DNA of 64,000 bases, taken from assembly GCF_002742445.1 (NCBI RefSeq), contig NZ_NJNQ01000001.1, positions 291,969 to 355,968 on the forward strand, written 5' to 3'. Positions 1 through 64,000 of the stretch are shown here, one piece after another. The notes beneath the pieces are model-generated. The model worked only from the letters and a program-made list of their open reading frames with translations. It ran no database searches and was not told where the DNA came from. The translations under genes and the position numbers were made by a program. Each line of letters opens with the position of its first letter. Within the stretch, counting starts at the first letter, position 1. Source of the stretch: Bifidobacterium sp. N4G05 (lineage in GTDB: Bacteria > Actinomycetota > Actinomycetes > Actinomycetales > Bifidobacteriaceae).

Positions 1-61
1 CTCGCTGCGCTAAGCGCGGATATTTCAAAAAAGCAAGCCGACAATAAAATACAACAGCAAT

Positions 62-130
62 AAAAATCTGCCGAGACAATCTGAATTATCGAAAATAATT
101 TCGACACAGAGACCATCTCGGCAGATTTTT
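62..130. terminator. Bidirectional terminator-like inverted repeat
   Basis: A 15-base arm (AAAAATCTGCCGAGA, 62-76) pairs exactly with 116-130, which ends in a T run; the interval is about 40 bases. It lies downstream of the minus-strand DUF3039 gene and could also end a plus-strand gene from outside the window. The long loop makes it weaker than a usual hairpin. Confidence 0.6.
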
Positions 131-204
131 TATATGTAATCACGTTCGGCAATCTTCGGAAATTTCAGTGAAATTCCAACATCACCATACGACGAGAAAA
201 ACGA

Positions 205-531
205 TCAGAAGTCGGAGTTCATCATTTCGTCGTAGATGCGCTTACAATCCGGGCATACCGGGAACTGCGAAGGATCACGCTTCGGCACCCACACCTTGCC
301 GCACAACGCCACCACCGGTCGGCCGGTGCGACGGGACTCGGCAATGCGATCGCGCGACACATAATGTGCGAAACGATCCGCATCACCATTGCCGCCATCA
401 TCCAGCTTCGTCTCCTCTTCGGGACGTTCCAGCACCGCAGTGCCGGTACCAGCATCCGGATTGGAAAGCGGCGAGACCGGATCAGCCTCGTCAATGAAGC
501 CGTCGCGATCCCCAAACATCGAAAATGCCAT
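205..531 (-). CDS. DUF3039 family protein
   Basis: A 108-residue protein of unknown function. The first half is acidic and probably disordered (EERP/DDGGNGDAD type sequence). The second half is the conserved block RFAHYVSRDRIAESRRTG followed by a CGKVWVP...CPDCKRIYDEM segment; its three cysteines resemble a small metal-binding or treble-clef fold. This block is typical of the actinobacterial DUF3039 family, which is known from conservation only. The ATG at 531 was chosen because GAGGAG lies six bases upstream; an in-frame TTG six bases earlier overlaps the spacer. The gene is divergent from coaD. I know of no established role. Confidence 0.85.
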   Translation of the reverse strand: MAFSMFGDRDGFIDEADPVSPLSNPDAGTGTAVLERPEEETKLDDGGNGDADRFAHYVSRDRIAESRRTGRPVVALCGKVWVPKRDPSQFPVCPDCKRIYDEMMNSDF

Positions 532-648
532 AATCAACTCCTCAAATACGCCGCAACCGCGGCACCACTGCCTCCATCATAGCCATGAAAACCCACATAT
601 TCGCCGACACTTCGCGTAATTTCACGCAACCGCGGTACGCTTGAGGCT

Positions 649-1143
649 ATGACAATTGCAGTTTGCCCCGGGTCGTACGACCCAGTAACCGCCGGACATT
701 TGGACGTCATCGAACGTTGCGCGCGTTTTTTCGATGAAGTGCATGTTGTGGTGGCGGTGAACGCGGCGAAAACACCGATGTTTTCCGAAGAGACCCGCGT
801 TGAGATCATCCGTAAGGCGCTTGAAAAGCGGAATTGCCGCAATATCAAGGTTTCTTCAACAACCGGACTGATTACCGACTATTGCAAAAAGGTCGGCGCG
901 ACGGTTATTGTGAAGGGTCTTCGCCAGAATGGCGATTATGAGGCCGAGTTGGGTATGGCGTTAGTCAATCGCAAGCTTGCCGATGTGGAAACGCTGTTTT
1001 TGCCGGCGGCACCTGATTTGGAACATATTTCCAGTTCGATAGTGAAAGATGTGGCTCGCCACGGCGGCGATGTGACTGGCATGGTGCCCGATTGCGTGAT
1101 TCCGCTGCTCGGCGAAGCGCTCAACAATGAAAAGAGGGCATGA
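649..1143 (+). CDS. coaD: Phosphopantetheine adenylyltransferase
   Basis: Catalyses ATP plus 4'-phosphopantetheine to dephospho-CoA plus pyrophosphate, the penultimate step of coenzyme A synthesis in the cytoplasm. The 164-residue length fits the family. The nucleotidyltransferase signature [10 protein letters not shown] spans residues 8-17, including the T/HxGH motif, and the C-terminal ISSS(I/V)VKD segment that closes over substrate is present near residue 128. It overlaps the start of the next gene, which suggests cotranscription with the coiled-coil protein, the YceD gene, rpmF and rnc, a common arrangement in Gram-positive bacteria. A GAGG motif lies just upstream of the ATG. Confidence 0.97.
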
Positions 1144-1844
1144 TGGGTGAAGAGACCACGGGCTATGATCCGCTTGCGGACGGCGTCGACGATGACACGA
1201 CATCGCAGCGACCGGTGATCGCCATGTCTGATTTGCCAGATTTGCGCACCACGTTCGACCCGGACGAGCCTTTGACGGATTCCGGCAATCTGAGCCGTGA
1301 CGAGTTCACCACCGTGTATGACATCATCGACAAGCTCGAATCGGCGTTGGATGAGGCAAAACCGATACTGTTCTTCCCCGGCACCGTGCGCGTGGACCGT
1401 GACGAGTTCACCGAACAGCTCGACCAGTTGAAGAGAATGATGCCGGTGCAGCTGGAACGCGCCTCGGCATTGATGCGCGAATCGGAACGACGCTTGGAAA
1501 GCGCTCAGACGCAAGCCAACGTCATCGTGTCATCCGCGCAATCGCGTGCGGCCGACACTATACGTGAGGCCAACGAACAGGCGCAGTTCCTCGCCGGTCA
1601 GGAAAATGTGACCGAGATCGCACGGCAGAAGGCACGTGCTATTCTCGACCAGGCGCAAGCCAGGGCCGACCATCTCACGCAGGGAGCCGACAAGTACTGC
1701 ACCACGGTGATGGAAACGCTGCAACAGCAGCTCGGCAAGCTTGGCAACGACGTGCAGGCGGGATTGAACGTACTGTATGATCGCCAGCGCGAAGCGAGCA
1801 CGCATGTGCCGCATCTTGACGCAAACGACTATCCGGAAAGCTGA
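1143..1844 (+). CDS. DivIVA-like coiled-coil protein
   Basis: A 233-residue soluble protein. Residues 1-60 are acidic and variable. From about residue 60 the sequence is strongly helical with long heptad-like stretches (QLKRMMPVQLERASALMRESERRLESAQTQANVIVSSAQSRA) typical of DivIVA/Wag31-like or ATP-synthase-b-like coiled coils. No membrane segment is seen. The start is ATG at 1143 rather than 1140 because the AGAGGG ribosome site then has a workable four-base gap. The frame overlaps the coaD stop, so the two are probably translationally coupled. A role in cell division or polar growth is inferred from fold only. Confidence 0.75.
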   Translation: MGEETTGYDPLADGVDDDTTSQRPVIAMSDLPDLRTTFDPDEPLTDSGNLSRDEFTTVYDIIDKLESALDEAKPILFFPGTVRVDRDEFTEQLDQLKRMMPVQLERASALMRESERRLESAQTQANVIVSSAQSRAADTIREANEQAQFLAGQENVTEIARQKARAILDQAQARADHLTQGADKYCTTVMETLQQQLGKLGNDVQAGLNVLYDRQREASTHVPHLDANDYPES

Positions 1845-1858
1845 ATGGAAGGCTGAAC

Positions 1859-2485
1859 ATGGCACGTATCGAAGATTCCCCGTGGGCGATTTCCGTGGCG
1901 CAGGTCGCTTCACGAGCCGGACAAAGCAAGGAGCTCGACGCGACTTTCCCCGCGCCGAGCGGCATCGGCGATGAGATCGTCGGCGTTGAAGAGGGTACTG
2001 ACGTCACTGTTGTCGGATCGTTTGATTCGATTGTTGACGGCTTGATTTTCAACGCCCGCATCAGCGCCCCCGTGCATGCGGAATGCACCCGTTGCCTGAA
2101 ACCGATCAAGCGCGATTGGACGGTGAACGTCACCTCGTTCTTCCCCTATGAAGACAAGTCCGCAAACGTTGCATCCGGTAAGGGCGGCAAAAACGGCAAG
2201 GGCGGCGCCAAGGAAGAGGAAGTCGACATTATTGCCGGCGAAGACGAGTCGGAGGATTCGTATCCGCTGCTTGAAGGCGGCTCCTGGGCCGACATCGAGG
2301 CTTTACTGCGTGACACATTGGTTGAGGAACTGCCGCTGCAGCCGTTGTGCAAACCGGATTGCTTGGGATTGTGCTCGCAGTGCGGCGCCGATTTGAACGA
2401 GGAACCGGACCATCATCATGATGTGACCGATATTCGTTTCGCCGCTTTGGAGGGGTTGAAGGCCCAGCTGAAAGGCAACGAATAA
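1859..2485 (+). CDS. YceD family (DUF177) protein
   Basis: A 208-residue protein of the YceD/DUF177 family, usually encoded directly before rpmF and thought to act in ribosome or rRNA-related metabolism; the biochemical role is not settled. Two cysteine pairs are visible: CTRC at residues 76-79 and a C-terminal CKPDCLGLCSQCG cluster, the family hallmark. A Lys/Gly-rich insert (GKGGKNGKGGAKEEE) interrupts the middle and is probably a disordered loop. GGAAGG precedes the ATG by six bases. The position between the coiled-coil gene and rpmF matches conserved actinobacterial order. Confidence 0.88.
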   Translation: MARIEDSPWAISVAQVASRAGQSKELDATFPAPSGIGDEIVGVEEGTDVTVVGSFDSIVDGLIFNARISAPVHAECTRCLKPIKRDWTVNVTSFFPYEDKSANVASGKGGKNGKGGAKEEEVDIIAGEDESEDSYPLLEGGSWADIEALLRDTLVEELPLQPLCKPDCLGLCSQCGADLNEEPDHHHDVTDIRFAALEGLKAQLKGNE

Positions 2486-2492
2486 AGGCTCG

Positions 2493-2509
2493 GCCTAGTG
2501 CAACTAGGC
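2493..2509. promoter_or_regulatory. Small hairpin between yceD-like gene and rpmF
   Basis: GCCTAGT and ACTAGGC flank a three-base loop. No T run follows, so it is not a classical terminator. It could be an attenuator or an RNA-processing site in the leader between the YceD gene and rpmF. Confidence 0.35.
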
Positions 2510-2582
2510 GTCAGGCGGGATACGAGCAGGGTACAGGCAAGGCTGATTTTACTTGGTTTTTGCATGGGTTTCTGATCGAGTT

Positions 2583-2612
2583 TTGCAGTTTGTACGGAGC
2601 ACAAGTTAAGAT
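2583..2612 (+). promoter_or_regulatory. Candidate rpmF promoter
   Basis: TTGCAG and TAAGAT are separated by 18 bases, upstream of rpmF. The match to a housekeeping -35/-10 pair is moderate. It would allow separate high expression of the ribosomal protein within the coaD-rpmF cluster. Confidence 0.35.
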
Positions 2613-2658
2613 ACTGAACGCTTAAGCTCAATCGTTCGAACGAAACAGAGGAAACACA

Positions 2659-2853
2659 ATGGCACTGCCTAAGTACAAGACCTCGCGCGCGAATACTCAT
2701 TCTCGCCGCGCAAACTGGAAGGCCAAGGCCGCCCAGACCGTTACCTGCCCGAACTGTGGCGCTCCGGCGCTGCCGCACATGGCCTGCCCGAGCTGCGGCG
2801 CCTACCGCGGCCGCGTGTACCGCGAGGCTGTCCGCTCCATCCACACCAAGTGA
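2659..2853 (+). CDS. rpmF: 50S ribosomal protein L32
   Basis: A 64-residue large-subunit ribosomal protein. It begins [21 protein letters not shown], the usual basic L32 N-terminus, and carries a four-cysteine zinc ribbon (C30, C33, C43, C46). This is the zinc-binding C+ type, so zinc supply could affect it; no Zur site was recognised. AGAGGAAA lies upstream of the ATG. A strong terminator follows, which separates it from rnc. Confidence 0.97.
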
Positions 2854-2884
2854 GTGGCTGCCGAGTAACGGCATAAAGCATGAG

Positions 2885-2915
2885 AACCCTGCCATCGACG
2901 GGTGGCAGGGTTTTT
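2885..2915 (+). terminator. Rho-independent terminator after rpmF
   Basis: AACCCTGCCA (2885-2894) pairs with TGGCAGGGTT (2903-2912) over an eight-base loop and is followed by a T run. Confidence 0.9.
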
Positions 2916-3185
2916 GCATATCTCAGGCCGGATTCAGGCTGAAAGCACGGCCATACCCGTCTCATTCCCATTCTTTTCCACTTGTCCCTTTCCGCTTGTC
3001 CCTTTCCTATTTCCTGCCCTGCTTCCGCCCTATTCCGCCTAGGCGTGGGCAGAGAGTAAACTGAACGAGATCGTTGTTTGCATAGCAATCGGCCAGATTC
3101 GCTGGCATTTTGCCACGTACGCAACGTCCCGAAACCGTGCGGCGAGCTTCGCCGCCCCATACCCACTACGAAGCCGAGGACGAAT
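2916..3185. other. Intergenic region upstream of rnc
   Basis: No gene is supported between the rpmF terminator and rnc. A pyrimidine-rich stretch (2975-3030) with repeated TTTCC/CTTGTCCC words precedes rnc. An upstream in-frame extension of rnc to 3078 exists but lacks a ribosome site and family similarity. Confidence 0.6.
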
Positions 3186-4016
3186 ATGACCAAGAACAAC
3201 ATCGACGCATCAGCCGTTTCCGAAGGCGAGGTGACCGCCAACGCGCTGCTTGAGGCGCTTGGCACCACGCTCGAACCCGACCTGCTGGTCGAAGCGCTCA
3301 CCCACCGCTCCTTCTCGCATGAGAATCCTGGCGCGAAAAACTACGAACGTTTGGAATTCCTCGGTGATGCCGTGCTTGAGCTCGTTTCCACGGAAACCCT
3401 CTACAAGGCGCACCCCGACATGAACGAGGGTCAGCTTGCGAAAATGCGAGCGAAAGCCGTTTCCGAGGAATCCCTAAGCAAAATCGCCCGCGAAAAGCTA
3501 CATGCGGGCCCGTACATTCTGCTCGGTCATGGCGAAAGCGATCAGGGCGGCGCCGATAAAAGCTCGATTTTGTGCGATATCGTCGAATCGTTGATCGGTG
3601 CAACGTTCATTCAGCACGGCATTGACGAGGCACGTCGCGTTGTGCATCATCTTGTTGACGAAACGCTTGCGGAAGTCGCCACGGAAGGCCCGGCCCTCGA
3701 TTGGAAAACCTCGCTTACCGTCAAAGCGCATGGAATGGGCTTCGGCGAGCCGCGCTACCAGATGTCGGTTTCCGGTCCGGAATATGCGCAAGTGTTCACC
3801 GCGAACGTCATGCTGGGCGAAAGCGACGAAATCATCAGCACCGGCACAGGCACCAGCAAACGCAAGGCGCAACTCGCCGCAGCTGAAGAAGGTTGGAAGG
3901 CGCTGGATAATCGCAAGTCTGAAGCACAAAACGTCCGTAAGCATCGCAAACATCATCACAAGCACGGCAACAACAGCAACAACAGCAACAACAGCAACGA
4001 CAACGACAATCAGTAG
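3186..4016 (+). CDS. rnc: Ribonuclease III
   Basis: Endoribonuclease that cleaves double-stranded RNA, processing rRNA and some mRNAs. The catalytic signature ERLEFLGDAVLEL lies at residues 54-66, with E57 and D61 in the metal site, and a second acidic pair in CDIVESLIGA. A double-stranded-RNA-binding domain follows (about residues 165-240, ending GTGTSKRKAQLAAAEEGWKAL). The last 25 residues are His-, Asn- and Ser-rich, encoded by three exact copies of a 9-bp unit (3969-3995), and extend beyond the usual family end. The start at 3186 was chosen over 3078 because GAGGA lies just upstream and the protein then has normal length (276 residues). Confidence 0.95.
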   Translation: MTKNNIDASAVSEGEVTANALLEALGTTLEPDLLVEALTHRSFSHENPGAKNYERLEFLGDAVLELVSTETLYKAHPDMNEGQLAKMRAKAVSEESLSKIAREKLHAGPYILLGHGESDQGGADKSSILCDIVESLIGATFIQHGIDEARRVVHHLVDETLAEVATEGPALDWKTSLTVKAHGMGFGEPRYQMSVSGPEYAQVFTANVMLGESDEIISTGTGTSKRKAQLAAAEEGWKALDNRKSEAQNVRKHRKHHHKHGNNSNNSNNSNDNDNQ

Positions 4017-4273
4017 TCACAAGCGGACAAAAACAGCTACGAATTCACCCTCTCATACCACCGTGGAACGCAACGCGCCAGAATATGGCACGAATCCGGC
4101 ATATTCTCCTGTCAGCCGATAGCATAGACTGATTATTAGCGAAGGATTGCGATTCGCAAGTCGTCACAAGCGATTGCACCGCTTTCCGATGATGGGGTTC
4201 GGCTGATTGCGTGCACCGAAACGCGGAAGCATACCCCTGTAAGAGAGTTCCACGAACGAACATGAGAGGGAAC

Positions 4274-6145
4274 ATGGTGTTACCTACGCCTCTGCAGGCA
4301 TTCAGCGGCATGCCCAAAGCAGCCGCAACCACTGAAAAGCAGACCATTGTTGACGGCGAGAAGATGACCGGCGCCGAGGCGCTGGTACGTTCGCTGGAAG
4401 ATCTGGGCGTCAAGGATGTTTTCGGCGTTCCAGGCGGTGCGATTCTGCCGGTTTACGATGCGATCAATGATAAGACCGGTTTCCGTTTTGTGCTGATGCG
4501 CCACGAACAGGCCGCAGGCCACGCGGCTGAAGGCTATGCCGTATCGACCGGCCAAGTCGGCGTGTGCATCGTCACGTCCGGCCCGGGCGCCACGAACATG
4601 ATCACCCCGATCGCTGACGCGAACATGGATTCCGTGCCGATGGTGGTCATCACCGGCCAGGTCGGCGTGAACGCCATTGGTACCGACGCTTTCCAGGAAG
4701 CCGATATCGTCGGCGCAACCTACCCGGTGGTCAAGCATTCCTATCTGGTCACGCGTGCGCAGGATATTCCACGCGTGCTGGCTGAAGCGCACTATGTGGC
4801 ACGTTCCGGTCGCCCCGGCCCGGTGGTGGTTGACGTCACCAAGACCGCGCAGACCGGCGATATGTACTATTCGTGGCCGCAGCGCATGATTCTGCCCGGC
4901 TACAACCCCACTACGAAAGCGCACGGCCGTGTGCTTTCCGACGCTGCGAAGCTGTTCGAGCAGTCGTACCGTCCGGTGCTGTATGTGGGCGGCGGTGCGG
5001 CACGTTCCGATGCCGGCAAGTTCGTGCAGGAACTGGCGGAAGTCACGAACGCTCCGATTGTCACTACGCTGCCCGCACGCGGTGTTGTGCCTGATTCCGA
5101 TCCGAAGGTGCTCGGCATGCTTGGCATGCATGGCACGATTGCCGCTACCGGCGCCGTGCAGCGTTGCGATCTGCTTGTTGCGATCGGCGCTCGTTTCGAC
5201 GATCGTGTGACCGGCAAGCTTGACGCTTTCGCTCCGGGTGCACGTGTGATTCACATTGATATCGATCCGGCGGAAATCGGCAAGAACCGTCAGCCGGACG
5301 TGCCGATCGTTGGCGATGTGGCAACCGTGCTGAAGGATCTCATTCCAGAAATCAAGCGCGAACAGGCTGTGCATGGCAAGCCTGACACTTCGCATTGGTG
5401 GGAAATCATCAATGATTGGCGTGAAAAGTACCCGATCAAGTGGGACGAACCGACCGATGGTTCGCTCGCCCCGCAGTGGGTCATCAAGCAGCTTTCCGAC
5501 CTGGCTGATCCTGACACGATTTGGGTTACCGGTGTGGGCCAGCATCAGATGTGGGCCACGCAGCTCATCGATTTCGAGAAGCCGCATTCTTGGCTGAGCT
5601 CCGGCGGCCTTGGCACCATGGGCTACGGACTGCCGGCCGCCATCGGCGCTCGTGTCGGTTCCGAACGTTTCCATGAGGGCGAGAAGCCGGTGTGGCTGAT
5701 CGACGGCGACGGTTCCTTCCAGATGACGTCTGAAGAGCTGGCAGCCGCATTCCACGACCGCACGCCGGTCAAGATCGCGCTGCTGAACAATTCCGTGTAT
5801 GGCATGGTTCGCCAATGGCAGACCCTGTTCTACGGCGAGCATTATTCCGCCACCAATCTGATGGATGGCGAGAATGCGCCGGAAATCGTGGATGTTCCTG
5901 ATTTCGTGAAGCTTGCCGAAGCATATGGTTGCGTCGGCATGCGTGCGTTCACGGAAGAAGAAGCCGTCGAAGCGATCAAGAAGGCCAACGAAATCAACGA
6001 TCGTCCGGTGCTTATCGACTTCCGCGTATGGAAGGACGCCATGGTGTGGCCGATGGTCGCAGCTGGCGATTCCAACGATAATGTCACGTATATGCCCGGA
6101 ATCAAGCCGCTGCAGCGTCCGAATGCTGTTGCCGACAACGAGTAA
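4274..6145 (+). CDS. ilvB: Acetolactate synthase large subunit
   Basis: Thiamine-diphosphate enzyme that condenses two pyruvates to acetolactate, or pyruvate with 2-oxobutyrate, at the first common step of valine, leucine and isoleucine synthesis. The sequence shows the catalytic glutamate in LMRHEQAAGHAAEGYA, the FAD-type central domain, and the ThDP signature GDGSFQMTSEEL...ALLNN in the C-terminal third. The length of 623 residues is normal. The start at 4274 has GAGAGGG three bases upstream; 4262 and 4211 are in-frame alternatives. It is followed after 36 bases by the regulatory subunit. No leader peptide rich in Ile, Leu or Val codons was found upstream. Confidence 0.97.
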   Translation: MVLPTPLQAFSGMPKAAATTEKQTIVDGEKMTGAEALVRSLEDLGVKDVFGVPGGAILPVYDAINDKTGFRFVLMRHEQAAGHAAEGYAVSTGQVGVCIVTSGPGATNMITPIADANMDSVPMVVITGQVGVNAIGTDAFQEADIVGATYPVVKHSYLVTRAQDIPRVLAEAHYVARSGRPGPVVVDVTKTAQTGDMYYSWPQRMILPGYNPTTKAHGRVLSDAAKLFEQSYRPVLYVGGGAARSDAGKFVQELAEVTNAPIVTTLPARGVVPDSDPKVLGMLGMHGTIAATGAVQRCDLLVAIGARFDDRVTGKLDAFAPGARVIHIDIDPAEIGKNRQPDVPIVGDVATVLKDLIPEIKREQAVHGKPDTSHWWEIINDWREKYPIKWDEPTDGSLAPQWVIKQLSDLADPDTIWVTGVGQHQMWATQLIDFEKPHSWLSSGGLGTMGYGLPAAIGARVGSERFHEGEKPVWLIDGDGSFQMTSEELAAAFHDRTPVKIALLNNSVYGMVRQWQTLFYGEHYSATNLMDGENAPEIVDVPDFVKLAEAYGCVGMRAFTEEEAVEAIKKANEINDRPVLIDFRVWKDAMVWPMVAAGDSNDNVTYMPGIKPLQRPNAVADNE

Positions 6146-6181
6146 ACGAGTATCGAGTAAGTAGTAAGGAAGGGTCTACCA

Positions 6182-6730
6182 ATGTATCCTGCATCTCAGC
6201 CGGGTTCCAAGCGCCATACGCTTTCTGTGCTCGTAGAGAACCGTCCGGGCGTGCTGGCGCGTATCGCTGGCCTGTTCGCCCGTCGTGCGTTCAACATCAA
6301 CTCGCTGTCCGTCTCCCCCACCGAGCGCCCTGACATCTCGCGTGTCACGGTGACTGCCGATGTGGATGAAGTGCCGCTCGAGCAGATCATCAAGCAGCTT
6401 AACAAGCTGCTGCACGTGTTGAAAATCGTGAATTTGGATCCGGACACCACTGTGGAGCGCGAACTGGTGCTTATCAAGGTGGCTGCCGACGAATCCAACC
6501 GTTCCGACGTGCTTGAGATCGTTCGTCTGTTCCGCGTGCGCGTGGTCGATGTGAATCCGGAGTCGTTGACCATCGAGGCCACCGGTGCCGAAGGCAAGAT
6601 CGACGCACTGCTGGGGCTTTTAGAGCATTACGGCGTTATCGAGCTGGTTCGTTCCGGTGCGGTCGCCGTGACGCGAGGTCCGAAGGCGCTGAGCGAAAAG
6701 GTGATCGGTTCCGAAATCACCGGTCGCTGA
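6182..6730 (+). CDS. ilvN: Acetolactate synthase small (regulatory) subunit
   Basis: Binds IlvB and gives valine feedback control and full activity. The N-terminal ACT domain starts at KRHTLSVLVENRPGVLARIAGLFARRAFNINSLSV, and a second ALS-type regulatory domain follows (about residues 85-170, RVVDVNPESLTIEATG). The 182-residue length fits the family. AAGGAAGGG sits upstream of the ATG. It forms an operon with ilvB and ends at a clear terminator. Confidence 0.97.
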   Translation: MYPASQPGSKRHTLSVLVENRPGVLARIAGLFARRAFNINSLSVSPTERPDISRVTVTADVDEVPLEQIIKQLNKLLHVLKIVNLDPDTTVERELVLIKVAADESNRSDVLEIVRLFRVRVVDVNPESLTIEATGAEGKIDALLGLLEHYGVIELVRSGAVAVTRGPKALSEKVIGSEITGR

Positions 6731-6757
6731 TCCAATCAGCCTAATCACAAACCTACA

Positions 6758-6793
6758 GGGCTTCCCGTTTCAACGCGGGAAAGCCTTTTTTGT
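6758..6793 (+). terminator. Rho-independent terminator after ilvBN
   Basis: GGCTTCCCG is paired with CGGGAAAGCC (one bulge) across an eight-base loop, followed by six Ts. Confidence 0.88.
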
Positions 6794-6799
6794 TGTTAA

Positions 6800-7119
6800 A
6801 TCTGCGATATTTAGAAAATATCTGATTATTGGAGGCATGCCAGATGCAGTAGCATCTTTTGCGCAAAACAACAGTCTCATAGACGTTCGTCAGGCACAAG
6901 AAGATATCAAACAAGGTTCATCGAGCGCTTAATAATGTGTTGGCAGAGGAAAGTTATCACCTTCGCCAAGGATTAGTTTTCGGCCCCGGCAACATCGAAA
7001 CCGACCTCAATATTACCTACTACCCCATCTACCTAATCGGCCAGTTTTGCAACAACTAGCCCAGTAGCATTCATCGTGATGTCACAAACTATGATGATGG
7101 CAGCACGACAGGGAGCGTT
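6800..7119. other. Decayed intergenic stretch
   Basis: No intact gene. Reading the plus strand, a 31-codon frame from the ATG at 6843 ends at about 6936. The next frame then continues for about 45 codons (reading ...NNVLAEESYHLRQGLVFGPGN...) to a stop near 7058. The pattern suggests a frameshifted gene remnant, but I recognise no family. The base composition is more AT-rich than the flanking core genes. Confidence 0.35.
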
Positions 7120-7129
7120 ATGACTGAAA

Positions 7130-7669
7130 TTATTCATGATGGTGTTCCTTTACTTCATATACGGAAACAACAAGATCCGTATTGCCGATATTGATAATGG
7201 ACAATGAGGTGGCATCTGGGAAATTCTTCGCCGGAAGTGAAATCGTTTCTATTCCGTTAGATGTACAGGCCTCCCTAGTGGTTAGGGTGTGTGGCTGTCC
7301 ATCTTTGTAGAGAACAAACGAATAAGGAGCTTGTTCCTTCTGCTTACACATGGAGATGACATAATACATATTGTTTTCATCGATCTTTTTGGCAAATGGA
7401 ATAGCATCATCGCCGCGCACGGATTTCGCGCCCAGCTTGTTCACTAGAACCAGTTTGTCCGAGTTATTGAGATCATCGACGGCGACACGGTCCAGAGCGT
7501 CCACAGTAAATGCTTTATATGCCTGTTTTGCGGCATCATCATTCTCGCTGCTGCTCTGTACGGAGCCATCACCGGAACTTTCATGTACGGCTTTCGTGCA
7601 GCCAACACATGACCACAACAACAAGGTGGACAACAAGCAACAGGCGCTTCTTCGCATCACTTGATTCAT
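7130..7669 (-). CDS. Putative lipoprotein of unknown function
   Basis: A 179-residue protein starting MNQVMRRSACCLLSTLLLWSCVGCTKAV: a short basic N-terminus, a hydrophobic core and one or two possible lipobox cysteines (WSC or VGC), so it is probably lipid-anchored outside the membrane. The mature part is Ser/Asp-rich at first and then a compact domain ending in KEHHHE. The start at 7669 has GGAGGTG four bases upstream; a longer frame to 7786 has no such site. There are no operon partners, and it lies beside a decayed stretch, which suggests accessory DNA. No family recognised. Confidence 0.7.
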   Translation of the reverse strand: MNQVMRRSACCLLSTLLLWSCVGCTKAVHESSGDGSVQSSSENDDAAKQAYKAFTVDALDRVAVDDLNNSDKLVLVNKLGAKSVRGDDAIPFAKKIDENNMYYVISMCKQKEQAPYSFVLYKDGQPHTLTTREACTSNGIETISLPAKNFPDATSLSIINIGNTDLVVSVYEVKEHHHE

Positions 7670-7862
7670 AAGGCACCTCCATTGGTCTCTCCGACAAGAA
7701 CAGCTAAGGTTTCCTGCAATAACAAGAATATGACATTGGCACATGGAATGCCACGCATCGCTGTCGCACGAATGGTCAACATTCACCGGAAACGCTGGAG
7801 GAGCTACGCCGCCGCCACAACATACACACCCTGTCCGGTAATTGGCGCGGGCGATACGAATG

Positions 7863-10046
7863 CTACTCGAGCTGTTCGGAAAGCTCCATCCATTCGAGTT
7901 CGAGTTCTTCGGACTCGTCGGTGACGGCTTGAAGCTGTTCGTTGAGCTTGCCTAAGCCCTCGTAGTCACTGGGGTCGTGCGCAGCCATTTGCTGTTCAAG
8001 ATCGGCTTTCTGCTCTTCGAGTTTGGCGAGTTTACGCTCGATTGCCGATACGCGCTTGGAGGCTTCATGGAAGGCCTTGCCGGAAAGCTTCGGCGTAGAA
8101 GGCGCAGAAGATGCTTCAGCAGTTGCAGACCCACTTGCGGAGTTACCTGCGGTGCCTTCGGTTGTGGAACCGGCAACACTAGCCCCAGCGGAACCGCTCT
8201 TCTTGCCTTTGCCGGCACCTGCCTTTTCGCCCGCAAACGGATCCTTGCCGTTCTTGATTGCCTCAGTCATGTCCAGATAATCCTGCACGCCACCGGGCAG
8301 GTGACGCACTTTGCCGCCGATCAACGCGAACTGTTGGTCGGTCACGCGTTCCAGCAGGTAACGGTCGTGCGAAACCACGATCAGCGTGCCCGGCCACGTA
8401 TCGAGCAGATCTTCCATAACTGCAAGCATGTCGGTGTCGAGATCGTTGCCGGGCTCATCCATGATGAGCACATTCGGCTCGTCCAGCAAAATCAGCAGCA
8501 GCTGCATACGGCGCTTCTGACCACCTGATAGGTCTTTGATCGGTGTCATCAGCTGCGCCGACTCGAATCCGAGACGCTCCATCATCTGCCCCGGCGTCGT
8601 TTCCTTACCGTCAACGATATAGCTCGGCTTATAACGGCTCAGCACTTCCTTGATCTTGTATTTACCGAGCTTCTCCAACTCGTCGAGACGCTGTGAAAGC
8701 ACCGCGAATTTCACGGTTTTGCCGATATTCACATGACCTACAGTAGGGGTGATCGTGCCGTCAAGAATCTTCAATAACGTCGATTTTCCGGCACCGTTCG
8801 CGCCGACAATGCCAAAACGATCGCCAGGCCCGATCAGCCATGTCACGTCGTCAAGAATCTTACGACCGGTAACAGTAATTTTTTGTGCTGCAGAAGTAAT
8901 TTCTTCTGCAGAATCATCAGTGTTATTTTCTTGTGATCCCTGAATTTCTTGCGATTCTTTCGCAGCCGCAGCAACTTGCGCCGCTGCAACACCGGCATCC
9001 ACCAATCGCGGATCAGTCAGATCATCGACGGCAACTTCCACGGAACCATGCGCTTGCGGCTCGGCGTACATGGCCGGCACCACATCGACGCGCGATGCCG
9101 ACGCTTCCATTTCGGCAACGTCAGGATCGATATCAGCCTCGCCTTGCACATGTTCGAAAATCTGCGTCACGTCGATCAGGTCAACCACCTGCTTGCCCAA
9201 GCGGGATGTGGCCATTTGCTTCAATTCCAGAGTATTGCGTACCGGAGGCACGTCGGCGATGAGCTCACGCGCGGCCTTCACATGGAATTTCTGTTTGGTG
9301 GAACGGGCGCGGGCGCCGCGGGTAAGCCAGGCAAGTTCCTTGCGAGCCAGATTGCGACGCTTCGTTTCACGCACGTCGGCTTGGCGATCGCGTTCCACGC
9401 GCTGCAGCATGTATGCGGAATAGCCGCCTTCAAACGGCTCGATTTCGCCGTCATGCACCTCCCACATGGATTCGCACACTTCGTCGAGGAACCAACGGTC
9501 GTGGGTGACGAGCAGCAGTGCGCCGGATCCGGCCGGCCAACGATTCTTTAAATGTTCCGCCAGCCAGTGAATGGTCACCACATCCAAATGGTTCGTGGGC
9601 TCGTCGAGAGCGAGAATATCCCAATCCTTGAGCAACAGGCGTGCCAAATCGGCGCGGCGACGCTGACCGCCAGAAAGCGAACCGATTTTCGCTTCCAAGC
9701 TAATGCCGCCAAGCAATGCTTCGACGATTTCGCGCGACTTGGTTTCCGCAGCCCATTCGTAGTCTTCACGGCCTTCGAGCGCAGCTTCGCGCACGGTGGC
9801 ATTGTCGTCGAGCGGATCACGCTGGTCGAGCATGCCGAACGTAAGCCCTCCGCGAATGGTCACACGGCCGGAATCCGGCTCCTGCGTGCCTTTGAACAAA
9901 TGCAGCAACGTGGATTTGCCGTCGCCGTTCTTACCGACGATGCCGATGCGGTCGCCTTCAAAAACACCCTGCGTTACATCGTTGAAAATATTCTTGGTCG
10001 CAAAAGCAAGCGAAACGTGTTCAAGTCCCAAATCATAAGTCGGCAT
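7863..10046 (-). CDS. ABC-F family ATPase (Uup/Ettα-like)
   Basis: A 727-residue soluble protein with two ABC ATPase domains and no membrane segments, the layout of ABC-F translation factors that act on the ribosome. Domain 1 has Walker A GKNGDGKST (38-46), LSGGQRRR and LALDEPTNHLD. Domain 2 has GANGAGKST, LSGGQKRR and LIMDEPGNDLD. The long linker between domains is acidic and poorly conserved, and a Gly/Ser/Ala-rich stretch precedes a C-terminal coiled coil (ASKRVSAIERKLAKLEEQKADLEQQM), the Uup-type tail. A role in ribosome rescue, or less likely antibiotic protection, is inferred. No strong ribosome site is seen at its ATG. Confidence 0.9.
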   Translation of the reverse strand: MPTYDLGLEHVSLAFATKNIFNDVTQGVFEGDRIGIVGKNGDGKSTLLHLFKGTQEPDSGRVTIRGGLTFGMLDQRDPLDDNATVREAALEGREDYEWAAETKSREIVEALLGGISLEAKIGSLSGGQRRRADLARLLLKDWDILALDEPTNHLDVVTIHWLAEHLKNRWPAGSGALLLVTHDRWFLDEVCESMWEVHDGEIEPFEGGYSAYMLQRVERDRQADVRETKRRNLARKELAWLTRGARARSTKQKFHVKAARELIADVPPVRNTLELKQMATSRLGKQVVDLIDVTQIFEHVQGEADIDPDVAEMEASASRVDVVPAMYAEPQAHGSVEVAVDDLTDPRLVDAGVAAAQVAAAAKESQEIQGSQENNTDDSAEEITSAAQKITVTGRKILDDVTWLIGPGDRFGIVGANGAGKSTLLKILDGTITPTVGHVNIGKTVKFAVLSQRLDELEKLGKYKIKEVLSRYKPSYIVDGKETTPGQMMERLGFESAQLMTPIKDLSGGQKRRMQLLLILLDEPNVLIMDEPGNDLDTDMLAVMEDLLDTWPGTLIVVSHDRYLLERVTDQQFALIGGKVRHLPGGVQDYLDMTEAIKNGKDPFAGEKAGAGKGKKSGSAGASVAGSTTEGTAGNSASGSATAEASSAPSTPKLSGKAFHEASKRVSAIERKLAKLEEQKADLEQQMAAHDPSDYEGLGKLNEQLQAVTDESEELELEWMELSEQLE

Positions 10047-10152
10047 AAGTCACCAATGTAGCGGGAACATCTCCCAAACTTACAGTCAATGCCGCAACTT
10101 GCGAATCGCCGCCAGTGCTACGCAGCGATCGGAACCGCACGCAACTCGGCAA

Positions 10153-10893
10153 TCAGCCTTGCTGCGCCTGAGCCAAACCCTGCCCATACGAATTGCAACG
10201 GGCGGCAAAACTTGAAAACACCTGATCCGCGAGCGGCTGCAATTGCGGATTATATTCGGCAAACGCCTCCCGCAACTGCGATTTCGACCCACCGGCAGCC
10301 TTCAAATCCTTGACCATGCTTGATTCGTCAAGCCACTCCTCCAACAAGGTAGGGGTAACCTCCAAGTGGAACTGCATGCCCAGAGCGGAACCAAAACGGA
10401 ACGCCTGCACCTTAGTCTTCTCGGATCGCGCCAATGGTTGCGCGCCCTCCGGCAACGTCACCACGTCGTTATGCCAGTGCAGCACGTCCACGGTTTTGTT
10501 CCACATGGAAAAATAATCATGCTTGTCAATGCGTTTGATCGGCGCAAAACCGATTTCCGGCGCCTCTCCCGACTTGAGCTTCGCCCCCAGCGCGGTGGCG
10601 ATAATCTGATGTCCCAGGCACACGCCCAACACCGGCTTGCCCACACTGACTGCAGCCCGCGCGAGCTTGGCCTCGGCCTTTAATCCCGGATACTTGTCGT
10701 AGTCGAGCGCACCCATCGGGCCGCCCATGATCACCACGCCGGAAACCTCGCCAAAATCAGGCAAATCCGGTTTCTTCTGCTTGGCGACATTGATGATTTG
10801 ATACTGCAGTCCCAAATCATCCAGACTGTCTAAAATGCGTCCCGGTCTCTCCCACGGAACGTGTTGCAAAATCAGCACCTGCGATTGCGTCAT
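10153..10893 (-). CDS. Type 1 glutamine amidotransferase (GMP-synthase-like domain)
   Basis: A 246-residue free-standing class I amidotransferase. The nucleophile elbow GVCLGHQI puts the catalytic cysteine at residue 92. The oxyanion motif MGGPMGA lies at 56-62, and the histidine-glutamate pair is in MQFHLEVTP. This architecture matches YfeJ/GuaA-like stand-alone domains that hydrolyse glutamine or a gamma-glutamyl substrate; the acceptor is unknown. The much longer open frame that extends upstream is an artefact running antisense through cysS. It is divergent from cysS. Confidence 0.88.
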   Translation of the reverse strand: MTQSQVLILQHVPWERPGRILDSLDDLGLQYQIINVAKQKKPDLPDFGEVSGVVIMGGPMGALDYDKYPGLKAEAKLARAAVSVGKPVLGVCLGHQIIATALGAKLKSGEAPEIGFAPIKRIDKHDYFSMWNKTVDVLHWHNDVVTLPEGAQPLARSEKTKVQAFRFGSALGMQFHLEVTPTLLEEWLDESSMVKDLKAAGGSKSQLREAFAEYNPQLQPLADQVFSSFAARCNSYGQGLAQAQQG

Positions 10894-11007
10894 ACGTTCT
10901 ATTGTTGCATTACCTACGTAAACAATGTTCACAAATCCAACAAAAACCGTTTTGACGTTCATTTTTATCTCGCATGCATGTCCGATTCTGGCAATACTCT
11001 CGTGGTT

Positions 11008-12651
11008 ATGACGAACACGCAAGAACCGCAGAATATCAACATTTCTAGCGTCGCAACCGCAGTTGACGCAGTGGCGAGCGCCGCTGCCGATCTGAAGCTG
11101 TACGACACCGCATCGCACGCCGTGTCGAATTTCAAGCCGATCAAGCCCGGTCAGGTCGGCATGTACGTGTGTGGCGCCACCGTGCAAAGCTCGCCGCATA
11201 TCGGCCATATTCGTGCGGCTGTCGCGTTTGACGTGGTGCGTCGCTGGTTCGAGCGTTTGGGCTACAAGGTCACGTTCGTGCGCAACGTCACCGATATCGA
11301 CGACAAGATTCTCGATAAGGCTTCGGCCGCCGGCCAGCAGTGGTGGGAACGTGCGTATATCTACGAACGCGAGTTCACCGAGGCTTACAACACGTTGGGT
11401 GTTGAGCCGCCTACGTATGAGCCGCGTGCGACCGGCCACATGATCGACATGATCGATCTGATCAAGCAGATCATCGACAATGGCCACGGCTACGTGGTGA
11501 CTGACGAGGACGGCAATCCTACCGGCAACGTGTATTTCGACGTTGCCAGCTGGCCGCACTATGGCGAGTTGACGCATCAGAAGCAGACCGCTGTGGCTGA
11601 TGCTGCTTCCGAGGTGGCCGATGCCATGGGTCCGTCTGTCGACAATACGGGCAACGACAAGTACAATCCGGTTGATCCTGCGGACATGTCGGAAGACAAG
11701 CATGATCCGCGTGATTTCGCATTGTGGAAGGCTCCGAAGGATTCCGATCCCCTCGACGCGCGTTGGAACACTCCGTTCGGCACGGGTCGCCCGGGTTGGC
11801 ATATTGAATGCTCGGCGATGAGCCACCGTTATTTGAAGGATATGTTCGACATTCATGGCGGCGGACTGGATTTGCGTTTCCCGCACCATGAGAACGAAAT
11901 GGCGCAGACTCGCGCTGCCGGCTACGATTCGGCAGCTCGCTGGATGCATTCCGCGTGGGTTACAGCCAAGGGTGAGAAGATGTCGAAGTCGCTGGGCAAC
12001 GGCTTGTCCGTTCCTGCGGTTTTGACTCAAAATTCCGCTTGGGTGGTGCGTTATGCGCTTGGTTCCGTACAGTATCGTTCCATGCTGGAATGGTCGGATC
12101 AAACGTTGGCCGAAGCGCAGTCCGCGTACGATCGTGTGTCGAATTTCATCGAACGTGCCGGTGCCGCTGTTGGCGAGCAGCCGTCTCGTGAGGAGATCGT
12201 TTCGATTTCCGCCGATGATCTGCCGGCTGATTTCGTTGCCGCGCTGAATGACGATATTAATGTTTCCGGCGCTTCCGCTGCGATTTTCACTGCGATTCGT
12301 TTCGGTAACACGTTGCTTTCGAAGCTTGCCGATCGTGTTGATTCGGATATTGCGAAAGGTGAAGTGCGTACTGTTTTGGTGAATGTGCGTGCGATGCTCG
12401 ATACGCTTGGTCTGGATCCGTTGGCGGAACCGTGGGTAAGCGAGGGTGCGGCCGGCGGCACTGCCGGAGCTGGTGCCGATTCCGCTGAGCACACCGCGCT
12501 TGACCGCTTGGTTTCCGAACAGTTGGAAGAACGTGCCGAAGCCCGCAAGGCCAAGGATTTCGCCCGCGCCGACGCCATCCGTGACGCCTTGGGCGCCGCC
12601 GGAATCACCATCGAAGACACCCCCCAAGGTTCTACTTGGACTCTCAAATAA
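11008..12651 (+). CDS. cysS: Cysteinyl-tRNA synthetase
   Basis: Class I synthetase that charges tRNA-Cys. It has the HIGH motif as SSPHIGHIR, the zinc ligands (the C of MYVCGATV, HIEC and the HHENE segment) and KMSKS as GEKMSKSLGNG. About 547 residues is longer than the usual ~460, because of an insert with NPVDPADMSEDKHDP after the catalytic core and a C-terminal AGAGADSAEH loop. The start is uncertain: ATG 11008 (MTNTQEP) and ATG 10978 (MSDSGN) are in frame and neither has a clear ribosome site, so a leaderless or weakly initiated mRNA is possible. The ATG at 10978 overlaps an 11-base half-site (10980-10990) of the 51-bp repeat family. Confidence 0.93.
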   Translation: MTNTQEPQNINISSVATAVDAVASAAADLKLYDTASHAVSNFKPIKPGQVGMYVCGATVQSSPHIGHIRAAVAFDVVRRWFERLGYKVTFVRNVTDIDDKILDKASAAGQQWWERAYIYEREFTEAYNTLGVEPPTYEPRATGHMIDMIDLIKQIIDNGHGYVVTDEDGNPTGNVYFDVASWPHYGELTHQKQTAVADAASEVADAMGPSVDNTGNDKYNPVDPADMSEDKHDPRDFALWKAPKDSDPLDARWNTPFGTGRPGWHIECSAMSHRYLKDMFDIHGGGLDLRFPHHENEMAQTRAAGYDSAARWMHSAWVTAKGEKMSKSLGNGLSVPAVLTQNSAWVVRYALGSVQYRSMLEWSDQTLAEAQSAYDRVSNFIERAGAAVGEQPSREEIVSISADDLPADFVAALNDDINVSGASAAIFTAIRFGNTLLSKLADRVDSDIAKGEVRTVLVNVRAMLDTLGLDPLAEPWVSEGAAGGTAGAGADSAEHTALDRLVSEQLEERAEARKAKDFARADAIRDALGAAGITIEDTPQGSTWTLK

Positions 12652-12678
12652 TCCTCCCCGTCTTCTTTTAGAGGAACG

Positions 12679-12705
12679 TTGGCCGGTCTACTCCAGACCG
12701 GCCAA
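12679..12705. terminator. Bidirectional terminator between cysS and the HTH/nucleotidyltransferase pair
   Basis: TTGGCCGGTCT pairs perfectly with AGACCGGCCAA over a five-base loop. It follows cysS on the plus strand, and the minus-strand nucleotidyltransferase-like gene stops three bases before it. Confidence 0.85.
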
Positions 12706-12707
12706 TT

Positions 12708-13031
12708 TCATATCAGAAACCTAAAAGTCATTCCTAAATCTATCTTTACTTCCGGATTGTCATCCCCTATGGGCGGCATAACATCATGGATTTGCATATT
12801 AAGCCAATTATTTGGCACATTATTACGATTCCCGACAACTTCCGCCGCACTTTGAATTTCAGAAAAAGGACGGAACATGGAATCGACATCTTGTGTAGTC
12901 CGCAATTCCGGAACGTAGTAGACCATCGCGGTCCCGCCATAAATGGCGATAGTTCCTTCGATTCCGCGAGTATGACACTCTTCAATCAGCTCATTAAGAA
13001 GCTGCATCAGTTTTTGTCTGGTCATTTCCAT
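12708..13031 (-). CDS. Short AbiEii/DUF6036-like nucleotidyltransferase fragment
   Basis: A 107-residue protein with the core of a minimal nucleotidyltransferase: IAIYGGTAMVYY (the GG loop) and RTTQDVDSMF (the DxD-type metal site), followed by the PNNWLNMQIHD segment seen in DUF6036/AbiEii-like proteins. Those families usually continue for another 60-100 residues (helical C-terminus), so this copy looks truncated at the cysS terminator. Its start overlaps the end of the HTH gene by ten bases, so they form one operon. By analogy with type IV AbiE systems it could be the toxin, with the HTH protein as antitoxin or repressor. This is an inference. Confidence 0.55.
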   Translation of the reverse strand: MEMTRQKLMQLLNELIEECHTRGIEGTIAIYGGTAMVYYVPELRTTQDVDSMFRPFSEIQSAAEVVGNRNNVPNNWLNMQIHDVMPPIGDDNPEVKIDLGMTFRFLI

Positions 13032-13579
13032 AGCAGTTCACCTCGCGGAATGATTACGTTGTACCATGCAAAGAACTCATCCGGAGGCGTGGCGGACCGA
13101 TAAATCTTTCGCAACGGGGTCCACTCGGCATCAAGTTTCAGCGATTGAGGGGACACGTTCCCTTTACTCCAGTGCTGATAGTCATAGAGCCCAGCCATAA
13201 AGGCCTGCCAATGCACGTCCATCCCCTTAGTGACTTTCTTAAAATCGGCAGGCTCATCATCAGGAAATTCCATCAGATTGCGCATTCCAGCTGAAACACG
13301 GGTCCATTGCTCTTCCGTTCCCGAATACTGCTGGATCGACTGCATGAGATCACTCATTGCAGGGCCGATTACGCGAACAGTCGCACGCTCCAGGGGGGAA
13401 AGCGTCAGCTCATATCCCAAAGTACGCGCCGCAGCATCAACCTTATTGAGGGTGGGAACGGTTTTGCCACTCAACGTTCTCGAAACAACGGATTCAGCCA
13501 TGTTCGAAGCACGCGAAAAATCCGCCGCGTTCAGACCGGCGTTCTTCATAAGCTCTCGTAACAGTTCATCGGCTTGCAT
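13022..13579 (-). CDS. XRE-family HTH protein, putative antitoxin/repressor
   Basis: A 185-residue protein. Residues 1-60 form an HTH (LLRELMKNAGLNAADFSRASNMAESVVSRTLSGKTVPTLNKVDAAARTLGYEL) of the lambda-repressor type. Residues 65-185 are helical and Trp/Tyr-rich (HWQAFMAGLYDYQHW) without a recognised domain. It overlaps the downstream nucleotidyltransferase-like gene. The pair sits alone between cysS and ffh, two core genes, as an insertion would. The role may be autoregulation plus neutralising the partner. Confidence 0.75.
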   Translation of the reverse strand: MQADELLRELMKNAGLNAADFSRASNMAESVVSRTLSGKTVPTLNKVDAAARTLGYELTLSPLERATVRVIGPAMSDLMQSIQQYSGTEEQWTRVSAGMRNLMEFPDDEPADFKKVTKGMDVHWQAFMAGLYDYQHWSKGNVSPQSLKLDAEWTPLRKIYRSATPPDEFFAWYNVIIPRGELLWK

Positions 13580-13655
13580 ATATGCAAGTCTACACTATTG
13601 ACAGCCCGAACGCCGATGCGAAATTTCCCGCGGGACGGCTAGACTGAGGAACATT

Positions 13656-15305
13656 ATGGCAGCATTTAGTTCTTTGACAGATAGGCTCTCGACTGCGTTC
13701 AAGCATTTGAAGAGCAAAGGCAAGCTTTCCGAGGCTGATATCGACGGTACGATCCGCGAAATCCGCCGTGCGCTGCTCGACGCCGATGTGGCGCTCGACG
13801 TGGTGCGTTCCTTCACCGGCCGAATCCGCGAGCGTGCGCTCGGCACCGAGGTTTCCCAGGCACTGAATCCGGCCCAGCAGGTCGTGAAGATCGTCAACGA
13901 AGAGTTGACGGCCGTGCTTGGCGCTGGCGTTGACCGCCCGCTGAATTCTGCCAAGAATCCGCCGACCATCATCATGCTCGCCGGTCTTCAGGGTGCTGGT
14001 AAAACCACCCTCGCAGGCAAACTCGGCTACTGGTTGAAGGATTCCGGCCATACTCCGCTGTTGGTCGCAGCCGATTTGCAGCGTCCGAACGCAGTGACGC
14101 AGCTGCAGGTGGTTGGCGAGCGTGCAGGCGTACCCGTGTACGCTCCGGAAAAGGGTGTGCAGTCCGACGGTGGCGAAGCCGTCGCTTCCCCGGGTCTGAC
14201 TACCGGCGATCCGGTGAAGGTGGCGCGTGACGCTGTTGCGTTGGCCAAGCAGAAGCTGTACGACACGGTCATCATCGATACCGCAGGCCGTCTCGGCGTT
14301 GACGAAGAGCTGATGAAGCAGGCTCGCGATATTCGCGATGCCGTGCAGCCGAACGAAATCCTGTTCGTAATCGACGCGATGATCGGTCAGGATGCCGTAC
14401 AGACGGCGAAGGCGTTCGATGAGGGCGTGGACTTTACCGGCGTGGTGCTTTCGAAGCTTGATGGCGATGCCCGTGGCGGTGCCGCGCTTTCGGTCGCCTC
14501 CGTTACCGGCAAGCCGATTCTGTTCGCTTCCACTGGCGAAGGTCTGAAGGATTTCGAGGTTTTCCACCCGGATCGTATGGCTTCCCGCATTCTCGATATG
14601 GGCGATATTCTTACCCTGATCGAGCAGGCGCAGAAGCAGTTCGATGAGGAAGAGGCTCGTAAGGCCGCCATCAAGATTTCCGATGGTTCCTTTGGTTTGG
14701 ATGATTTCCTCGATCAGCTGCAGCAGGTGCGCAAGCTTGGTCCGATGAAGAATCTGCTTGGCATGATTCCGGGTATGGCCGCGCATCGTAAAGAACTTGA
14801 GCAGTTCGACGAGAGGGAAATCGATCGTACTGAAGCCATTATTCGTTCGATGACTCCTGCGGAACGTCGTGATCCTTCGATTATTGACGGTTCTCGTCGA
14901 GCTCGTATCGCTTACGGTTCCGGCGTGACCGTTTCGCAGGTGAACGCGCTGTTGCAGCGTTTCGAGCAGGCCGCGAAGATGATGAAGCGTATGAGCAACA
15001 AGGCCGGCGCTGGCATGCCTGGCTTTGGCGGCCCTGCCATGGGCGGGGGCAAAGGCAAGGGTAAAGGCAAGAAGGGCAAGAAGAAGGGCGGTAAGTCCGG
15101 CAATCCGATGAAGCGCGAGGCTGAAGAGAAGGCATTGCGCGACAAGCTTGCCGGCAAGAACTCCGACGGTAAGTCTTCCGGCGGTTCCGCTTTTGCCAAG
15201 AAGCCGCAGAATCCTGCACTTCCCGCCGGATTGCAAGACTTGATGGGCGATGCCGGTGAGCTGCCGCCGAACTTTGGCGGCGGACTGTCCGGCTTGCTGC
15301 ACTAA
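13656..15305 (+). CDS. ffh: Signal recognition particle protein Ffh
   Basis: GTPase that binds signal sequences and 4.5S RNA and delivers ribosomes to FtsY. The NG domain occupies residues 1-300 with G1 loop GLQGAGKT (110-117), a DTAGR motif near 209 and SKLDGDARGG. The methionine-rich M domain follows (about 330-450, LLGMIPGMAAHRK...MMKRMSNKAG). The C-terminal hundred residues are a Gly/Lys-rich linker (GKGKGKGKKGKKKGGKSG) plus a short conserved tail, making the protein (549 residues) longer than the roughly 450-residue standard, as in other actinobacteria. It ends at a strong terminator. Confidence 0.97.
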   Translation: MAAFSSLTDRLSTAFKHLKSKGKLSEADIDGTIREIRRALLDADVALDVVRSFTGRIRERALGTEVSQALNPAQQVVKIVNEELTAVLGAGVDRPLNSAKNPPTIIMLAGLQGAGKTTLAGKLGYWLKDSGHTPLLVAADLQRPNAVTQLQVVGERAGVPVYAPEKGVQSDGGEAVASPGLTTGDPVKVARDAVALAKQKLYDTVIIDTAGRLGVDEELMKQARDIRDAVQPNEILFVIDAMIGQDAVQTAKAFDEGVDFTGVVLSKLDGDARGGAALSVASVTGKPILFASTGEGLKDFEVFHPDRMASRILDMGDILTLIEQAQKQFDEEEARKAAIKISDGSFGLDDFLDQLQQVRKLGPMKNLLGMIPGMAAHRKELEQFDEREIDRTEAIIRSMTPAERRDPSIIDGSRRARIAYGSGVTVSQVNALLQRFEQAAKMMKRMSNKAGAGMPGFGGPAMGGGKGKGKGKKGKKKGGKSGNPMKREAEEKALRDKLAGKNSDGKSSGGSAFAKKPQNPALPAGLQDLMGDAGELPPNFGGGLSGLLH

Positions 15306-15333
15306 AGCAAGCGACGCGAAAACGGTAACGTAT

Positions 15334-15374
15334 AAAAAGGGGATGTGGTTCAAGACGAATCGCATCCCCTTTTT
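15334..15374 (+). terminator. Rho-independent terminator after ffh
   Basis: AAAAAGGGGATG (15334-15345) pairs with CATCCCCTTTTT (15363-15374); the loop is 17 bases. The A/T flanks could also allow use from the opposite strand for the convergent membrane gene. Confidence 0.85.
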
Positions 15375-15429
15375 GCGTACTCCAATCAGCTGTTTTCAGC
15401 TGAATCGACTACCTTATAATCGCCATCAA

Positions 15430-16464
15430 CTACTTCAACGTCAACGTGGCAGCAAGCGCAAGATGATCGCTACCTTCAACGCAGAACGAACTCACGTCGG
15501 AAGCGTCCAATCCCTTGGTGAAAAGCACATGGTCGAGAATGATGCGCGGCCACGGCAGCCATGATGGGAACGTGGCATGACGGCCCTTCGCCTCGCACAA
15601 GGCCGCATCCTTGAAGCCCGCATTCAGCAGCTTGCGGAAGCTTGGATGATCGGTACCGGAATTCAAATCACCCAACACAACGGTGATGTCGCCCTGCTTC
15701 TGAGTGGTCGCCAACTCCCCCAAACCGATGATGCCGGCGGACCATTCCCTGCATCCGCGCATCGGAGACTTCGGATGTGCCGAAACAAACGTGATGCCGC
15801 GCATCGAATCGATCGGGAAGCACACGCCCGGCACGTCGGCCGCGGGAATCACCGCAGTGACCGGAGACATGTCGCTTGGTTCAATACGAATCCACACACC
15901 GTTGAATCCGCCATTGTCCGTTCCCTTGCTCTCCCCCAACTGACGGTACGGAAGCGAATCAGACAATCCCGAAGCGTCCAATTGCGCAACCAGATCGTCC
16001 GTCAATTCCTGCAATGCAAGTACTGCAATATCATGTTTTTTGACCGCACTGACGATTGCCGCAGCGTTGGCGCGACCAAATCGGCAGTTCAGCGTCATCA
16101 CACGGAAACGGCCATGTTTCGCGGATTCCGTAACAGCTTCACTGCCTGTTTCACGAGATGTTTCACGCTTTTCCGCAAGTTTTTCGGCAACCCTCTGCGC
16201 AGTATTGGGAGAATTAAGATTTTCCATCCAATATGCGATTTTGCGTAGCAGCGACGCAAGACAGACCACCGCAGCGACTCCCCCGAGAGCCGGCTCATGC
16301 AACGCGAAACCGGCGACGGCGATCACAAGCGTCGGAATCCACAGCAACGGAATCAACGCAATCAAGTACGGCAGCGGCAAATGGCCATCCCAACCAGCCG
16401 GCATCTCGCCAAGCGCAATCCATACAACGCAAATAATCAACGCAATCCAAAGCGCGATAATCAT
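15430..16464 (-). CDS. Membrane-anchored endonuclease/exonuclease/phosphatase family protein
   Basis: A 344-residue protein with three N-terminal membrane segments (residues 1-20, 28-55, 57-80) and a C-terminal EEP metal-dependent phosphoesterase domain. The motifs are TLNCRFG (start strand), LALQEL (metal Glu), SAHPKSP, GDLNSGTDHP and the final SDHLAL. These proteins cleave phosphodiesters in nucleic acids, sphingolipids or inositol phosphates; the substrate here cannot be read. The catalytic domain probably faces outward after an N-in topology with three segments (inference). GGGGGAG lies nine bases before the ATG. Confidence 0.82.
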   Translation of the reverse strand: MIIALWIALIICVVWIALGEMPAGWDGHLPLPYLIALIPLLWIPTLVIAVAGFALHEPALGGVAAVVCLASLLRKIAYWMENLNSPNTAQRVAEKLAEKRETSRETGSEAVTESAKHGRFRVMTLNCRFGRANAAAIVSAVKKHDIAVLALQELTDDLVAQLDASGLSDSLPYRQLGESKGTDNGGFNGVWIRIEPSDMSPVTAVIPAADVPGVCFPIDSMRGITFVSAHPKSPMRGCREWSAGIIGLGELATTQKQGDITVVLGDLNSGTDHPSFRKLLNAGFKDAALCEAKGRHATFPSWLPWPRIILDHVLFTKGLDASDVSSFCVEGSDHLALAATLTLK

Positions 16465-16603
16465 TCAGGCAACTCCCCCTATGCAAACCGTTCACTCCGA
16501 ACGGACATACGCAAACTCGGAACCTCCAAGTGTAGCCAGCCTGCCTGATTCCGACGATTCCGCCATGTAGACCCACGCAAACATCTCACGAATGCCAGCA
16601 AAT

Positions 16604-16676
16604 GTCCGATTCTGCCGATTCGGTCATTCAAGGCATCACATTCGCCGCATAATTGACCGTTTCCGCAGAATCAGAC
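16604..16676. repeat. Diverged pair of the 51-bp palindromic repeat, upstream of rpsP
   Basis: Two imperfect copies of the 22-base palindrome occur at 16604-16625 and, in inverted orientation wording, at 16655-16676. They start exactly 51 bases apart, the same step as the arrays near gntP and gnd. The wider gap (16465-16892) holds no supported gene; a further weak inverted repeat, GACTT...AAGTC, spans about 16681-16712, and the rpsP promoter is presumably after it. Confidence 0.6.
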
Positions 16677-16892
16677 AAACGACTTCCCGGTTTTGCACGG
16701 ATTCGGAAAGTCGCATAGAGCGGGAAACATCCTAAGACCCATCCGTCCGTACCCCACGGTTATACTTGGTAAGTTATTCGCGCGCGCGAGGCCCTCTAAC
16801 TATCGCGTGACGTGAGGAACATGTGGGTTTCGGATTCCGTGCCCCACACAGAAAACGAAACGCACACCCCTAGTTATACAAGGAGAGCCATT

Positions 16893-17342
16893 TTGGCAAC
16901 CAAGATTCGTCTGAAGCGCATGGGTAAGAAGTTCTACGCGTTCTACCGCGTGGTGATCATGGATTCCCGTACCAAGCGTGATGGCCGCGCCATCGAAGAG
17001 ATCGGTACCTACAATCCGAACACCCAGCCTTCGACCATCGTTATCGATTCCGAGCGCGCTCAGTACTGGCTCGGCGTTGGCGCTCAGCCGACCGAACAGG
17101 TGCTGCACCTGCTGAAGATCACCGGCGACTGGCAGAAGTTCAAGGGCCTTGAAGGTGCTGAAGGCACTCTGAAGACCGTTGAGGCTGGCCCGGATGCCGC
17201 CGCTCGCGTTGAGGCCGTTGAGGCTCAGGCTCAGAAGCTGAAGGCTGCAAAGTCCGAAGCTGATGCCAAGGCCAAGGCTGAAGCCGAAGCCGCCGCTACC
17301 GAGGAAGCTCCGGCCGAAGAGCCGGCTGCGGAAGCTGAGTGA
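16893..17342 (+). CDS. rpsP: 30S ribosomal protein S16
   Basis: Small-subunit assembly protein. The core [41 protein letters not shown] is typical S16. I place the start at a TTG (16893): AAGGAGAG lies about six bases upstream and translation then begins at the conserved ATKIRLKR; the in-frame ATG at 16812 would add 27 unrelated residues. After about residue 85 there is an Ala/Glu/Lys-rich tail of some 60 residues ([32 protein letters not shown]), so the product (149 residues) is longer than in most bacteria but similar to actinobacterial forms. It begins the rpsP-khpA-rimM cluster. Confidence 0.95.
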
Positions 17343-17344
17343 TC

Positions 17345-17578
17345 ATGCTCGCCCAGGCTGTGGAACATCTGATTAAGAACATCGTCGATTTCCCCGACGA
17401 TGTTTCAGTGAAGTCCCATGAGAACGCGCGCGGCGAACTCATTCGCGTGCGCGTCAACCCGGAAGACATCGGTCGCGTCATCGGACGCAGCGGACGCACG
17501 GCAAATGCGATTCGCACCGTGGTACAGGCACTGGCCGACCACAAGGTGCGCGTCGACATCATGGACGTGCGCAGGTGA
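17345..17578 (+). CDS. khpA: KH-domain RNA-binding protein KhpA
   Basis: A 77-residue protein made almost entirely of one KH domain, with the GxxG loop in VIGRSGRTANAIRT (about residues 45-58). KhpA proteins bind small and ribosomal RNAs and partner KhpB/Jag in Gram-positive bacteria. The ATG at 17345 follows the rpsP stop by two bases; a GTG at 17339 that overlaps the stop is an alternative. Tight spacing on both sides indicates an operon with rpsP and rimM, so it probably belongs to ribosome biogenesis. Confidence 0.9.
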   Translation: MLAQAVEHLIKNIVDFPDDVSVKSHENARGELIRVRVNPEDIGRVIGRSGRTANAIRTVVQALADHKVRVDIMDVRR

Positions 17579-17587
17579 GATCCTAGC

Positions 17588-18187
17588 GTGGTGCGTGATA
17601 TGCATTCTGACGACCCTCAACAGCCCGAGCTGCTGAGGGTCTGTCGTATCGGGCGTGCGCAGGGACTCAAAGGCGAAGTCACCGTGCAGATCTATACGGA
17701 CGAACCGGAATACCGGTTCGCTCCCGGTGCTGTGTTGTATACGAAAGACGGCGAAGAAGAGTACGTGGTAGAACACTCCCGTACCTTCAAAAACCGTTGG
17801 ATCATCAAGTTCGAAGGCATTGACAACCGCGACCAGTCCGAAGCGGCCAACGGCATTGTGCTGTATGGCGAGGCGGACGATCCGGAAGACATGCTTGAAG
17901 CCGACGAATGGTATCCGAAAGACCTTATTGGCCTTGAGGCGCGACTGGCTGAAAACAATATGCTTGGCCTTGAACCGGGCATGGTGGTAGGCAAAGTCGT
18001 TGACGTGATAGAAGTGGCCCAATGGCTGCTGAAGATTCGTCTCGCCAATCCGGTGAAGGATGCCGACGGCGTTGTGGTTGAGAACAGCGCGCTCGTGCCG
18101 TTTGTGGACGAGCTCGTGCCAGACATCGACCTTGAAGAGGGCTATCTGACCCTCGATCCGCCCGGAGGCCTTATTCCGGGACTGTGA
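17588..18187 (+). CDS. rimM: 16S rRNA processing protein RimM
   Basis: Assembly factor for the 30S head that binds S19. The N-terminal RimM barrel begins LRVCRIGRAQGLKGEVTVQIYTDEPEYRF, and a PRC-barrel domain follows (EWYPKDLIGLEAR...VVGKVVDVIEVAQWLLKIRL...ALVPFVDELVPDIDLEEGYLTLDPPGGL). The 199-residue length is close to normal. The start is a GTG at 17588, ten bases after the khpA stop. A terminator follows directly, so trmD has its own promoter here, unlike the single rpsP-rimM-trmD operon of many bacteria. Confidence 0.95.
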   Translation: MVRDMHSDDPQQPELLRVCRIGRAQGLKGEVTVQIYTDEPEYRFAPGAVLYTKDGEEEYVVEHSRTFKNRWIIKFEGIDNRDQSEAANGIVLYGEADDPEDMLEADEWYPKDLIGLEARLAENNMLGLEPGMVVGKVVDVIEVAQWLLKIRLANPVKDADGVVVENSALVPFVDELVPDIDLEEGYLTLDPPGGLIPGL

Positions 18188-18203
18188 TCGCAATTACTTA
18201 TCA

Positions 18204-18236
18204 GGTGGGCATTGGATTTCCATGCCCACCTTTTGT
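18204..18236 (+). terminator. Terminator between rimM and trmD
   Basis: GGTGGGCAT (18204-18212) pairs with ATGCCCACC (18222-18230) over nine bases and is followed by TTTTGTTTTC. Confidence 0.85.
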
Positions 18237-18277
18237 TTTCTGCTATTTGGCAGACATACCGGTATTCTGGAACCATT

Positions 18278-19207
18278 ATGAAGATTGATATCGTGTCCGT
18301 TTTCCCGGAATATTTCGAAGTGCTGAACCTCAGTCTGCTCGGCAAAGCGCAGGCGAAAGGTCTTGTGGAAGTGACCGCCCATAATTTGCGCGACTGGACG
18401 CACGACGTGCATCATTCCGTCGATGACACTCCAGTTGGCGGTGGCGCAGGCATGGTGATGAAGCCGGAAGTGTGGAGCGAGTGCCTCGACGAGCTGCTGC
18501 AGCTTGAGCCGGCGGTAGTTGAGAATACGAAAAATATTGAGGATTCTGCAGTTTCTTGCGATACTTACGATACGTGCGATTCTGGCAATTCTGCAACTGT
18601 TGCAGTTCCCGCAAAATCCGACGATTCCGAAAAAACGAATATTGCACAATCTTCCGCAGGCCCTGTGTTGATTTTTCCGAATCCTTCCGCCCCACTGTTC
18701 ACACAGCAGGATGCGACGGAATTGAGTCATGCCGATCATCTGCTGTTCGGCTGCGGCCGTTACGAGGGGTATGACGCGCGTATTCCGCAGTATTACCGTG
18801 CGCAAGGCATTGATGTGCGCGAGTATTCGATTGGCGATTATGTGTTGAACGGCGGCGAAGTCGCGGTTTCGGTCATGTTGGAAGCGATCACCCGCTTGCT
18901 GCCTGGTTTTATGGGCAATGCCGCTTCGATTGTTGAGGAATCGTATACGGGCGATAATGCGCTGTTGGAGCATCGTCAGTACACGAAACCTGCCGAATGG
19001 CGTGGCATCAAGGTTCCGGATGTGCTTCTTTCCGGCAATCATGCGAAAGTTAATCGTTTCCGCCGCGATGAGGCGCTCCAGAAAACCGACGAGTTACGTC
19101 CAGATCTGATCGAAGCACTGGATTGCACCAAGCTTGACAAAGCCGATCGCAAGACGTTGATGGCGCTCGGCTGGGAGGTTTCCTCCGCCCACCCGCGCAA
19201 ACGCTAG
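18278..19207 (+). CDS. trmD: tRNA (guanine-N1-)-methyltransferase with an internal insert
   Basis: Methylates G37 of tRNAs that read CNN codons, preventing frameshifts. The SPOUT knot motifs are present: PVGGGAGMVMKP (52-63), LLFGCGRYEGYDARI (155-169) and YSIGDYVLNGGEVAV. Residues about 82-128 are a low-complexity insert rich in Ser, Asp, Cys and Thr (SCDTYDTCDSGNSATVAV) between the first two motifs, so the protein has 309 residues rather than about 245. Outside the insert the enzyme looks intact. The ATG at 18278 was chosen because the conserved MKIDIVSVFPEYF starts there; the ribosome site is weak. Confidence 0.95.
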   Translation: MKIDIVSVFPEYFEVLNLSLLGKAQAKGLVEVTAHNLRDWTHDVHHSVDDTPVGGGAGMVMKPEVWSECLDELLQLEPAVVENTKNIEDSAVSCDTYDTCDSGNSATVAVPAKSDDSEKTNIAQSSAGPVLIFPNPSAPLFTQQDATELSHADHLLFGCGRYEGYDARIPQYYRAQGIDVREYSIGDYVLNGGEVAVSVMLEAITRLLPGFMGNAASIVEESYTGDNALLEHRQYTKPAEWRGIKVPDVLLSGNHAKVNRFRRDEALQKTDELRPDLIEALDCTKLDKADRKTLMALGWEVSSAHPRKR

Positions 19208-19255
19208 CTTTCAAACGTTTGTTTTACGCGGAATGATCACAAGTTTTTCTTGCGA

Positions 19256-19858
19256 TCAGTGCTGACCTTTATCGGAGATTGGCTCGCTGGGTTCAATGTA
19301 GTAGACGGCGGTTTCGCCATAGTCGCGCCGATCGGTGATTTCCCAGTTTGCGGGGGCCGCGGGAGCTTCGGAACGGGTGGATCGTTCCAGCATGATCACC
19401 GTGTTGCTGGAGGTCAGTTCACGGCTGGCAAGATCGGCGAGCAGCTGGTTGCAATCATTCGTTTCGAAGGCGTACGGCGGGTCGATGAACACCATGTCGA
19501 ACGGTTCAACGGCCGAAGCCGAAGACGCGTATTTTTCCGCGCGGGCCTTCACCACGCGGGCGCTCATGCCATGTTCCCACGAACGGTTATGCTTCAACGC
19601 GGTCAGCGTCTGCGCGATCAATGCGGCCGCCGGAGCGGAGGATTCCACCGCCACCAGCTCTCGCGCGCCACGGCTCAATGCTTCGATGCCCAAAGCGCCG
19701 GTTCCTGCAAACAAATCGAGCACGCGGGCATCGTCCAGCACTCCCCACGAATCAAGGTGCGAGAAAATCGCCTCTTTGGTGCGATCTGTAGTAGGTCGGG
19801 TACCCGACTTCGGCGTGGTCAATGCCACACCTTTGAATCGTCCTGAAATTACGCGCAT
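19256..19858 (-). CDS. rsmD: 16S rRNA (guanine-966-N2)-methyltransferase
   Basis: A class I methyltransferase of about 200 residues. The N-terminal MRVISGRFKGVALTTPKSGTRPTTDRTKEAIFSHL is characteristic of RsmD, followed by the SAM-binding LDLFAGTGALGIEALSRGA and the catalytic FIDPPY motif that marks N2/N6 amino-methylation. The ATG at 19858 is preferred; a GTG two codons upstream is possible. It lies downstream of recG on the same strand, and the pairing recG-rsmD is common. Cotranscription is likely. Confidence 0.93.
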   Translation of the reverse strand: MRVISGRFKGVALTTPKSGTRPTTDRTKEAIFSHLDSWGVLDDARVLDLFAGTGALGIEALSRGARELVAVESSAPAAALIAQTLTALKHNRSWEHGMSARVVKARAEKYASSASAVEPFDMVFIDPPYAFETNDCNQLLADLASRELTSSNTVIMLERSTRSEAPAAPANWEITDRRDYGETAVYYIEPSEPISDKGQH

Positions 19859-19920
19859 ACGCACTACTCTAGCGTGGCGGGCTTAATTTTGGCGCGCCCG
19901 GCTCTTTTAGACGCGCCAAA

Positions 19921-22659
19921 CTAATTGCTGGTCAGGAACATTTCGTTTCCGCGTGTGAAATCCAATACCGCTCCAGCCAGCTGCAAAAATCCAAGCAAAT
20001 CGGGATCGGCTGCAACAAGCTGCGTGGCCTCGGTCCGTGCCTGTTCGATGATTTTCACATCCTTGACCACACGCAGCAGCTTCAATCCCGTTTTTCCGCC
20101 GGATTGCGTATCTCCGAGCACGTCGCCGGCTCCACGGAATTCCAAATCGGCCTGTGCGATTTCGGCACCATCCAACGTGCCCTGAATCACGTCAAGACGG
20201 CGGGCGGCATCACTGTCCGCAGGCGCACGCGAAATCAGGAAAGCCCCCGAATCAGTGCCGCCACGGCCAACGCGCCCTCGCAACTGGTGCAATTGCGAAA
20301 GTCCGTACCGATCTGCGTCGAAAATCACGATGCAACTGGCTTTCGCCACGTCCACGCCGACCTCGATTACCGTGGTCGCTACCAGAATCGGCGTTATGCC
20401 GGCTTCAAAATCGGCCATAACCTGCGATTTTGTGGTGTCATCGTCGCGCCCGGTCAATGTTGCGAAGCGAATGCCTTTGAATTGCGGCAACGATTGCAGA
20501 CGCTCCACGATTTCTGCGACGGAATGCAACGGGGGGCGTTGCGCACGCTGGTCGTCGTCTTCGCCAAGATCGTATGCCTCGTCAAAGGTAGGAACCGGCG
20601 AGCCTGCGGTTTTCGAATCCGAAGCAGCCGACGCCGCCAACGAGTCGTCCGCATTTTCGGAATCATCGTCGATGCGCGGGCAGACCACGTAGGCGCGTTC
20701 CCCCGCGTCAATGCGTTTACGGATCAGGGCGAACATTTCGCCCATCAGCGACGCATTGCTTTCCGGCACCACGAATGTGCGAATTGGCTTGCGGCCGCCA
20801 GGAAGTTCGGTCAGCGCGGAAATATCAAGATCGCCGAACCAGGTCATGGCTGCGGTGCGCGGAATCGGCGTGGCCGTCATGACCAGCAGATGCGGAGCAG
20901 TAGACCCCTTGGAATTCAACGATTCGCGTTGCTCCACACCGAAGCGATGCTGTTCGTCAATTACCGCCAGTGTGAGGTTCGGTGCCTGGAAACTCTTGGA
21001 AAATGCGGCGTGCGTCGCCACAACGATACATGGCATGCCTGATGCGGCTGCGGCGAGTACGCGGCGACGTTCGGCAAGTCGCATGCCTCCCGTAAGAAGA
21101 AATACGGGAATTTCCCCATCTTTCGTGCCGAATATATCGTTCCCTTTGCTTGGAATACCCGTTTTTTGCGCATTGGAAATATGCGATTGCTCACTTCGCA
21201 ATGTAATCAAATCGTCGTTATTCGAGTTATCCACATTGGAAATTTCGGCTATGTCAAGCAGGTCGACGAGTTGTGCACCTTTATCCACAGCATTATTGTT
21301 GATAGTTTGTTGTGTGGATTCCCCAGTTTGTTGGATTGCTGACACTTGAGTTGGCGCCGTATTTTCCCGGATTTCGGAAGCCGTTTTACCGTCCGCATTC
21401 GCCAATTTCGCCACCATTTTGGAAATGCTCGCATAATGCTGTTCGGCAAGAACCTGCGTTGGCGTTACAAGCACGGTCTGCCCGCCCGATCCCACAGCCT
21501 GCATCATGGCTGCGACCGCGACCACGGTTTTGCCGGATCCAACCTCGCCTTGCAGCAATCGTCGCATAGGGTAGTCGCGCGTCATATCGGCGGAAATATC
21601 GGCAATAACCTGCCTTTGACCGCTCGTCAGAGCAAACGGCAGCGAGGCAATGAAATCGTCTTTCAATTGCGTTACGGAACATGCGTTCGCCTTGTTTTTG
21701 CGTGATGCGTCGCGTGATTTGACGAGCGCGGTCTGGCAGATCAGCGCTTCCTCGTATCGCAACGTTTGCAGGGCGTTGTCGAAATTCTTGCGATCGACCG
21801 GATCATGAATCGCCATGAATGCTTCAGCGCGATGCATAAGCCCATATTCCTCGCGAAAATCTTCCGGAATGATGTCGGGAATAGCGACGGACAACGATTT
21901 AATCTGCACTTCACGATTTATTTGAGGAGCGTCACACCCCCCTTCTTGCGCGATATTATCTGAGGAATTACTTGCCGTTTGCGCCGCCAAATATTCGCTT
22001 CCACGCAACGCATCCATGTATTTCAATACCGATTCGTGAATATGTTCGCTGGAAATCCTGGAATTCGCGTGATATACCGGTCGCGGACGGCAGACTCGTT
22101 TCAATGCTTCATCAACCGTTTGCGCATCGTATTTCAGATTGCCAAGCGGTGGATTTGCAGGATCGCTGAAACCGTCATTCCATTCCCCGCTTTCTGCCTG
22201 CGATTGCACGGGATTGATGGTAAGCAGGTCGGGATGCGTGAATTGCAAACGATTGTCATACACGCTTGGCTCGCCTGCGACGACCAGCAGCGCTCCCGTG
22301 TGCAATTTGCGCTGCACCCAATCGACATACGATTTGCGATATGAGAAGAAAACCAGCGACGCCAACGATTTTGGGGTGTTGCGACGGGCTGCGAAATCGT
22401 CGTCGGTGACTGTTGCGATCAGGCGGAAGCCACGACGAGCCATGGGGAAAACACGCGTTTCGAGCACGTGCGCGGCGAATGCCATTTTCTCCCCGATTTT
22501 CGCCTCGTGCAGTGCGCGTGCTGGAACGGGGTCGGTTACGCGGAACGGATAGTAGGTCAGGGCGTCGCCTACGGACACCACGCCAAGCGATTTCAGCGCA
22601 CCAACTCTGCGGCGGTTGCTTTCGATTGATGAAATCGGCGTTTCCAGTGTGGTGCTCAT
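19921..22659 (-). CDS. recG: ATP-dependent DNA helicase RecG with large inserts
   Basis: Branch-migrating helicase for stalled forks and recombination intermediates. The wedge/OB domain covers residues 1-300. Helicase motifs follow: LLQGEVGSGKT (Walker A), DEQHRFG (motif II), VMTATPIPRT (III) and the C-terminal QLRGRVGRGG. At 912 residues it is some 200 longer than typical. Two inserts account for this: a polar Asn/Gln/Thr/Ser-rich block between motif Ia and the LTGG segment (about 425-515), and an acidic Ser/Ala block after VVCPRID (about 665-715). The first insert is visibly AT-rich, unlike its surroundings. All catalytic motifs are intact, so it is probably functional. Confidence 0.94.
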   Translation of the reverse strand: MSTTLETPISSIESNRRRVGALKSLGVVSVGDALTYYPFRVTDPVPARALHEAKIGEKMAFAAHVLETRVFPMARRGFRLIATVTDDDFAARRNTPKSLASLVFFSYRKSYVDWVQRKLHTGALLVVAGEPSVYDNRLQFTHPDLLTINPVQSQAESGEWNDGFSDPANPPLGNLKYDAQTVDEALKRVCRPRPVYHANSRISSEHIHESVLKYMDALRGSEYLAAQTASNSSDNIAQEGGCDAPQINREVQIKSLSVAIPDIIPEDFREEYGLMHRAEAFMAIHDPVDRKNFDNALQTLRYEEALICQTALVKSRDASRKNKANACSVTQLKDDFIASLPFALTSGQRQVIADISADMTRDYPMRRLLQGEVGSGKTVVAVAAMMQAVGSGGQTVLVTPTQVLAEQHYASISKMVAKLANADGKTASEIRENTAPTQVSAIQQTGESTQQTINNNAVDKGAQLVDLLDIAEISNVDNSNNDDLITLRSEQSHISNAQKTGIPSKGNDIFGTKDGEIPVFLLTGGMRLAERRRVLAAAASGMPCIVVATHAAFSKSFQAPNLTLAVIDEQHRFGVEQRESLNSKGSTAPHLLVMTATPIPRTAAMTWFGDLDISALTELPGGRKPIRTFVVPESNASLMGEMFALIRKRIDAGERAYVVCPRIDDDSENADDSLAASAASDSKTAGSPVPTFDEAYDLGEDDDQRAQRPPLHSVAEIVERLQSLPQFKGIRFATLTGRDDDTTKSQVMADFEAGITPILVATTVIEVGVDVAKASCIVIFDADRYGLSQLHQLRGRVGRGGTDSGAFLISRAPADSDAARRLDVIQGTLDGAEIAQADLEFRGAGDVLGDTQSGGKTGLKLLRVVKDVKIIEQARTEATQLVAADPDLLGFLQLAGAVLDFTRGNEMFLTSN

Positions 22660-22710
22660 AATGCACCATTCTCCCCAGTTATGCCGACAGATGCGGCTTC
22701 AGCGAGCAAA

Positions 22711-22960
22711 ATTCCCCACTCACTGGAACAATCCGGATGCTCACAAGCCCTTCAACGGGCAAAATCCTCCACCCACTGGAACAATCACCCCGCAAACAAG
22801 CCACTCAACGACCCAAAACGTCCACCCACTGGAGAAATCCGGACGCAACACAGCCTTCCAACGGGAAGATTGTTCCACCCACTGGAAGAATCGGTACGCT
22901 CAGATCCCCACCAACGCCCCAAAACCTCCACCCACTGGAACAATCCGGACGCTCAAGACC
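22711..22960. repeat. 53-bp repeat array, five copies (recG-rpmB gap)
   Basis: The core word CACTGGAA or a one- or two-base variant starts at 22721, 22774, 22827, 22880 and 22933, an exact 53-base step. Each copy reads roughly TCCACCCACTGGAACAATC with about 30 less conserved bases between, in which CAACG and CCAAAA words recur. It lies between divergently spaced recG (start 22659) and the rpmB terminator. No ORF here is convincing. Confidence 0.85.
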
Positions 22961-22975
22961 TGGGCGCATAAAGCA

Positions 22976-23007
22976 AAACCCCGGCGACCAGTGGTCTACC
23001 GGGGTTT
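22976..23007 (-). terminator. Rho-independent terminator of rpmB
   Basis: AAACCCCGG (22976-22984) and CCGGGGTTT (22999-23007) form the stem. On the minus strand the stem is followed by TTGCTTTATG. It sits 20 bases after the rpmB stop. Confidence 0.8.
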
Positions 23008-23026
23008 CAAGCTGTTATTTCGCGAT

Positions 23027-23221
23027 TCACGCTTCAACGCGCTGAACCTTGCCAGCCTTGATGCACTTGACGCAAACGCGAACGCGAACGTTCTCGCCGT
23101 CGATGGTGGTGCGAACCGGCTGCAGGTTCGGGCGGAAGGTGCGCTTATTGCGAATATGTGAGTGCGAAACGGTGAAACCGGTCTGCGGTCCCTTGCCGCA
23201 CACTGCGCAACGAGCTGCCAT
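23027..23221 (-). CDS. rpmB: 50S ribosomal protein L28
   Basis: A 64-residue large-subunit protein. [37 protein letters not shown] is the L28 signature. CAVC near the N-terminus and CVKC near the C-terminus make a four-cysteine zinc-binding C+ form, as with the L32 in this window. The start at 23221 has AGGGAGTCC upstream; the frame extends to 23311 without support. It is transcribed on its own, away from the MFS gene. Confidence 0.96.
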
Positions 23222-23548
23222 AATGGACTCCCTATAAATTACTATTGACTTGCAAGTCTGCGCATTCGACACCATGCAACTGAATGCACGGCAGAACACA
23301 CAACTTCTCAACTATACAACCAGCCCCAGCCAATCGCAAACCAGACCGCAGACATGTGGATAGAAATCGCCTCGGATTCCCCGGAATCATGGTGCTTGTT
23401 CAAAATAGCTGAACAACAACCACACATCAGTCACAATGTTCATACATTGTTCATGCGTAACGGCAGAGCGCTCCCCTTACGCCCATTTAAGATGAACTGT
23501 AGTGTATACAATAGTGAATTGACGGTTTATTCGAAAGAGTCAACAATC
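23222..23548. promoter_or_regulatory. Divergent promoter region of rpmB and the MFS gene
   Basis: No gene is supported here. An 11-base direct repeat stands out: ACAATGTTCAT at 23433-23443 and ACATTGTTCAT at 23444-23454, back to back, a step of 11 bases (about one helical turn). It lies about 95 bases before the MFS start and is a reasonable operator candidate. Confidence 0.4.
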
Positions 23549-24886
23549 ATGTCTGAACGCGCAACCGCGCCCATAACTGCGCCCGCCGCAACTTCCGCGC
23601 CCACAACGTCTGCAACATCTGCAGAAAATCTGCCAGAACCCAACGAAAAACTCACCACACGCGAAAAAAAGTGGATCGTCTACGATGTCGGCAATTCCGC
23701 ATTCGTAATGCTATCGACCGCCGTCGTGCCAATCTACGCGAACTCGCTGCTGCAGTCCGCCGGCCAATCGAATATCGTGTCGACATGGGGGTACGCGCAA
23801 ACCATCGCATCGCTGATCATCGCGGTGATGATGCCTGTGCTCGGATCCATGGCCGACGTGCAGGGCATGAAGGTAAAGTTCTTCACCGGATTCTTCCTGA
23901 CGGGCGTGGTCGCCTGCTGTGCGATGGCGCTGCCGCTCAGCTGGCTCGTTTTCTTGGTGGTGTGCATTCTCGCCACGGTCGGACTGAACGGTTCGCTCAC
24001 GTTCTACGATTCCATGCTGGTCGATATCACGTCGAATGAGCGTATGGACCGCGTGTCCTCGCATGGTTTCGCATGGGGCTATATTGGCTCCACGATTCCG
24101 TTCATTGCCTGCATCGCGCTGATTTTCGGCGGTCCGTCGTTGTTCGGATGGTCCACGGTGGCATGCACGCGCGCTTCGTTCGTAATCACCGCATTGTGGT
24201 GGGTTGCGTTCACCATTCCGCTGCTCACCAGCTATAAGCAGGTGCATTACCGCGCTACCGCGAACCAGGCCGGCAAGGCGATTCGCGGCACATTCCACGA
24301 ACTTCGCACCACGTTCCGCGCGATCCGTCGCAACAAGCCGCTGTGGATGTTCATGATCGCGTTCTTCTTCTATATCGACGCGGTGAACACGGTGATTTCC
24401 ATGAGCACCTCATACGGTACGCAGTTGGGCATCGACTCCACGCATCTGGTAATGGCACTGCTGGTCACGCAGTTCGTGGCATTCCCGAGCGCGATCGCGT
24501 ACGGTAAGCTGGCTGGGCGTTTTGGCGCAAAAACCATGATCACCACCGCCGTGATCGCTTATATCTGCATTGTGCTGTTTGCCGCGTTCTTCTTGCGTTC
24601 CGCTACGGAATTCTGGATTCTTGCGATTCTTGTCGGCTTGTTCCAAGGTGGCATCCAGGCGTTGTCTCGCTCGTATTATGGCAAGATCATTCCAAAGAAT
24701 CGTGCCAACGAATATTACGGTTTCTACGATATTTTCGGCAAGACCGCCTCGATCATCGGCACCTTCCTGGTGGCCACCACCACGTCCCTGACCGGCAACG
24801 CTTCGTTCGGCGTGCTGTCCATCGCCGTCCTGCTCGTTGTGGCGCTCGTTTTCCTGCTCCTGCAAAAGGACCCGACGCGGGAGTGA
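23549..24886 (+). CDS. MFS transporter, UMF1/Atg22-like
   Basis: A 445-residue integral membrane protein with about 12 hydrophobic segments. After a polar N-terminus of 40 residues rich in Thr, Ala and Pro, REKKWIVYDVGNSAFVMLSTAVVPIY matches the start of the UMF1 (Atg22-like, vacuolar amino-acid effluxer) MFS family. GSMADVQGMKVKFF and QALSRSYYGKIIPKNRANEYYGFYDIFGKTASIIGTF are its conserved loops. The substrate is unknown; amino acids or peptides are possible by analogy. The start at 23549 was chosen by family alignment, not by a strong ribosome site. A decayed second copy of its 3' end lies at 27063-27215. Confidence 0.87.
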   Translation: MSERATAPITAPAATSAPTTSATSAENLPEPNEKLTTREKKWIVYDVGNSAFVMLSTAVVPIYANSLLQSAGQSNIVSTWGYAQTIASLIIAVMMPVLGSMADVQGMKVKFFTGFFLTGVVACCAMALPLSWLVFLVVCILATVGLNGSLTFYDSMLVDITSNERMDRVSSHGFAWGYIGSTIPFIACIALIFGGPSLFGWSTVACTRASFVITALWWVAFTIPLLTSYKQVHYRATANQAGKAIRGTFHELRTTFRAIRRNKPLWMFMIAFFFYIDAVNTVISMSTSYGTQLGIDSTHLVMALLVTQFVAFPSAIAYGKLAGRFGAKTMITTAVIAYICIVLFAAFFLRSATEFWILAILVGLFQGGIQALSRSYYGKIIPKNRANEYYGFYDIFGKTASIIGTFLVATTTSLTGNASFGVLSIAVLLVVALVFLLLQKDPTRE

Positions 24887-24974
24887 TTTGCCGGCCCTCG
24901 GCAACTCTGCGCCGCGGGCGACATCTCGCAACCCCTGCAACGGGCCCTAATAGCAATGGACCATCGCCACTTGA

Positions 24975-26063
24975 TCACTTACGCTCGCGATAATCCTTGA
25001 TCAGCTGAATGGCGACGGCCGCAACGCCGCACAGCACACCGCCAATCGGCCACGGCAGCCAGAACATCGCCCCGTCCGCGGCGCTCGACCCGACGGCCGA
25101 CCAATCGCCGCGCAATGCCGCAGGGTTCAAAAACAGCAGGCACAAGCCAGTCGCCGTGGCTATCAGCATAATGATGCCGCACACCGCGCCGGTCAGTCTG
25201 GCATAGAAATCCTGTTCGCCCGCATGCTCCTTGCGGTCGTCCTCGGCCGCTTTGTTGTATGCGTTGATATTGAGCAGACTGTATCTCATGCCGCAGTAGA
25301 CAAACCCGAAAACACCGGGCGCACAGAGCAGCAGAAAAATTGCGTTGGGCCAGCCATCGGAGACGCCGAGCATGTCATCGGCATACACCGTCACCGCAAT
25401 GCCAATCAGAATAGCCGAGATGCCACCGACGATGCCGATTACCAGCAGCCGCAATTCTCGGCTGCGGTCCTCCCCGGTGTAGAAATCTTCTACGTATGGG
25501 TGACGCCGTTTGAAGTCAATACGCGACAGACCTCCTGGAATCAGCATCGCCAGCCCCGCAATCACACCCACACAGACGCACAGAAACGTCAGAAAATCGT
25601 TGAGCGGCGTCGCTCCGAGAATGGAATTGCTGGAATCGAACAGGTTGCCGATGCCAACCCCGGCGACAATCGCAGCAACACCGCCGGCAATCAGCAGCGC
25701 GAATCGGCGGCGATGTTCATCGTAGCCAGTGATATCCTGCGCAAGCTCCGCGATAGGAGCGATTATGCCCGCCGTTTTGGAAGAAGCGGCTAAAGGCGAT
25801 GCCGTCTCAGCCGAGGGGTCAACATTCGACGAACCGGCCGCAGAAGCCGACGCGGCAGGCCGACTCACATCGCCAAGTACCAGATCATCAAGCGTGCAGC
25901 CGAACAGGTCGCAGATCATAAGCAGCTTGTCCATCTCGGGATAGGCCTTTTCGGATTCCCATTTCGAAATGGCCTGACGCGAGACGCCAAGCAACATGGC
26001 CAATCGTTCCTGGGTCAGGTTGCGTTGCGCACGTAGGTACTGCAGGTTAGCGCGAAAACTCAT
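24975..26063 (-). CDS. XRE-family HTH protein with membrane domain
   Basis: A 362-residue protein. Residues 1-60 are an HTH (LQYLRAQRNLTQERLAMLLGVSRQAISKWESEKAYPEMDKLLMICDLFGCTLDDLV), typical of Gram-positive membrane-linked HTH proteins. An Ala/Ser linker follows, then six or so hydrophobic segments from about residue 120 to 355. This layout suggests a one-component regulator whose membrane part senses the envelope or a ligand; the target genes are unknown. It is convergent with the MFS gene. There is no strong terminator between them. Confidence 0.82.
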   Translation of the reverse strand: MSFRANLQYLRAQRNLTQERLAMLLGVSRQAISKWESEKAYPEMDKLLMICDLFGCTLDDLVLGDVSRPAASASAAGSSNVDPSAETASPLAASSKTAGIIAPIAELAQDITGYDEHRRRFALLIAGGVAAIVAGVGIGNLFDSSNSILGATPLNDFLTFLCVCVGVIAGLAMLIPGGLSRIDFKRRHPYVEDFYTGEDRSRELRLLVIGIVGGISAILIGIAVTVYADDMLGVSDGWPNAIFLLLCAPGVFGFVYCGMRYSLLNINAYNKAAEDDRKEHAGEQDFYARLTGAVCGIIMLIATATGLCLLFLNPAALRGDWSAVGSSAADGAMFWLPWPIGGVLCGVAAVAIQLIKDYRERK

Positions 26064-26441
26064 TGGAATGTCCCTTCATACGTAATCTTTATCATGTCAT
26101 GTTCGGCCGATGGGCTCACTATGGCATGCCGTCCATGTCACCCGCCACCATCTTTGGGTTGCAATCGCCGGTTATTCGAACGCAACCACAAGTTGCATCG
26201 GCGGAATTCCGCCATTCCGTTGACCTGAGCAGCTTTAACATCGCACTCCACGAGACCGAAGCTTTTCCAGCCATGCGAGGGCAGCTTGTCTCACCTGCCA
26301 CCACGAATCCGCTTCGACCCACGTACACATCTGTGTACAGCAGCGCTCGCAATCGGTTACCTACGACCCATATGATTTGCTGAGCGACCGCAAAACACGC
26401 AATAGCCGAGACAACACCGTCAGCGTTAAAGCTTAAGGCGA
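26064..26441. other. Intergenic stretch upstream of the HTH-membrane gene
   Basis: No gene is supported. Open frames on both strands (106 codons plus, 77 codons minus) lack ribosome sites and family features. Together with the remnants that follow, this looks like a zone of decayed DNA between the HTH-membrane gene and the gluconate cluster. Confidence 0.45.
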
Positions 26442-26788
26442 CTACTTGCCCAATAGTCCGGAAATCTGGCTGATGATGTCAGCGGGCAGTCCTGCTTGTT
26501 CGGCAATGGATCCGAGGTCCAGATTGGCACCCTGCTCCTGAATTGCGCCAGCGACCTGACTGATCTGGTCGGCGGAGATGTTTTCCTCCGCCAGCGCCTG
26601 CAGCTCGTCAAGTCGGTCGGCGTTCAAATGGTCGCCAACGACCTGTTGATTTCACCCAACTGATCGGCATTGAAATGCTCACCGATTACCGCCGGCAAAT
26701 CACCAATCGAACCGAGATTGAAATCCCCGCCAAGCACATTGCCTAGATTGTCTGCGGCAAAATTTTTCAGGCTATCGAACAGTCCCAC
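26442..26788 (-). pseudogene. Frameshifted small gene of unknown family
   Basis: From a GTG at 26788 one frame reads VGLFDSLKNFAADNLGNVL...AVIGEHFNADQLGEIN and stops after about 55 codons. The neighbouring frame continues the same style, reading QVVGDHLNADRLDELQALAEENISADQISQVAGAIQEQG...ISQISGLLGK to 26442. A single-base loss near 26640 would explain the break. The joined product would be about 116 residues, with two NAD(Q/R)L repeats and a Gly/Asp-rich N-terminus, loosely like DUF937/YidB proteins. A sequencing error is an alternative. Confidence 0.5.
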
Positions 26789-26991
26789 ATGTGCCGCTGG
26801 TACTGCTTGTTCAGCAACTGCTGCAGAGCATCGCACAGACCCTGCATCAATCGCCGCTCTTCGGCAGACAATCCCGCGTGAAACCAATCTCTGCCTTTGC
26901 GCTCATCAGCTGGGGAGCTCACGGTCACACTCATGCGTCGCAGACCACGAGCCTCACGCGCCTCCTCATTCCACATCTGTGTTAACAACAT
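26767..26991 (-). CDS. Possible small ORF upstream of the frameshifted gene
   Basis: A 74-codon frame with a plausible helical C-terminal half (LSAEERRLMQGLCDALQQLLNKQYQRHMWD). It overlaps the start of the frameshifted gene by 22 bases, as in a coupled pair. Its start is preceded by a TTAACACA-type repeat. An internal ATG (MSVTVSSPADE) follows GAGGAGG at a distance. No family recognised; it may itself be the 3' part of a lost gene. Confidence 0.3.
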   Translation of the reverse strand: MLLTQMWNEEAREARGLRRMSVTVSSPADERKGRDWFHAGLSAEERRLMQGLCDALQQLLNKQYQRHMWDCSIA

Positions 26992-27062
26992 GTGTTAATC
27001 GCATGCATCGCCACCATGATTCCCCAATGATTTCAAGGGTTCCCCGGTCTCACTATTGTTTC

Positions 27063-27215
27063 TTCCCTAAAACCGCTTCGATTATCGGCACCTTCCTTGT
27101 TGCGACCACCACTTCGCTGACAGGCAACGCCTCTGTAGGCGTGCTTTCAATCGCAATCCTGCTGATCGTTGCCCTCATCTTCCTCCTGGTGCAAAAAGAC
27201 CCCACCCGCAAGTAG
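27063..27215 (+). pseudogene. 3' remnant of a second UMF1-like MFS transporter
   Basis: The frame ending at 27215 reads KTASIIGTFLVATTTSLTGN and on to QKDPTRK. Over its 48 residues it differs at only six positions from the last 48 residues of the intact transporter that ends at 24886. Nothing upstream matches the rest of the transporter, so only the 3' end survives. Synonymous differences are frequent, so this is an old duplicate or paralogue, not an assembly repeat. Confidence 0.8.
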
Positions 27216-27383
27216 TTTCGCCGTTTAACTTCTGTCTGTTTTTCGGCAACCAGCTGCCTTCATGTCGTATTTCCGATGTCGCCTCACGTCTGAAAAGTCA
27301 TGCATGGCAAGAGTCGATCGCATAGTAATCGCAATTGCAATCTTCTTCAGGGTCTACGGAGAAAAGCAATGCTGATTCGAAAA

Positions 27384-28118
27384 TCAGAAAAAGTTGAGGG
27401 CACGTGCCACTTCGTCGACGATGTCAAGCATGGCGCTGCGCGCACGTTCAGGCTCTCCCTTGGCGATTGCGTCGGCTACGGCATCATGTGCGTCGAGCGC
27501 GTCAGGCTTCGGCTTCATCGGGTATTTGCCGAGTTCCACGCGTCCGCGCAGCACGGTGGCGATGGTGTCGGAAAGCGCGGCGAACAGCTCATTGCCGCTT
27601 TCATGCAGGATCAACGTATGGAATTCCACGTCGAGATCATGGAATTGCGCAAGTCCGGCTTCGCCTTCCTTGTTGGATTCGGCGGTCTGCCGCATTTTCG
27701 CCGCATACACGGGGAATTTCGCCTTGACGTCGATGGGGGCAAGACGTGCGGCGGAAGCCGCTGCAGCCGGTTCGACCGCTAGCCGCAGTTCGGTGAGGGA
27801 TGACAGCTGCTGCTCGCGTTGCGTGGAGTGGAGACGCCATTCGATCACCTGATGGTTGAGCGCCTGCCATTCGCCGAATGGGCGTGCGACAAGTCCGATG
27901 CGACGTTTGACAAGTACCGCGTTCATGGATTCAAGTGTTTTCGCGACTTCTCGCGCCACGGTTCTGGAAATACCGAAACGACTTTGCAGGTCTTCCAACG
28001 TAAGGCTTTCGCCAGCCTTCCACACGCCGTCGAGCATTTCGATGGCAAGCGTTCGGCTCACCGAATCCTGCATCAGTTCACCGCCGGCATTTTCTGCGAT
28101 TACCGTGTCTTCAGCCAT
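27384..28118 (-). CDS. GntR-family (FadR/FCD subgroup) transcriptional regulator, probable gluconate repressor
   Basis: A 244-residue regulator. A winged-helix domain (about residues 20-80, LAIEMLDGVWKAGESLTLEDLQSRFGISRTVAREVAKTLESMNAVLVKRRIGL) is followed by a helical FCD ligand-binding domain with the metal/ligand residues in DLDVEFHTLILHESGN and HDAVADAIAKGE. It is divergent from gntK, gntP and gnd, the usual place for their repressor, so gluconate or 6-phosphogluconate is the likely effector (inference). GGGAGGAA precedes the ATG. Candidate operators lie in the 28296-28345 region, in front of gntK. Confidence 0.88.
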   Translation of the reverse strand: MAEDTVIAENAGGELMQDSVSRTLAIEMLDGVWKAGESLTLEDLQSRFGISRTVAREVAKTLESMNAVLVKRRIGLVARPFGEWQALNHQVIEWRLHSTQREQQLSSLTELRLAVEPAAAASAARLAPIDVKAKFPVYAAKMRQTAESNKEGEAGLAQFHDLDVEFHTLILHESGNELFAALSDTIATVLRGRVELGKYPMKPKPDALDAHDAVADAIAKGEPERARSAMLDIVDEVARALNFF

Positions 28119-28295
28119 CGACCGTTCCTCCCTCGCTCACTCCATAACATGCCTGCTTTGTTTCACGGTATGTTTCACATATTCTGCGACATGCACGGCA
28201 ATCACAAATCGCAGATGATCGCATATCTACGATTGCGTGATTTACCGCTATTTTGCACTATCTCCAGCATAGCAAGTCACACGATTTTTCCAATT

Positions 28296-28344
28296 CGTAG
28301 TACTTTTTATTTGACTGATACTACTTTTATGGTTTATAGTAGTC
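28296..28344. promoter_or_regulatory. Candidate GntR operators overlapping the gntK promoter
   Basis: ACTAC (28320-28324) and GTAGT (28339-28343) form an inverted repeat over the spacer and -10 box. A further TAGTACT lies at 28298-28304, just upstream of the -35 box. Short GT/AC inverted repeats of this type are the usual sites of FadR-group regulators. Binding here would block RNA polymerase. Confidence 0.5.
28311..28340 (+). promoter_or_regulatory. gntK promoter
   Basis: TTGACT (28311-28316) and TATAGT (28335-28340) are separated by 18 bases, 55 bases before the gntK start. This is the best -35/-10 pair in the window. Confidence 0.6.
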
Positions 28345-28394
28345 TTATTCCTGGTGCGAAGCGGCACAGGATCGTCAACAGCAAGGAGAGCAAC

Positions 28395-28946
28395 ATGAGC
28401 ATTCACGTAGTGGTGATGGGCGTTGCAGGATGTGGCAAATCCACCGTCGCAGAAGCTATCCACGAACGACTCGGATACGTGTACGCGGAAGGCGACGACT
28501 TCCACCCGCAAGCGAATATCGACAAAATGTCAGCCGGCATTCCACTCACCGATGAGGACCGCTGGCCATGGCTGAACGTCATCAACTCCTGGATGGTGGC
28601 ACGCGAGGCGCTCGATGAAAACACTGTGGTGTCCAGCTCCGCGTTGAAGCGCAGCTACCGCGAGGTGCTCGCCAAAGACGTGCCCACATTCTTCATTCAT
28701 CTCAACGGCAGCCACGAGCTCATTCAGCAGAGGCTCAGCGAACGCAAGGGACATTTCATGCCACCCGCGCTACTGCCAAGCCAGTTCGCCATTCTTGAGC
28801 CGCTCGTCTCCGAAGAGAACGGCGTGGAAATTTCCATCGAAGGCAGCGTCGACGAAATGGTCGACCGTGCCATCGAAGCGCTGAACGCCTATGTGGCAAC
28901 CGTGGCCGCAACCGCGGCAGCCCAAACCGCAACCCAAGCCTCCTAA
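28395..28946 (+). CDS. gntK: Gluconokinase
   Basis: Phosphorylates D-gluconate to 6-phosphogluconate with ATP. The P-loop is GVAGCGKST (residues 9-17), followed by YAEGDDFHPQANIDKMSAGIPLTDEDRWPWL, the gluconate-site signature of the GntK family, and ALKRSYREVL. The 183 residues include an Ala/Thr-rich C-terminal tail (AATAAAQTATQAS) beyond the usual end. AAGGAGAG lies four bases before the ATG. It is the first gene of a gluconate cluster with gntP and gnd, separated from gntP by a three-copy 51-bp repeat array. Confidence 0.96.
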   Translation: MSIHVVVMGVAGCGKSTVAEAIHERLGYVYAEGDDFHPQANIDKMSAGIPLTDEDRWPWLNVINSWMVAREALDENTVVSSSALKRSYREVLAKDVPTFFIHLNGSHELIQQRLSERKGHFMPPALLPSQFAILEPLVSEENGVEISIEGSVDEMVDRAIEALNAYVATVAATAAAQTATQAS

Positions 28947-28970
28947 TCCACCATCCACCGGTCCAAATGT

Positions 28971-29094
28971 GTCCGATTCTCCAGAATTGGACAACTACAC
29001 ACCCAAAACTGGTACATGTTTGTCCGATTCTGCAGAAACGGACAAACAGAACCCAAAAACAGCAGCACAACTGTCCGATTCTGCAGAATCGGAC
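28971..29094. repeat. 51-bp palindromic repeat array A (three copies, gntK-gntP gap)
   Basis: A 22-base element with half-site GTCCGATTCTG occupies 28971-28992, 29022-29043 and 29073-29094. The step is exactly 51 bases. The third copy is a perfect palindrome; the first two have two or one changed bases in the right arm. The 29-base intervals share ACCCAAAA words. Because 51 is 17 codons, open frames run through the array, but they carry no family signal. Confidence 0.88.
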
Positions 29095-29132
29095 AAATCC
29101 GGCACACCAAACCCATGAATCGAGGAGGATTC

Positions 29133-30461
29133 ATGAACCTCATTGCAGCGGCGATCATCGGCATCGCCATCATCGTTCTACTTATCGCGGTATGCAAAGT
29201 GCATCCGTTCCTTTCCCTGCTTGCCGGCTCGTTCGCGATGGCCGTGTGCGCGGGAGTGGAGTACGGCAAGGCGTTCGACAGCTTCACCTCTGGCGTCGGT
29301 TCCACGATTTCCAACGTCGGCCTGCTCATCGCATTCGGCTCGATCATCGGCACAATCCTGTTCAAGTCGGGCGGTGCCGACACCATCGTCGACACCATCA
29401 TGGCCAAAACGCCGTTGCAACGTCTGCCGTGGGCCATGGCCCTGATCGCGTTCATCGTCGGCATTCCCATGTTCTTCGAAGTCGGCGTGGTCATTCTCAT
29501 TCCGGTGGTGCTCTTTGCCGCTCGCCGCGCCAAAGCTCCGGTGATCCTGCTGGGCATTCCAGCCCTCGCAGGCCTTTCCACCCTGCACGCGTTCGTGCCG
29601 CCGCACCCCGGCCCGCTCACCGCCATCGGCGCTCTGAATGCGAACCTCGGCATCACCCTGGCGCTCGGCCTGCTCGTAGCCGTTCCAACCGTGATCATCT
29701 CCGGCCCGCTCTTCGGCAAACTCGCCGCCAAGTGGGTGCCGATCGCCGCCCCCGAAAACAAGGCTGAGGCCGAAGCTCCGAAATCCGCGGAAAACCGCCC
29801 ATCCTTCGCTTCCGCAATCGCCGTCATCCTGCTGCCGGTCGTACTCATGCTCGCCTCTTCCATAGTGGATCTGACCGGTCAGAGCGAAACCGCGTGGGGT
29901 CGTGCACTCGCTTTCATCGGCACTCCGTTGACCGCGCTGCTCATCACCACGATTTTCGCGATGGTCGTGCTCGGTTACATGCAGAAATTCACCCGCGACG
30001 CGGTCAACGGCATGGTCGGCCAATCCTTCAGCTCGGTCGCCGGCATTATTCTGATCGTCGCCGCCGGCGGCGGCTTCAAGCAGACGCTCGTCGATTCCGG
30101 CATTGGCGACGTGATCGCTAATTCGATCACCGAATCCGCCATGAATCCGCTGATCGCAGGCTGGCTGGTCGCCGTGCTCATCCGTCTCGCCACCGGCTCC
30201 GCAACCGTGGCCACCGTCACCGCATCCGGCATCATGGTGCCGCTCGCCACCGGCATGAGCCCAACGCATCTGGCTCTGCTGGTGCTCGCCATCGGCGCAG
30301 GATCCGTGTTCTTCTCGCACCTGAATGATGCAGGATTCTGGCTGGTCAAGGAATACTTCGGTATGTCGGTCGGTCAGACATTGAAGACCTGGTCGCTGAT
30401 GGAAACGATTCTGTCGGTCACCGGCTTGGGTTGCGTCATGCTGCTTTCGCTGGTGCTTTGA
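29133..30461 (+). CDS. gntP: Gluconate permease, GntP family
   Basis: A 442-residue integral membrane protein with about 12-14 hydrophobic segments. It starts MNLIAAAIIGIAIIVLLIAVCKVHPFLSLLAGSF and has the GntP motifs PMFFEVGVVILIP, HAFVPPHPGP, ATGSATVATVTASGIM and SHLNDAGFWLVKEYFG. It imports gluconate by proton symport, supplying gntK. The start at 29133 has GAGGAGG four bases upstream; the frame to 29016 runs back through the repeat array and is rejected. Short loops rich in Ala/Glu/Lys (NKAEAEAPKSAENRPS) connect the halves. Confidence 0.95.
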   Translation: MNLIAAAIIGIAIIVLLIAVCKVHPFLSLLAGSFAMAVCAGVEYGKAFDSFTSGVGSTISNVGLLIAFGSIIGTILFKSGGADTIVDTIMAKTPLQRLPWAMALIAFIVGIPMFFEVGVVILIPVVLFAARRAKAPVILLGIPALAGLSTLHAFVPPHPGPLTAIGALNANLGITLALGLLVAVPTVIISGPLFGKLAAKWVPIAAPENKAEAEAPKSAENRPSFASAIAVILLPVVLMLASSIVDLTGQSETAWGRALAFIGTPLTALLITTIFAMVVLGYMQKFTRDAVNGMVGQSFSSVAGIILIVAAGGGFKQTLVDSGIGDVIANSITESAMNPLIAGWLVAVLIRLATGSATVATVTASGIMVPLATGMSPTHLALLVLAIGAGSVFFSHLNDAGFWLVKEYFGMSVGQTLKTWSLMETILSVTGLGCVMLLSLVL

Positions 30462-30684
30462 CGCACGACATTTCGCACACAAATTGCGATTGCGATTCGC
30501 GTGCATCATATCTGAAAAACATATCTGAAATACAAAAAACTTGCCGTCCATTCGTTTTTAAGCATCTTCTTTTCTGCGTTGCGGAAGATGCAGAAAATGG
30601 ATGGGCGGCACCAATCCCAATTCGAATCCAATTTAAATCCCAATTTAAATCCACATCAAAAAAAACCGTAGAAAGAAGAACATC
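30462..30684. other. gntP-gnd intergenic with 12-bp tandem repeat
   Basis: CAATTTAAATCC occurs twice in exact tandem at 30629-30652, after a related CCAATCCCAATTCGAATC stretch. It lies about 35 bases before the gnd ATG, in an AT-rich leader with a run of As (30658-30665). It may be a regulatory or slippage-prone site. No gene is seen here. Confidence 0.5.
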
Positions 30685-31578
30685 ATGCAGCTGGCAATGA
30701 TCGGCTTGGGCCGAATGGGCGGAAATATGGCAAAGCGCATCGCTGCGGCCGGACACGAAGTAGTCGGATACGACCGCTCCCCCGAATCGGACCGCACTGT
30801 GGCAAGCCTTGAGGAAATGGTGGCCGCGCTCGCCGCGCCGCGCATCGTATGGGTAATGGTGCCCGCAGGCGAGGCGACCGACAGCACTATCAACGAACTG
30901 GCGGAACTGTTGGAACCTGGCGACATGATTATCGATGGTGGCAATTCCCGCTACACCGATGACGCTCGCCACGCGGCTGAACTTGAGCCGAAGGGCATTC
31001 ACTTCATGGATTGCGGTGTTTCCGGCGGCGTATGGGGCATCGACCGTGGGTATGCGCTTATGGTGGGCGGCAGCGAAGAGGATTTCGAACGCACCCGACC
31101 GATTTTCGAAGCGCTCAAGCCTGAGGGCGATTCCGGACTGGCGCTCGCAGGCCCGGTCGGCGGCGGCCATTTCGCCAAAATGGTGCACAACGGCATTGAA
31201 TACGGCATGATGCAGGCGTTCGGCGAAGGCTTCGCCACTATGGTGAAGTCCGACCTCATCAAGGATCCCGCTGCCGTGATGACTTCATGGCGAGACGGTT
31301 CCGTGGTACAGTCCTGGCTGCTGGATCTGCTGGCGATCGCATTCAAGTCCGATCCGACGCTGGAATCCATGCCGCCGGTGGCCAACGAGTCCGGCGAGGC
31401 GAAGTGGATGATCGAGGCGGCGCTCGAACTGGGCGTGCCGACCCCCGCCACCGCGGCCGCACTTTACGCGCGGCAGACTTCCCGCGGCGGCGCGGATGAC
31501 ATTCTGCGCGTTGTTTCCACCATGCGCGCCCAGTTCGGCGGCCACGTCACCAAGATCGACGAAGTCGCCACCCACTGA
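30685..31578 (+). CDS. gnd: 6-phosphogluconate dehydrogenase, decarboxylating (short form)
   Basis: Converts 6-phosphogluconate to ribulose 5-phosphate and CO2 with reduction of NAD(P). The dinucleotide site is GLGRMGGNM (residues 7-15), followed by DGGNSRY, DCGVSGGVWGIDRGYALMVGG and the catalytic GGGHFAKMVHNGIEYG (lysine and histidine-asparagine). At 297 residues it belongs to the short, single-lobe class found with gluconate genes, often NAD-preferring; the cofactor cannot be decided here. It completes a path gluconate, 6-phosphogluconate, ribulose 5-phosphate with gntP and gntK. AGAAAGAAG precedes the ATG. Confidence 0.95.
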   Translation: MQLAMIGLGRMGGNMAKRIAAAGHEVVGYDRSPESDRTVASLEEMVAALAAPRIVWVMVPAGEATDSTINELAELLEPGDMIIDGGNSRYTDDARHAAELEPKGIHFMDCGVSGGVWGIDRGYALMVGGSEEDFERTRPIFEALKPEGDSGLALAGPVGGGHFAKMVHNGIEYGMMQAFGEGFATMVKSDLIKDPAAVMTSWRDGSVVQSWLLDLLAIAFKSDPTLESMPPVANESGEAKWMIEAALELGVPTPATAAALYARQTSRGGADDILRVVSTMRAQFGGHVTKIDEVATH

Positions 31579-31591
31579 GAGTGCTTTGAAT

Positions 31592-31715
31592 GTCCGATTC
31601 TGCAGAAACGGACAAGCAGAATCCAAAAACAGCAGCCCAACTGTCCGATTCACCAGAATCGGACATCCAAACACCCAAAACCAGCCCATGAGTGTCCGAT
31701 TCTGCAGAAACGGAC
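31592..31715. repeat. 51-bp palindromic repeat array B (three copies, after gnd)
   Basis: Copies of the same 22-base element lie at 31592-31613, 31643-31664 and 31694-31715, again exactly 51 bases apart. The first interval (31614-31642) closely matches the second interval of array A, so the two arrays derive from one unit. Array B begins 14 bases after the gnd stop. Confidence 0.88.
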
Positions 31716-31742
31716 ACTCCACACAGCTTAAGAACGCCTATT

Positions 31743-31888
31743 TCGCTTATACATGGCAGACGCTCTCGGCGAAACAGCACTTCGAGGGTACGATTTGGAG
31801 GTTTTAGCCAACCGAACTGCCATATATAAGCGAGATAGCTCCGAACAGGGGCGTGTATCTGCCATATATAAGGCAGACACACGCCCCT
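31743..31888. repeat. Inverted repeats with TGCCATATATAAG words, hairpin before the aminotransferase 3' end
   Basis: TCGCTTATACATGGCA (31743-31758) is a 15/16 inverted match of TGCCATATATAAGCGA (31818-31833). A third copy, TGCCATATATAAGGCA (31860-31875), sits inside a long stem whose outer arms are AGGGGCGTGT (31847-31856) and ACACGCCCCT (31879-31888), with inner arms CTGCC and GGCAG. There is no T run. It may end transcription of the convergent gnd and aminotransferase genes or be a mobile repeat. Confidence 0.6.
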
Positions 31889-31937
31889 TAGCATATTTGT
31901 GTCCGGATTGCTCCAGTCAGAGGTTCCAGTCAGGAAC

Positions 31938-33128
31938 TCAGCGGCCGTAGACTTCGTGCACAAACTTTTCGAGCGCGGCGATGGAACGCTCCACCTTCTC
32001 CGTGTCGATGCAGTACGCCATGCGGAAATAGCCGGGCACGCCAAAGCTGTCGGACGGAACGAGAATCAGGTCGTAGTCCTTGGCTTTCATGCAGAACGCG
32101 TTCGCATCCTCCTCAAGCGCCTTCGGGAAAATGTAGAACGTACCGCCCGGTCGTACTACGTCGAATCCGAGGCGTACCAGCGCGTCGTACAAGAGGTTCA
32201 TGTTCTTTTCGTACACGGAAAGGTCGCTGGTCTCATCCACCACCTTGGCCACGGCCAGCTGCACGCTGGATCCTGGGCAGTTGTGTCCGGTTCCGCGGCT
32301 GACTTGGCCGCACATGGGCACGATCAGTTCGGCGTCGGTGGCACGCGGGTTCACCGCCACATAGCCGATGCGCTCACCCGGCAGCGACAGCGACTTGGAG
32401 TACGAGTAGCACGAAAGCGTGTTGTCGTAGAACTTGCTCGGATACGGCTGCACGCCCCCGTCGAATACGATTTCGCGGTACGGTTCGTCGGAGATCAGGA
32501 AGATGTCATGCCCGTATTCAATCTGCTTGGCCCGCAGTATTTCAGCCAGTCGAGTCAGCGTTTCGGCGGAATAGACGGCTCCGGAAGGATTGTTCGGCGT
32601 ATTGATGAGCACCGCTGCGGTTTCCGGGTTCAACGCCTGTTCGAATGCGTCGAAATTGATCTGGAAGTTTTCGGTGTCGGCCGGCACTACGGTCAGGTGC
32701 GCGCCGGTTCCGTTGACGTACGGCTGGTATTCCGGAAAGTATGGGGCAAACGTGATAACTTCGTCGCCCGGTTTGGTCACCACGCGCAGCGCGTGGGCCA
32801 GTGCTCCGGCCGCACCCGTGGTCGGGAAGATGTAGTCGGCCGTATAGTCCATGTCGAAGCGGCGGTTGAGGCTTTCCGCAATGGCCGTGCGCACTGAGGT
32901 AATACCCAGCGACGGCGAGTATCCGTGCAGTGCGACCGGTTCCGCATCCCTATACAGGGCGATCATTTCGTCGGTGAAGCTTTGCGGGCAGGGCACACTT
33001 GGATTGCCCAGCGAATAGTCGAACACATTCTCGTAGCCGATTTCGGCGCCACGCGCGGTCGCGTATTCACTCAGCTCGCGGATCACGGACTTTCCGCCAA
33101 GCATGGCCTTGTAGGCTTCGTTGATCAT
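31938..33128 (-). CDS. Pyridoxal-phosphate aminotransferase, class I/II
   Basis: A 396-residue fold-type I PLP enzyme. TTGAAGALAHAL and TPNNPSGAVYS are the cofactor-binding and substrate loops, ISDEPYREIVFDG carries the Asp-x-x-Tyr pair, SYSKSLSLPGERIGYVA holds the lysine that forms the Schiff base (about residue 238), and GYFRMAYCID holds the carboxylate-binding Arg. Substrate specificity (aspartate, alanine or aromatic) cannot be read. The start at 33128 has GGGAGGTTG five bases upstream. Genes on both sides give no pathway hint. Confidence 0.88.
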   Translation of the reverse strand: MINEAYKAMLGGKSVIRELSEYATARGAEIGYENVFDYSLGNPSVPCPQSFTDEMIALYRDAEPVALHGYSPSLGITSVRTAIAESLNRRFDMDYTADYIFPTTGAAGALAHALRVVTKPGDEVITFAPYFPEYQPYVNGTGAHLTVVPADTENFQINFDAFEQALNPETAAVLINTPNNPSGAVYSAETLTRLAEILRAKQIEYGHDIFLISDEPYREIVFDGGVQPYPSKFYDNTLSCYSYSKSLSLPGERIGYVAVNPRATDAELIVPMCGQVSRGTGHNCPGSSVQLAVAKVVDETSDLSVYEKNMNLLYDALVRLGFDVVRPGGTFYIFPKALEEDANAFCMKAKDYDLILVPSDSFGVPGYFRMAYCIDTEKVERSIAALEKFVHEVYGR

Positions 33129-33299
33129 GAACAACCTCCCTGTCGTACTGTCGTACTTCTGACGCATGTATCATGCACGCCCGCGCCCGGCTCAATTCAG
33201 TCAGTCAATCGCGAATTCACCTCATGGCGGCGAACGTGCAACACTTTCGTTTCTACCACTGCTTTGTCACAATCGCGGGCAGGGTGTCATGTAACGGTA

Positions 33300-34007
33300 T
33301 TATTCGACAGTCCTTTTAGCTTCCTCGACTTCCCCGGCTTCCCTCAGTCGATTGCGCTGCGCGGCCTCCATGCCGGGCACGAAACCGTTGCTGAAGATTC
33401 TGCGCCAATATTCAAGCATGTCCGCTTTTGACATCGACATGAACATGCCCGCCGCAAGCACGGCGACGTCCTCGTTGAATACGGTGTCGAGTGGCAGTTT
33501 CTCATGCAACTTCGGCCAGCGCTGCAACACCGCCAACATACCTCCGACAGTGAAGTCGAGCATAAGATCGGTTTTCAGATCGAGATGGCCCACATCCAGT
33601 CCAAGCACGGAAATCATGGTCAAACGCCCGAATTCTTTCAGCGACGAAACGAGTTCCGGTGAGCTGTGCGGACCGGCAAGCAATGCCAATCGGTCGAGAC
33701 GCTGGCGCTGTTCGGGGTCACGCATCAGCGCGGTGACGTGCTTGCGCCATTCGGTGTCAGGATCGAAATCTCGCCCTGGCACACCCGGCATTGGCGTGTT
33801 TTCGACGGCGTGCAGAATGGCGGAATCGGCCAGTTCCGGTAATCCGGAGAAATGGTAGTAGAAGGAATTGCGATTCACGTCCGCCGTGCGCACGATGTCG
33901 GTGACAGTGATTTTGTTGTACTCGCGTTCCGAAAGCAGCTCCCAGAAAGCGTTTTCAAGACGATCTTTCGCTGGCAGGATTTCCGAATCCCTACGTGGTC
34001 GTGGCAT
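33300..34007 (-). CDS. TetR/AcrR-family transcriptional regulator
   Basis: A 235-residue regulator. The N-terminal HTH reads AKDRLENAFWELLSEREYNKITVTDIVRTADVNRNSFYYHFSGLPELAD (about residues 12-60), the standard TetR form, followed by a helical C-terminal domain that binds ligand and dimerises. The start at 34007 follows CAGGGGGTAC; an ATG eight codons upstream is less likely. It stands alone; its target may be itself or the flanking aminotransferase or DUF2974 genes. This is not shown by any clear palindrome. Confidence 0.85.
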   Translation of the reverse strand: MPRPRRDSEILPAKDRLENAFWELLSEREYNKITVTDIVRTADVNRNSFYYHFSGLPELADSAILHAVENTPMPGVPGRDFDPDTEWRKHVTALMRDPEQRQRLDRLALLAGPHSSPELVSSLKEFGRLTMISVLGLDVGHLDLKTDLMLDFTVGGMLAVLQRWPKLHEKLPLDTVFNEDVAVLAAGMFMSMSKADMLEYWRRIFSNGFVPGMEAAQRNRLREAGEVEEAKRTVE

Positions 34008-34192
34008 CAGTACCCCCTGATAATTAGTCACGTTGCCTCATAACCACGTTTTATTGTACAAGTTGTCTAGACCATTTTTCACCGAATGTCGCATACGAAT
34101 TTACAAATACAACACAGCCGGCAGTACCATACTTACGTCGCACACGTCACGCACGTCGCATACGCACGCCACCCACGGCACTCGCCCGCGCC

Positions 34193-35398
34193 CTACTTGC
34201 GTTGCACCTTCGGGTTGCGCGCGAGCGCCGCCTGCAACAGAATCACCAGCGCCTGATTGATGTTGCGTCGATCCTCACCGCTCAAGCCAACATATGTGCC
34301 GAGCATTTCGGGAATCACCTTCGGCCCGGCCGCCACAATCGCGGAAATACTGCCCGCCCCGGAAGCCTCGAGCACGGAGAACAGCGCGTCGACCGCATGC
34401 TCTCGCTGTTCTTTGGAAAGTCCCGCAAGCCAGCCGTTCAGTGACTTGTTGAACACCACGGAACTGTTGGCCACGTCTTCGGCCTTGGCGAATTCACCCC
34501 CGTGCATCTGCCACGAGAAGGCGAAATGCTGCATGATGCCATCCACGTCGGATTTCACCACCACACAACGTTCGGGGGTTTCCAGCACCATGCCCACCAC
34601 CGAGGAGTCCGGCACGATTTTCACAATGCGATCGCTCACGCTCGCATATTCGAAGCTTTTCACCACTTCCTCGGGGAAACCCGGCCCGTCGAGCGAGTAG
34701 ATGCGTTCAATTCGACCCTTGATCTCGTCTTCGGCGTTCATGGCCGCATATACGGCCAGATTACCGCCCTTGGAGTGTCCGGTCAGCAGTATCGGCCCAT
34801 CCCACAGCGAGGCGACTTTTTTCAGGTATTCAGCTGCGGAAACCTGTGCTGGAACCGGGTATTGGAAGGCCATGTTGAAGTCTTCCTTCCATCCGACCAG
34901 CGAATCATCGGTGCCTCGAAACGCCACAACCAGCGTTCCCGACGGCAGCCGGAAAGTCACCGCCGCGAACTGCGTTTGCGCACCACCATCGAACTGCTCG
35001 CAGTACGCACTCATCTCAACGTCGGAAAACCGCGGATTCGCCGCCACAGCATGGTAGAAGTCGTGCGTCACCTGCGGATCGACCAATCCTACGTTCTCCA
35101 CATCATGGTCGGCCACGGGCTTGTCGTGGTTCAGCTCGTCATCGGCACGCGCAATCGTCACACCTCCAAACGGGGGCTTGTGCAGCATACGTAACGATGC
35201 GATCGGACGCCGAATATCGAATTGCTTCGCACGCGCCTGCAACGTACCGTATTTCGCTACCAAATCGTCCAATAGCAGCACGCATTCCGGTACTTCGTCG
35301 TACGAAAGCTGCGCCAACACCAATGCGTCGGCCTCGCGGAATGGCAATGCTTCGAAACTGCGCGTTTCCGTGCGCGCGTAGTCCACAATGTTGCCCAT
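34193..35398 (-). CDS. DUF2974 (Mbeg1-like) alpha/beta-hydrolase, copy 2
   Basis: A 401-residue cytoplasmic protein. VVAFRGTDDSLVGWKEDFNMAF contributes the oxyanion loop, LTGHSKGGNLAVYAAM is the nucleophile elbow (serine in GHSKGGN), and SLDGPGF precedes a probable Asp/His pair. This is the lipase-like DUF2974 family, known from sequence only. The start overlaps the stop of the upstream paralogue (ATGA), so the pair is translationally coupled. There is no signal peptide. Substrate unknown; a lipid or ester is a guess from the fold. Confidence 0.82.
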   Translation of the reverse strand: MGNIVDYARTETRSFEALPFREADALVLAQLSYDEVPECVLLLDDLVAKYGTLQARAKQFDIRRPIASLRMLHKPPFGGVTIARADDELNHDKPVADHDVENVGLVDPQVTHDFYHAVAANPRFSDVEMSAYCEQFDGGAQTQFAAVTFRLPSGTLVVAFRGTDDSLVGWKEDFNMAFQYPVPAQVSAAEYLKKVASLWDGPILLTGHSKGGNLAVYAAMNAEDEIKGRIERIYSLDGPGFPEEVVKSFEYASVSDRIVKIVPDSSVVGMVLETPERCVVVKSDVDGIMQHFAFSWQMHGGEFAKAEDVANSSVVFNKSLNGWLAGLSKEQREHAVDALFSVLEASGAGSISAIVAAGPKVIPEMLGTYVGLSGEDRRNINQALVILLQAALARNPKVQRK

Positions 35399-36660
35399 CA
35401 CGCATCCATCTCCTTGTCGTTGCGCAGTTCACCGTCGGTTCGCAGTTCACCGTCGGTTCGCAGTTCACCGACAGCGACTTTCGCCGCGCTGACCGGAATC
35501 GCCTTGAGCACATCTTTGATGAGTTCACGCGTTTCAACGTCGGTACCCCTGGCGGCCGCCACGATTTTCGGCAGCGAATCCGTCCAATTCGCCACCAAAT
35601 CAGCGATATTACCGTACCCTGCTGCTGCGAAGATGTCGTATATCTGGTTGATGGCCCGTTCGCGCTGTTCCTGGCTTACGCGGTCGAACCATCCGTCGAT
35701 GGTTTTGCCGATGAGTTGCGCGCCGCCTGTCAGCTCGTTTGCCCGCTCGAATTCGCCGGATTGCGCCACCTGCCAGCTTGATCCCATATGTTGCAGAATG
35801 CTTATGGCGTCGGCTTTGACAAAGGTCGGTTTGACTTGTGATTGCAACAGCATGCCGACGATGGAGGATTCCGGCACGGTTTTGTCGATTCGTGCCGCGA
35901 TTGCCTGATATGCGCGGCTATGCACCATAACTTGAGACATTCCAGGACCGTCATGTGAGAAGATGCGGAAGATTCTGCAGTTACGTCCCGGCACGCTTCC
36001 GCCGAGCGCCGGCAGCAGTCCGAGCCGTTGCGCGCGCTCGTTGGTCGCTTCAATATCGCTTTGCGCGATTTGCATGGCCGCATATACCGCCATGTTGCCG
36101 CCTTTGGAATGCCCGCCGAGCATAATGCCGGGCGATTCCTTCGCCGAAAGGAAACGTTCCGTCCTGTCCAAAATCGAGTCCGCATATCGATATGCCGATT
36201 CTTGCGACGGCACTGGGCAGCGCACCGCCATATTGAAATCCTCTTTCCAACCGACAAGCGTGCCATCAGTGCCACGGAATGCAACATATAAGCCGAAATC
36301 AGCACCCAAATCGAAAGTCATCGCAGCGAATTGCTGCTGCTCGTCCTCATCCAAACGTTCGGCATACTCCCCCACCCGCAACCCGCGGAATCGCGGCGAT
36401 TCGCAAACCGCACGCAGTATCGAAAGCCGATAATCGTTCATTTCAGAGGAATTCGAAACAAACATCTCATCGTAGCTTTCGGCGCGCAGCAATTCACGGA
36501 TCGGCACGGTCGCCACCGACTTGGCCTCGCCGAATGCCGGAACCAAACCCAGCAATCGCATGTAGGAAAGCTCGGAAAGCACCAGGGAATCGACATTGCT
36601 GAACGCCAATTCGCCGAACCCGCGAAACTCGCGGCGCACATAATCCACAACATTGCCCAT
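35398..36660 (-). CDS. DUF2974 (Mbeg1-like) alpha/beta-hydrolase, copy 1
   Basis: A 420-residue paralogue of the following gene: both begin MGN(V/I)VDY and share FRGTD(G/D)(T/S)LVGWKEDFNMA and GHSKGGN(M/L)AVYAAM. A 40-residue insert rich in Arg/Gln/Asn (IEATNERAQRLGLLPALGG) follows the elbow. The C-terminus ends in GELRTD repeats encoded by an 18-bp tandem repeat (35425-35470). It is the first gene of a two-gene operon. No export signal is seen. Confidence 0.82.
   Translation of the reverse strand: MGNVVDYVRREFRGFGELAFSNVDSLVLSELSYMRLLGLVPAFGEAKSVATVPIRELLRAESYDEMFVSNSSEMNDYRLSILRAVCESPRFRGLRVGEYAERLDEDEQQQFAAMTFDLGADFGLYVAFRGTDGTLVGWKEDFNMAVRCPVPSQESAYRYADSILDRTERFLSAKESPGIMLGGHSKGGNMAVYAAMQIAQSDIEATNERAQRLGLLPALGGSVPGRNCRIFRIFSHDGPGMSQVMVHSRAYQAIAARIDKTVPESSIVGMLLQSQVKPTFVKADAISILQHMGSSWQVAQSGEFERANELTGGAQLIGKTIDGWFDRVSQEQRERAINQIYDIFAAAGYGNIADLVANWTDSLPKIVAAARGTDVETRELIKDVLKAIPVSAAKVAVGELRTDGELRTDGELRNDKEMDA
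35425..35470. repeat. 18-bp tandem repeat inside a DUF2974 gene
   Basis: CAGTTCACCGTCGGTTCG occurs at 35425-35442 and 35443-35460, with a ten-base partial third copy at 35461-35470. In the minus-strand gene it encodes GELRTD units at the C-terminus. Copy number could vary without a frameshift. Confidence 0.9.
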
Positions 36661-36884
36661 GCCTCAACTCTAGCCCGTCCGCAGTTCCGACCACATGTCA
36701 CCACGCGCATTCCCCCAAATGTTCGCACGCGCTCCCCGCACGCCCACGCTCAAACCGACTCAGCCACACACTGTAGGATATGTGCGAACGCAAGTTGCGA
36801 ACACACATCGCAGGTGCAGTGAACGCAAGTCGCGCACCAGTAATACTTGCGAATCGAACTTATGAAGGGACGCTCCAGAACACC

Positions 36885-37670
36885 ATGGAACCGATTGAAA
36901 TCGCTGTGGATTGGCTGAAAGCCAATTCCGGAAAAATCATTCTGCTCATTGTCGTCGCACTGCTTGCGGCCGTTATCGACAAGGCGCTTACCCGAATCGT
37001 GAGCAAAGTGCTGGACCGTTCGCAAGTGCCGAACGCTTCGATTTTCATCAATATTCTGCGTGCGGTGGTGTGGACGTTGGCTGTGGGCACTGTGCTGCAG
37101 CCTGTGTTCGGCATTAATCCGACCACGATTTTCACCGCGCTCGGCATCGGCGGTCTTGCGGTGTCACTCGGTATGAAAGATACGATCGCGAACATCATCG
37201 GCGGTTTCGGTCTGATGCTTGGCCGTGTGATCCAGCCGGGCGATCTGGTAAACGTTGCGGGCACCGATGGCGTGGTCGAAGACATCAACTGGCGTCAGAC
37301 CGTGGTGCGCGAGCGCAACGGCAATATCAAAATCATTCCGAATTCGATTCTGAACACCGCGTCGCTGGAAAAACTCAATCCATCCAATGAGATGATGGTT
37401 CGTGTGCCGTTCACCGCCAAGGCCGGCACTGACATCGACGAGATGACCCGTCAGGTGGTGGAGGCCGTGCAGCGCGACACCGCCGATTTGGCTGATCCGC
37501 GCTTCCCTCCGAAAGTGAGGCTGACCGGCTACTCCCCTTACGGCATCAATGCTGAAGTGTGCGCGTTTGCCAAGCCGGGATTGTTACTTTCCGACATGAT
37601 CAACGTCGTGGCACGTTCCATCGCCAATGCTGATTTTCTTGAGAATCGCGCCATTAACGAGGAATCGTGA
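36885..37670 (+). CDS. Small-conductance mechanosensitive channel, MscS family
   Basis: A 261-residue membrane protein that would open under membrane tension to release solutes. Three hydrophobic segments (about 18-38, 55-75, 80-105) are followed by the pore-lining motif GIGGLAVSLGMKDTIANIIGGFGLML and the beta domain GDLVNVAGTDGVVEDINWRQTVVRERNGNIKIIPNS, characteristic of MscS. It is a minimal MscS without extra domains. The start at 36885 is based on the family. A strong bidirectional terminator separates it from the convergent CPBP gene. Confidence 0.92.
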   Translation: MEPIEIAVDWLKANSGKIILLIVVALLAAVIDKALTRIVSKVLDRSQVPNASIFINILRAVVWTLAVGTVLQPVFGINPTTIFTALGIGGLAVSLGMKDTIANIIGGFGLMLGRVIQPGDLVNVAGTDGVVEDINWRQTVVRERNGNIKIIPNSILNTASLEKLNPSNEMMVRVPFTAKAGTDIDEMTRQVVEAVQRDTADLADPRFPPKVRLTGYSPYGINAEVCAFAKPGLLLSDMINVVARSIANADFLENRAINEES

Positions 37671-37710
37671 TTTCCTCGCGAACAGAGAAAATCGCGATTG
37701 GCCCATACAT

Positions 37711-37751
37711 AAAAAGTGCCGCATGCAGTATTCTACATGCGGCACTTTTTT
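37711..37751. terminator. Bidirectional terminator between mscS and the CPBP gene
   Basis: AAAAAGTGCCGCATG (37711-37725) pairs perfectly with CATGCGGCACTTTTT (from 37736), with A and T runs on both outer sides. Confidence 0.92.
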
Positions 37752-37763
37752 ATGCTGAAATTA

Positions 37764-38885
37764 TTACATCATTAGATTGATTGCCGTAATAATAACCGCC
37801 ACTACAATGTAAGTAATTACACCGACGTTCATTATTGCCGTGCTCGTGCGAACGCCGCGAGGCAATTCTTCGGGCGCGGTATAGAATTCAAAATTCTTAC
37901 GTTCACGAATAAGCAGCACGACACCCGCAATGATCAGACCGTAATACAGCAGCATATAGATGCCGAATATCATCATTCCCGTCGCATTCTGATCTATCCA
38001 CTGCATCATGGCCGTTCCGTCGCCGTTTTCCGCACTTGTCAGCACGTTCATCAGGCTGTCGATGTCAATGTTCTTCACCACCCACGGCGCAACCACACCG
38101 CCCATGAAGTTGACGAACATGTGCATGGCCACCGAATAACGCAGTTTGCTGGTACGCACGTACACGTAGCCGAACACAAGCCCCAATGCGAATGCGTAGA
38201 AGAATTGGAACAGGTTCATGTGCACCAAGCCAAAGAACAGCGAGGAGAACACAATCGCGGTTTTTTCGCCGTATTTGCGCGTGCGGCGGATGAGTTCCTT
38301 GCGGAAGATCCATTCTTCGAACAACGGTCCGAGAATCACGAGGAACACCACGTTCCACACGTCGAATTGCATGGCCAGGTCACTTACCGAATTGCTGGCG
38401 TTGCCTCCGGAGAGCAGCGACGACAGCATATTGCCGATAAGGCTGCCCGCATACATGAGCGGGAAGCACATGACCAGCAGTTTGAAGAATTGGCTCGGTT
38501 TCATGTCGAACTTGCGTGTTGCAATGACCGACGATTTGCCCATGATCAGTACCGCGAGCGGCATGGCCACGAGATACAAAGGGACATCCGATGCCACATA
38601 TGCCGCCCAATTCGGCAGATTCGTGGTGTGCAGTACCTGATAGAGCACGCTGGAAAGCACCGTTGCAAGCGCATACCAGATCACCACCATCAGGCACATG
38701 CTTCCGCCGATGCGGGAGAACACGCTTTTCACGCGCCTGAGCCAAAGTTCATAAGGATTGGCTTGCGGCTGCGGATACTGCGGTTGTTGCGAATATTGCT
38801 GATATTGGGATGGTTGTTGCGGATTCTGCCGCGGCTGCGGTTGTTGCGGCCGCTGCGGATATTGGGGGTACTGCGGAAACGTCAT
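37764..38885 (-). CDS. CPBP-family intramembrane glutamic protease
   Basis: A 373-residue membrane protein with a disordered Pro/Gln/Tyr-rich N-terminus of about 45 residues, then eight or so membrane segments. The Abi/CPBP catalytic motifs are all visible: LGPLFEEWIFRKELI (EExxxR, the first Glu catalytic), FGLVHMNLFQF (FxxxH) and HMFVNFMGG (HxxxN). Members cleave or process prenylated or small peptides and are often linked to bacteriocin self-immunity. No bacteriocin gene is nearby. The start at 38885 is the ATG that begins MTFPQYPQYPQ. Confidence 0.88.
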   Translation of the reverse strand: MTFPQYPQYPQRPQQPQPRQNPQQPSQYQQYSQQPQYPQPQANPYELWLRRVKSVFSRIGGSMCLMVVIWYALATVLSSVLYQVLHTTNLPNWAAYVASDVPLYLVAMPLAVLIMGKSSVIATRKFDMKPSQFFKLLVMCFPLMYAGSLIGNMLSSLLSGGNASNSVSDLAMQFDVWNVVFLVILGPLFEEWIFRKELIRRTRKYGEKTAIVFSSLFFGLVHMNLFQFFYAFALGLVFGYVYVRTSKLRYSVAMHMFVNFMGGVVAPWVVKNIDIDSLMNVLTSAENGDGTAMMQWIDQNATGMMIFGIYMLLYYGLIIAGVVLLIRERKNFEFYTAPEELPRGVRTSTAIMNVGVITYIVVAVIITAINLMM

Positions 38886-39016
38886 ATCTGCCTTTGCGAC
38901 GACGTGCACGGAAGTGCATATATGAAAATGCTGATACTCAGCACCTTAGTACAGGAATGCTGAATATCAGCTTACAATCTCACGACCGTCGCCATAAGCG
39001 TCCGCAACGAAACAGC

Positions 39017-40198
39017 TCATACGGCGAGCGCGGCGATCGGACGCGGAGCCACCACCACTTCGGATCCAACCGTCAGACCGGCAGGAAGCTCATTGGCCGG
39101 CAGCTGCACGGTGACGGGCAGGTGGCCCGCACCTGCGGCAACCGTCAAGTCAACGCGGACGAGCGCGCCGAGGAAGTGCACCATGTCGACGCGACCATGC
39201 TCGCCTACCATGTTGCCATCGTTTGCGGCCAGAGTGATCACAAGGTTTTCCGGCCGCACGAGCACGGTGGAGGCGTCGTGCTTGGAGGCTTCAAGCAGAG
39301 GCACGCGCTGACCGAACACCACGGCTTCCTCACCATTCGTGATGCCGGGGAGCCGGTTAGTCAGGCCAATGAAAGTGGCTACGTATTCGCTGGCCGGACG
39401 GCGGTACAGCGTCTGCGGGTCGGCGATCTGTTCGATACATCCGTGGTTCATCACGCCGATGCGGTCGGCAACGGCGAGCGCTTCTTCCTGATCGTGGGTC
39501 ACGAACACGGTGGTGGTGCCGGCTTCGAGCTGGATGCGGCGGATTTCGTCGCGCAGCTGCACACGAACTTTGGCGTCAAGTGCGGAAAGCGGCTCGTCGA
39601 GCAGGAGTACGCGGGGGTTCACGGCCAGTGCGCGGGCGAGCGCCACACGCTGCTGCTGACCGCCAGACATCTGCTGCGTGTATTTGCCGGCCTGATCGGC
39701 AAGGCCTACAAGTTCCAGCTTCTCCACGGCCTGCTTACGTCGTTCCGTCTTGCCCATGCCGCGGATCTCCAAGCCGAATTCCACGTTCTGCAGAGCGGTC
39801 ATGTGCGGGAACAGCGAGTACGCCTGGAACACCATGGCCATGTTTCGCTTGTTGACGGGCACGCCGGTCACATCTTGCCCGCCGACGAGAATCCGGCCGG
39901 CCTGAATGTCTTCCAAGCCTGCGAGGGAGCGCAGCGCGGTGGATTTGCCGCAGCCGGAGCCGCCGAGCAGCACGACCATTTCACCAGGATTGATTTCTAG
40001 GTTGAAGTTGTCGAGCGCCTTGTTGGTGGCTCCTGGGTAGATTTTGTCTACATTAAGCATTTGCACGCCGCCGCCGCGTTCCGCGGAGTCATTGAGGACT
40101 TCGCGTGCGGCTCGGGTTACGGTTTCGGCACTCAGATCGGTGTCTACGAACGCTTCCGAAGTGCGTGCGATGGTTGCTTTCTGATCAGCGAGAGTCAT
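39017..40198 (-). CDS. ABC importer ATPase, PotA/FbpC-like
   Basis: A 393-residue ATPase. Walker A is LLGGSGCGKST, the Q-loop VFQAYSLFPHM, the signature MSGGQQQRVALARAL, Walker B LLLDEPLSALD and H-loop FVTHDQEEAL. A TOBE-type regulatory domain follows (about 290-393). An N-terminal 45-residue extension precedes QMLNVDKIYPG. It is the last gene of a four-gene importer operon (binding protein, two permeases, ATPase) and its ATG overlaps the stop of the downstream-encoded permease. Substrate class spermidine/putrescine, iron, thiamine or phosphonate cannot be separated. Confidence 0.93.
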   Translation of the reverse strand: MTLADQKATIARTSEAFVDTDLSAETVTRAAREVLNDSAERGGGVQMLNVDKIYPGATNKALDNFNLEINPGEMVVLLGGSGCGKSTALRSLAGLEDIQAGRILVGGQDVTGVPVNKRNMAMVFQAYSLFPHMTALQNVEFGLEIRGMGKTERRKQAVEKLELVGLADQAGKYTQQMSGGQQQRVALARALAVNPRVLLLDEPLSALDAKVRVQLRDEIRRIQLEAGTTTVFVTHDQEEALAVADRIGVMNHGCIEQIADPQTLYRRPASEYVATFIGLTNRLPGITNGEEAVVFGQRVPLLEASKHDASTVLVRPENLVITLAANDGNMVGEHGRVDMVHFLGALVRVDLTVAAGAGHLPVTVQLPANELPAGLTVGSEVVVAPRPIAALAV

Positions 40199-41058
40199 GA
40201 TTCGTTGCTTTCTTTGGATTTACGCAGTGCGTCGGAAATAAGATCGAGGGCTACCAGCAGGATCACGCCGAACAGTAGTGCCAGCAGCGACATGGCGGTG
40301 GAGATTTGGGAGTTGGATTGACCAAGCTGGTAGAGCGCCACCTGCAGGTTCATGCGTCCAAGCAGCGATGCGACGGTGTATTCGCCCAGCACCACGGCGA
40401 TGGAGATGAACGATGCGGAGAGGATCGACTGCCACAGGTTGGGAATGAGCACGCGGAAGAACACACGCGGCCAGGAGGCTCCGAGCGAGCGGGATGCCTC
40501 GCACAGCGTTTTCACGTCAATGGAGTTGAGGCCCACGGCGAGCGCGCGGAATGCAAATGGCATCACCAGAATAACGTAAGCGAAGCACAGCCAGATCGGG
40601 TTGGTGCTGAGCACGTCGGCGCTGAGCCAACGGTAGATCGGCCCCAGGCCGACTACGAGAACGATGGCGGGGATGGTCAGCGGCAGGGTGGCCACCCATT
40701 CGATGGCGCGTTCCAACTGCTTGGAGCGAATGTGCACGATCACCATAGTGGGTACCATGAGCAGCAGCATGATGACCACGGTCACCACACACAATCCCAT
40801 GGACGATCCAAGGCCGCTCCACAATGTGGACAAGTCAGCACCAAGCGCACTGCCATCGCCGGTGAAAATCGCAATCCACGGATCCAAACTCCACTTGCCG
40901 GAAAGCGGGTGTCGAATGGTGAACACAAACATAGACACCAGTGGCACGAACAGAAACAGCAGCGTGAACGTGAGAATGATCGCCTTGATCACGCGCTGCT
41001 TGCGCACGCGGGCGGCACGCAGCTGCGGGGGCATTGTTTTAGTATGATTCACTGCCAT
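40195..41058 (-). CDS. ABC importer permease 2
   Basis: A 287-residue inner-membrane permease with about six hydrophobic segments. The BPD-transport EAA loop reads CEASRSLGASWPRVFFRVLIPNL, where the ATPase docks. The ATG at 41058 has GAGGA upstream and overlaps the end of permease 1. The frame further upstream to 41358 is antisense-like noise within permease 1. It works with the neighbouring permease and ATPase as a PotB/PotC-type pair. Confidence 0.92.
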   Translation of the reverse strand: MAVNHTKTMPPQLRAARVRKQRVIKAIILTFTLLFLFVPLVSMFVFTIRHPLSGKWSLDPWIAIFTGDGSALGADLSTLWSGLGSSMGLCVVTVVIMLLLMVPTMVIVHIRSKQLERAIEWVATLPLTIPAIVLVVGLGPIYRWLSADVLSTNPIWLCFAYVILVMPFAFRALAVGLNSIDVKTLCEASRSLGASWPRVFFRVLIPNLWQSILSASFISIAVVLGEYTVASLLGRMNLQVALYQLGQSNSQISTAMSLLALLFGVILLVALDLISDALRKSKESNES

Positions 41059-42002
41059 TGTCCGGTCCTCTTTTCTACAACGTGGCTCAGCATCATCACC
41101 AGAGCGACCACGATGATCATCGCGAAGGCAAGAACTTGCGCGAATCCCTGCTGATTCGGATCCATTTCGTTGCGCATGGCGCCCTGAATCATAAGCGGCA
41201 CCAGAATCGAACGCTGTGAGAACAATGCGGCGGCTGTCGCATATGCGGAGAACGCGCTGGCGAACAGCAGCAGCAATGCGGAAATGAAACGCGGAACCAG
41301 TATCGGCCCCGTAACGCGCGTCCAATACTGGAAGGTGTTGCCGCCGAGCGACTCGCAAGCCTCACGCCACTGCGGACGAATCGAATCGACCGCAGGCAGG
41401 AAGATGATGATCATCAGCGGAATCTGGAAGTAGCAGTAGACCGTGATTAGGCCAGGCAGGGAGCTCAACCAGTTCGGGTTGACGGTCAGTCCGGTCAGCT
41501 GGCGGATCAGCATGGTGCCGACACCGTTGATGCCGATGGTGGCGATGAAGGCGAAAGCGAGCATCACGCCGCCGAACTGTGCAAGCACCGACGAAATGGC
41601 ACTGATCATTCGGCGCAGCAGTCCATTCGGTTTGCTGCCAATCACCAGCGCATACGAGGCGACCGCACCCACGACCGCGCCGATGAGTGCGGAGATCACG
41701 GAAACGAGAATGGAGGTGGCGAACGCGGCGATGGTGTTCGCTTCGAAGAGTTTACTGAAGTTATTGAGGGTAAATCCGCCATCGACGTTCTGGAATGCGC
41801 CGACAATCACGATAACGGTAGGCGCAAGCAGGAAGCAGGCGGTGTAGGCGAAGAACGGGATGGTCACGACGAATGTACCGATTTCGCGGCGATGCGTAGC
41901 GAAATCGGAGGTTGCGGAGGGGCCGTTTTCTCGCGTCCCTCGGGCTTCGCGTGCGTTACGCCCGCCGATAACTCCCGCTTTGGGGGTGATTGCTGCAGTC
42001 AT
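41049..42002 (-). CDS. ABC importer permease 1
   Basis: A 317-residue permease. After a 45-residue polar N-terminus, six hydrophobic segments follow, with the EAA loop in REACESLGGNTFQYWTRVTGPILVPRF. It overlaps permease 2 by ten bases. The start at 42002 (MTAAITPK) was preferred over an ATG four codons upstream; neither has a strong ribosome site. Part of the importer operon whose binding protein is encoded just upstream (42224-43393). Confidence 0.92.
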   Translation of the reverse strand: MTAAITPKAGVIGGRNAREARGTRENGPSATSDFATHRREIGTFVVTIPFFAYTACFLLAPTVIVIVGAFQNVDGGFTLNNFSKLFEANTIAAFATSILVSVISALIGAVVGAVASYALVIGSKPNGLLRRMISAISSVLAQFGGVMLAFAFIATIGINGVGTMLIRQLTGLTVNPNWLSSLPGLITVYCYFQIPLMIIIFLPAVDSIRPQWREACESLGGNTFQYWTRVTGPILVPRFISALLLLFASAFSAYATAAALFSQRSILVPLMIQGAMRNEMDPNQQGFAQVLAFAMIIVVALVMMLSHVVEKRTGQWQ

Positions 42003-42223
42003 GGTTGCATGCATGCTTTCATACGATTGATATGCGATGAGATTGCATAGGATTGTGGGATTGCGCTATTGCGCTGGAGACATGCTTCAAGGCCGGCTGT
42101 TGCGGCAGAAGACGTCGGGGAACTTGCTTCAGCCCGTCGTATCCGCCGGTCTACCGGCCTTGGATTACATTGTTTCCGATTGCGTTCCAACGCTCGTTTG
42201 CATTGCTTACGAGCGGTTGCCAA

Positions 42224-43393
42224 TCAGTTGCCGATGGTCTTGTCCCAGTTGTTCTGGAGCCATTCGGTGATGCGAGTGGAATCGTCGTTGGTATAGGTCA
42301 CCGGATCGCCTTCGATGGTGATGGCGGTCTTCAGGGTGTTCTGGTCAACCGTGCCGTCTTCCTTCATGGAGTCGAGGAGCACCGGGTTGGCGCCACCCTT
42401 GAACCATTCGTTCTGAGCGTCGGCGGTGTACAGGTATTCCTCCCACAGGCGTGCTGCGGCCGGGTGCGGAGCGTCCACGTTGATGGCCTGGTTGTAGTAA
42501 CTGACCACCTGGGCGTTCTTGAAGGTCTTGAACTTCCAGTTCACACCCTTCTCCTTGAGGCTCTTCTGGTAGGAGGCCTGGTTGTAGCTCCAGTCCATCA
42601 CCACGCCGGTCTGGCCGGAGTCGATGGTCCCGTCGGTCACGTCAACGGTGGTGAGGTTGCCAGCGTCCTTGAGCTTCTTGAAGTAGTCGAGGCCCGGCTG
42701 CAGGTCGTTGATGTCACCACCTGCAAGCTGGTTGATCATGAGGTAGCCGTTGAATGCGGCGCCAGCTTCGGCAGGCTTGCCGTTCAGCGCCACGGTGCCG
42801 GCGAACTTCGGATCCATCAGATCGTCGAGGTTGTTGATGTCGCCGTACTTGTCGGCGTTCCAACCGATCGACATGATGCCGGTGTAGTCGGCGTAATACT
42901 TGCCGTCGGCATTCTTCACGGAATCCGGAATCTTATCCCAAGCCTGCACCTTGTAGGAGGCGAAGTTGTCGGTGCTGGTGGAGGCCACGGCCAAGCCGAG
43001 GTCGAACACGTCGGGAGCAGCATCGGTGCCCTTGTTGGTCTTGGCTGCGTCCACTTCTTCCTTGGAGGAGGCGTTCGGGTTCAGCTCGTTGATCTTAATG
43101 TTCGGATACTTCTTCTTGAAGCCGTTGATAACCTCACCATAGTTGGACCAGTTGTGAGGAAGTGCGATGACGTTGAGCTGGCCTTCCTTTTCGGCGGCGG
43201 CAACCAGATCGTCCATCGTACCGAAATCAGCCAAGGAAGTAGCCTTTGCAGACTTTTCATCAACCTTCACAGCCTTGCCGGAAGTGGAATCAGCGGAGGA
43301 ATCCGTGCTGCCCGATCCGCAGGCGGCCATGGAGAAAGCCAGAACGGCCGCAAGGGAGCCGGCGGCCAGTTTGCGCAGAGAAATCATGGACAT
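42224..43393 (-). CDS. ABC importer substrate-binding lipoprotein
   Basis: A 389-residue extracellular solute-binding protein (family 1, PotD-like). The signal peptide reads MSMISLRKLAAGSLAAVLAFSMAACGSGSTDSS, with lipobox MAAC, so the mature protein is anchored by cysteine. The body shows KPAEAGAAFNGYLMINQLAGGD, WNADKYGDINNLDDLMDPKFAGTVAL and MDWSYNQASYQ, typical of polyamine or metal/anion binders. The start is ATG 43393 or 43387, two codons apart; AAAGA suits the first. It is the promoter-proximal gene of the importer operon. Confidence 0.93.
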   Translation of the reverse strand: MSMISLRKLAAGSLAAVLAFSMAACGSGSTDSSADSTSGKAVKVDEKSAKATSLADFGTMDDLVAAAEKEGQLNVIALPHNWSNYGEVINGFKKKYPNIKINELNPNASSKEEVDAAKTNKGTDAAPDVFDLGLAVASTSTDNFASYKVQAWDKIPDSVKNADGKYYADYTGIMSIGWNADKYGDINNLDDLMDPKFAGTVALNGKPAEAGAAFNGYLMINQLAGGDINDLQPGLDYFKKLKDAGNLTTVDVTDGTIDSGQTGVVMDWSYNQASYQKSLKEKGVNWKFKTFKNAQVVSYYNQAINVDAPHPAAARLWEEYLYTADAQNEWFKGGANPVLLDSMKEDGTVDQNTLKTAITIEGDPVTYTNDDSTRITEWLQNNWDKTIGN

Positions 43394-43477
43394 CAATATC
43401 TTTCTTATGCCTTGTTCATAACAACAAGAAAGAAGATAAGCCCTCAAATCAACGTAATACTGACCTTACAGTAAATA

Positions 43478-43522
43478 TGCAGTTTATTTTGAATCGGAAA
43501 AACTAAATTTTCCTAAACTGCA
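43478..43522. promoter_or_regulatory. Inverted repeat in the importer promoter region
   Basis: TGCAGTTTA (43478-43486) and TAAACTGCA (43514-43522) form a 9-base inverted repeat 27 bases apart. Related words CAGTAAAT and CAGGTAAAT flank it. It lies 85-130 bases upstream of the binding-protein start, in an AT-rich stretch, so it is a likely operator. It could also end ddl transcription from the other side, but there is no T run. Confidence 0.45.
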
Positions 43523-43641
43523 GGTAAATTGGCGAAATATGTCAACTGGCACCAACGCAGTGTCAGCATTGATGCCAGTCTCATGCAAATCGAATCAGCC
43601 TAAAGCGGGCCAATATAAATCAAGCCACCACACAATCGAAA

Positions 43642-44778
43642 TTAGCGCAGCACGCCTTCGATCAGCATGGTGATCAGGTCGGTGTAGTTCACGCCGGTCG
43701 CCTCCCATGCCTTGGGATACATGGAAATCGGGGTGAAGCCCGGCATGGTGTTGATTTCGTTGACCATCACTTCGCCGTCGGCCGTCACGAAGGTATCGAC
43801 GCGGCTCAGACCGGTGCCGTCGACCGCGATGAACGCTTTTTTGGCGGTTTCGCGCACACGGTTCAGGGTTTCTTCCGGCAGACTTGCGGGCACTTCCACA
43901 TGGCTTGCGTCGGAGTTCATGTACTTGCTGTCGAAATCATAGAACTGGTCGTCGCCCTCGGCACGCTTGTCAAGCACGATTTCGCCCGGCCAGCTGGCCT
44001 GCGGAGCCTCGCCGGCCTTCGGGCAGAGCACGGCGCATTCGATTTCGCGCGCGTCGATGCCCTGTTCCACGAGCACACGCCAATCATGGTGGGACGCTTC
44101 GAACACTGCGGCGGCAAGCTCGGCCGCATCGCCCTCATGTTCGACCTTGGTCACGCCGAAGCTGGAACCGGCGCGGGACGGCTTCACGAACAGCGGGTAC
44201 TGCAATCCGGCCTGCTGCACCGCGGCAAGCATTTCGTCCGCCTCGGCGGCGAATTCGGAAGCGGCATCATAATCGCGCACATCCAACGTGATGCCTGGAG
44301 CCACGGGAATACCGGCCGCAGCCAGCAATACCTTCGTATAATGCTTGTCCATGCAAGCGGCGGAAGCGAGCACACCGCAGCCAACGTACGGCACGTTCAT
44401 CATTTCGAACAGGCCCTGAATCGTGCCATCCTCACCGTACGGACCATGCAATACCGGAAGCACGGCGTCCACGTGGCCAAGCGAAGTCAGCGTGCCGTCA
44501 TCTTCACGAGCGAAGAAACCATCCTGGCCGAGTGCCACATCCAGCACCACATCTTTGGAGGAATCCGTCTTCTCCACCATCGGCAGGCCTTCGCTCATGT
44601 TCCACTTGCGTGGATCCTCGCCGCCTACGATCCACTCGCCGTTCTTGGTGATTCCCACCTCAATGGCTTCGAACTTGTCAGTATCCAACGCGCGCAGCAC
44701 GCCCGCCGCAGAGATGCAGGAAATCGAATGCTCGTCGGCTTTGCCGCCATACATCACCACAATGCGCTGTTTTGCCAT
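43642..44778 (-). CDS. ddl: D-alanine--D-alanine ligase
   Basis: ATP-grasp enzyme that makes the D-Ala-D-Ala end of peptidoglycan precursors. Visible motifs are MYGGKADEHSISCISAAG (N-terminal), HGPYGEDGTIQGLFEMMNVPYVGCG, FVKPSRAGSSFGVTKV, and the C-terminal DTFVTADGEVMVNEINTMPGFTPISMYPKAW that binds Mg-ATP. The 378-residue length is normal. The start at 44778 is the ATG before AKQRIVVMYGGK; GGAG is 11 bases upstream, so initiation may be weak. No van-type neighbours are present. Confidence 0.95.
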   Translation of the reverse strand: MAKQRIVVMYGGKADEHSISCISAAGVLRALDTDKFEAIEVGITKNGEWIVGGEDPRKWNMSEGLPMVEKTDSSKDVVLDVALGQDGFFAREDDGTLTSLGHVDAVLPVLHGPYGEDGTIQGLFEMMNVPYVGCGVLASAACMDKHYTKVLLAAAGIPVAPGITLDVRDYDAASEFAAEADEMLAAVQQAGLQYPLFVKPSRAGSSFGVTKVEHEGDAAELAAAVFEASHHDWRVLVEQGIDAREIECAVLCPKAGEAPQASWPGEIVLDKRAEGDDQFYDFDSKYMNSDASHVEVPASLPEETLNRVRETAKKAFIAVDGTGLSRVDTFVTADGEVMVNEINTMPGFTPISMYPKAWEATGVNYTDLITMLIEGVLR

Positions 44779-45078
44779 CTTTGTCTTATGCTCCATAAGT
44801 TGGTCCGTTGAACGCACGCGCGCCCAATACCGTCTGCCAATACTGTCTGTACTGTCTGTCTTCGCAATATCGCGCCGGTTCGCACTTCTGTTCGCCCGCG
44901 ATACCACGCATTCGCAATATCGCAGTTCAGTATACAAACCGCACCCCACAGCCCACACACGACGAATCATAATTGCACACGCCCGTCACTCATGTCCTAT
45001 TTTCATGAATCATAGAATACGGAATCAAACGTTGGAATGATGCGATTGCAACCTGAAAAACCGAGCTTAATCGCTTTG

Positions 45079-45110
45079 TCTAATCACGATTAGACTAATC
45101 ACGATTAGAC
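45079..45110. repeat. Tandem near-palindromic 15-mers upstream of ddl
   Basis: TAATCACGATTAGAC occurs twice in exact tandem (45081-45095, 45096-45110), preceded by TC so that each forms a near-palindrome of TCTAATC and GATTAGA arms. It lies about 300 bases before ddl and 90 bases from the gpsA terminator. The rest of the gap (44779-45204) is AT-rich and holds no supported gene. Confidence 0.6.
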
Positions 45111-45204
45111 TATTTTTATACAGATTTACTATTATTGCCGAAATATATGGCGATTGACGATTGACACATTCCGATTGACGTTTTACGCAATCGCATGCCT
45201 CGAA

Positions 45205-45237
45205 AAATAAAAAGACCGCACCTGAAAGTGCGGTCTT
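45205..45237 (-). terminator. Terminator after gpsA
   Basis: AAGACCGCAC (45212-45221) and GTGCGGTCTT (45228-45237) form the stem; on the minus strand TTTTTATTTTTC follows. Confidence 0.9.
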
Positions 45238-45264
45238 ATCTGCAATCGCGATGTTGCGGAAAGC

Positions 45265-46263
45265 TTATTCTTCGCTGATGCCTTCGCCGAAAAGTTCGGA
45301 CAGCATCTGCGCGCAGGAGATGCCATCGGAAAGCACGTGGCTCATGGCCGTGGCGAGCGGTGTAGGCACGCCATACTGCTTGCCGAGCGCCACCACCGCA
45401 TCGGTGGTCGGCACGCCTTCGGCCACGCCGTTGCTCACCTTGGTGGCTTCCTCAACGCTCAATCCCTTGCCCAAGTTGGATCCGAACGTGTAGTTGCGGC
45501 TCAACGGGGATCCGCAGGTGGCGATCAGGTCGCCCACGCCAGCCAAACCGGCGAACGTCTTCGGATCGGCGCCTGCCGCCTCGCCCAGGGCGGTCAGTTC
45601 GGCCAGGCCACGGGTTTCGATCATGGCGGCGGTATTTTCGCCGTAGCCGGCGCCGCGGGCCATGCCCACGGCCAGCGCGACCACATTCTTCAGCGATCCA
45701 CACATTTCCAAGCCGATCACGTCGCGGGTTACGAACGCACGGAAATAGTCGGTGGTGCAAGCGGCTGCGATCTTGCGCGCATTGTCGAGATTTTCGCAGG
45801 CGACCACGGTTGCGGCCGGCTCGCGGTCGGCGATCTGCTTGCTCAGGTTCGGTCCGGAAATCGCGGCGAAGCGGTCGGCCGGCAGGTCGAGCGTTTCCAT
45901 AACGACTTCATCCATGCGCTTGCCGGTGGTGCGTTCGATGCCTTTCATCAGCGAGGCGACGAGTGCGGTTTCGGGAATCAGGTCCTTGAATTCGACGAGC
46001 GCGACGCGGGCGAACTGTGCGGCGATGGCCACGATCACAATGTCGGCGTTGGCTACGGCTTCGGCACGGTCGCCGGTGGCGGTCATGTTGCTTGGCAGCA
46101 CTTTCACGCTGGGCAGGCGAACACCGTTGTGATGGTGGTCGCGAATGCCTTCCACAATCTCCGGTTCGATGGCCCACATAGTCACATTGTTGCCTGCATC
46201 GGCAAGCACCTGACCGAAAGCGGTTCCCCAAGCTCCTGCGCCCAGTACCGTCACGTTCGTCAT
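45265..46263 (-). CDS. gpsA: NAD(P)-dependent glycerol-3-phosphate dehydrogenase
   Basis: Reduces dihydroxyacetone phosphate to sn-glycerol 3-phosphate, the backbone of phospholipids. VTVLGAGAWGTAFGQVL is the N-terminal nucleotide site, and SGPNLSKQIADREPAATVVA, CGSLKNVVALAVGMARG (active-site Lys) and AGVGDLIATCGSPLSRNYTFG are family signatures. The start at 46263 has AAGGAG seven bases upstream, giving 332 residues. It is followed upstream by a PlsC-like acyltransferase gene on the same strand, so the two probably supply glycerol-phosphate lipid synthesis together. Confidence 0.96.
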   Translation of the reverse strand: MTNVTVLGAGAWGTAFGQVLADAGNNVTMWAIEPEIVEGIRDHHHNGVRLPSVKVLPSNMTATGDRAEAVANADIVIVAIAAQFARVALVEFKDLIPETALVASLMKGIERTTGKRMDEVVMETLDLPADRFAAISGPNLSKQIADREPAATVVACENLDNARKIAAACTTDYFRAFVTRDVIGLEMCGSLKNVVALAVGMARGAGYGENTAAMIETRGLAELTALGEAAGADPKTFAGLAGVGDLIATCGSPLSRNYTFGSNLGKGLSVEEATKVSNGVAEGVPTTDAVVALGKQYGVPTPLATAMSHVLSDGISCAQMLSELFGEGISEE

Positions 46264-46467
46264 ATTTGCTCCTTGCATTACTCCGGGCATCATTCATAAC
46301 CCGGAGTCTTGGCTCAAAAATTGCTTTTCCTATGCTACCGCCGGCTACGCACACCGCGATATATGCCGCAATACGCGCCATACGTATGCGCAATCGGCTG
46401 GCAGTATTTCGATTACCGCATTTCAGCAATCGCGTGTGCGGTCTTTTTCGATTCGGCCTTCTTCGAT

Positions 46468-47358
46468 TCAGTCCTTCACTCGGCTCATCGTACGATAATC
46501 CCAATATCCATCGGGGGCTTGTTCGCCGCGGATTTCGGCCATGACTTCGGTCATACGCACGCGGATGCGTCGGGTAAGTTCGTTGGCGAGATCCTCCGGC
46601 ACTTCCTCACCCCAGAAATCGCAATCGGCGAGCAGATCCGCATAATCAAGCGCCTCGTCGTAGCACATGACCACGTTTTTACGCGGCCACGGCCACCAAT
46701 GGTTGATGCTTGCCGCGCCCCACGTTACCGCGCAATACAGCGGAATCTGGTAGCCGAGTCGGCGCGAAGCCTCAAGCGCGATCATGCCCACGCCGTTTTT
46801 CATGCTCATCGGCCATTTCTGCGGGTCGCGCGTTACCGTACCTTCCGGCCATACGGTTAGGGGTCGGCCGGAGGTAAGGATTTCCACGGAGGTTTCCTCA
46901 ATGGCTTTCGCCTTGCCCGAACGGCGTTGCACGGGCTGCATGCCTACCAGTTGGAACCATTTGCCGATCAGCGGCCACGAGGCCATTTCGGCTTTGGCCA
47001 TGTAGCGCGGACGGCGGCCTTGATGGAACATGGAGATCATGGGCACGAACACGTCAAACATGGTGACGTGCGTGGCCGCGGTGATGAACGGACCGGTTTC
47101 CGGCACGTGTTCGATGCCCCACGCCTTGAGTTTGGTGCGGTTGCGGAATACGATGTCGCATCCGGTGAGCAGACGATGGGTCGCTTTCGGATTCTGCGCC
47201 GCGATTTCGGCTTCATTGGCTTTGCGCGGCCCGCATGGAAAGTCGTGGGTTGGGTCAACAAGATGGTGACGCTGTGCGAGCTTTGCGACTTGTTCGTCGC
47301 TTAACGGTTTGACCGCGGAACGCGGCGAGGGTTTTCCTTTGGATGCCATGCGTTCCAT
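46468..47358 (-). CDS. 1-acyl-sn-glycerol-3-phosphate acyltransferase-like protein
   Basis: A PlsC-type acyltransferase of 296 residues. The catalytic HX4D motif reads THVTMFDVF and the second block is WPEGTVTRDP; AIEETSVEILTSGRPL and VQRRSGKAKA lie between. It would acylate lysophosphatidate with acyl-ACP or acyl-CoA at the membrane; few hydrophobic stretches are seen, so it is probably peripheral. Several close ATGs exist (47373, 47358, 47349); 47358 has GGTGGTGG upstream. Encoded upstream of gpsA, consistent with phospholipid synthesis. Confidence 0.88.
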   Translation of the reverse strand: MERMASKGKPSPRSAVKPLSDEQVAKLAQRHHLVDPTHDFPCGPRKANEAEIAAQNPKATHRLLTGCDIVFRNRTKLKAWGIEHVPETGPFITAATHVTMFDVFVPMISMFHQGRRPRYMAKAEMASWPLIGKWFQLVGMQPVQRRSGKAKAIEETSVEILTSGRPLTVWPEGTVTRDPQKWPMSMKNGVGMIALEASRRLGYQIPLYCAVTWGAASINHWWPWPRKNVVMCYDEALDYADLLADCDFWGEEVPEDLANELTRRIRVRMTEVMAEIRGEQAPDGYWDYRTMSRVKD

Positions 47359-47766
47359 TCTGCCACCACCCATTCCGCTTGGTTGGAACGATTGCGCTCA
47401 TGCACGACGCACACACGAAATACAAAAACACGGAATATACGAAAAAGGCGGAACTGGTGGATAGGCTGGAGGACGATTGACGACGAAGATGTTGCGACTA
47501 TCCCTAGAATCCGTCTGGACATGCAGTAAACACAATAACGATGAGGGAAACCCTTATATCTTCGGCTGTTCACCTCGTTGCAAACGCCATTCGATATCGA
47601 CAATCATAATGCTATTCCGAAAGAATCTCTGCCGAAAATCGGCATTATTTTCAAAAACAATAAAACTTTTTGCATCACTATTATGCGCCATAACCCCCTA
47701 AATTAAGTTCAATAATTTATACACTGAATTACTAAGTTTTTGAGAACGAGCAACGGCAATGTGTAA
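47359..47766. other. AT-rich intergenic region between the PlsC-like gene and murA
   Basis: About 400 bases with no supported gene. A 74-codon plus-strand frame (47477-47701) lacks a ribosome site and domain signal. Both flanking genes are on the minus strand, so this region probably holds the promoter of the PlsC-like gene and gpsA. Confidence 0.5.
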
Positions 47767-47803
47767 GCAAAAAGCCGGTGCCCACTGTTGTGAACACCGG
47801 CCT
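47767..47803 (-). terminator. Terminator after murA
   Basis: AAGCCGGTG (47771-47779) and CACCGGCCTT (47794-47803) form the stem with one bulge; on the minus strand TTTTTGC follows. Confidence 0.8.
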
Positions 47804-47847
47804 TACCAAGCCAATCAAGCTATATCAGCGATAAATCAAGCAACAAA

Positions 47848-49173
47848 TCAGTCGAAATCTGCGCCGAGAGCTTCGAGCTTGCCACGGAAATCGGCATAAC
47901 CGCGGTCAATCAGCGAAATGCCCTGCACATTGGACGGGCCCTTTGCCGCCAACGCGGCAATCAGATGGCTGAAGCCGCCACGCAGATCCGGCACGTCAAT
48001 ATCGCGGCCGGTCAGCGGGGTCGGTCCGAAAATAACCGCGGAATGCTTGTAATTGCGCTGCTGGAAACGGCATGGCAGCGATCCGAGGCATTCGCGATAC
48101 AGCTGAATCGTGGCACCCATCTGCACCAGTGGCTTCGTGAAACCGAAACGATTCTCATACACCGTTTCGTGCACGATCGACAGGCCCTTCGCCTGCGTCA
48201 ACGCCACCACCAGCGGCTGCTGCCAGTCGGTCATGAAGCCCGGATGCACGTCGGTTTCGATCGCGACCGGCTTCAAATCGCCGCCCGGATGCCAGAAACG
48301 AATGCCGTTATCGGTGATGTCGAACTCACCACCAATCTTGCGGAACACGTTCAGGAACGTCATCATTTCAGGCTGCGTAGCACCCTTGACGAAAATGTCG
48401 CCATGCGTGGCCAATGCCGCGGAAGCCCAGGAAGCGGCCTCGATGCGGTCGGTCAGCGAAGTGTGCGTGTAACCCTTCAGTTCCTTCACGCCTTCGATGC
48501 GGAACGTACGGTCCACATCCACGGAAATGATCGCGCCCATCTTCTGCAGCACGCACACCAAATCCATGATTTCAGGTTCGGTGGCAGCGCCGGAAAGCTC
48601 CGTCTTGCCCTCAGCAAGCACGGCGGCAAGCAACGTCTGCTCGGTAGCGCCCACCGACGGGTACGGCAGGTGAATCTTCGCGCCATGCAAACCGTTCGGA
48701 GCGGTGATATGAATGCCGTCCTTATGTTCCTTATCGACGTTGGCACCCAACTTGCGCAACGTTTCCAGGTGGAAATCAATCGGACGACCGCCGATATTGC
48801 ATCCGCCGAGAGCCGGAATGAACGCCTCACCCAAACGGTGCAGCAGCGGGCCGGAGAACAGAATCGGAATACGCGACGAACCAGACAGCGTATCCACGTC
48901 GGCCACATCGGCAAGCTGCACATTCGTGGCGTCGATCGTGACCACGCCGTGATCGCCATCCACCGTAACGTCCACGCCATGCAGACGCAGCAAGTCGGAG
49001 ACCACATGCACGTCGCGAATCTCCGGAACATTCTTCAACACGGACGTACCCGGGGCGAGCAGCGCCGCCACCATGGCCTTGCTCACGAAGTTCTTCGCGC
49101 CACGCACCTTGATGGTGCCGTTCAGCGGCTTGCCACCTTCGACGTGCAGAATGTCGTTGTTGTTGTCAGACAC
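47848..49173 (-). CDS. murA: UDP-N-acetylglucosamine 1-carboxyvinyltransferase
   Basis: Transfers enolpyruvate from PEP to UDP-GlcNAc, the first committed step of peptidoglycan synthesis. RGAKNFVSKAMVAALLAPGTS gives the Lys-Asn pair, ALGGCNIGGRPIDFH puts the catalytic Cys at residue 125, and FIPALGG, GGYADFRGKLEALGADF and related segments follow. A cysteine here predicts fosfomycin sensitivity, unlike mycobacterial MurA, which has Asp. I chose GTG at 49173 because AGAGG lies six bases upstream; the upstream TTG is too close. The 441 residues are normal. Confidence 0.94.
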   Translation of the reverse strand: MSDNNNDILHVEGGKPLNGTIKVRGAKNFVSKAMVAALLAPGTSVLKNVPEIRDVHVVSDLLRLHGVDVTVDGDHGVVTIDATNVQLADVADVDTLSGSSRIPILFSGPLLHRLGEAFIPALGGCNIGGRPIDFHLETLRKLGANVDKEHKDGIHITAPNGLHGAKIHLPYPSVGATEQTLLAAVLAEGKTELSGAATEPEIMDLVCVLQKMGAIISVDVDRTFRIEGVKELKGYTHTSLTDRIEAASWASAALATHGDIFVKGATQPEMMTFLNVFRKIGGEFDITDNGIRFWHPGGDLKPVAIETDVHPGFMTDWQQPLVVALTQAKGLSIVHETVYENRFGFTKPLVQMGATIQLYRECLGSLPCRFQQRNYKHSAVIFGPTPLTGRDIDVPDLRGGFSHLIAALAAKGPSNVQGISLIDRGYADFRGKLEALGADFD

Positions 49174-49309
49174 GCTCAACCTCTTTCGCTTCCCTTATAC
49201 GGTTCAAGCTTGAAACACACTAACCCTCAGTTTGCCATAAGGCATGTAGTGGGCTCGTGAAATGCCGCGTTCAGCGCAGTGTCTCCCAATTTCGTTCGAC
49301 TTTCGACCA

Positions 49310-49505
49310 AAATTCCCAGCCACTGGAACAATCCACCCGCCAAACCGCATCCCATCGGGCAAAAACTTCCAGTCGGTGGAAGAATCCTCCCGATACAAGC
49401 CCCTCCACCGTCCAAAAACCTCCAGTCACTGGAAGAATCATCCCACCAAACTGCATCTCAGCGGGCAAAACCCTCCAGTCACTGGAAGAATCAGGACGGA
49501 CAGCT
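49310..49505. repeat. 53-bp repeat array, four copies (pyrD-murA gap)
   Basis: CACTGG or CGGTGG cores start at 49321, 49374, 49427 and 49480, exactly 53 bases apart. In copies 3 and 4 the palindrome TCCAGTCACTGGA is complete. Intervals carry CCCGCC, CGGGCAAAA and CCAAAAAC words shared with the other two 53-bp arrays. It lies in the 420-base gap between the murA start and the end of the pyrD-like gene, with no supported ORF. Confidence 0.88.
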
Positions 49506-49595
49506 ACCCCCGTGCTGCACTAATCCTTCCAGCGAATGGGCAAAATGGACGGTGAAACGCAACAGAGCGCAAATCAGGCGCAATTGAACCTGTGA

Positions 49596-50774
49596 CTACA
49601 GTGCGGCTTTAATGTCTTGCGCCAAACGGGCGTTCCACATGGCACCCGTAGCGCTCATCACCGCGTTTGCACCAGCCTCGCGGTACGCCTTGTAATCTTC
49701 CGGACGAATCACACCGCCCACGCCAACGATCGCAAAATCAAGACCCAGCTTCTCGCGAATCGCATTCAGGCGGCCAACCATATCGAGACCTGCACCACGA
49801 ATCGCATTGCCACATACGCCCGAACGGTCACGCCCCGCGCCTGGCAATGCCTGATTGCCGTTCGCATCCACCAGCTTCGCGGAGATTGTGTTAATGGTGG
49901 AGAAACCCTGCACCGCGCCATGGCCGGCGGTTTCCTTCACCATGATTTCCAGATCGGCATCATTCGGAATGTATGCGAGCTTCACGATCAGCGGACGATC
50001 GCCGATTTCGTTCTTCACCGCTTCCGTAATCTCGCCGACCAAATGCGGATCGTGGCACAACAGACGATTATGTCCCTCATTCGGGCAGCTGGTGTTCATT
50101 TCCATCAGGCCAGCGCCAGTTTCGGCAACCAAATGCGCGGTGGTGACATGATCGGCGATATACGCTTCACGATCCATGCCCTCCACGCGGGAGCCTTGGA
50201 AGCTCGGCACCAGCAGCTGGCCGTCACCGGCTGCGGCGATTGCCTTCTGCATGTCCGGCTGCCATTCGTCGGGATCACGGGAGGGAACGCCGAAACTGTT
50301 GGAAATCGAAATCGGAAGCTCATAACGGGTATCGGCAAGCACACCCTCGTCAAGTTCGACACTGCCCGGAACCAGCGAACCATCGGCATTCCGCGGATGC
50401 ACGGCCAGCACGTTCGGGAACGCATTGCAGCCCCATGCGCGGGAACGAACCGTCTTGTATACCGCCAGATCGAAGCCCATACGGAAAGCGGCCGTGGTGA
50501 AACGCTCATTCAGCAGCGGACCAGCTGGAATACCGAACGGCAGATTCACACGAAAACCAAGGAATTCCTGCGCTTGAGCGGCCTGAATGGTCTGAACGCC
50601 CTGAACCTCACTGGAGGAATCGGACGCAACCTCAGCAACAACAGACGTGACCGATCCCGCAGAATCGGACGCATCAGCCCGCAACACTTCGGCAAACGCG
50701 CCGAACGGCCCTTGCAAATAGTTGTCTTCATACGTGCGATTGACATCATAAAACGGCGCAAAACCCTGGCTCAT
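49596..50774 (-). CDS. Dihydroorotate dehydrogenase-like flavoprotein
   Basis: A 392-residue TIM-barrel FMN enzyme. LPFGIPAGPLLNERFTTAAFRMG, VYKTVRSR, SFGVPS, EMNTSCPNEGHN (catalytic segment), LIVKLAY, GFSTINTIS and GVGGVIRPEDYKAYREAGANAV follow class 1/2 PyrD order. An N-terminal Ser/Asp/Val-rich insert (about residues 33-66, ADASDSAGSVTSVVAEVASDSSSEV) is unusual; its DNA contains words of both repeat families. It has no pyrimidine neighbours in this window. GGAGAG precedes the ATG. Confidence 0.82.
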   Translation of the reverse strand: MSQGFAPFYDVNRTYEDNYLQGPFGAFAEVLRADASDSAGSVTSVVAEVASDSSSEVQGVQTIQAAQAQEFLGFRVNLPFGIPAGPLLNERFTTAAFRMGFDLAVYKTVRSRAWGCNAFPNVLAVHPRNADGSLVPGSVELDEGVLADTRYELPISISNSFGVPSRDPDEWQPDMQKAIAAAGDGQLLVPSFQGSRVEGMDREAYIADHVTTAHLVAETGAGLMEMNTSCPNEGHNRLLCHDPHLVGEITEAVKNEIGDRPLIVKLAYIPNDADLEIMVKETAGHGAVQGFSTINTISAKLVDANGNQALPGAGRDRSGVCGNAIRGAGLDMVGRLNAIREKLGLDFAIVGVGGVIRPEDYKAYREAGANAVMSATGAMWNARLAQDIKAAL

Positions 50775-50879
50775 TTTTCTCTCCGAAAGCTACGAAAGCA
50801 CGAAACAATAAGCCCACCATAGCGCGTCTCATATGCAAAACCCGCGCAAATCTCACATAATCAGCAATCCCAACGTCCC

Positions 50880-51195
50880 AATCCTTCCAGTCACTGGAAG
50901 AATCCGGACAATATGAGTCCCCTAATCGTCCCAAAACCTCCACCCAGTGGAGGAATCACCCCGCTACGGACCGTCTCAAAGTCCAAAAACATCCACCTAC
51001 TGGAAGAATCCTCCCGCTCACGCATCACATAACATCCCAATCCTTCCAGTCACTGGAAGAATCCTCCCGCGAACAATCATCCCGACGTCCCAATTCTTCC
51101 ACCCACTGGAAAAATCACCCCGCAAACAGCCCGCGCAACAACGCAAGCGGAGTGATCCTTCCACCCACTGGAGGAATCACCCCGCAAACAGCCCT
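50880..51195. repeat. 53-bp repeat array, six copies (leuD-pyrD gap)
   Basis: Cores start at 50892, 50945, 50998, 51051, 51104 and 51166: four steps of exactly 53 and one of 62. Copies 1 and 4 contain the complete TTCCAGTCACTGGAA palindrome; others read TCCACCCACTGGA. This is the longest array in the window and lies upstream of the pyrD-like gene and downstream of leuD. Confidence 0.88.
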
Positions 51196-51216
51196 CGCAC
51201 CTAGCCAGCCGCCAAC

Positions 51217-51906
51217 TCAGATGATGCCGCGATCGGCAAGCGGGCCCTGCCAATCCGGGTATTCGCCTTCGCGCGCGGACGCGATCAACTGCTCCGGCTC
51301 ACGCTTCGCCGGCAGCGTCTTCGGCTTGAACGGGAACTTTTCGGCACGCATCTTCTCGTATGTCACAATATCGTCTTCATACTGCAACGTCAGATCGATA
51401 TCGTCATAGCCGTTCATCAGGCGCCAACGGGTATAGTCGTTCACTTCGAACGGCAGCGTCACGTCGCCGCACGTCACCGTGCGATCCTCCAGGCTCACCG
51501 TCATATCACGGCCCGGCTCCTCGTCAAGCAGCTTCCACAGCAACTCAACGGATTCCTGCGGCATAATCGCAGCCAGCACACCGTTCTTGGCGGTGTTGCC
51601 GTAGAAAATGTCGGCGAAACGAGATGAAATCACCACGCGGAAGCCGTAATCATGCAATGCCCACACGGCATGTTCACGAGAAGATCCGATACCGAAATCC
51701 GGTCCGGCAACGAGAATCTTGCCCCGCTTGTATTCCGGCTGGTTGAGCACGAATTCCGGATCGCGACGCCACGCATAGAACAGCGCGTCGTCGAAACCGG
51801 ACTTCTGCACGCGCTTCAAGAACACGGCTGGAATAATCTGGTCAGTATCGACATTGGAACGGCGAAGCGGCACGGCCACGCCGGTAAGAGTAGTCAGTTT
51901 TTCCAT
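51217..51906 (-). CDS. leuD: 3-isopropylmalate dehydratase small subunit
   Basis: Partner of LeuC in isomerising 2-isopropylmalate to 3-isopropylmalate for leucine synthesis. The N-terminal segment [21 protein letters not shown] and [26 protein letters not shown] are signatures of the aconitase swivel domain. The 229-residue length is normal. GAAAGAAAT precedes the ATG at 51906. It lies 80 bases after leuC with no terminator in between, so they form an operon. Confidence 0.96.
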
Positions 51907-51986
51907 TTCACTATTTCTTTCGATGTAACGATTCACAGAATGCCGGAAATCCAAGATTTCTCAGGTTTTCAAGCATTCTCAACGAT

Positions 51987-53390
51987 TCACAGATCAGCCG
52001 GAGACGAGATGGTACCGCGGATGGCCGTTGCGGCGGCGACCGCCGGCGACGCCAGATGCGTACGCGACCCCTTGCCCTGTCGACCTTCGAAATTGCGGTT
52101 CGAAGTGGAGATGGAACGTTCGCGGGCCACCATCTTGTCGGGGTTCATGCCCAGGCACATGGAGCAGCCTGCGTTACGCCATTCGGCACCGAAGTCCTTG
52201 AAGATCTTGTCAAGTCCTTCCTTTTCCGCCTGCAAACGCACGCGAGAGGAGGCCGGCACCACGAGCACGCGGTGAATGTTTTCGGCCTTGTGATGCCCCT
52301 TCATAATGGAAGCGGCCACACGCAGATCCTCGAGACGTCCGTTGGTGCAGGAACCGATGAACACGGTATCCACGGCAATGTCTTTGATGCGCATGCCCGG
52401 CGTCAAGCCCATGTAGGCAATGGCACGCTCGGCCGCGGTGCGCTCGGTTTCATCGTTGAACGAAGCCGGATCCGGCACCACGCCGGAAATCTTGATGCCC
52501 TGACCCGGGTTGGTGCCCCACGTCACATACGGCTCGAGATCTTCGGCCTTGATGGTCACTTCCTTGTCGAATACGGCGTCGTCATCGGTTTTCAGCGTCT
52601 TCCAGTATTCGATGGCCTTGTCCCACATTTCACCTTCCGGCGCATGCGGGCGTCCCTTCAGATATTCGAACGTCACTTCGTCCGGCGCGATCATGCCGGC
52701 GCGAGCGCCCGCTTCGATCGACATGTTGCAGATGGTCATGCGTGCGTCCATCGACAGTTTCTTGATGGCCTCACCACGATATTCAATGACGTGCCCTTGG
52801 CCGCCACCGGTGCCGATCTTCGCGATAATCGCAAGAATAATGTCTTTTGCGGTGACGCCCTTCGGCAGTTCACCTTCGATATTCACGGCCATGGTTTTGA
52901 ACGGCTTCAGGCTCAGGGTCTGCGTTGCCATAACATGTTCGACTTCGGAGGTGCCGATGCCGATGGCCATGGCACCGAACGCGCCGTGCGTGGAGGTGTG
53001 CGAGTCACCGCACACGATCGTCATGCCCGGCTGCGTCAGGCCCAGCACCGGCGCGAACGCGTGCACCACGCCCTGATCGGCGTCTCCCAGCGGGCACAGA
53101 CGTACGCCGAAATCCTTGCAGTTCTTTTCGAGCGTGCTTAGCTGCAGCGCGGAGATCTTATCCGGATTCGGGCGGTCGATGTCGGCAGTCGGCGTGTTGT
53201 GATCTTCCGTTGCGATCAGCTGGTCAAGGTGACGTGGCTTGCGTCCGGCCAGTCGCAAGCCTTCGAATGCCTGCGGACTGGTGACTTCGTGCATGAGCAT
53301 CAGATCAATGTACAGCAAGTCGGGAGCCCCATCGCTACCCTTGCGTACCAAATGATCGGCCCAGACCTTCTCGGCCAATGTCGTTCCCAT
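51987..53390 (-). CDS. leuC: 3-isopropylmalate dehydratase large subunit
   Basis: Carries the 4Fe-4S catalytic cluster. [45 protein letters not shown] and [10 protein letters not shown] provide the three cluster cysteines. The 467-residue length is standard. The start at 53390 follows GAGGAGGTCC; the frame further upstream to 53531 has no support. It is divergent from the IclR regulator across a 348-base gap, so it is a likely target of that regulator. Confidence 0.97.
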
Positions 53391-53738
53391 TGTGGGACCT
53401 CCTCGAATTTTTCCTCGCTTTTTCCTCGCGGTATTGCCAACCCGCGTTGTTCGTGCTATAAGCCTATGGTGTTCGAGCCTGGTTCGAACGCGTTTATGCC
53501 GGTATATGAGATACTTGCATGCAACGCACACATCACATATGCGCCAAGTTCACTCCAGATCATGTCAAAATCGCCGCGATTGTGGCATATCTCCCCGTAT
53601 GTACCTACAAAATCGTTGAAAATTCAGATTTTTTCCAGCTTTTTCCATAACTGCGTAAAGATTAAAATACCTGCTCTACCGCAGTCCGACATTGCGTACA
53701 TTTTGCATTTCAATATGTGAGATGGCATAATCCCTCTT
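53391..53738. promoter_or_regulatory. Divergent leuCD / IclR-regulator control region
   Basis: No gene. It must hold the promoters of leuC and the regulator. No leader peptide with Leu codons and no transcription-terminator-like stem is obvious. A short AT-rich stretch with ATATGTGAGATGGCATA lies at 53712-53730, just before the regulator start, and could be an autoregulatory site. Confidence 0.45.
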
Positions 53739-54560
53739 ATGACTTCTTCGAATACAAGCACCACCATGCCTGAATCGCAGTCGGATGAGACTGAGCTTCC
53801 AGCTGAGACCCACCACACGACGTCTTCTCAAAGCAATGAGATTCATTCCGGTGTGGGCGTGCTTGACAAGACCGTCAAAATCCTTGACGCGCTTGAATCC
53901 GGTCCGGCAACGCTCGGACAGCTGGTTTCCTCGACGGGCTTGGCCCGACCGACCGCGCATCGTCTGGCGATTGCGTTGGAGCGTCACCGTTTCGTGCTGC
54001 GCGATCAGCATGGTCGTTTCGTGCTTGGCTCGCGTTTTGCGGAATTGGCCGCTGCTGCCGGCGAGGATCGTTTGCTGACCGCAGCCGCGCCGATTTTGCA
54101 GACGTTGCTGGATCGCACTGGCGAATCCGCGCAGATTTACCGCCGTCAAGGCGATATGCGCGTGTGCATCGCCGCCGTGGAGCGCGCTTCCGGTTTGCGT
54201 GATTCCATTCCGGTTGGTGCGATGCTGTCGATGGAGGCCGGTTCCGCGGCCCAGATTTTGCTGGCTTGGGAGGATTCCGAACGCCTGCATCAGGGGTTGC
54301 GTCACGCCAAGTTCACCGCGGCCAAGCTTACCGCCGTGCGCAAGCGCGGTTGGGCCGAGTCGGTCAACGAGCGCGATGAAGGCGTATGCTCGATTTCCGC
54401 GCCGATTCGCAATGCTTCCGGTCAGGTGATTGCCGCAATTTCGATTTCCGGCCCGGACGGTCGTATGGGGTCCAATCCCGGACGCCGTTACGCCCCGCTG
54501 GTTATGGCTGCCGGCAAGTATTTGACCGACGCCTTGATTAAGGCTTCTTCCGGTCGCTGA
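53739..54560 (+). CDS. IclR-family regulator, LtbR-like
   Basis: A 273-residue regulator. After 40 polar residues rich in Ser, Thr and Glu, the winged helix reads LDKTVKILDALESGPATLGQLVSSTGLARPTAHRLAIALERHRFVLRD, and the IclR effector domain covers residues 100-270. Divergent orientation from leuCD matches LtbR of corynebacteria, which represses leucine and tryptophan synthesis genes, so the same role is inferred. The start at 53739 lacks a good ribosome site; ATG 53766 is an in-frame alternative. Confidence 0.88.
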   Translation: MTSSNTSTTMPESQSDETELPAETHHTTSSQSNEIHSGVGVLDKTVKILDALESGPATLGQLVSSTGLARPTAHRLAIALERHRFVLRDQHGRFVLGSRFAELAAAAGEDRLLTAAAPILQTLLDRTGESAQIYRRQGDMRVCIAAVERASGLRDSIPVGAMLSMEAGSAAQILLAWEDSERLHQGLRHAKFTAAKLTAVRKRGWAESVNERDEGVCSISAPIRNASGQVIAAISISGPDGRMGSNPGRRYAPLVMAAGKYLTDALIKASSGR

Positions 54561-54680
54561 CGGGCAATATACAGCCTCTCAACCGTGTTCCGCGATGCAT
54601 GCAGGACACGGTTTTGCTATTTCCTGCCTTCCGCAAGTTTTGCCATTTCCTTGCAGGATTTGTCATTTCGCTCTTTTCAG

Positions 54681-56186
54681 CTACTTCTTACGCAGCCAAG
54701 TCAACAGTTTGCTCCACCATGTCGGCCGATGCAGCAGATCCACGCCTTCGGATTCGGGCTTCGATTCACTGGTCATGCCGTACGCGTACGCCTTGCCCGC
54801 GCTCGGTTTGCCCACCAATTCGCCGTATTCAAGCAGCTGCGTACGCGGCTCGTACGGATGGCGGATGTCGAACTCGATCAGCCGCGCGGCCCGCTTCTGC
54901 GGCACCGGACCATACGATCCGAAACCGCTGGTGGGCGACGCGATCATCATCAGACCGCCAACCTTGCCTGGCGAAGCCGCCGTCTGCGCATCAGCCGAGG
55001 CCATTTCTCGCGAAACCGGCACTGTTCCAACGAATGCGTTGCGGTGATCATGTCCCGCGGAAATCGCAAAATAGTCATGCTGTTCCAATATCGCGAATTC
55101 ACCGCTGTCGGCATCCGGGCAGCTGACACCCTCCCCCAGATAACTGCCGGGAAGCGTTTTTTCCTCATCCAAAACGTAATGTTTTCCAGCGAAATTGCGG
55201 TAGCCTTCAATCGCACGTGCCGCATTCGCTGCGGCCGGCTTAAGCAGTTGGTAATACTGTTGCACCGGAAAATGCTGGAATACCATGCACGGGACCGCCG
55301 GTTCCTGCGATCGCCCAATTTCCTGCGATTGCGCACGCATCGCTTTCGGCACTTCGGCAAGAAATCGCAACGCCTCCGCGGACGGACTTCCGTACCCGCC
55401 GGAACGCGCGTAATCGCCCGAATCCAGCAATACCAAGCCCAGCACGGACATCGTATGGTCCACATCGGCAACCGGCAATGCGAAGGTGCCCGGCTCGCAA
55501 GCGAATACGCGCTGATTCGGCAAATACGATTCCGCCCGGAGTTGCACGAAACCTGCAGCTTCCGCAGAATCCATGCTTCCCACAGAATTTGCAGAATTTG
55601 CGCCCCCGAGGCCGCTCTCGCCTCCCGTAGGCTCAGGGTTCACGCATCCGGGAAATTCCCTGCAAATGCTTTCGATTTCCGCATTGCTGAGCCCGCATTG
55701 AAAATCGTGGTTGCCGAATGTCACCGCCCACGGAATGCCGCGATCGGCAAGCGGACGCACGAGCTGTTCGACAGTGGCGCGCACGGATGCGCAGGTGCGT
55801 TCCAGCGCAGCTTCGAACCGTTCTGACGCTTCGGAAGACTTGGATGAAGCGGTTTTGGAGGAAATCCCCGCGGCAGCGCTCCAACGACGTTTGCGCGTGG
55901 TTTGCGCGTATGCGGGATCATATCCTGCGATCTGATTGCCGGTGAAGATGACGATATCCGGCCTTGTGGCATCCAGTGACGCTTCGATGAGTTTGACGGT
56001 GTCTTTGCTGACTTTCGGCCCGTCTTGAATGTCGGCAAGCTGCAGAACGCGGAATTTGCCGGATTGGTGGAATTGCAATCGTCCCAGTCGCGCGGATACG
56101 GAAAGCGGGCGATCGTCGCCTTCTTCCGCCGGTTGGATGCGCGGTCGCGTGGCGGCGGCTTTTGCTGCGTTCTGCAATTCAGTCAT
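54681..56186 (-). CDS. Calcineurin-like metallophosphoesterase with altered metal motif
   Basis: A 501-residue protein. The phosphoesterase core is VLQLADIQDGPK (usual DxH as DIQ), DIVIFTGNQIAGYD (usual GDx2 aspartate as Asn), VTFGNHDFQ (GNHD intact), FQHFP and SAGHDHRN (GHxH intact). Two of five motif positions thus differ from the family consensus; the rest supports a metal centre. Dcr2/PAP29-like proteins are the closest general type I recognise. A Ser/Ala/Gly-rich insert (GGANSANSVGSMDSAEAAG) lies mid-protein. The start is ATG 56186. It is followed downstream by no partner. Confidence 0.82.
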   Translation of the reverse strand: MTELQNAAKAAATRPRIQPAEEGDDRPLSVSARLGRLQFHQSGKFRVLQLADIQDGPKVSKDTVKLIEASLDATRPDIVIFTGNQIAGYDPAYAQTTRKRRWSAAAGISSKTASSKSSEASERFEAALERTCASVRATVEQLVRPLADRGIPWAVTFGNHDFQCGLSNAEIESICREFPGCVNPEPTGGESGLGGANSANSVGSMDSAEAAGFVQLRAESYLPNQRVFACEPGTFALPVADVDHTMSVLGLVLLDSGDYARSGGYGSPSAEALRFLAEVPKAMRAQSQEIGRSQEPAVPCMVFQHFPVQQYYQLLKPAAANAARAIEGYRNFAGKHYVLDEEKTLPGSYLGEGVSCPDADSGEFAILEQHDYFAISAGHDHRNAFVGTVPVSREMASADAQTAASPGKVGGLMMIASPTSGFGSYGPVPQKRAARLIEFDIRHPYEPRTQLLEYGELVGKPSAGKAYAYGMTSESKPESEGVDLLHRPTWWSKLLTWLRKK

Positions 56187-56244
56187 GCTTCCTAGGGTAG
56201 TGCAATTTTCTTGGACTATGTTGTACTGGCAGACATGCTTGCGA

Positions 56245-56274
56245 AAAACAAAAAACCCTCGCATCTGCGAGGGT
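56245..56274 (-). terminator. Terminator after tRNA-Gln
   Basis: ACCCTCGCA (56255-56263) and TGCGAGGGT (56266-56274) form a tight stem; on the minus strand TTTTTTGTTTTTC follows. Confidence 0.9.
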
Positions 56275-56277
56275 CAT

Positions 56278-56352
56278 TGGCTGGGATGCCTGGACTCGAA
56301 CCAAGAATGGCTGAACCAGAATCAGCTGTGTTGCCAATTACACCACATCCCA
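56278..56352 (-). tRNA. tRNA-Gln (CTG)
   Basis: The minus strand folds as a 72-base tRNA plus an encoded CCA. Acceptor arms TGGGATG and CATCCCA pair; the anticodon arm GCTG-ATTCTGGT-TCAGC style segment gives anticodon CTG; the T arm carries GGTTCGAGTCC. It lies just after tRNA-Glu on the same strand. Confidence 0.9.
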
Positions 56353-56390
56353 ATTTGGCAGGCGTGGCAACTTCGAAAAGTTGTCCGTCG

Positions 56391-56463
56391 TACCCCCGAC
56401 CGGATTTGAACCGGTGTTGGCGCCGTGAGAGGGCGTAGTCCTAGACCGCTAGACGACGGGGGC
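56391..56463 (-). tRNA. tRNA-Glu (CTC)
   Basis: A 73-base tRNA on the minus strand. Acceptor GCCCCCG pairs with CGGGGGT (one G-T pair), the anticodon stem-loop CGCC-CTCTCAC-GGCG gives CTC, and the T loop is GGTTCAAATCC. CCA is not encoded. gltX is upstream on the same strand. Confidence 0.9.
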
Positions 56464-56589
56464 TTGAGTTATTGCTGTGATTCTCAGCTGAGCCGTGAAC
56501 CGCAACGAGTGATAAATATACGCGAATCCGTAGGAGTGCGCAAGTCACGGCGTGTCGCGCCATTTTCCGCCATTCTTAAACAGCATCCC

Positions 56590-56627
56590 AGAACAACAAA
56601 CCCGCTGGAACGGAACATTCCAGCGGG
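56590..56627 (-). terminator. Terminator after gltX
   Basis: CCCGCTGGAA (56601-56610) and TTCCAGCGGG (56618-56627) form the stem; on the minus strand TTTGTTGTT follows. It separates gltX from the tRNA pair, 40 bases after the gltX stop. Confidence 0.8.
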
Positions 56628-56667
56628 TCGACAGTCATGCGATCGGCAAAATCACACCATCAGCGCA

Positions 56668-58188
56668 TCACAGGTGCTCGCGCAAGCCCTGCAAGCGTGC
56701 GACGGTGATCTCCTTGCCAACGATCTCCATGGATTCGAACAGCGGCGGAGACACGCGACGGCCGCTCATGGCCACACGCACCGGACCGAACGCCAGACGC
56801 GGCTTGTAACCGCCATCTTCGATCAGCGACTTGTTCAGTGTCTCATGCAGGAAGTCGGTCTTCCAATCATCTTCAGCAACGTCGGAAAGCGCCGCAATGG
56901 CGGCGTCGAGCACTGCCGGAGCGGAATCCTTCAACTGCTTCTTGGCGTCATCATCAGGCTCGATGTAGCCCTCGGTGGAGAGCAGCGAGCCCACCATGCC
57001 GGCGACCTCGCCCAGCAGGCGCACGCGCGGCTGCACGAGCTCCACGGAAGCGGACAGCACCTCACGCTCGCGATCGGTCAGCGCATCCCAGGAATCGGCG
57101 GAGACCACGCCATCGCGGTTCAGGTACGGCACGGCACGGTTCAGGAAGTCCTGCGGCTCAAGCATACGGATGTGCTCGGCGTTGATGGAAATGGCCTTGT
57201 CGAGGTCGAAACGGGCCGGATTGGCCTTGACGTCACGCACGTCGAACTTTTCGATCATTTCTTCCATGGAGAACACGTCGCGGTCGGCGGCGATGGACCA
57301 ACCCAGCAGCGCCAGGTAGTTCAGCAGGCCTTCGCGAATGAAACCGTTGTCGCGATGCAGGAACAGATTGGATTCCGGGTCACGCTTGGAAAGCTTCTTG
57401 TTGCCCTGGCCCATCACGTACGGCATGTGGCCGAACAGCGGCATTTCCTTGGCCACGCCCAGCTCGATCAGGTAACGGTAGAGCACGATCTGACGCGGGG
57501 TGGAGCTCAGCAGGTCCTCGCCGCGCAGCACCACGTTGATGTTCATCATGGCGTCGTCGACCGGGTTGGTCAACGTGTACAGCGGATCGCCGTTCGGGCG
57601 CACGATCACGTAATCCGGCACGGAACCAGCCTTGAACTCGATGCGGCCACGGATCAGATCGTCGAACGCGACATCCTCATCGGGCATGCGGATACGCAGG
57701 GCGGGCTTGCGGCCTTCGGCACGGAAGGCGGCCTTCTGCTCTTCGGTGAGATCACGGTCGTAGCCGTCGTAACCGAAAGCCTTCGGGCGGCCGGCGGCCA
57801 CGTTGCGGGCTTCGATTTCTTCCGGAGTGGAGAAGGATTCGTATGCATAGCCGGCTTCAAGCAGCTTGGCTGCGACATCCTTGTAGATGTCGCCGCGCTC
57901 GGACTGGCGGTACGGGCCGTCGGGGCCACCCACGTTGATGCCCTCGTCCCAGTCGATGCCCAGCCAATTCAGGGCTTCGATGATCTGGTTGTAGCTTTCC
58001 TCGGAGTCGCGCTGGGCGTCCGTATCTTCAATACGGAACACGAACGTGCCCTTGGTATGGCGGGCCTCAGCCCAGTTGAACAGTGCGGTGCGGACCATGC
58101 CGACGTGCGGAATGCCGGTCGGGGACGGGCAGAAACGCACGCGAACATGCTCAGGAAGTTCTGGTTTGGTGTTTTCAGCTTCAGTCAT
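56668..58188 (-). CDS. gltX: Glutamyl-tRNA synthetase
   Basis: Class I synthetase of 506 residues. The HIGH motif appears as [11 protein letters not shown] (21-31), KMSKS as [13 protein letters not shown], and [26 protein letters not shown] is characteristic of GluRS. No GlnRS gene is in this window; in related bacteria this enzyme also charges tRNA-Gln for GatCAB, so a non-discriminating role is likely but not shown. The start at 58188 follows GGAGCTT. It precedes tRNA-Glu and tRNA-Gln on the same strand, an apt grouping. Confidence 0.95.
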
Positions 58189-58509
58189 AAGCTCCATTGT
58201 GCCCCGCAAACCGGACGTGCCATCCAGTCCCACGCACCAACTCGCTTTTCGCGGTCATGAACATCCTGCAGCTAATTGACCCGATGATCGCAGCCACCAA
58301 TCCTTACAACACCATGCTGGGCATGAGCCGCGCCATCGACGGACTTCCCCAACGCGTCAGAAGATGCCCCAAGTCAAAGGGGATTTTTGCGGGGTCCGTC
58401 GGGATTGTCCCACACTGCAATATTTTTCGGTATTTTTGGCGATGCAAGAGTACTGTGTTAATCGACTTCACTTTTTTGATGTCGATTCACTTTCCGAAAG
58501 GGTAATCTA
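58189..58509. promoter_or_regulatory. Divergent region between gltX and the DUF805 gene
   Basis: No supported gene. A 7-base inverted repeat, AATCGAC (58460-58466) and GTCGATT (58481-58487), sits 23 bases before the DUF805 start, a good operator position. GAAAGGG then serves as ribosome site. A plus-strand frame from 58257 begins MNILQLIDPMIAATNPYNTM but shows no family signal and reaches the inverted repeat. Confidence 0.45.
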
Positions 58510-59853
58510 ATGACGGACCCCAACCAATATAATCCGCAGAACCCGCAGCAGGCCCAGCAATATGGCGGTTACGGCTCCTACGGTCAGAATGATTACGGCC
58601 AGCAGGCACCGCAATACGGCGCACCCGACTACGGCCAGCAGGCACCCCAGTATGGCGCGCCTCAATACAGCGCACCGCAATACGGCAATGCGGCCGGATA
58701 CAACCAGCAGCAGCCGCAATACGGCGCACCGCAACCTCAGCCACAGGGGTCCGGCAGCTTCTTCGCACTGACCGCTCCGCTCGACCAGCCGGCCTACAAC
58801 TGCACCATCGGCGAGGCGTTCATCCGCTTCTGGAAAAAGTACGCCACGTTCAAGGGCCGCGCCTCCCGCGGCGAATTCTGGTGGTGGGTTCTGTGCACAT
58901 TCATCATCCAGATCGCGTTTGCCGTCATCTTCGCGGTGTTGGGCGCCATCATCGACAGCAATACAGCCAATGGAATGCGAAGCTTCGTCAACACCATTTG
59001 GGCACTGGCAACGATTGTTCCATCCCTTGCGCTTTCCGTTCGCCGCCTGCACGACACCAACAAGGCCGGCACCACGCTGGTCATCCTCTACGCGATTGAC
59101 TTCATCGGTGGCGTTCTGCTGAGCGTCGGCCTCGTCATGACGGGACTTGGCGCCATTTCCGTAATCGGTGGCGGATCGAGCTCGACTGGCACAGCCGGCA
59201 TACTCCTGTTGATCATCGGTTTCATCGCATGCCTGGCCACGTCGATCGTGCTCATTGTGCTCATGGCCAAGAAGACCGATCCAGCCGGCGCACGCTTCGA
59301 CGATCCGGCAGCCGGCAACGGCTACGCCCCAGCCCCGGGCATGCCACCGACCGCAACCGCACAATACGCCCCGAACGGCACTCCGGCACCGGTCGCCGAC
59401 CCGTACGCAGCGGCTGTTCCGACGCCAACCGCTGATCCGTATACGGCAGCCGCTCCGGCACCTGCAATGCCTGCGCCGACTCCGGCAATGCCCACCGCAG
59501 ACCCGTATGGCGCTCCGACCCCAGCCCCGGCAGCCACCAACACTCCGTACGGCAACCCGTATGGCGCTCCTTACGGAACTCCGACCGATCAGTACGCAGC
59601 ACCTGCGATGCCAGCCGCTCCAGCCGCCCAGTACACTCCGGCCGCCCCGGCAACTCCGCATGCAGCCCCGGCACCCGAAGCCCCTTCCATGCCGAGCATG
59701 CCTCCGCTGCCTACGGTTCCGGAACAGTCCACCCAGCTTGACCAGACGCAGTTCGATCGCCCCACGTTCGGCAACGATTCGCAGGGCCAGACCCCGTACG
59801 GATCCGACAATTCCGACGATTCCGACGATCCTACCGTGTACGGCAACATATAG
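58510..59853 (+). CDS. DUF805 membrane protein with long disordered flanks
   Basis: A 447-residue protein. Residues 1-85 are Gln/Tyr/Pro/Gly-rich with repeated YGQQAPQYGAP units. A DUF805 membrane domain follows (about 95-255; RFWKKYATFKGRASRGEFWWWVLCTFIIQ, VRRLHDTNKAG are its hallmarks) with four hydrophobic segments. Residues 265-447 are Ala/Pro/Thr-rich with repeated PYGAP and TADPY motifs, ending in SDNSDDSDDPTVYG. DUF805 has no fixed function; Tyr/Gln-rich tails suggest protein-protein or cell-wall contacts. ATG at 58510 follows GAAAGGG. Confidence 0.85.
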   Translation: MTDPNQYNPQNPQQAQQYGGYGSYGQNDYGQQAPQYGAPDYGQQAPQYGAPQYSAPQYGNAAGYNQQQPQYGAPQPQPQGSGSFFALTAPLDQPAYNCTIGEAFIRFWKKYATFKGRASRGEFWWWVLCTFIIQIAFAVIFAVLGAIIDSNTANGMRSFVNTIWALATIVPSLALSVRRLHDTNKAGTTLVILYAIDFIGGVLLSVGLVMTGLGAISVIGGGSSSTGTAGILLLIIGFIACLATSIVLIVLMAKKTDPAGARFDDPAAGNGYAPAPGMPPTATAQYAPNGTPAPVADPYAAAVPTPTADPYTAAAPAPAMPAPTPAMPTADPYGAPTPAPAATNTPYGNPYGAPYGTPTDQYAAPAMPAAPAAQYTPAAPATPHAAPAPEAPSMPSMPPLPTVPEQSTQLDQTQFDRPTFGNDSQGQTPYGSDNSDDSDDPTVYGNI

Positions 59854-59920
59854 CATTGACGAAATATGCAGGTTCAGCACTGAACTTAAGAACCGAACTT
59901 GCAATAATCAGTACTACATA

Positions 59921-59963
59921 AAGAAAATCCCGGCACCGCAATCGCAAGTGCCGGGATTTTCTT
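59921..59963. terminator. Bidirectional terminator between the DUF805 gene and the next minus-strand gene
   Basis: AAGAAAATCCCGGCAC (59921-59936) pairs perfectly with GTGCCGGGATTTTCTT (59948-59963). Confidence 0.9.
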
Positions 59964-60014
59964 ATTCCTATATCGATAATTCCCACTAATTCGGATTATC
60001 TCGGATTGCCCACG

Positions 60015-61043
60015 TCACGCAGCATCCGCACCTTCGCCTGAATCACCCGAATCATCGGAATCATCCATGTAGCTCATACTTTTCATAGCGTCCGTCATCA
60101 AATTGAACTTTTCAGCGAGCGCTTCCTTGCTCTTACGTTCATCCTCATCTTTGGCTTCCTGCTCGGCCCTCTTCGGATCCCAACGCAGGCACTCCGCATG
60201 ATGATCCCACTCCATACCCGCGCACGGAATGACATTGTCCGCGGTTATGGTGAATGTGTTGTCGCAGAAGGAATTCTCCTCGAGTGGCGTTGCCCTGCCC
60301 GCCTCACGCACAGCATTACGCAGCGCAACCATTCGAGACAAGGTCACGTCGCCGACATAGATCGGCGGAACAGCCATCTGCTCGCACAACTCGTTGATGT
60401 ACAGCATCACCGGCAGCACGCGCACGGTCTGTTCGTCCACATCGTCAATGCCTTCGCACATGAGATTCATCAGACCGTCACCCACCGCGAGCGCCGCGAG
60501 GAATCGCCCGGTGAGCGTCCTTGGGGTCGTGGTGAAAGCGTAGCAGTAGTTGACATCTTCCAGCGCTCCGCCGTCGAAGCCCAGGCTGACGCTCTGCCGA
60601 ATGTACTCCACGATCTTTTGCAGTATATTGCGGACTTCCGTCTCGACATGGGCGTCGATGAAGATGCCCAGAATGTCGGCCGCTTCGAAGAACAGGTCGG
60701 CATTGTTGGTTTCGGAATAATTGCGCATCACATCGTATGCCTGATTGGCCCGCGTGAGCGCTTGCACAATTTCCGGATCGCAACCCGGAATCTCGTCCAT
60801 TCCCTCGTACACGGCTTCCGCCACGGACGGGTTAATCCCGTGGGACAATCGCAGCATTGCCCTTGCCATGGTGCAGGAGAATCTTACTTGCAGATCTTCC
60901 GTGTACTTTGCGTCATTCTCCATCTCCTGAACGGTTTGCAGCGGCCATAATTCCACCACTCCAACACAGCTTTCGATGGCAATTTTCATATGAGGCCTAT
61001 CGAATAATTGATAAAGCGCTCCGTTGTTGATAGTGAAAGCCAT
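60015..61043 (-). CDS. Protein of unknown function
   Basis: A 342-residue soluble, mostly helical protein; I recognise no family. It begins MAFTINNGALYQLFDRPHMKIAIESCVGVVEL and has a central DVNYCYAFTTTPRTLTGRFLAALAVGDGLMNLM block, then a Lys/Glu-rich helix (KRAEQEAKDEDERKSKEALAEKF) and an Asp/Ser acidic tail (SYMDDSDDSGDSGEGADAA). AAAGGGGCA precedes the ATG at 61043. It is transcribed alone, between the DUF805 gene and a histidine phosphatase. No signal peptide or membrane segment is seen. Confidence 0.75.
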   Translation of the reverse strand: MAFTINNGALYQLFDRPHMKIAIESCVGVVELWPLQTVQEMENDAKYTEDLQVRFSCTMARAMLRLSHGINPSVAEAVYEGMDEIPGCDPEIVQALTRANQAYDVMRNYSETNNADLFFEAADILGIFIDAHVETEVRNILQKIVEYIRQSVSLGFDGGALEDVNYCYAFTTTPRTLTGRFLAALAVGDGLMNLMCEGIDDVDEQTVRVLPVMLYINELCEQMAVPPIYVGDVTLSRMVALRNAVREAGRATPLEENSFCDNTFTITADNVIPCAGMEWDHHAECLRWDPKRAEQEAKDEDERKSKEALAEKFNLMTDAMKSMSYMDDSDDSGDSGEGADAA

Positions 61044-61209
61044 GCGTGCCCCTTTGCAGCTTCGACATTTTGTTTTCCTCACTGGACCCAACAGCATCCA
61101 GCCCTTCCATGATTGCATGGAATCCCCGTTCTTTCAACAACCGCCGCACTCATTGTCGCGTGTCTCGGTCAGAAGTTTCCAATCCGGCGATTCCATGCCG
61201 CATTATGCG

Positions 61210-61869
61210 CTATTTCACGTCGGCCGCGGGATCGACGTAAGCGATCGACAATACTTTGCGTGTATCGCAATCGTACGTAATGGAAGTGATGGAGGCGAGT
61301 GCCGTATGGCGTAGCAGCATATTATGTTCCGGGTGCCCGGTTTCCAGCATGTGCCTGTAGCTCCAGATGGGCGATTCATGGCTGACTACGATGATTTGCT
61401 CGCCGGGATGCTCCCCCACTTTTTCGAGGGCGAACGCTTGCACACGATGCGCGATCGACTGGTAGCTTTCACCCCAGCTTGGCTTCCACAGGTTGCGTAC
61501 CAGCTTCCAGTTGCCGTTTTTCCAGAGTGCGCCTTCGCCGTAGCCGATGCGCGTGCCGCGGAATTCGTTGCGCGCTTCGATGATGCGCTCGTCGGTGGTG
61601 AGTTCCAGCGGCTCCTCGCCACGGGTTTCACGCACTTCGTTGAGTGCGGTGAGGATTTCGCCGGCCGTTTCGCGCGTGCGTTCCAGCGGCGACGAGTAGA
61701 TGGCGGAAACTGTGTTGAGTCGTGGATTGACGGCAATGTAGTGCGCGGTCGCCTGCGCCATGCGCACACCCACTTCCGACAGGTGGAATCCGGGCAGTCG
61801 TTCGTAGAGCAAATGCCCTGGATTTTCGACTTTGCCGTGACGTACGAAATGGATGGTTGTTGCGGGCAT
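61210..61869 (-). CDS. Histidine phosphatase family (phosphoglycerate mutase-like) protein
   Basis: A 219-residue enzyme of the branch-2/branch-1 histidine phosphatase fold. TIHFVRHGKVENPG is the RHG motif with the phosphorylated His; IYSSPLERTRETA and IIVVSHESPIW carry the second Arg/His; TDERIIEARNEFRG supplies the Glu. The substrate is unknown; many relatives hydrolyse sugar phosphates or alpha-ribazole phosphate. The start at 61869 follows GGCGGTAGG; an upstream frame extension to 62013 has no support. Confidence 0.87.
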   Translation of the reverse strand: MPATTIHFVRHGKVENPGHLLYERLPGFHLSEVGVRMAQATAHYIAVNPRLNTVSAIYSSPLERTRETAGEILTALNEVRETRGEEPLELTTDERIIEARNEFRGTRIGYGEGALWKNGNWKLVRNLWKPSWGESYQSIAHRVQAFALEKVGEHPGEQIIVVSHESPIWSYRHMLETGHPEHNMLLRHTALASITSITYDCDTRKVLSIAYVDPAADVK

Positions 61870-62318
61870 CCCTACCGCCTTTCCGCAAGATGCTGCCGGA
61901 CTGCTGACGTTGACCGATGGAACGAAAATCCTGCAATCGCAAGCTGTGGAAGCGTTGCGCAACCATTTTGCAACAACCGTCTTTCGCCCGCCGGACATCT
62001 TTTCGTCCACCAAGTGAACGTGTGGTGAGTACTTACAAAATAGCCAATCGAATTATGTCTGCCAACCTCAATGCACCGCGTGTTGCGACAGTACCTCCGC
62101 ATAAAGTTGTCTAGTTCAAGAAAATGGCACACAACCAATCTCCACCCCCTATGCAACACGCTTGAACGTCAATCGATTGACGTTCAAGCAAGGTTGAAGT
62201 GAGAGACTGGGGCTGGAGAGAAAACAATCAAGACAGAACAAGGGTATGTCAAGCGGTCCGCGGCAACGCAACGCAGCGGACGCAAGCACCAACCGTGAGC
62301 AGAAAGGAGCGGCAAAAC
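61870..62318. other. Divergent control region before the MFS gene
   Basis: Apart from the 30-bp palindrome no gene or RNA is recognised. AAAGGAG lies nine bases before the MFS ATG. A housekeeping promoter is not obvious. Confidence 0.5.
62160..62189. promoter_or_regulatory. Perfect 30-bp palindrome upstream of the MFS gene
   Basis: Two exact arms with half-site GCTTGAACGTCAATC meet at a central ATCGAT. It lies 129 bases before the MFS start and 290 bases from the histidine phosphatase start. No T run follows, so it is not a terminator. The central CAATCGATTG resembles a LacI-type operator core. Confidence 0.65.
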
Positions 62319-63743
62319 ATGACCAATTCAGTCCTCGCCGGCGCCAAAAGCATCGGCCAACATCTTTTCGGAGGGTACGCGGAGCTTCTTCGCATACCGC
62401 ACACCGCCCGATTTTCGGTCGGTTCAGTGATCGCATGCATGCCGTTCCCGATGGTCGGCATGACGATTACGATTTCCGTGCAGCATTATTACGGCAATTA
62501 TTCGCTGGCAGGCGCGCTGACGGCCGTGCAGGCGATCGCGCTGGCCGTTGCGAGCCCGGTGCTCGGCAAGCTGGTTGACAAGTTCGGCCAGCGTCAGGTG
62601 TCGATTCCGACAATCATCGTGTGGATGATTGCGGCGACCGCACTGGTTTCCTGCATCACCGCCCGAGTGCCGTCGTGGATTCTGTTCTGTATCGTACCGT
62701 TCATGGCGGCGATTCCGCCGTGGGGCGCGATGAGCCGTCAGCGTTGGACCACGCTGCTTAAAGGTGACACGGAGAAAACCAACCGCGCGCTTTCGCTTTC
62801 CGGCGTGTTCGACGAATGCATGTGGGTGATCGGCAATCCGCTCGCCTCCACACTGGCCGTGATTTCCGGGCTGTTGGCATTCTCATTCACTGGCGTGTGT
62901 GTGGTGGTCGGTGCGCTCATGTTCCTCACCGAACTTTCCACCGAGCCGAAATCGCAGACGCAGCTGGCTCGCGAAGCGGGCATGACCCGCAAGGAATACC
63001 GTGAGCGCGAAGCCGCCCGTTCCAAGGCGTTGCAGGCGGAAGCGGCCATTGAGTACGCTCGCGATCGCGCACGTTCCGAAGGCAAAACGGCTGCGGAAGT
63101 GCAGGCCGCCATGGATCAGGCCGCCGCCGATGTGAATGCCGGGCGCAAGGAATCGATTTGGGGGCCGGGCCTAATCGCCGTATGCGTGACGTGGTTCGGT
63201 TTGGGCGCGTTCCAGTCGGCCGCCAGCATTTCGATCGTCGCGTTCGCCACGGAAGCGAATATGAAGCAGTACACCGGTTTCGTGTTCGCCTGCTTCTCGT
63301 TCAGCTCGCTGATCGGCGCGCTCGTGTATGGCGCAAAGAATTGGACTATTCCGCTGTGGAAGCGTTTCTACTTCTGCCTTGCCGTGGTCGATCTGGGCAT
63401 CGGCTCGTTCATGTTCGCCAAACATCTGTGGGTGATCATGATCATCTACCTGTTCATCGGCGTATGCCAGGCACCGACGTGGGTGAACGGCAACCAGCTG
63501 ATGCTGCACTTGGTGCCGCCCACACGCTTCACCGAAGGCATGGCCTGGATGGGTGCGATGAACTCAATCGGCGGTTCCGTCGGCTCGGCGATTGCCGGCC
63601 AGTTCATCGACCGTATGGGATCACACGGTGGTTTCATTGTAGTGACGGCTCTGGCGCTCACCTCGCTGGCGATCGCCCTGTTCGGCTTCAAGCAGATCAA
63701 GGACTCCACCGAGCAGCCCATGCTTACCACCGTAAGCGTGTGA
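62319..63743 (+). CDS. MFS transporter
   Basis: A 474-residue integral membrane protein with about 12 hydrophobic segments. It begins with a soluble stretch and the first segment at SVGSVIACMPFPMVGMTITISV; GKLVDKFGQRQVSIPT is the MFS A-motif loop after segment 2. A long central hydrophilic loop (about residues 210-275), rich in Ala, Glu, Arg and Gln with REAARSKALQAEAAIEYARDRARSEGKTAAEVQAAMDQ, forms a probable coiled coil. The substrate is unknown. AAAGGAG precedes the ATG at 62319. A perfect palindrome upstream suggests a specific repressor encoded elsewhere. Confidence 0.88.
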   Translation: MTNSVLAGAKSIGQHLFGGYAELLRIPHTARFSVGSVIACMPFPMVGMTITISVQHYYGNYSLAGALTAVQAIALAVASPVLGKLVDKFGQRQVSIPTIIVWMIAATALVSCITARVPSWILFCIVPFMAAIPPWGAMSRQRWTTLLKGDTEKTNRALSLSGVFDECMWVIGNPLASTLAVISGLLAFSFTGVCVVVGALMFLTELSTEPKSQTQLAREAGMTRKEYREREAARSKALQAEAAIEYARDRARSEGKTAAEVQAAMDQAAADVNAGRKESIWGPGLIAVCVTWFGLGAFQSAASISIVAFATEANMKQYTGFVFACFSFSSLIGALVYGAKNWTIPLWKRFYFCLAVVDLGIGSFMFAKHLWVIMIIYLFIGVCQAPTWVNGNQLMLHLVPPTRFTEGMAWMGAMNSIGGSVGSAIAGQFIDRMGSHGGFIVVTALALTSLAIALFGFKQIKDSTEQPMLTTVSV

Positions 63744-63773
63744 CCTTTCGCACGTAAAGCATGCAGAGCATAC

Positions 63774-63819
63774 GAAAAGGCGGTGCTTATACCTTTATAG
63801 GTGTAAGCACCGCCTTTTC
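63774..63819 (+). terminator. Terminator after the MFS gene
   Basis: GAAAAGGCGGTGCTTA (63774-63789) and TAAGCACCGCCTTTTC (63804-63819) pair perfectly; T/A runs at the ends allow use from both sides. Confidence 0.92.
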
Positions 63820-63919
63820 ATATTCAGGACTGTCCGGCCGTCTGCGCGAGTCGGGAATCAGGGCAGATTTGATCAGGGCAGATTTCCGGGTTGTGCAGAC
63901 AGATTTTCCGAATTCAGGA

Positions 63920-64000
63920 CTACTTGGGCCAACCGTTGGGGGTGTGCTCCAGCGACCATATGCCAAGCTTGTGCGAGAAGCTGTTCTGCCACTTGGCTTC
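63920..64000 (-). CDS. 3' end of a gene cut by the window edge
   Basis: On the minus strand the last 26 codons read EAKWQNSFSHKLGIWSLEHT and then PNGWPK before a TAG at 63920-63922. The length is too short to place in a family. The frame is open to the window edge, so a gene convergent with the MFS transporter probably ends here. Confidence 0.5.
   Translation of the reverse strand, partial: EAKWQNSFSHKLGIWSLEHTPNGWPK

What the first reader, a model, noticed from the sequence alone, without database searches (positions are those of the whole stretch)
28971..29094. Three 22-bp palindromes at an exact 51-bp step before gntP
The same 22-base element (half-site GTCCGATTCTG) occurs three times with intervals of exactly 29 bases. 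Exact spacing with degenerate intervals is unlike a simple terminator set or a simple operator pair. 51 bp is close to five turns of B-DNA, so the palindromes would face nearly the same side. It may be a protein-binding array, a processing site on the gntK-gntP mRNA, or a mobile repeat family.
Basis: seen in the sequence. Interest (0 to 1): 0.75.

Follow-up and report, generated by a model that had tools for sequence, protein, structure and literature searches.

The report
Phased palindrome arrays near Bifidobacterium origin
Three near-identical DNA palindromes set exactly 51 bases apart turn out to belong to a family of dozens of such mini-arrays, confined mostly to one side of the replication origin in a group of gut Bifidobacterium species, that looks like a docking track for an unidentified DNA-binding protein and was previously mistaken for a CRISPR array.

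Summary
The element is a 24-bp palindrome, TGTCCGATTC-NNNN-GAATCGGACA, three copies at an exact 51-bp step between gntK and gntP; a second three-unit array follows gnd. The own genome holds 68 copies (3 or fewer mismatches). Across about 345 palindromes, neighbours lie exactly 51 bp apart in 218 of 229 close pairs. In B. dentium 26 of 28 array loci lie within 400 kb on one side of dnaA. Arrays occur between genes and inside genes; all intragenic copies are in one reading frame (SDS[AGP]ESD; 51 bp = 17 codons). Related palindromes with diverged sequence but the same step occur in other bifidobacteria (22 of 112 species; 0 of 77 genomes in 15 sister genera). Half-sites mutate without compensation, spacers diverge while spacing is kept, and spacers carry helically phased flexible/A-tract positions. 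This fits a phased, bent array of sites for an unidentified dimeric protein; it does not fit RNA hairpins, CRISPR (its only published label), REP/RAYT, serine-resolvase sites or parS/ParB. The protein is not identified and no function is shown; a chromosome-architecture role is inference.

The parts
28970..28993 (.). palindrome unit 1 of gntK-gntP array (2 mismatches to consensus)
28994..29020 (+). 27-bp spacer 1, A-tract CCCAAAAC near the middle
29021..29044 (.). palindrome unit 2 (1 mismatch)
29045..29071 (+). 27-bp spacer 2; 24/27 identical to the first spacer of the gnd array
29072..29095 (.). palindrome unit 3 (perfect)
31591..31716 (.). second array, three units at 31591, 31642, 31693 (51-bp step), just after the gnd stop codon
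16603..16677 (.). degenerate two-unit array (16603 and 16654, 51 bp apart) between divergently called genes
50648..50671 (.). weak single palindrome inside a gene; doubtful member
28395..28946 (+). gntK (gluconokinase), upstream neighbour
   Evidence: TIGR01313
29133..30461 (+). gntP (gluconate:H+ symporter), downstream neighbour
   Evidence: TIGR00791
30685..31578 (+). gnd-type 6-phosphogluconate dehydrogenase preceding the second array
   Evidence: NF007161

Best explanation
These are phased arrays of binding sites for an unidentified dimeric, sequence-specific DNA-binding protein. Each 24-bp palindrome would bind one dimer (half-site TGTCCGATTC). The 51-bp step, five turns at 10.2 bp per turn, puts successive dimers on one face of the helix, and flexible YR steps and an A-tract placed in phase in the spacer let the DNA curve smoothly along the array. 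Arrays of 2-5 units scattered through the origin-proximal right arm would let the protein fold, bridge or mark this chromosomal domain. Where arrays lie in genes they are tolerated because 51 bp is 17 codons and one frame gives a hydrophilic linker (SDSAESD). Shown: sequence, spacing, position, frame, conservation, absence of covariation. Inferred: that a protein binds, that binding is cooperative, and that the role is architectural rather than regulatory.
For: Spacing: 218 close pairs at 51 bp against 6 at 50, 4 at 52, 1 at 49; 81 of 88 even among non-coding intergenic pairs. Spacing outlives sequence: orthologous intergenic spacers are only 35-58% identical in three of four species compared, while palindromes are 72-84%; the gntK-gntP array keeps three units at 51 bp in B. 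kashiwanohense although its spacers have diverged and the flanking proteins are 96-99% identical. Half-sites: position 7 deviates on the left in 36, on the right in 73, on both in 0 of 345 (expected 7.6, P about 1e-4), as expected if total site strength is selected. Spacer motif in intergenic copies: YR at positions 3-4 and 24-25, A-tract at 13-15, about 10 bp apart. A wedge model predicts curvature: end-to-end ratio 0.916 against 0.954 with shuffled spacers and 0.970 in flanks, 24 arrays. Position: 26 of 28 loci in B. dentium within 400 kb right of dnaA, P about 1e-19. The motif drifts in other species with the step unchanged, as with a co-evolving protein. Intergenic arrays favour convergent gene pairs (16/42 vs 66/349, P=0.008), not promoters.
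Against: No cognate protein was found: ParB, serine recombinase and RAYT do not fit. Intergenic spacers are conserved in one close relative (0.82 in G060), so shared descent accounts for part of the regularity. In G020 intergenic palindromes are no more conserved than flanks (0.717 vs 0.750). Unit copies within a few kb show that local duplication contributes to spread and clustering. In the motif-variant species the arrays do not look confined to the origin region. Curvature parameters were entered from memory. Sequences are related, so P values are approximate.
Confidence: 0.55

Rival explanations
1. A selfish or mobile palindromic repeat whose 51-bp unit spreads by local copying and changes copy number by recombination between palindromes; regular spacing reflects descent, not function.
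For: The most similar spacer pairs, clearly above the shuffled null, are between neighbouring arrays (24/27 between window 29020 and 31590, and between 12265 and 18162 in B. dentium); whole 51-bp units are lost or gained between species; in-frame intragenic copies resemble Rickettsia palindromic elements (PMC10969869).
Against: Intergenic palindromes are kept while spacers diverge; no Y1 transposase (RAYT) in the own genome and in only 4 of the 22 array-bearing genomes; no serine recombinase in the own genome or in B. dentium; array positions are conserved across species.
Confidence: 0.25
2. Operators of a broad transcription regulator, gnt being one target.
For: Palindromic, dimer-type sites; two arrays in the window flank gnt genes.
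Against: Neighbouring genes share no pathway (purA, CrcB, ClC channel, P-type ATPase, FtsX permease); intergenic arrays favour convergent pairs, not promoters; many lie deep inside genes.
Confidence: 0.1
3. RNA hairpins that act in mRNA processing, stability or termination.
For: The gntK-gntP intergenic RNA folds far more stably than shuffles (z = -7).
Against: Any palindrome folds. Position-7 changes break the stem in over 100 of 345 copies with 0 compensatory changes; no terminator-like site or Rfam family.
Confidence: 0.05
4. A cas-less CRISPR array, as tabulated in 2015.
For: Listed as 'Undetermined' CRISPR in B. dentium (8 repeats) and B. ruminantium (16 repeats) in PMC4521832.
Against: Dozens of 2-5-unit arrays, many inside genes in frame; spacers share a positional motif; Cas1 absent from 6 of 22 carriers and on another contig in the own genome.
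Confidence: 0.01

Closest known systems
F-plasmid sopC / parS centromere arrays
   Same: tandem repeats of fixed period, each with a palindrome bound by a dimer (sopC: twelve 43-bp repeats, ten 16-bp inverted repeats; PMC6238139); chromosomal parS sites lie near the origin
   Different: 24-bp palindrome, 51-bp step, diverged spacers, dozens of loci over about 400 kb; no ParB paralog tracks the arrays and canonical parS is present separately
CRISPR arrays (prior label)
   Same: short repeats with regular, mostly unlike spacers
   Different: palindromic, many small arrays, in-gene copies, independent of cas
REP/BIME elements with RAYT
   Same: dispersed palindromes, often between genes, in clusters
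   Different: no RAYT in the own genome, fixed 51-bp phase, many in-gene copies, one chromosomal domain
Rickettsia palindromic elements (RPE)
   Same: palindromic elements inserted in frame in genes (PMC10969869)
   Different: RPEs are about 150 bp single elements; these are phased arrays, mostly non-coding
Noc/NBS and MatP/matS chromosome-domain systems (from own knowledge)
   Same: many dispersed short palindromes restricted to a chromosomal domain
   Different: those sites are single, not phased arrays; no association with their protein families was shown here

Membership tests
CRISPR-Cas | array associated with cas genes | tested here: not met
   Cas1 absent in 6 of 22 carrier genomes (e.g. 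G020, G030); in the own genome it lies on C6, while listed arrays are on C4, C5, C9, C11
CRISPR-Cas | spacers of foreign origin | tested here: inconclusive
   spacers share YR and A-tract positions; no phage comparison was made
REP/RAYT | Y1 transposase in the genome | tested here: not met
   PF01797 absent from own genome; 4 of 22 carriers
REP/RAYT | extragenic location | tested here: not met
   28 of 70 multi-unit arrays inside genes
parS/ParB | canonical parS sequence TGTTTCACGTGAAACA | tested here: not met
   different sequence; canonical parS found separately left of dnaA in B. dentium
parS/ParB | dedicated ParB-family protein | tested here: not met
   no extra ParB_N protein tracks the arrays in 30 genomes
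serine resolvase sites | serine recombinase encoded | tested here: not met
   PF00239 absent from G000, G006, G028, G030
Rickettsia-type palindromic elements / MITE | insertion with target-site duplication or defined ends | tested here: inconclusive
   alignments with array-free species were too diverged to define ends
phased protein-binding array | bound protein | not testable with these tools
   needs a binding assay

The most novel reading that the evidence does not exclude
A lineage-specific chromosome-organising system of Bifidobacterium: an unknown protein assembles on 51-bp-phased palindrome arrays that mark one origin-proximal arm, wraps or bridges that DNA, and co-evolves with a drifting motif while forcing genes that carry arrays to encode a constant SDSAESD linker.
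Probability: 0.3. Interest if true: 0.85.

Novelty: new variant of a known kind. Interest (0 to 1): 0.66.

Why it matters
If correct, common human gut bifidobacteria carry an undescribed DNA-protein array system confined to one chromosomal domain, whose sites invade coding sequence in a single frame. It would give a genetically testable case of domain-specific nucleoid organisation outside ParB, MatP and Noc, and it corrects a published CRISPR call (one of the three systems counted for B. dentium in 2015).

Tried and rejected
CRISPR (Cas1 search); REP/RAYT; serine resolvase, considered because TGTCYG resembles resolvase half-sites (from memory), rejected because the own genome and B. dentium have none; ParB/parS paralog; RNA structure; gnt-specific operator (neighbour genes). 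Two small HTH proteins next to arrays on C11 match HTH_Tnp_2 only below cut-off and were not pursued. An AbiEi-like protein (my reading; no Pfam hit) flanked by arrays in two species (C9:41542) is missing from the region in three other array-bearing species. The exact sequences were found in no relevant paper but PMC4521832; the variant motif in none.

Full report
OBSERVATION. The window lies in a Bifidobacterium genome (2.07 Mb, 12 contigs, G000; window = C4:291969-355968). Its closest relatives by purA are members of the B. adolescentis group: G020 has the length of B. kashiwanohense JCM 15439 (2337234 bp), and G028 (2635669 bp) I take to be B. dentium from its length, from memory. Three palindromes TGTCCGATTC-NNNN-GAATCGGACA stand at 28970, 29021 and 29072, between gntK and gntP. 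A second array stands at 31591, 31642, 31693 directly after gnd, and a degenerate pair at 16603/16654. All steps are 51 bp. Shuffled windows give no match.

GENOME SCALE. The own genome holds 68 copies with 3 or fewer mismatches; the reversed control pattern gives 0. Arrays of 2-5 units lie mostly on C9 and C11. Over 345 distinct palindromes from the own genome, B. dentium and other public Bifidobacterium contigs, close neighbours are 51 bp apart 218 times, 50 six times, 52 four times and 49 once.

TAXONOMY AND DRIFT. A two-unit pattern was found only in Bifidobacterium among about 85,000 species genomes: moukalabense, ruminantium, kashiwanohense, merycicum, erythrocebi, pongonis (records near the window are left out there). 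A relaxed two-unit pattern finds 22 of 112 Bifidobacterium genomes and 0 of 77 genomes in 15 other genera of the family, controls 0. A de novo search for palindrome pairs around purA found a species (G073) without the main motif that carries CGTACTTTTCGCGCGAAAAGTACG at the same 51-bp step beside purA; G024 and G032 carry this variant too. The common core is GTNCNNTTC-N4-GAANNGNAC. The central dinucleotide is GG, CC or GC and never CG in the main group, but CG in the variant group.

POSITION. dnaA is at G028:C1:466 and G000:C9:113143 on the minus strand. In B. dentium 26 of 28 loci lie 10-391 kb right of dnaA (4.2 expected, P about 1e-19), none in the 75 kb left of it. The own genome shows the same: arrays on C9 between 34 and 112 kb from dnaA in the direction of dnaA transcription, none on the other side in the 27 kb of C9 examined. 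The gnt locus of the window maps at about 275-277 kb in B. kashiwanohense and about 374 kb in B. dentium. In G006 the block containing purA and the arrays lies on the other side of dnaA but is still near it.

GENE CONTEXT. In five species 42 multi-unit arrays are intergenic and 28 intragenic; all 69 intragenic palindromes are in one frame, SDS[A/G/P]ESD (also 45 of 45). Genes were called by a simple coding-score script. Hosts include an FtsX-like permease, a P-type ATPase, an ABC exporter, a sortase and CrcB (names read from sequence, not from a family search). The serine codons are constant, so the constraint is on DNA as well as protein. Intergenic arrays are enriched between convergent genes (16/42 vs 66/349, P=0.008). 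Neighbouring genes share no pathway.

EVOLUTION. Array positions are conserved in 13-15 of 17-19 mapped loci. Units come and go in 51-bp steps. Palindromes are better conserved than spacers in each comparison, and than flanks in nearly all (exception: intergenic arrays in G020, 0.717 vs 0.750). The most similar spacer pairs lie in nearby arrays (1-6 kb), showing local copying. The gntK-gntP array of B. kashiwanohense has three units at the same 51-bp step with strongly diverged spacers while the genes are 96-99% identical.

WHAT IT IS NOT. Not an RNA stem: at position 7, 36 left and 73 right deviations with no double and no compensatory change (expected 7.6 doubles). Not CRISPR: Cas1 is absent from 6 of 22 carriers; the only published trace is Briner et al. 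2015, which lists TGTCCGATTCTCCAGAATCGGACA in B. dentium (8 repeats) and ATGTCCGATTCTGCAGAATCGGACA in B. ruminantium (16) as 'Undetermined' CRISPR without cas (PMC4521832). Not REP/RAYT, not resolvase sites, not parS of an extra ParB. No Rfam family.

MECHANISM. Intergenic spacers carry a positional motif: pyrimidine-purine at 3-4 and 24-25 and an A-tract at 13-15, about one helical turn apart and in register with the TT/AA of the palindrome. A wedge model predicts more curvature than with shuffled spacers (0.916 vs 0.954; flanks 0.970; parameters entered from memory). Together with the fixed 51-bp (5 x 10.2) step this suggests dimers on one face of curved DNA. Protein identity, cooperativity and function are inferences. 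An architectural role in the origin-proximal right arm is the reading I prefer; a repeat family spreading locally, perhaps later put to use, is the main rival.

Noticed in passing
window 31746-31876: After the gnd array, CTGCCATATATAAG occurs at 31817 and 31859 (42 bp apart) with inverted copies at 31746 and 31863: a second AT-rich repeat (expected 0.15 matches).
   Followed up: partly
L132 7009-7136 (G018:C12:210008-210135): Another Bifidobacterium species has a different palindrome, AATTATTCTCCNNGGAGAATTATT, three copies at a 52-bp step near purA, about 10 copies in the genome.
   Followed up: partly
G000:C9:119682-120035 and relatives: The ParB_N domain of the chromosomal ParB matches in two pieces separated by about 20 codons in most Bifidobacterium genomes searched, but in one piece in G011, G029 and G104.
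   Followed up: no
G000:C11:59308-59769 and 65882-66343: Two related small HTH proteins beside arrays and sortase/pilus-like genes, weak match to HTH_Tnp_2.
   Followed up: no
G006 near dnaA: The purA block with its arrays lies on the opposite side of dnaA from other species, suggesting an inversion about the origin.
   Followed up: no
palindrome centre, all main-motif loci: The central dinucleotide is GG, CC or GC but never CG (0 of about 250), although CG is the centre in the variant-motif species.
   Followed up: partly
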